A DNA stretch of 6,305 nt, taken from positions 1 to 6,305 of the forward strand of contig PIXT01000143.1 in assembly GCA_003096235.1 (NCBI GenBank), in the 5' to 3' direction. This DNA comes from Candidatus Bathyarchaeum sp. Lineage in GTDB: Archaea; Thermoproteota; Bathyarchaeia; Bathyarchaeales; Bathyarchaeaceae. Below, piece by piece: positions 1 through 6,305 of this stretch. Made by a program: the position numbers and the translations under genes. The notes beneath the pieces were generated by a model. That model had not been told where the DNA came from. It worked only from the letters and a program-made list of their open reading frames with translations, and searched no databases. The first letter of the stretch is position 1. Every line of letters begins with the position of its first letter.

Positions 1-32
1 AACTCGGCCAAATCTTTATTGATTTTGCTCAT
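1..32 (-). CDS. 5' end of an unidentified protein gene (partial)
   Basis: On the minus strand an ATG at 32-30 opens a frame that runs off the left edge and encodes MSKINKDLAE. The support is the ribosome-binding site: the minus strand reads GTGAGGAG at 50-43, ten bases before the ATG, which is strong and well placed. A TATA-like element lies a further 40 bases upstream. Ten residues are too few to identify a family, and I offer no function. The gene follows the winged-helix gene on the same strand with a 77-base gap, so it may be read from its own promoter, by readthrough, or both. Confidence 0.55.
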   Translation of the reverse strand, partial: MSKINKDLAE

Positions 33-83
33 AGACTGCGTTCTCCTCACACGAAGAGTCTTACTAGGAAATTAGGTTAAATT

Positions 84-97
84 AACTATATTAAAAA
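84..97 (-). promoter_or_regulatory. Candidate archaeal TATA box for the partial gene at the left edge
   Basis: The minus strand reads TTTTTAATATAG across 96-85, an AT-only core suitable for TBP binding. A start about 25 bases downstream would fall near position 65. That would give a leader of roughly 30 bases containing the GTGAGGAG ribosome-binding site. This rests on composition and spacing only. Confidence 0.35.
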
Positions 98-109
98 CTG
101 GTTTATTTA

Positions 110-520
110 TTATCTTTTGTTAAGTTGATAGTTTGATATTGCAGTCATGATTCTGTAACGCAGTTGATTTGAAGTGCCTTTTTTAATGAAAAAACCTCTA
201 TCAACCAAGCGCGAAAGATAGGTTGAAACAGTACTTAGTTGAATTGGTTCATTAAACTGTTTTTCATAAGACTCCTGAAGTTCTTTTGAAGAAAACCAGC
301 CCACAGGAAAATTTTTCTCTGCAACTATACGAACTTTTTCGATTTTAGGTATTTCAGAAGCTGGACGTTTTGTTCCATCATTTACGCTCGGTGTACCACC
401 CAAAAGTTCCACAAGGTCAAGTAGGCGAAGAGCCTTATCTCTAGTAACTTGACCTTCAAAGGTTATTGTGTATCGATCTCCACCATTGAATATCTCTACA
501 CGCATTTTTTTGGTAGGCAT
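110..520 (-). CDS. Small winged-helix DNA-binding protein, uncharacterised (136 aa)
   Basis: The protein has two visible parts. Residues 6-41 look like a short beta-beta-alpha unit: MRVEIFNGGDRYTITFEG, then a helix ending LLDLVELLGG. A polar linker (42-57) follows. Residues 58-125 look like a winged helix: a first helix at 60-69, a second at 77-88, a probable recognition helix at 95-110 (LSTVSTYLSRLVDRGF), and a wing with KKGTSNQLRYRI at 113-124. It is probably a DNA-binding regulator. I do not recognise a named family, although small proteins of this plan are common in TACK-type archaea. The ATG at 520-518 has a weak GGTG at 529-526; an ATG at residue 6 is the alternative start. The gene borders the proposed replication origin and is transcribed away from it. 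A role in origin function is possible but rests on position only. Confidence 0.75.
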   Translation of the reverse strand: MPTKKMRVEIFNGGDRYTITFEGQVTRDKALRLLDLVELLGGTPSVNDGTKRPASEIPKIEKVRIVAEKNFPVGWFSSKELQESYEKQFNEPIQLSTVSTYLSRLVDRGFFIKKGTSNQLRYRIMTAISNYQLNKR

Positions 521-562
521 ACGTACACCAGTTAGTAAATGGTGTTCACTATTAACATATTC

Positions 563-574
563 ACAAGTTATAGG
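563..574 (-). promoter_or_regulatory. Possible TATA box for the winged-helix gene
   Basis: The minus strand reads ACCTATAAC around 574-564, preceded by CGAAAT, which could act as a purine-containing BRE. A start about 25 bases downstream would give a leader of about 20 bases before the ATG at 520. The match is loose and unsupported by any other signal. Confidence 0.25.
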
Positions 575-652
575 TATTTCGGTAGGTTTTGTGAAGTGAA
601 AAACAATAAAAATAGCTTTAAAACGCTAAAGATTTGTTTTTTGCAATTATTT

Positions 653-704
653 AGCTTCACAAGCTTCACAATACTTGTTATTTCCAAAAAGCTAAACAAG
701 TATT
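653..704. repeat. Tandem 9-mer plus 10-base hairpin next to ORB1
   Basis: AGCTTCACA occurs twice head to tail at 653-661 and 662-670. It runs directly into a perfect 10-base inverted repeat, AATACTTGTT at 670-679 and AACAAGTATT at 695-704, separated by 15 bases. The whole structure ends 16 bases before ORB1. It could be an extra protein-binding site of the origin. There is no T-run after it and no gene pointing into it from the left, so a transcription terminator is unlikely. Confidence 0.55.
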
Positions 705-719
705 CCATGAACTTAATTT

Positions 720-739
720 TCCAGTAGAAACCAAGGGGT
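720..739 (+). other. Origin recognition box ORB1
   Basis: The plus strand reads TCCAGTAGAAACCAAGGGGT, with a further T at the 5' side and T after the G-run. It matches the archaeal ORB/mini-ORB pattern as I recall it (TTCCAGTGGAAAC, two variable bases, AGGGGT) at nearly all conserved positions, including the GAAAC core and the terminal GGGGT. Expected ligand: the Orc1/Cdc6 winged helix and AAA+ domain. Confidence 0.85.
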
Positions 740-796
740 TCAACCGTTACGTGTTAAGTGGCACAATTCAGGTTATTTTTGAAAACAATGACTGAA

Positions 797-904
797 AAAC
801 GTACAATTTGGTAATAAATTTCACAGATGTTCACAGCCGAGTTAACAAATGGGCTATTGGGTAAAATAAGAAAGACTCTTCGTGAATTAACAAGTTGTAC
901 GTAT
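797..904. repeat. Imperfect 14-base inverted repeat between ORB1 and ORB2
   Basis: AAACGTACAATTTG at 797-810 and CAAGTTGTACGTAT at 891-904 pair at 12 of 14 positions, with an uninterrupted 8-base core (ACGTACAA with TTGTACGT). The arms are roughly symmetric about the centre of the ORB1-ORB2 interval. Only the arms are repeated, not the DNA between them. Its role is unknown and it may be a chance match. Confidence 0.4.
820..836. repeat. Direct repeat TTCACAG at ten-base pitch
   Basis: TTCACAG occurs at 820-826 and again at 830-836, so equivalent bases lie on the same helical face. It sits midway between ORB1 and ORB2. A short repeat like this could be accidental. Confidence 0.35.
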
Positions 905-927
905 TTTGAAAGACAGACAGGTCTCCG

Positions 928-947
928 ACCCCTTAGTTTCCATTGTA
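928..947 (-). other. Origin recognition box ORB2 (inverted)
   Basis: The minus strand reads TACAATGGAAACTAAGGGGT. It agrees with ORB1 at 16 of 20 positions, keeping the GAAAC core, the AAGGGGT end and the TxCAxT lead. Its orientation is opposite to ORB1 and ORB3, so the G-runs of ORB1 and ORB2 point toward each other. Confidence 0.85.
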
Positions 948-975
948 ACAAAGAAGTGAAGTGAGAATTCATATT

Positions 976-1118
976 CAGCCTTAAAGTAAAAAAATTGTAG
1001 AATTAAGTCTAGTTTTTTTGATGACTAATACTAAATACTAACTTCTAACATAATTTCAACGGGATTCTTTTCAACAATAATATTTCCTTCGAAAATATTG
1101 ATTCTTTTTTTAACTAAA
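976..1118. other. AT-rich candidate duplex-unwinding element
   Basis: This segment between ORB2 and ORB3 is made largely of A and T runs. It includes a perfect tandem 7-mer AATACTA at 1027-1033 and 1034-1040, and a 7-base inverted repeat AATATTT (1079-1085) with AAATATT (1093-1099) around a short spacer. Archaeal origins normally place an easily melted element between inverted ORBs, which makes this the best candidate here. The ORB1-ORB2 interval looks less AT-rich. Confidence 0.5.
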
Positions 1119-1122
1119 CCCC

Positions 1123-1202
1123 ACAAACACCTTACTTTCTCCACCAGAAATACAGGGGTGAGCGCCCTAAAAAAACAATCTTTCGTAACAACAAACACCT
1201 TA
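1123..1202 (+). repeat. 12-base direct repeat flanking ORB3
   Basis: ACAAACACCTTA is present exactly at 1123-1134 and 1191-1202, with ORB3 lying between the copies. Extending each copy two bases leftward gives 13 of 14 identity. A partly similar string, ATAAACACCCTT, occurs at the start of the cdc6 coding region (1348-1359). The repeat may be a second class of protein-binding site within the origin. Confidence 0.5.
1140..1159 (+). other. Origin recognition box ORB3
   Basis: The plus strand reads TCCACCAGAAATACAGGGGT. It agrees with ORB1 at 15 of 20 positions, including the TCCA lead, AGAAA and AGGGGT, but diverges at the last C of the GAAAC core. It is probably a lower-affinity site than ORB1 and ORB2. 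Confidence 0.7.
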
Positions 1203-1257
1203 AAACAATTTTTATACTGAAAGTTCTATTTCCCTTTAGCTTTTTTTGCAATTTGTC

Positions 1258-1271
1258 TATTTTTTTTTATG
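1258..1271 (+). promoter_or_regulatory. Candidate promoter region for cdc6
   Basis: CTATTTTTTTTTATG at 1257-1271 contains a TATA-like TTTTTTAT about 70 bases before the proposed CTG start, giving a leader of roughly 45 bases. A second candidate, TTTTTATA at 1209-1216, would give a leader of about 100 bases. I cannot choose between them from sequence alone. Both lie inside the origin, so initiator binding to ORB3 or to the degenerate site at 1282 could affect cdc6 transcription. Confidence 0.3.
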
Positions 1272-1281
1272 ATAGTTCTTA

Positions 1282-1303
1282 TCTACTGGAAAACCAATCG
1301 AGG
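1282..1303 (+). other. Degenerate ORB-like site beside the cdc6 start
   Basis: TCTACTGGAAAACCAATCGAGG resembles the ORB left half (TCCAGTGGAAACCAA) with one extra A after the GAAA core, and it has lost the G-run. It lies between the candidate promoter and the CTG start, so it may be a half-site used for autoregulation. The insertion and the missing GGGGT make this uncertain. Confidence 0.35.
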
Positions 1304-1338
1304 CAATATCTTCACTGTCTTTAGAGGAGCCTACCAAA

Positions 1339-2574
1339 CTGAACAAAATAAACACCCTTGACGATGTTTTCGACCGGTTTCTTAGTAGCACCCACATTTT
1401 TAAAAACAGAGAAGTCCTACGACACGATTACATTCCCGAAAAACTTCCACACAGAGATAAGCAAATACACTGTTTAGGTGGAATTGTTGCTCCTGTACTT
1501 CGAGGCTCTCCATGCTCAAACGCGTTTATTTATGGAAAAACTGGAACAGGAAAAACAGCCGTAACTAAATATGTTTTAAAAAAACTTTCGTCCAAAGCAG
1601 AGCAATTAGGCGCATCTATCGGAGTATGTTATGTAAACTGTCGGTTAGCTGGAACAGAATACCGCGTTCTTTCAAGTTTATGTGAAGCTTTAGACGTTAA
1701 AGTTCCTTTTACTGGTTTGGCTCTTGGAGAAGTTTTTGACCGGTTCAAAGCTGGATTAGATTCACAAAAGAAAATTTTCATTGTTGTACTTGACGAGATA
1801 GATGCTTTGATAAAAGTTCGAGGCGATACCCTTCTTTACGAACTGACCCGAGTTAATGAGACTCTTCGTCACGGTAGAACATCCATAATAGGAATTTCAA
1901 ACGACCTTAGATTCAAAGAATTTTTAGACCCCCGTGTTTTAAGTTCACTCAGTGAAGAAGAAATAGTTTTCAGACCGTACGATGCAGCAGAGCTTCAAGA
2001 TATACTGTGGAGACGGGCGCAAATTGCTTTTTCACAGGGTGCACTTCTTGACAGTGCAGTAGCTTTGTGTGCTGCGTTAGCCGCTGCTGAACACGGTGAT
2101 GCAAGACGCGCTTTGGACCTTCTTCGAGTGGCTGGCGAACTCGCGGAACGTGATGGTGCAGACTGTGTTAGCGAAGAAAACGTTCGTCAGGCCGAAAAAC
2201 GTGTAGAACATGACCGCATTGTAGAAGTTTTAGAAAACCTTCCAGTGCACTCCAAACTAGTGCTGTGTAGCGTTTATCTTCTGGGTAAAACAAAAGTTAG
2301 TTACACAATAACCGGTGACATATACGGAATATACTGTGAACTTTGTGAACAATCTGGTGTTTCTAGTCTAACTCAACGACGAGTAAGCGGTTTAATTAGT
2401 GAATTAGATATGGTTGGTTTATTAAATGCACGAGTTGTGAGCATGGGTAGACACGGTCGGACAAAGAAGATTCGTTTGGGGATTGGTCGTAGTCTTGTTA
2501 GAAACGTGTTTAATAACAGTGACCGTTTTCGGGATCTGTTAGGTTATGTTCCACACTGTTTTGCAGAAGCTTAA
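1339..2574 (+). CDS. cdc6: Orc1/Cdc6 replication initiator with a CTG start
   Basis: This is an origin-binding AAA+ ATPase that marks the origin and helps load the MCM helicase. Numbering from CTG at 1339 gives 411 residues, the usual family length. The N-terminus is family-like: LDDVFDRFLSSTHIFKNREV, then HDYIPEKLPHR. Walker A is GKTGTGKT (66-73), Walker B is DEID (152-155), sensor 1 is around N188, the box VII-like DPRVLSSL is at 197-204, and the sensor 2 region GDARRAL is at 253-259. A C-terminal winged helix has a helix at 343-361 and a wing with GRHGRTKKIRL at 369-379. The frame is open from 1276, but its first ATG, GTG or TTG is TTG at 1717, beyond Walker A. CTG 1339 follows GAGGAG (1324-1329) by nine bases and is therefore the best start. 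The motifs are intact, so decay is unlikely. The gene is convergent with DP1. Confidence 0.93.
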   Translation: MNKINTLDDVFDRFLSSTHIFKNREVLRHDYIPEKLPHRDKQIHCLGGIVAPVLRGSPCSNAFIYGKTGTGKTAVTKYVLKKLSSKAEQLGASIGVCYVNCRLAGTEYRVLSSLCEALDVKVPFTGLALGEVFDRFKAGLDSQKKIFIVVLDEIDALIKVRGDTLLYELTRVNETLRHGRTSIIGISNDLRFKEFLDPRVLSSLSEEEIVFRPYDAAELQDILWRRAQIAFSQGALLDSAVALCAALAAAEHGDARRALDLLRVAGELAERDGADCVSEENVRQAEKRVEHDRIVEVLENLPVHSKLVLCSVYLLGKTKVSYTITGDIYGIYCELCEQSGVSSLTQRRVSGLISELDMVGLLNARVVSMGRHGRTKKIRLGIGRSLVRNVFNNSDRFRDLLGYVPHCFAEA

Positions 2575-2590
2575 TTCCTTTCGAACTTTT
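2575..2590. other. Short convergent junction between cdc6 and DP1
   Basis: Only 16 bases separate the two stop codons. A plus-strand T-run (CTTTTTC) at 2586-2592 could end cdc6 transcription in the archaeal oligo-T manner, just inside the DP1 stop. No hairpin is evident. Termination of the two convergent transcripts probably overlaps. Confidence 0.35.
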
Positions 2591-4135
2591 TCACCAATTA
2601 TCTGTGAAATCTATTGACGAAATTTTTGACGTTTGAAGATTAACTATTGGTAAGATTCCTGGAGTGGGAACCAATCCCATTTTTTGTTGAAAATCTGTTT
2701 GGTCTTGCCATGCCCCAGAATTCACTATTAATGTTCCCCTGTAACTATTACATTTTAAAATGTGAACATGCCCCGCATGTAGTATATCTGGGACTCGTTC
2801 TATAACCATGAAATCCCGTTTTTCTGGTGCGATTGGAGTTCTTTCACCATAAATTGGTGCTAGATGCCTGCCCTGCAGCAAAAGTTTCATCGATTTATCT
2901 GGAGTATCAAAGCTGACGTTTGGCGCAACACCTGCTACGTCGTCTAAACTGCGTCCGTGAAAAACAAGTAATTCAACTCCGTGGAGGCTCAATGTGGATG
3001 GGTTTCCCAGTGAATGTATTTTTCGGGCTTCGTGTAGGGGTTCTGCGTATTCTTTAGGTATCGCAGGTTGAGGTAACGCTTTTCTTGATGCATCGTGGTT
3101 GCCTGGAATGATTATTACTTCTATATGTTCGGGGACTTGTTCAAGTAGCTTTGCAGCTTCTTGATATTGTTCGTATATATCTGCAATTTTTAGGCTTTCC
3201 AATTGATCTGGATAAATTCCTATACCGTCTACGATGTCTCCTGCTACTACCAAATATTTGATATGCCCTGCGATTTCTCTTATTTTATCGTTGCCGTATT
3301 TTCCTTGTAGCCAAAGCAAAAATCTGTTGAATTCTTTTTCCATAAATTTGTCGCTGCCAACATGAATATCTGACATCAGTGCTGCATAAACTGGGATTGG
3401 TGCTCTGTGGGGCGTTTTTTGTGGTATTTCTGGTAAAATAAAATCTTTTGCTATAATTAGATCGTTGTTTCCTTTTATGCCCTTTATACAGACAACTTGG
3501 TCTGAGAGTATTGATCGCGCTTTTTCAATGATTTCGTTTTCTACGTTTGAAGACACAAGCACGGTCGCAGTTGCTTCTAAATCTTCAACTCTCACGAAGA
3601 GTCTATCTTTAGATTCGATTTTTTCTGTAACCATTCCGATGATGTTGACTTTTGTTTTAACTGGCAACTTCAATGCCGATGATATCGACACTGCATCTTT
3701 GACATCTAACCTTTTTCTAAGAACTTTTGTTAACCTCTCAAAGCGATCTTGAAAATACTCTAAATATTCGTTAATTGTACCTGTTGTGCATATTTTTTTG
3801 GTTGGATCCAAAATTACTTTCAAATCGTCATCAACATCTTTGGCGTAAGGTCGGAAAGTCTTTCTTGATGCAGAACTGGTTAAAGACGAGTTGGACCTGA
3901 ACTCCGTTTCTTCTTGGACACAGGGCTCTTTTTTCATCTCTTCCAGAAACCCACGATCTATAAACAACGGTTTTTGAGGCAAGTCTTTGATTTTTTTTAC
4001 AGCCTCTTGTACTATAAAGAGAGGGTCCTCTGTTTTGGATAATGTGTTTAAGAATTCGAAAGCCTCTTTGTCCAGTTGGTATCCTGATTCTATTGTGAAG
4101 GAAACAGCTTTTTGTAGCCTTTCGCCTTCACTCAT
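2591..4135 (-). CDS. polB: DNA polymerase D (Pol II) small subunit DP1, exonuclease
   Basis: DP1 is the smaller subunit of the archaeal replicative polymerase PolD. It carries the Mre11-like 3'-5' proofreading exonuclease and pairs with the catalytic subunit DP2, which is not in this window. The 514 residues show an N-terminal helical domain (about 1-60), a Ser-rich variable linker (about 70-95), an OB fold (about 157-235) and a calcineurin-like phosphoesterase domain (about 248-500). The metal-binding motifs are all present: SDIHVGS with D256 and H258, GDIVDG with D300, GNHD at 345-348, FHGR with H393, and GHVH at 455-458. QGRHLAPIYG (421-430) and QKMGLVPTPG (484-493) are further DP1-like segments. 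The ATG at 4135 has GAGG at 4147-4144, eight bases upstream. The active site looks intact, so proofreading should be retained. The gene diverges from the PhoU-type regulator. Confidence 0.96.
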   Translation of the reverse strand: MSEGERLQKAVSFTIESGYQLDKEAFEFLNTLSKTEDPLFIVQEAVKKIKDLPQKPLFIDRGFLEEMKKEPCVQEETEFRSNSSLTSSASRKTFRPYAKDVDDDLKVILDPTKKICTTGTINEYLEYFQDRFERLTKVLRKRLDVKDAVSISSALKLPVKTKVNIIGMVTEKIESKDRLFVRVEDLEATATVLVSSNVENEIIEKARSILSDQVVCIKGIKGNNDLIIAKDFILPEIPQKTPHRAPIPVYAALMSDIHVGSDKFMEKEFNRFLLWLQGKYGNDKIREIAGHIKYLVVAGDIVDGIGIYPDQLESLKIADIYEQYQEAAKLLEQVPEHIEVIIIPGNHDASRKALPQPAIPKEYAEPLHEARKIHSLGNPSTLSLHGVELLVFHGRSLDDVAGVAPNVSFDTPDKSMKLLLQGRHLAPIYGERTPIAPEKRDFMVIERVPDILHAGHVHILKCNSYRGTLIVNSGAWQDQTDFQQKMGLVPTPGILPIVNLQTSKISSIDFTDNW

Positions 4136-4345
4136 ACTGTTTTCCTCGTTTGCTTCCCTCTGTTGAAAACGTATTATGTGTTTGGTGGCTATTAATCCTG
4201 TCTAAAAGAATATTTTTGCTCTGGTCTACTGCATGTAAATATCTATACCTGTTAGGATTTTTTCTTTTATTTTAGAATTTTTTGCTCAACTCTTAATAAT
4301 GTGCCCTACTTTAAACTAATTTAATAATTGCATGAGGATTCAAAG
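4136..4345. promoter_or_regulatory. Divergent promoter region between DP1 and the AbrB-PhoU gene
   Basis: This 210-base AT-rich stretch must hold promoters for both flanking genes. For the plus-strand gene the best TATA candidate is CTTAATAAT at 4292-4300, which would place a start near 4322 and leave a short leader containing GAGG at 4334-4337. TTTAAACTA at 4310-4318 is an alternative that would give an almost leaderless message. For DP1 the minus strand has AAAAATATTC near 4218-4207. I see no strong operator palindrome and no RNA gene. Confidence 0.4.
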
Positions 4346-5326
4346 ATGGACCTCCGCAAAATTCAAAAAACTAGTGGTGGAACCTTTTTTGTGTGCCTTC
4401 CCAAGTCTTGGGCTGAACGAAACGGCCTTAACCGAGGGGCTGTTGTTTCAGTAAACGAGACTGCTGACGGCTCACTTTTAATTAATCCCAAATATAATGT
4501 AGAACACACTCCTCAGGTTGCTACTATTACTCCGTCTTCGTTGCTTGATCGGGTGATTATTGAGAAATATTTGTTGGGCTACGACGTTATACACGTTCAA
4601 GCAAAAGACAGAATAAGTCCTCTCGACCGTGAACGAGTAAAACAGGCGTCAAGCCGTTTGATTGGACTTGAAATTGTTGAAGAAAATCACTCAAAAATTG
4701 TGATGCAATCCCTTTTGGAGCCTTCTACTTTTCCTCCACAAAAAATTCTTCGACGAGAATATTCTATCGTTTCTGGAATACACCGAGACGCCATAACCGC
4801 TCTTATCGAAGGTGATGTGGAATTAGCCAAAAACGTAGTTGCAAGAGACAATGAAGTAAATCGCCTGTACTTCCTTTTAGTGCGAATTCTACGAACAGTT
4901 ATCCAAAACCCTGGACTGAGCGAAAAACTTGGAATTTTACCAATAGATTGTCTAGATTACCGCTTAGCCGCAAATCTGGTAGAATCTATTGGTGACCATT
5001 CTGCTTCTATCGGAGAGACCGTGATAACCCTAAAAGGCATAAAAATTGATGACAAAGTTTCGAAACTTATTATGAAGTTGCACAAAATTGCTTATGATTC
5101 TCACGAAAACGCAATAAGCTCAGTGTTCTCGCATGATGTATCTGTTGCCGAATCAGTGCGCTCCGAGCGCGTAAATATTGAAGCTGTGTTTCATGAAATT
5201 GAAACTGCCATTCTTGACCTTCCTGCAGAAGTTGGGCGCCATCTTCTTGCGGTTGCGTCTTCTATACGTCGAATCTACGACAACAGTTTAGATATAGCTG
5301 ACCTTGTTATGCCAAAACTTCCGTAA
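4346..5326 (+). CDS. AbrB-PhoU fusion, probable phosphate-uptake regulator
   Basis: Taking ATG 4346 as the start gives 326 residues. The ATG is preceded by GAGG at 4334-4337, eight bases away. A TTG six codons upstream is possible but would place the ribosome site inside the coding region. Residues 1-48 form an AbrB/SpoVT-like swapped-hairpin DNA-binding domain (MDLRKIQKTSGGTFFVCLPK, then GLNRGAVVSV). Residues from about 138 form two PhoU-type three-helix bundles, about 138-230 and 231-322. PhoU metal-motif-like pieces are ESIGD (213-217) and DNSLD (312-316). The first repeat has DNEVN (168-172), where the usual last acidic residue is Asn. Archaeal proteins of this plan are annotated as phosphate-uptake regulators, usually near Pst transporters; no transporter is visible here, so the signal it senses is uncertain. 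It has no predicted membrane segment and should be cytoplasmic. Confidence 0.85.
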   Translation: MDLRKIQKTSGGTFFVCLPKSWAERNGLNRGAVVSVNETADGSLLINPKYNVEHTPQVATITPSSLLDRVIIEKYLLGYDVIHVQAKDRISPLDRERVKQASSRLIGLEIVEENHSKIVMQSLLEPSTFPPQKILRREYSIVSGIHRDAITALIEGDVELAKNVVARDNEVNRLYFLLVRILRTVIQNPGLSEKLGILPIDCLDYRLAANLVESIGDHSASIGETVITLKGIKIDDKVSKLIMKLHKIAYDSHENAISSVFSHDVSVAESVRSERVNIEAVFHEIETAILDLPAEVGRHLLAVASSIRRIYDNSLDIADLVMPKLP

Positions 5327-5374
5327 TATGTTTAAATTATGGAACGGTTAAGCCTTTCAAAGTAGTGTGGCAGA

Positions 5375-6283
5375 ATGGAAGAAAAGGAATTAATCGACAA
5401 AATAAACAAACTCAAAAAAGAAAAAAACGCCGTTATTTTGTCACATGTCTACCAACGGCCAGAAATATACAAAGTTGCAGATTTTATTGGCGACTCGTAC
5501 GGCTTAAGCAAAAAAGCCACACAAACAACCACAGAAATCATCGTTTTTTGTGGCGTTGACTTCATGGCTGAGTCAGCTTATATTTTAAACCCAACAAAAA
5601 CCGTTTTGATTCCAACCAAACTAGCGAACTGCCCAATGGCAGCCATGGTTGATGTTGAAGGTTTACGAAAACTAAAGAAAAAACATCCCAAAGCGGCTGT
5701 TGTAAGTTATGTTAACACCACTGCAGCTGTTAAAGCTGAATCAGATATCTGTTGCACAAGCGCAAACGCAGTACAAGTTGTTAATTCTTTAGATGAGGAC
5801 GAAGTAATTTTTGTTCCAGATTCTAACTTGGCAAATTACGTGATGAGGCACACAAAAAAGAAGATTATTCCTTGGAATGGATGGTGTTATGTTCACAACA
5901 AATTTTCTGCAAAAGGACTTGCCCAAGCAAAAACACTGCACCTTAACGCCAAAGTGTTAGTTCATCCTGAATGCAAACCCGACGTTGTGGACTTGGCTGA
6001 CGAAGTTTTTAGCACAACTGGAATGATAACCTACGTAAAACAAAGCCCCAACAACACATTCATTATTGCAACAGAAATCGGCGTAGTAGAACGGTTAAGG
6101 CTCATGTTTCCAGAAAAAATCTTTTATCAAGCACCACCAGGAGGAACCTGTCTTCAGATGAAAAAAATTACTTTGGACCTTGTTTTAGACTCTTTAGAAA
6201 AGGAGCAGTTTAAAGTCACGGTTCCAGAAGATATAAGGGTCAGAGCGAAAAAGGCTCTGGACAGAATGTTGAATGTGGCTTGA
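5375..6283 (+). CDS. nadA: Quinolinate synthase NadA
   Basis: NadA condenses iminoaspartate with dihydroxyacetone phosphate to quinolinate, the [4Fe-4S]-dependent step of de novo NAD synthesis. The 302-residue length and three-domain layout match the compact archaeal and Thermotoga-type enzymes. The expected cluster ligands are C86 (ANCPMA), C171 (GWCYVH) and C259 (PPGGTC), with the even spacing seen in this family. Substrate-site segments are SHVYQRPE (23-30), DFIGDSYGLS (36-45), YVNTTAAVKAESDICCTSAN (112-131), VHPEC (196-200) and STTG (213-216). All look intact. The ATG at 5375 lies 48 bases after the AbrB-PhoU stop, with only a weak GTGG upstream, so translation may depend on a shared transcript or a weak site. 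It overlaps the next gene by 11 bases, which points to an operon. Confidence 0.96.
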   Translation: MEEKELIDKINKLKKEKNAVILSHVYQRPEIYKVADFIGDSYGLSKKATQTTTEIIVFCGVDFMAESAYILNPTKTVLIPTKLANCPMAAMVDVEGLRKLKKKHPKAAVVSYVNTTAAVKAESDICCTSANAVQVVNSLDEDEVIFVPDSNLANYVMRHTKKKIIPWNGWCYVHNKFSAKGLAQAKTLHLNAKVLVHPECKPDVVDLADEVFSTTGMITYVKQSPNNTFIIATEIGVVERLRLMFPEKIFYQAPPGGTCLQMKKITLDLVLDSLEKEQFKVTVPEDIRVRAKKALDRMLNVA

Positions 6284-6305
6284 CGTCTTGGACCGGCAAA
6301 AACTT
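6273..6305 (+). CDS. 5' end of the gene after nadA, possibly nadC (partial)
   Basis: An ATG at 6273 overlaps the last 11 bases of nadA in the +1 frame and stays open to the window edge, encoding MWLDVLDRQKL. Overlapping starts of this kind are typical of translationally coupled operon genes. The peptide is compatible with the N-terminus of NadC (quinolinate phosphoribosyltransferase), which often begins with a short helix before the conserved acidic GDIT segment. NadC is a frequent nadA partner. Eleven residues cannot settle this. A TTG at 6288 in the same frame is an alternative start. Confidence 0.4.
   Translation, partial: MWLDVLDRQKL

What the first reader, a model, noticed from the sequence alone, without database searches (positions are those of the whole stretch)
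521..1338. Undescribed archaeal replication origin with three recognisable ORBs
Three 20-base sites share the pattern TCCA..rGAAAC.AAGGGGT. ORB1 and ORB2 agree at 16 of 20 positions, ORB1 and ORB3 at 15 of 20. They lie in the only long non-coding stretch, directly upstream of an orc1/cdc6 gene. The ORB type and gene context match characterised archaeal origins, and an AT-rich unwinding candidate sits between ORB2 and ORB3.
Basis: partly seen in the sequence, partly recalled or inferred. Interest (0 to 1): 0.7.

Follow-up and report, generated by a model that had tools for sequence, protein, structure and literature searches.

The report
Bathyarchaeal replication origin beside orc1
This stretch is very probably a place where a sediment archaeon starts copying its chromosome, and it carries an extra repeat array and a neighbouring gene of unknown function that recur at the same spot in distant archaeal relatives.

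Summary
The three ORBs are real: 720-739 (+), 928-947 (-), 1140-1159 (+). The published archaeal ORB motif finds exactly these (0 of 200 shuffles reach three); a matrix from relatives scores them 29.8-31.6 bits, next hit 3.7. The host is Bathyarchaeum-like (Orc1 90% identical). In 47 of 48 loci the triad keeps order and polarity; in 11 relatives 33 of 35 genome-wide hits are these sites. ORB2 and ORB3 flank the AT-rich stretch, as in Sulfolobus oriC1. So this is an orc1-adjacent origin: a known kind; my paper searches found none for this class. GC skew in three relatives gave no support; binding and initiation are untested. A 136-aa winged-helix gene (110-520, -) faces orc1 across the origin, also in 13 of 13 Nitrososphaeria-like genomes where both genes were seen. 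TTHACA repeats fill the origin (8 here; 280 against 49 expected in 47 origins); in 3 of 3 genomes tested whose winged-helix gene lies 15-20 kb away, such pairs still sit 38-40 nt from ORB1. I propose the protein as a second origin factor (about 0.4).

The parts
720..739 (+). ORB1, predicted Orc1 binding site
   Evidence: 30.2 bits; same place and strand in relatives
928..947 (-). ORB2, inverted to ORB1 and ORB3
   Evidence: 29.8 bits
1140..1159 (+). ORB3, inverted to ORB2, 179 nt before orc1
   Evidence: 31.6 bits
948..1139 (.). candidate unwinding region between ORB2 and ORB3; softest part 982-1041
   Evidence: 73% AT; AT-richest 60-mer lies between ORB2 and ORB3 in 38 of 46 origins; this interval is AT-richer than ORB1-ORB2 in 42 of 46; stability
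552..565 (+). TTHACA repeats, group A (552 TTAACA, 560 TTCACA), next to a TATA-like box for the minus-strand gene (567-573, inferred)
   Evidence: block recurs in relatives
656..670 (+). TTHACA repeats, group B: TTCACA-N3-TTCACA, 9-nt period
   Evidence: 9-nt spacing in 22 of 47 Bathyarchaeial and 8 of 13 Nitrososphaeria-type origins; other spacings (7, 8, 10, 11, 15) are also common
820..892 (+). TTHACA repeats, group C (820, 830, 842, 887), between ORB1 and ORB2
110..520 (-). 136-aa winged-helix protein gene, divergent to orc1
   Evidence: beside the origin in 50 of 52 class loci anchored on orc1, near-copies included; one match in each of the 143 of 201 class genomes where found; winged helix at about residues 54-130
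1339..2574 (+). orc1/cdc6 initiator gene, Orc1-1 type; probable CTG start
   Evidence: relatives have ATG, CTG or (L011) GTG at this place
2591..4135 (-). DNA polymerase D small subunit gene, replication-gene neighbourhood

Best explanation
The region 521-1338 is the orc1-adjacent chromosomal replication origin (oriC1 type) of a Bathyarchaeum-like archaeon. Orc1 made from the neighbouring gene binds the three ORBs. ORB2 and ORB3, inverted to each other, hold Orc1 on both sides of the AT-rich stretch 948-1139 and recruit two MCM helicases there, where DNA first opens; ORB1 is an accessory site. Shown here: sequence, polarity, conservation, near-uniqueness in relatives and gene context. Inferred from Sulfolobus oriC1: binding, MCM loading, initiation and the roles of the single sites. 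Further inference (about 0.4): the winged-helix protein encoded across the origin binds the TTHACA repeats around ORB1 and regulates or shapes the origin, as UBP, IHF or Fis do elsewhere.
For: Published ORB motif: exactly three hits, chance 0.01; held-out matrix 29.8-31.6 bits against 3.7 for the next hit. + - + order in 47 of 48 loci, and in 36 of 37 not used to derive the pattern. 33 of 35 genome-wide hits in 11 relatives lie at the origin. Orc1-1 type initiator. AT-richest stretch between ORB2 and ORB3 in 38 of 46. Winged-helix gene and TTHACA repeats shared with Nitrosopumilus-type origins; TTCACA pairs at the origin in 3 of 3 tested genomes whose winged-helix gene is 15-20 kb away; of 8 tested genomes without that gene, 4 have ORBs by orc1 but no strict TTCACA pair there.
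Against: No GC-skew change at the locus in three half-sampled relatives. No experiment: Orc1 binding, origin firing and any role of the winged-helix protein are untested. The softest 60-mer of the window lies outside the origin. Of the 8 genomes without the winged-helix gene, G195 and G199 do carry TTCACA pairs at the ORBs (contig ends not checked), and G065 and G107 show neither ORBs (up to 2 mismatches) nor pairs beside orc1. L053 shows two ORBs only. In a more distant subgroup (G046, G086, G116) the layout differs.
Confidence: 0.88

Rival explanations
1. The ORBs are only an autoregulatory operator of orc1; replication starts elsewhere.
For: ORB3 lies 179 nt before orc1; initiators often regulate their own genes (general knowledge).
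Against: Three sites over 440 nt with inverted polarity around an AT-rich stretch, the anatomy of a mapped origin. In G046, G086 and G116, where the winged-helix gene lies about 4 kb from orc1, a site at 0, 2 and 0 mismatches sits about 130 nt from the winged-helix gene and none at up to 2 mismatches lies within 2 kb upstream of orc1. Only 2 of 35 hits lie elsewhere in 11 genomes.
Confidence: 0.05
2. It is a relic or dormant origin; replication uses other origins or recombination.
For: Some archaea live without origins (PMC7617429, passages); skew is flat; 9 of 11 relatives have a second Orc1 paralogue.
Against: A triad fixed in order in 47 of 48 loci, with ORB1 190-208 nt from the winged-helix gene in 42 of 48, implies selection on use.
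Confidence: 0.07
3. The TTHACA repeats are only the promoter-operator of the winged-helix gene, with no part in replication.
For: Group A overlaps the probable promoter of that gene; the protein resembles small repressors in fold.
Against: Groups B and C lie 136-372 nt from its start, around ORB1; in G236, G229 and G243 the gene is 15-20 kb away yet a TTCACA pair sits 38-40 nt from ORB1.
Confidence: 0.25
4. The TTHACA repeats bind another factor (second Orc1 paralogue, chromatin protein or transcription factor).
For: No binding data; two assemblies without the winged-helix gene (G195, G199) have TTCACA pairs at the ORBs.
Against: Repeats and this gene occur together at origins of two divergent lineages, and G015, G027, G029 and G061, which lack the gene, have ORBs at orc1 but no strict pair there.
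Confidence: 0.3

Closest known systems
Sulfolobus oriC1 (Orc1-1, three ORBs)
   Same: Three ORBs next to an Orc1-1 type gene; ORB2 and ORB3 inverted around the AT-rich region (PMC12141716 introduction).
   Different: The ORB2-ORB3 interval is 192 nt here, while the whole ORB3-DUE-ORB2 region scanned in S. islandicus is 130 bp; TTHACA arrays and an opposed winged-helix gene; ucm not tested.
Nitrosopumilus-type origin (N. maritimus has a single mapped origin, reviews)
   Same: Winged-helix gene, TTHACA repeats, ORB-like sites and orc1 in the same order, with a (-) AT-rich (+) pair before orc1.
   Different: Four ORB-like sites with two in tandem 61-62 nt apart; shorter gap (468-509 nt between hits); repeats on both strands, some forming TGTTAACA palindromes.
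UBP/ucm of Sulfolobales
   Same: A small non-initiator protein acting at the origin: proposed analogy only.
   Different: UBP binds DNA by beta-hairpins; this is a predicted winged helix.
WhiP (winged-helix initiator of Sulfolobus oriC3)
   Same: Winged-helix gene beside an origin.
   Different: WhiP specifies its own origin; this gene shares an Orc1 origin. Not compared by sequence.

Membership tests
Archaeal Orc1/Cdc6-ORB origin | adjacent orc1/cdc6 gene of Orc1-1 type | tested here: met
   395 bits to S. solfataricus Cdc6-1, 365 to the A. pernix protein, 190 to Cdc6-3
Archaeal Orc1/Cdc6-ORB origin | several sites of the ORB consensus in the intergenic region | tested here: met
Archaeal Orc1/Cdc6-ORB origin | inverted ORBs flanking an AT-rich region | tested here: met
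Archaeal Orc1/Cdc6-ORB origin | ORBs concentrated at the origin, not scattered | tested here: met
   in 11 relatives (33 of 35 hits); the window's own genome is not held
Archaeal Orc1/Cdc6-ORB origin | skew inflection at the locus | tested here: inconclusive
   no inflection, but whole-chromosome skew is not above permutation in any of 3 relatives
Archaeal Orc1/Cdc6-ORB origin | Orc1 binds the sites and replication starts here | not testable with these tools
   needs footprinting and marker-frequency data
Sulfolobus oriC1 with ucm/UBP | ucm motif in the AT-rich region and a UBP homologue | not tested
   the ucm letters are not in the sections read; the winged-helix model differs from the described UBP fold
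Penicillinase repressor (BlaI/MecI) family, for the winged-helix protein | Pfam PF03965 above gathering score | tested here: not met
   18.5 bits against 22.6
WhiP | sequence relationship to WhiP/Cdt1 | not tested
   no WhiP sequence was compared

The most novel reading that the evidence does not exclude
The winged-helix protein is a dedicated second origin factor: it reads directional TTHACA repeats around ORB1, acts with Orc1 at the main chromosomal origin, and was present in the common ancestor of Bathyarchaeia and Nitrososphaeria. The origin would then be a two-factor replicator, iteron-like array plus ORBs, of a kind I know of no description for in these lineages.
Probability: 0.4. Interest if true: 0.8.

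Novelty: new variant of a known kind. Interest (0 to 1): 0.52.

Why it matters
A 2014 review counts mapped archaeal origins in about a dozen species, and my searches found none for Bathyarchaeia, abundant and mostly uncultured archaea. A fixed three-ORB layout gives an origin locator for at least the closer part of this class. [quoted passage not shown] this gene and its repeats are a concrete candidate, and related genes lie at predicted origins of Nitrosopumilus, which has cultured members, so it can be tested.

Full report
OBSERVATION. The window holds, left to right, a 136-aa minus-strand ORF (110-520), an 818-nt gap, orc1/cdc6 (1339-2574, +), the DNA polymerase D small subunit gene (2591-4135, -), a PhoU-domain gene (4346-5326, +) and nadA (5375-6283, +). 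The three ORBs are at 720 (+), 928 (-) and 1140 (+). The published common archaeal ORB motif (PMC4164010, passages seen) at up to 3 mismatches hits exactly these three; shuffles give 0.01 on average and 0 of 200 reach three. A matrix from 135 sites of 45 relatives without the window scores 29.8-31.6 bits; next hit 3.7; best of 20 shuffled windows 8.0.

WHOSE IT IS. The Orc1 protein is 90% identical to Orc1 in two Candidatus Bathyarchaeum MAGs; 11 Bathyarchaeota loci and one Thermoplasmata locus were found. No whole genome is held for the window. By sequence it is of the Orc1-1 type: S. solfataricus Cdc6-1 395 bits, A. pernix 365, Cdc6-3 190.

CONSERVATION. All 11 Bathyarchaeota loci carry exactly three sites, in + - + order, and none elsewhere in 9.6-17 kb; L012 has none. 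Genome-wide in those 11 genomes the pattern at up to 1 mismatch has 35 hits, 33 of them the three origin sites (the pattern was made from them, so the absence elsewhere is the informative part); the reversed control pattern has 4. Of 48 loci anchored on the minus-strand gene (window included, near-duplicates dropped), 47 show + - + at up to 3 mismatches; 36 of the 37 not used to derive the pattern do. L053 has two sites, L060 has a 596-nt first gap, and eight loci show an extra weak site (2-3 mismatches), in L055 an inverted one overlapping ORB3. From the 5' end of the minus-strand gene's match to ORB1 there are 155-228 nt, and 190-208 in 42 of 48. These loci are mostly the closer relatives: they come, from the best matches, and from 16 further genomes that I picked from its list.

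UNWINDING REGION. The AT-richest 60-mer falls between ORB2 and ORB3 in 38 of 46 origins, upstream of ORB1 in 5, between ORB1 and ORB2 in 2 and after ORB3 in 1; ORB2-ORB3 is AT-richer than ORB1-ORB2 in 42 of 46 and than the part upstream of ORB1 in 37 of 46. In the window the softest origin 60-mer is 982-1041, though 71-130 outside the origin is slightly softer. The TCCA ends of ORB2 and ORB3 face this region. In Sulfolobus oriC1 three ORBs bind Orc1-1, ORB2 and ORB3 are inverted around the AT-rich region, and both are needed (PMC12141716: introduction, first part of results, the section on UBP structure and discussion read). The mechanism, Orc1 on ORB2 and ORB3 loading two MCM rings in between, is carried over from there and not shown here.

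SKEW. In three relatives, half of whose chromosome letters were sampled, cumulative GC skew is not larger than in permuted order (p 0.32, 0.11, 0.56) and the origin is unremarkable. This does not support the origin, but it had little power.

WINGED-HELIX GENE. The minus-strand gene has no Pfam family above cut-off and its relatives are called hypothetical protein wherever the 120 listed rows give a name. It lies beside the origin, divergent from orc1, in 50 of 52 Bathyarchaeial loci anchored on orc1, near-copies included; the misses are L054 (contig starts at the origin) and L204 (no match in that genome). It is found in 143 of 201 class genomes, once in each, and in 184 of 300 phylum genomes, with two matches in one genome among the rows listed; many genomes are incomplete. 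The model has a confident winged helix (about residues 54-130) and a weakly modelled N-terminal part.

BEYOND THE CLASS. I fetched 20 further phylum genomes by the place of this gene, choosing long contigs, so this set tests neighbourhood, not frequency. All 20 have two tandem ORB-like sites 61-62 nt apart, and all 13 have one at orc1, at up to 4 mismatches, where single hits elsewhere are common. An inverted site before an AT-rich stretch passes the scan in 10 of the 13, while its k-mers TTCCACTC and CACACACC are in 13 of 13. The contig of L226 is 1,645,259 bases, the length I recall for N. maritimus; a review lists N. maritimus at 1645 kb with one origin. No paper with that exact number was found and the mapping paper is not held.

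TTHACA REPEATS. From the gene start to ORB2 the window has eight TTHACA on the + strand (552, 560, 656, 665, 820, 830, 842, 887). In 47 Bathyarchaeial origins there are 280 forward and 65 reverse, against 49 forward (sd 6.3) in first-order resamples; in the first 310 nt of 13 Nitrososphaeria-type origins 81 forward and 60 reverse against 9.4 (sd 3.1). A 9-nt spacing occurs in 22 of 47 and 8 of 13; 11 nt in 18 of 47 and 8 of 13; in Bathyarchaeia 7, 8, 10 and 15 nt are also frequent, so the period is not strict. TTCACAAG is in 34 of 46 segments upstream of ORB1 against 0.3 expected. In three relatives the origin has more TTHACA in 450 nt (6, 6, 7) than any other place in the sampled half genome (5, 5, 4), while counts of TTCACA alone are not unique to the origin. 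Related origins are not independent samples; the agreement of the two lineages is the stronger point.

IS IT AN ORIGIN ELEMENT? In G236, G229 and G243 the gene is 15-20 kb from orc1, the ORBs keep the + - + order, and a TTCACA pair sits 38, 40 and 39 nt from ORB1 (G229 has two more pairs nearby on the other strand). So the repeats are not just that gene's promoter. Of eight chosen class genomes with an Orc1-1 gene but no match for the winged-helix gene, G015, G027, G029 and G061 have one to three ORBs at orc1 and no strict repeat pair there; G065 and G107 show neither; G195 and G199 show both ORBs and pairs, which counts against strict co-occurrence unless their contigs end there. For G015 the sequence shows 1 forward and 1 reverse TTHACA in 1 kb. 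In G046, G086 and G116, of a more distant subgroup, the gene lies about 4 kb from orc1; a site at 0, 2 and 0 mismatches sits 128-129 nt from the winged-helix gene, with a repeat pair only in G116, and further 1-2 mismatch sites lie 2.3-3.5 kb upstream of orc1. At 2 mismatches such sites are no commoner than the reversed control, so only the two perfect ones carry weight.

VERDICT. Undescribed means only that my paper searches listed none; DoriC was not searchable. The winged-helix gene and repeat array are the new part. That the protein binds the repeats is a hypothesis.

Noticed in passing
window 1321-1341: orc1 seems to start at CTG (1339) behind GAGGAG; L001, L002 and L004 also have CTG there, L003, L005-L007, L009 and L010 have ATG, and L011 GTG.
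   Followed up: partly
G001-G011: 9 of 11 relatives carry a second Orc1 paralogue at 27-32% identity away from this origin (that of G007 is partial); around the G004 copy (L209) there is no TTHACA cluster.
   Followed up: partly
L224, L225, L233 and others, intergenic region: Nitrososphaeria-type origins carry TTTGTTAAC/TGTTAACA palindromes (TTTGTTAA, TTGTTAAC and TGTTAACA in 13 of 13), besides the direct TTHACA repeats.
   Followed up: no
window 4346-5326: The PhoU-domain gene begins with a MazE/AbrB-like stretch just below the Pfam cut-off (22.8 against 24.7 bits), a possible DNA-binding PhoU regulator.
   Followed up: no
window 71-130: The least stable 60-mer of the window lies around the 3' end of the winged-helix gene, outside the origin.
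   Followed up: no
G046, G086, G116: In this subgroup the winged-helix gene and orc1 are about 4 kb apart and an ORB or ORB-like site lies 128-129 nt from the winged-helix gene.
   Followed up: partly
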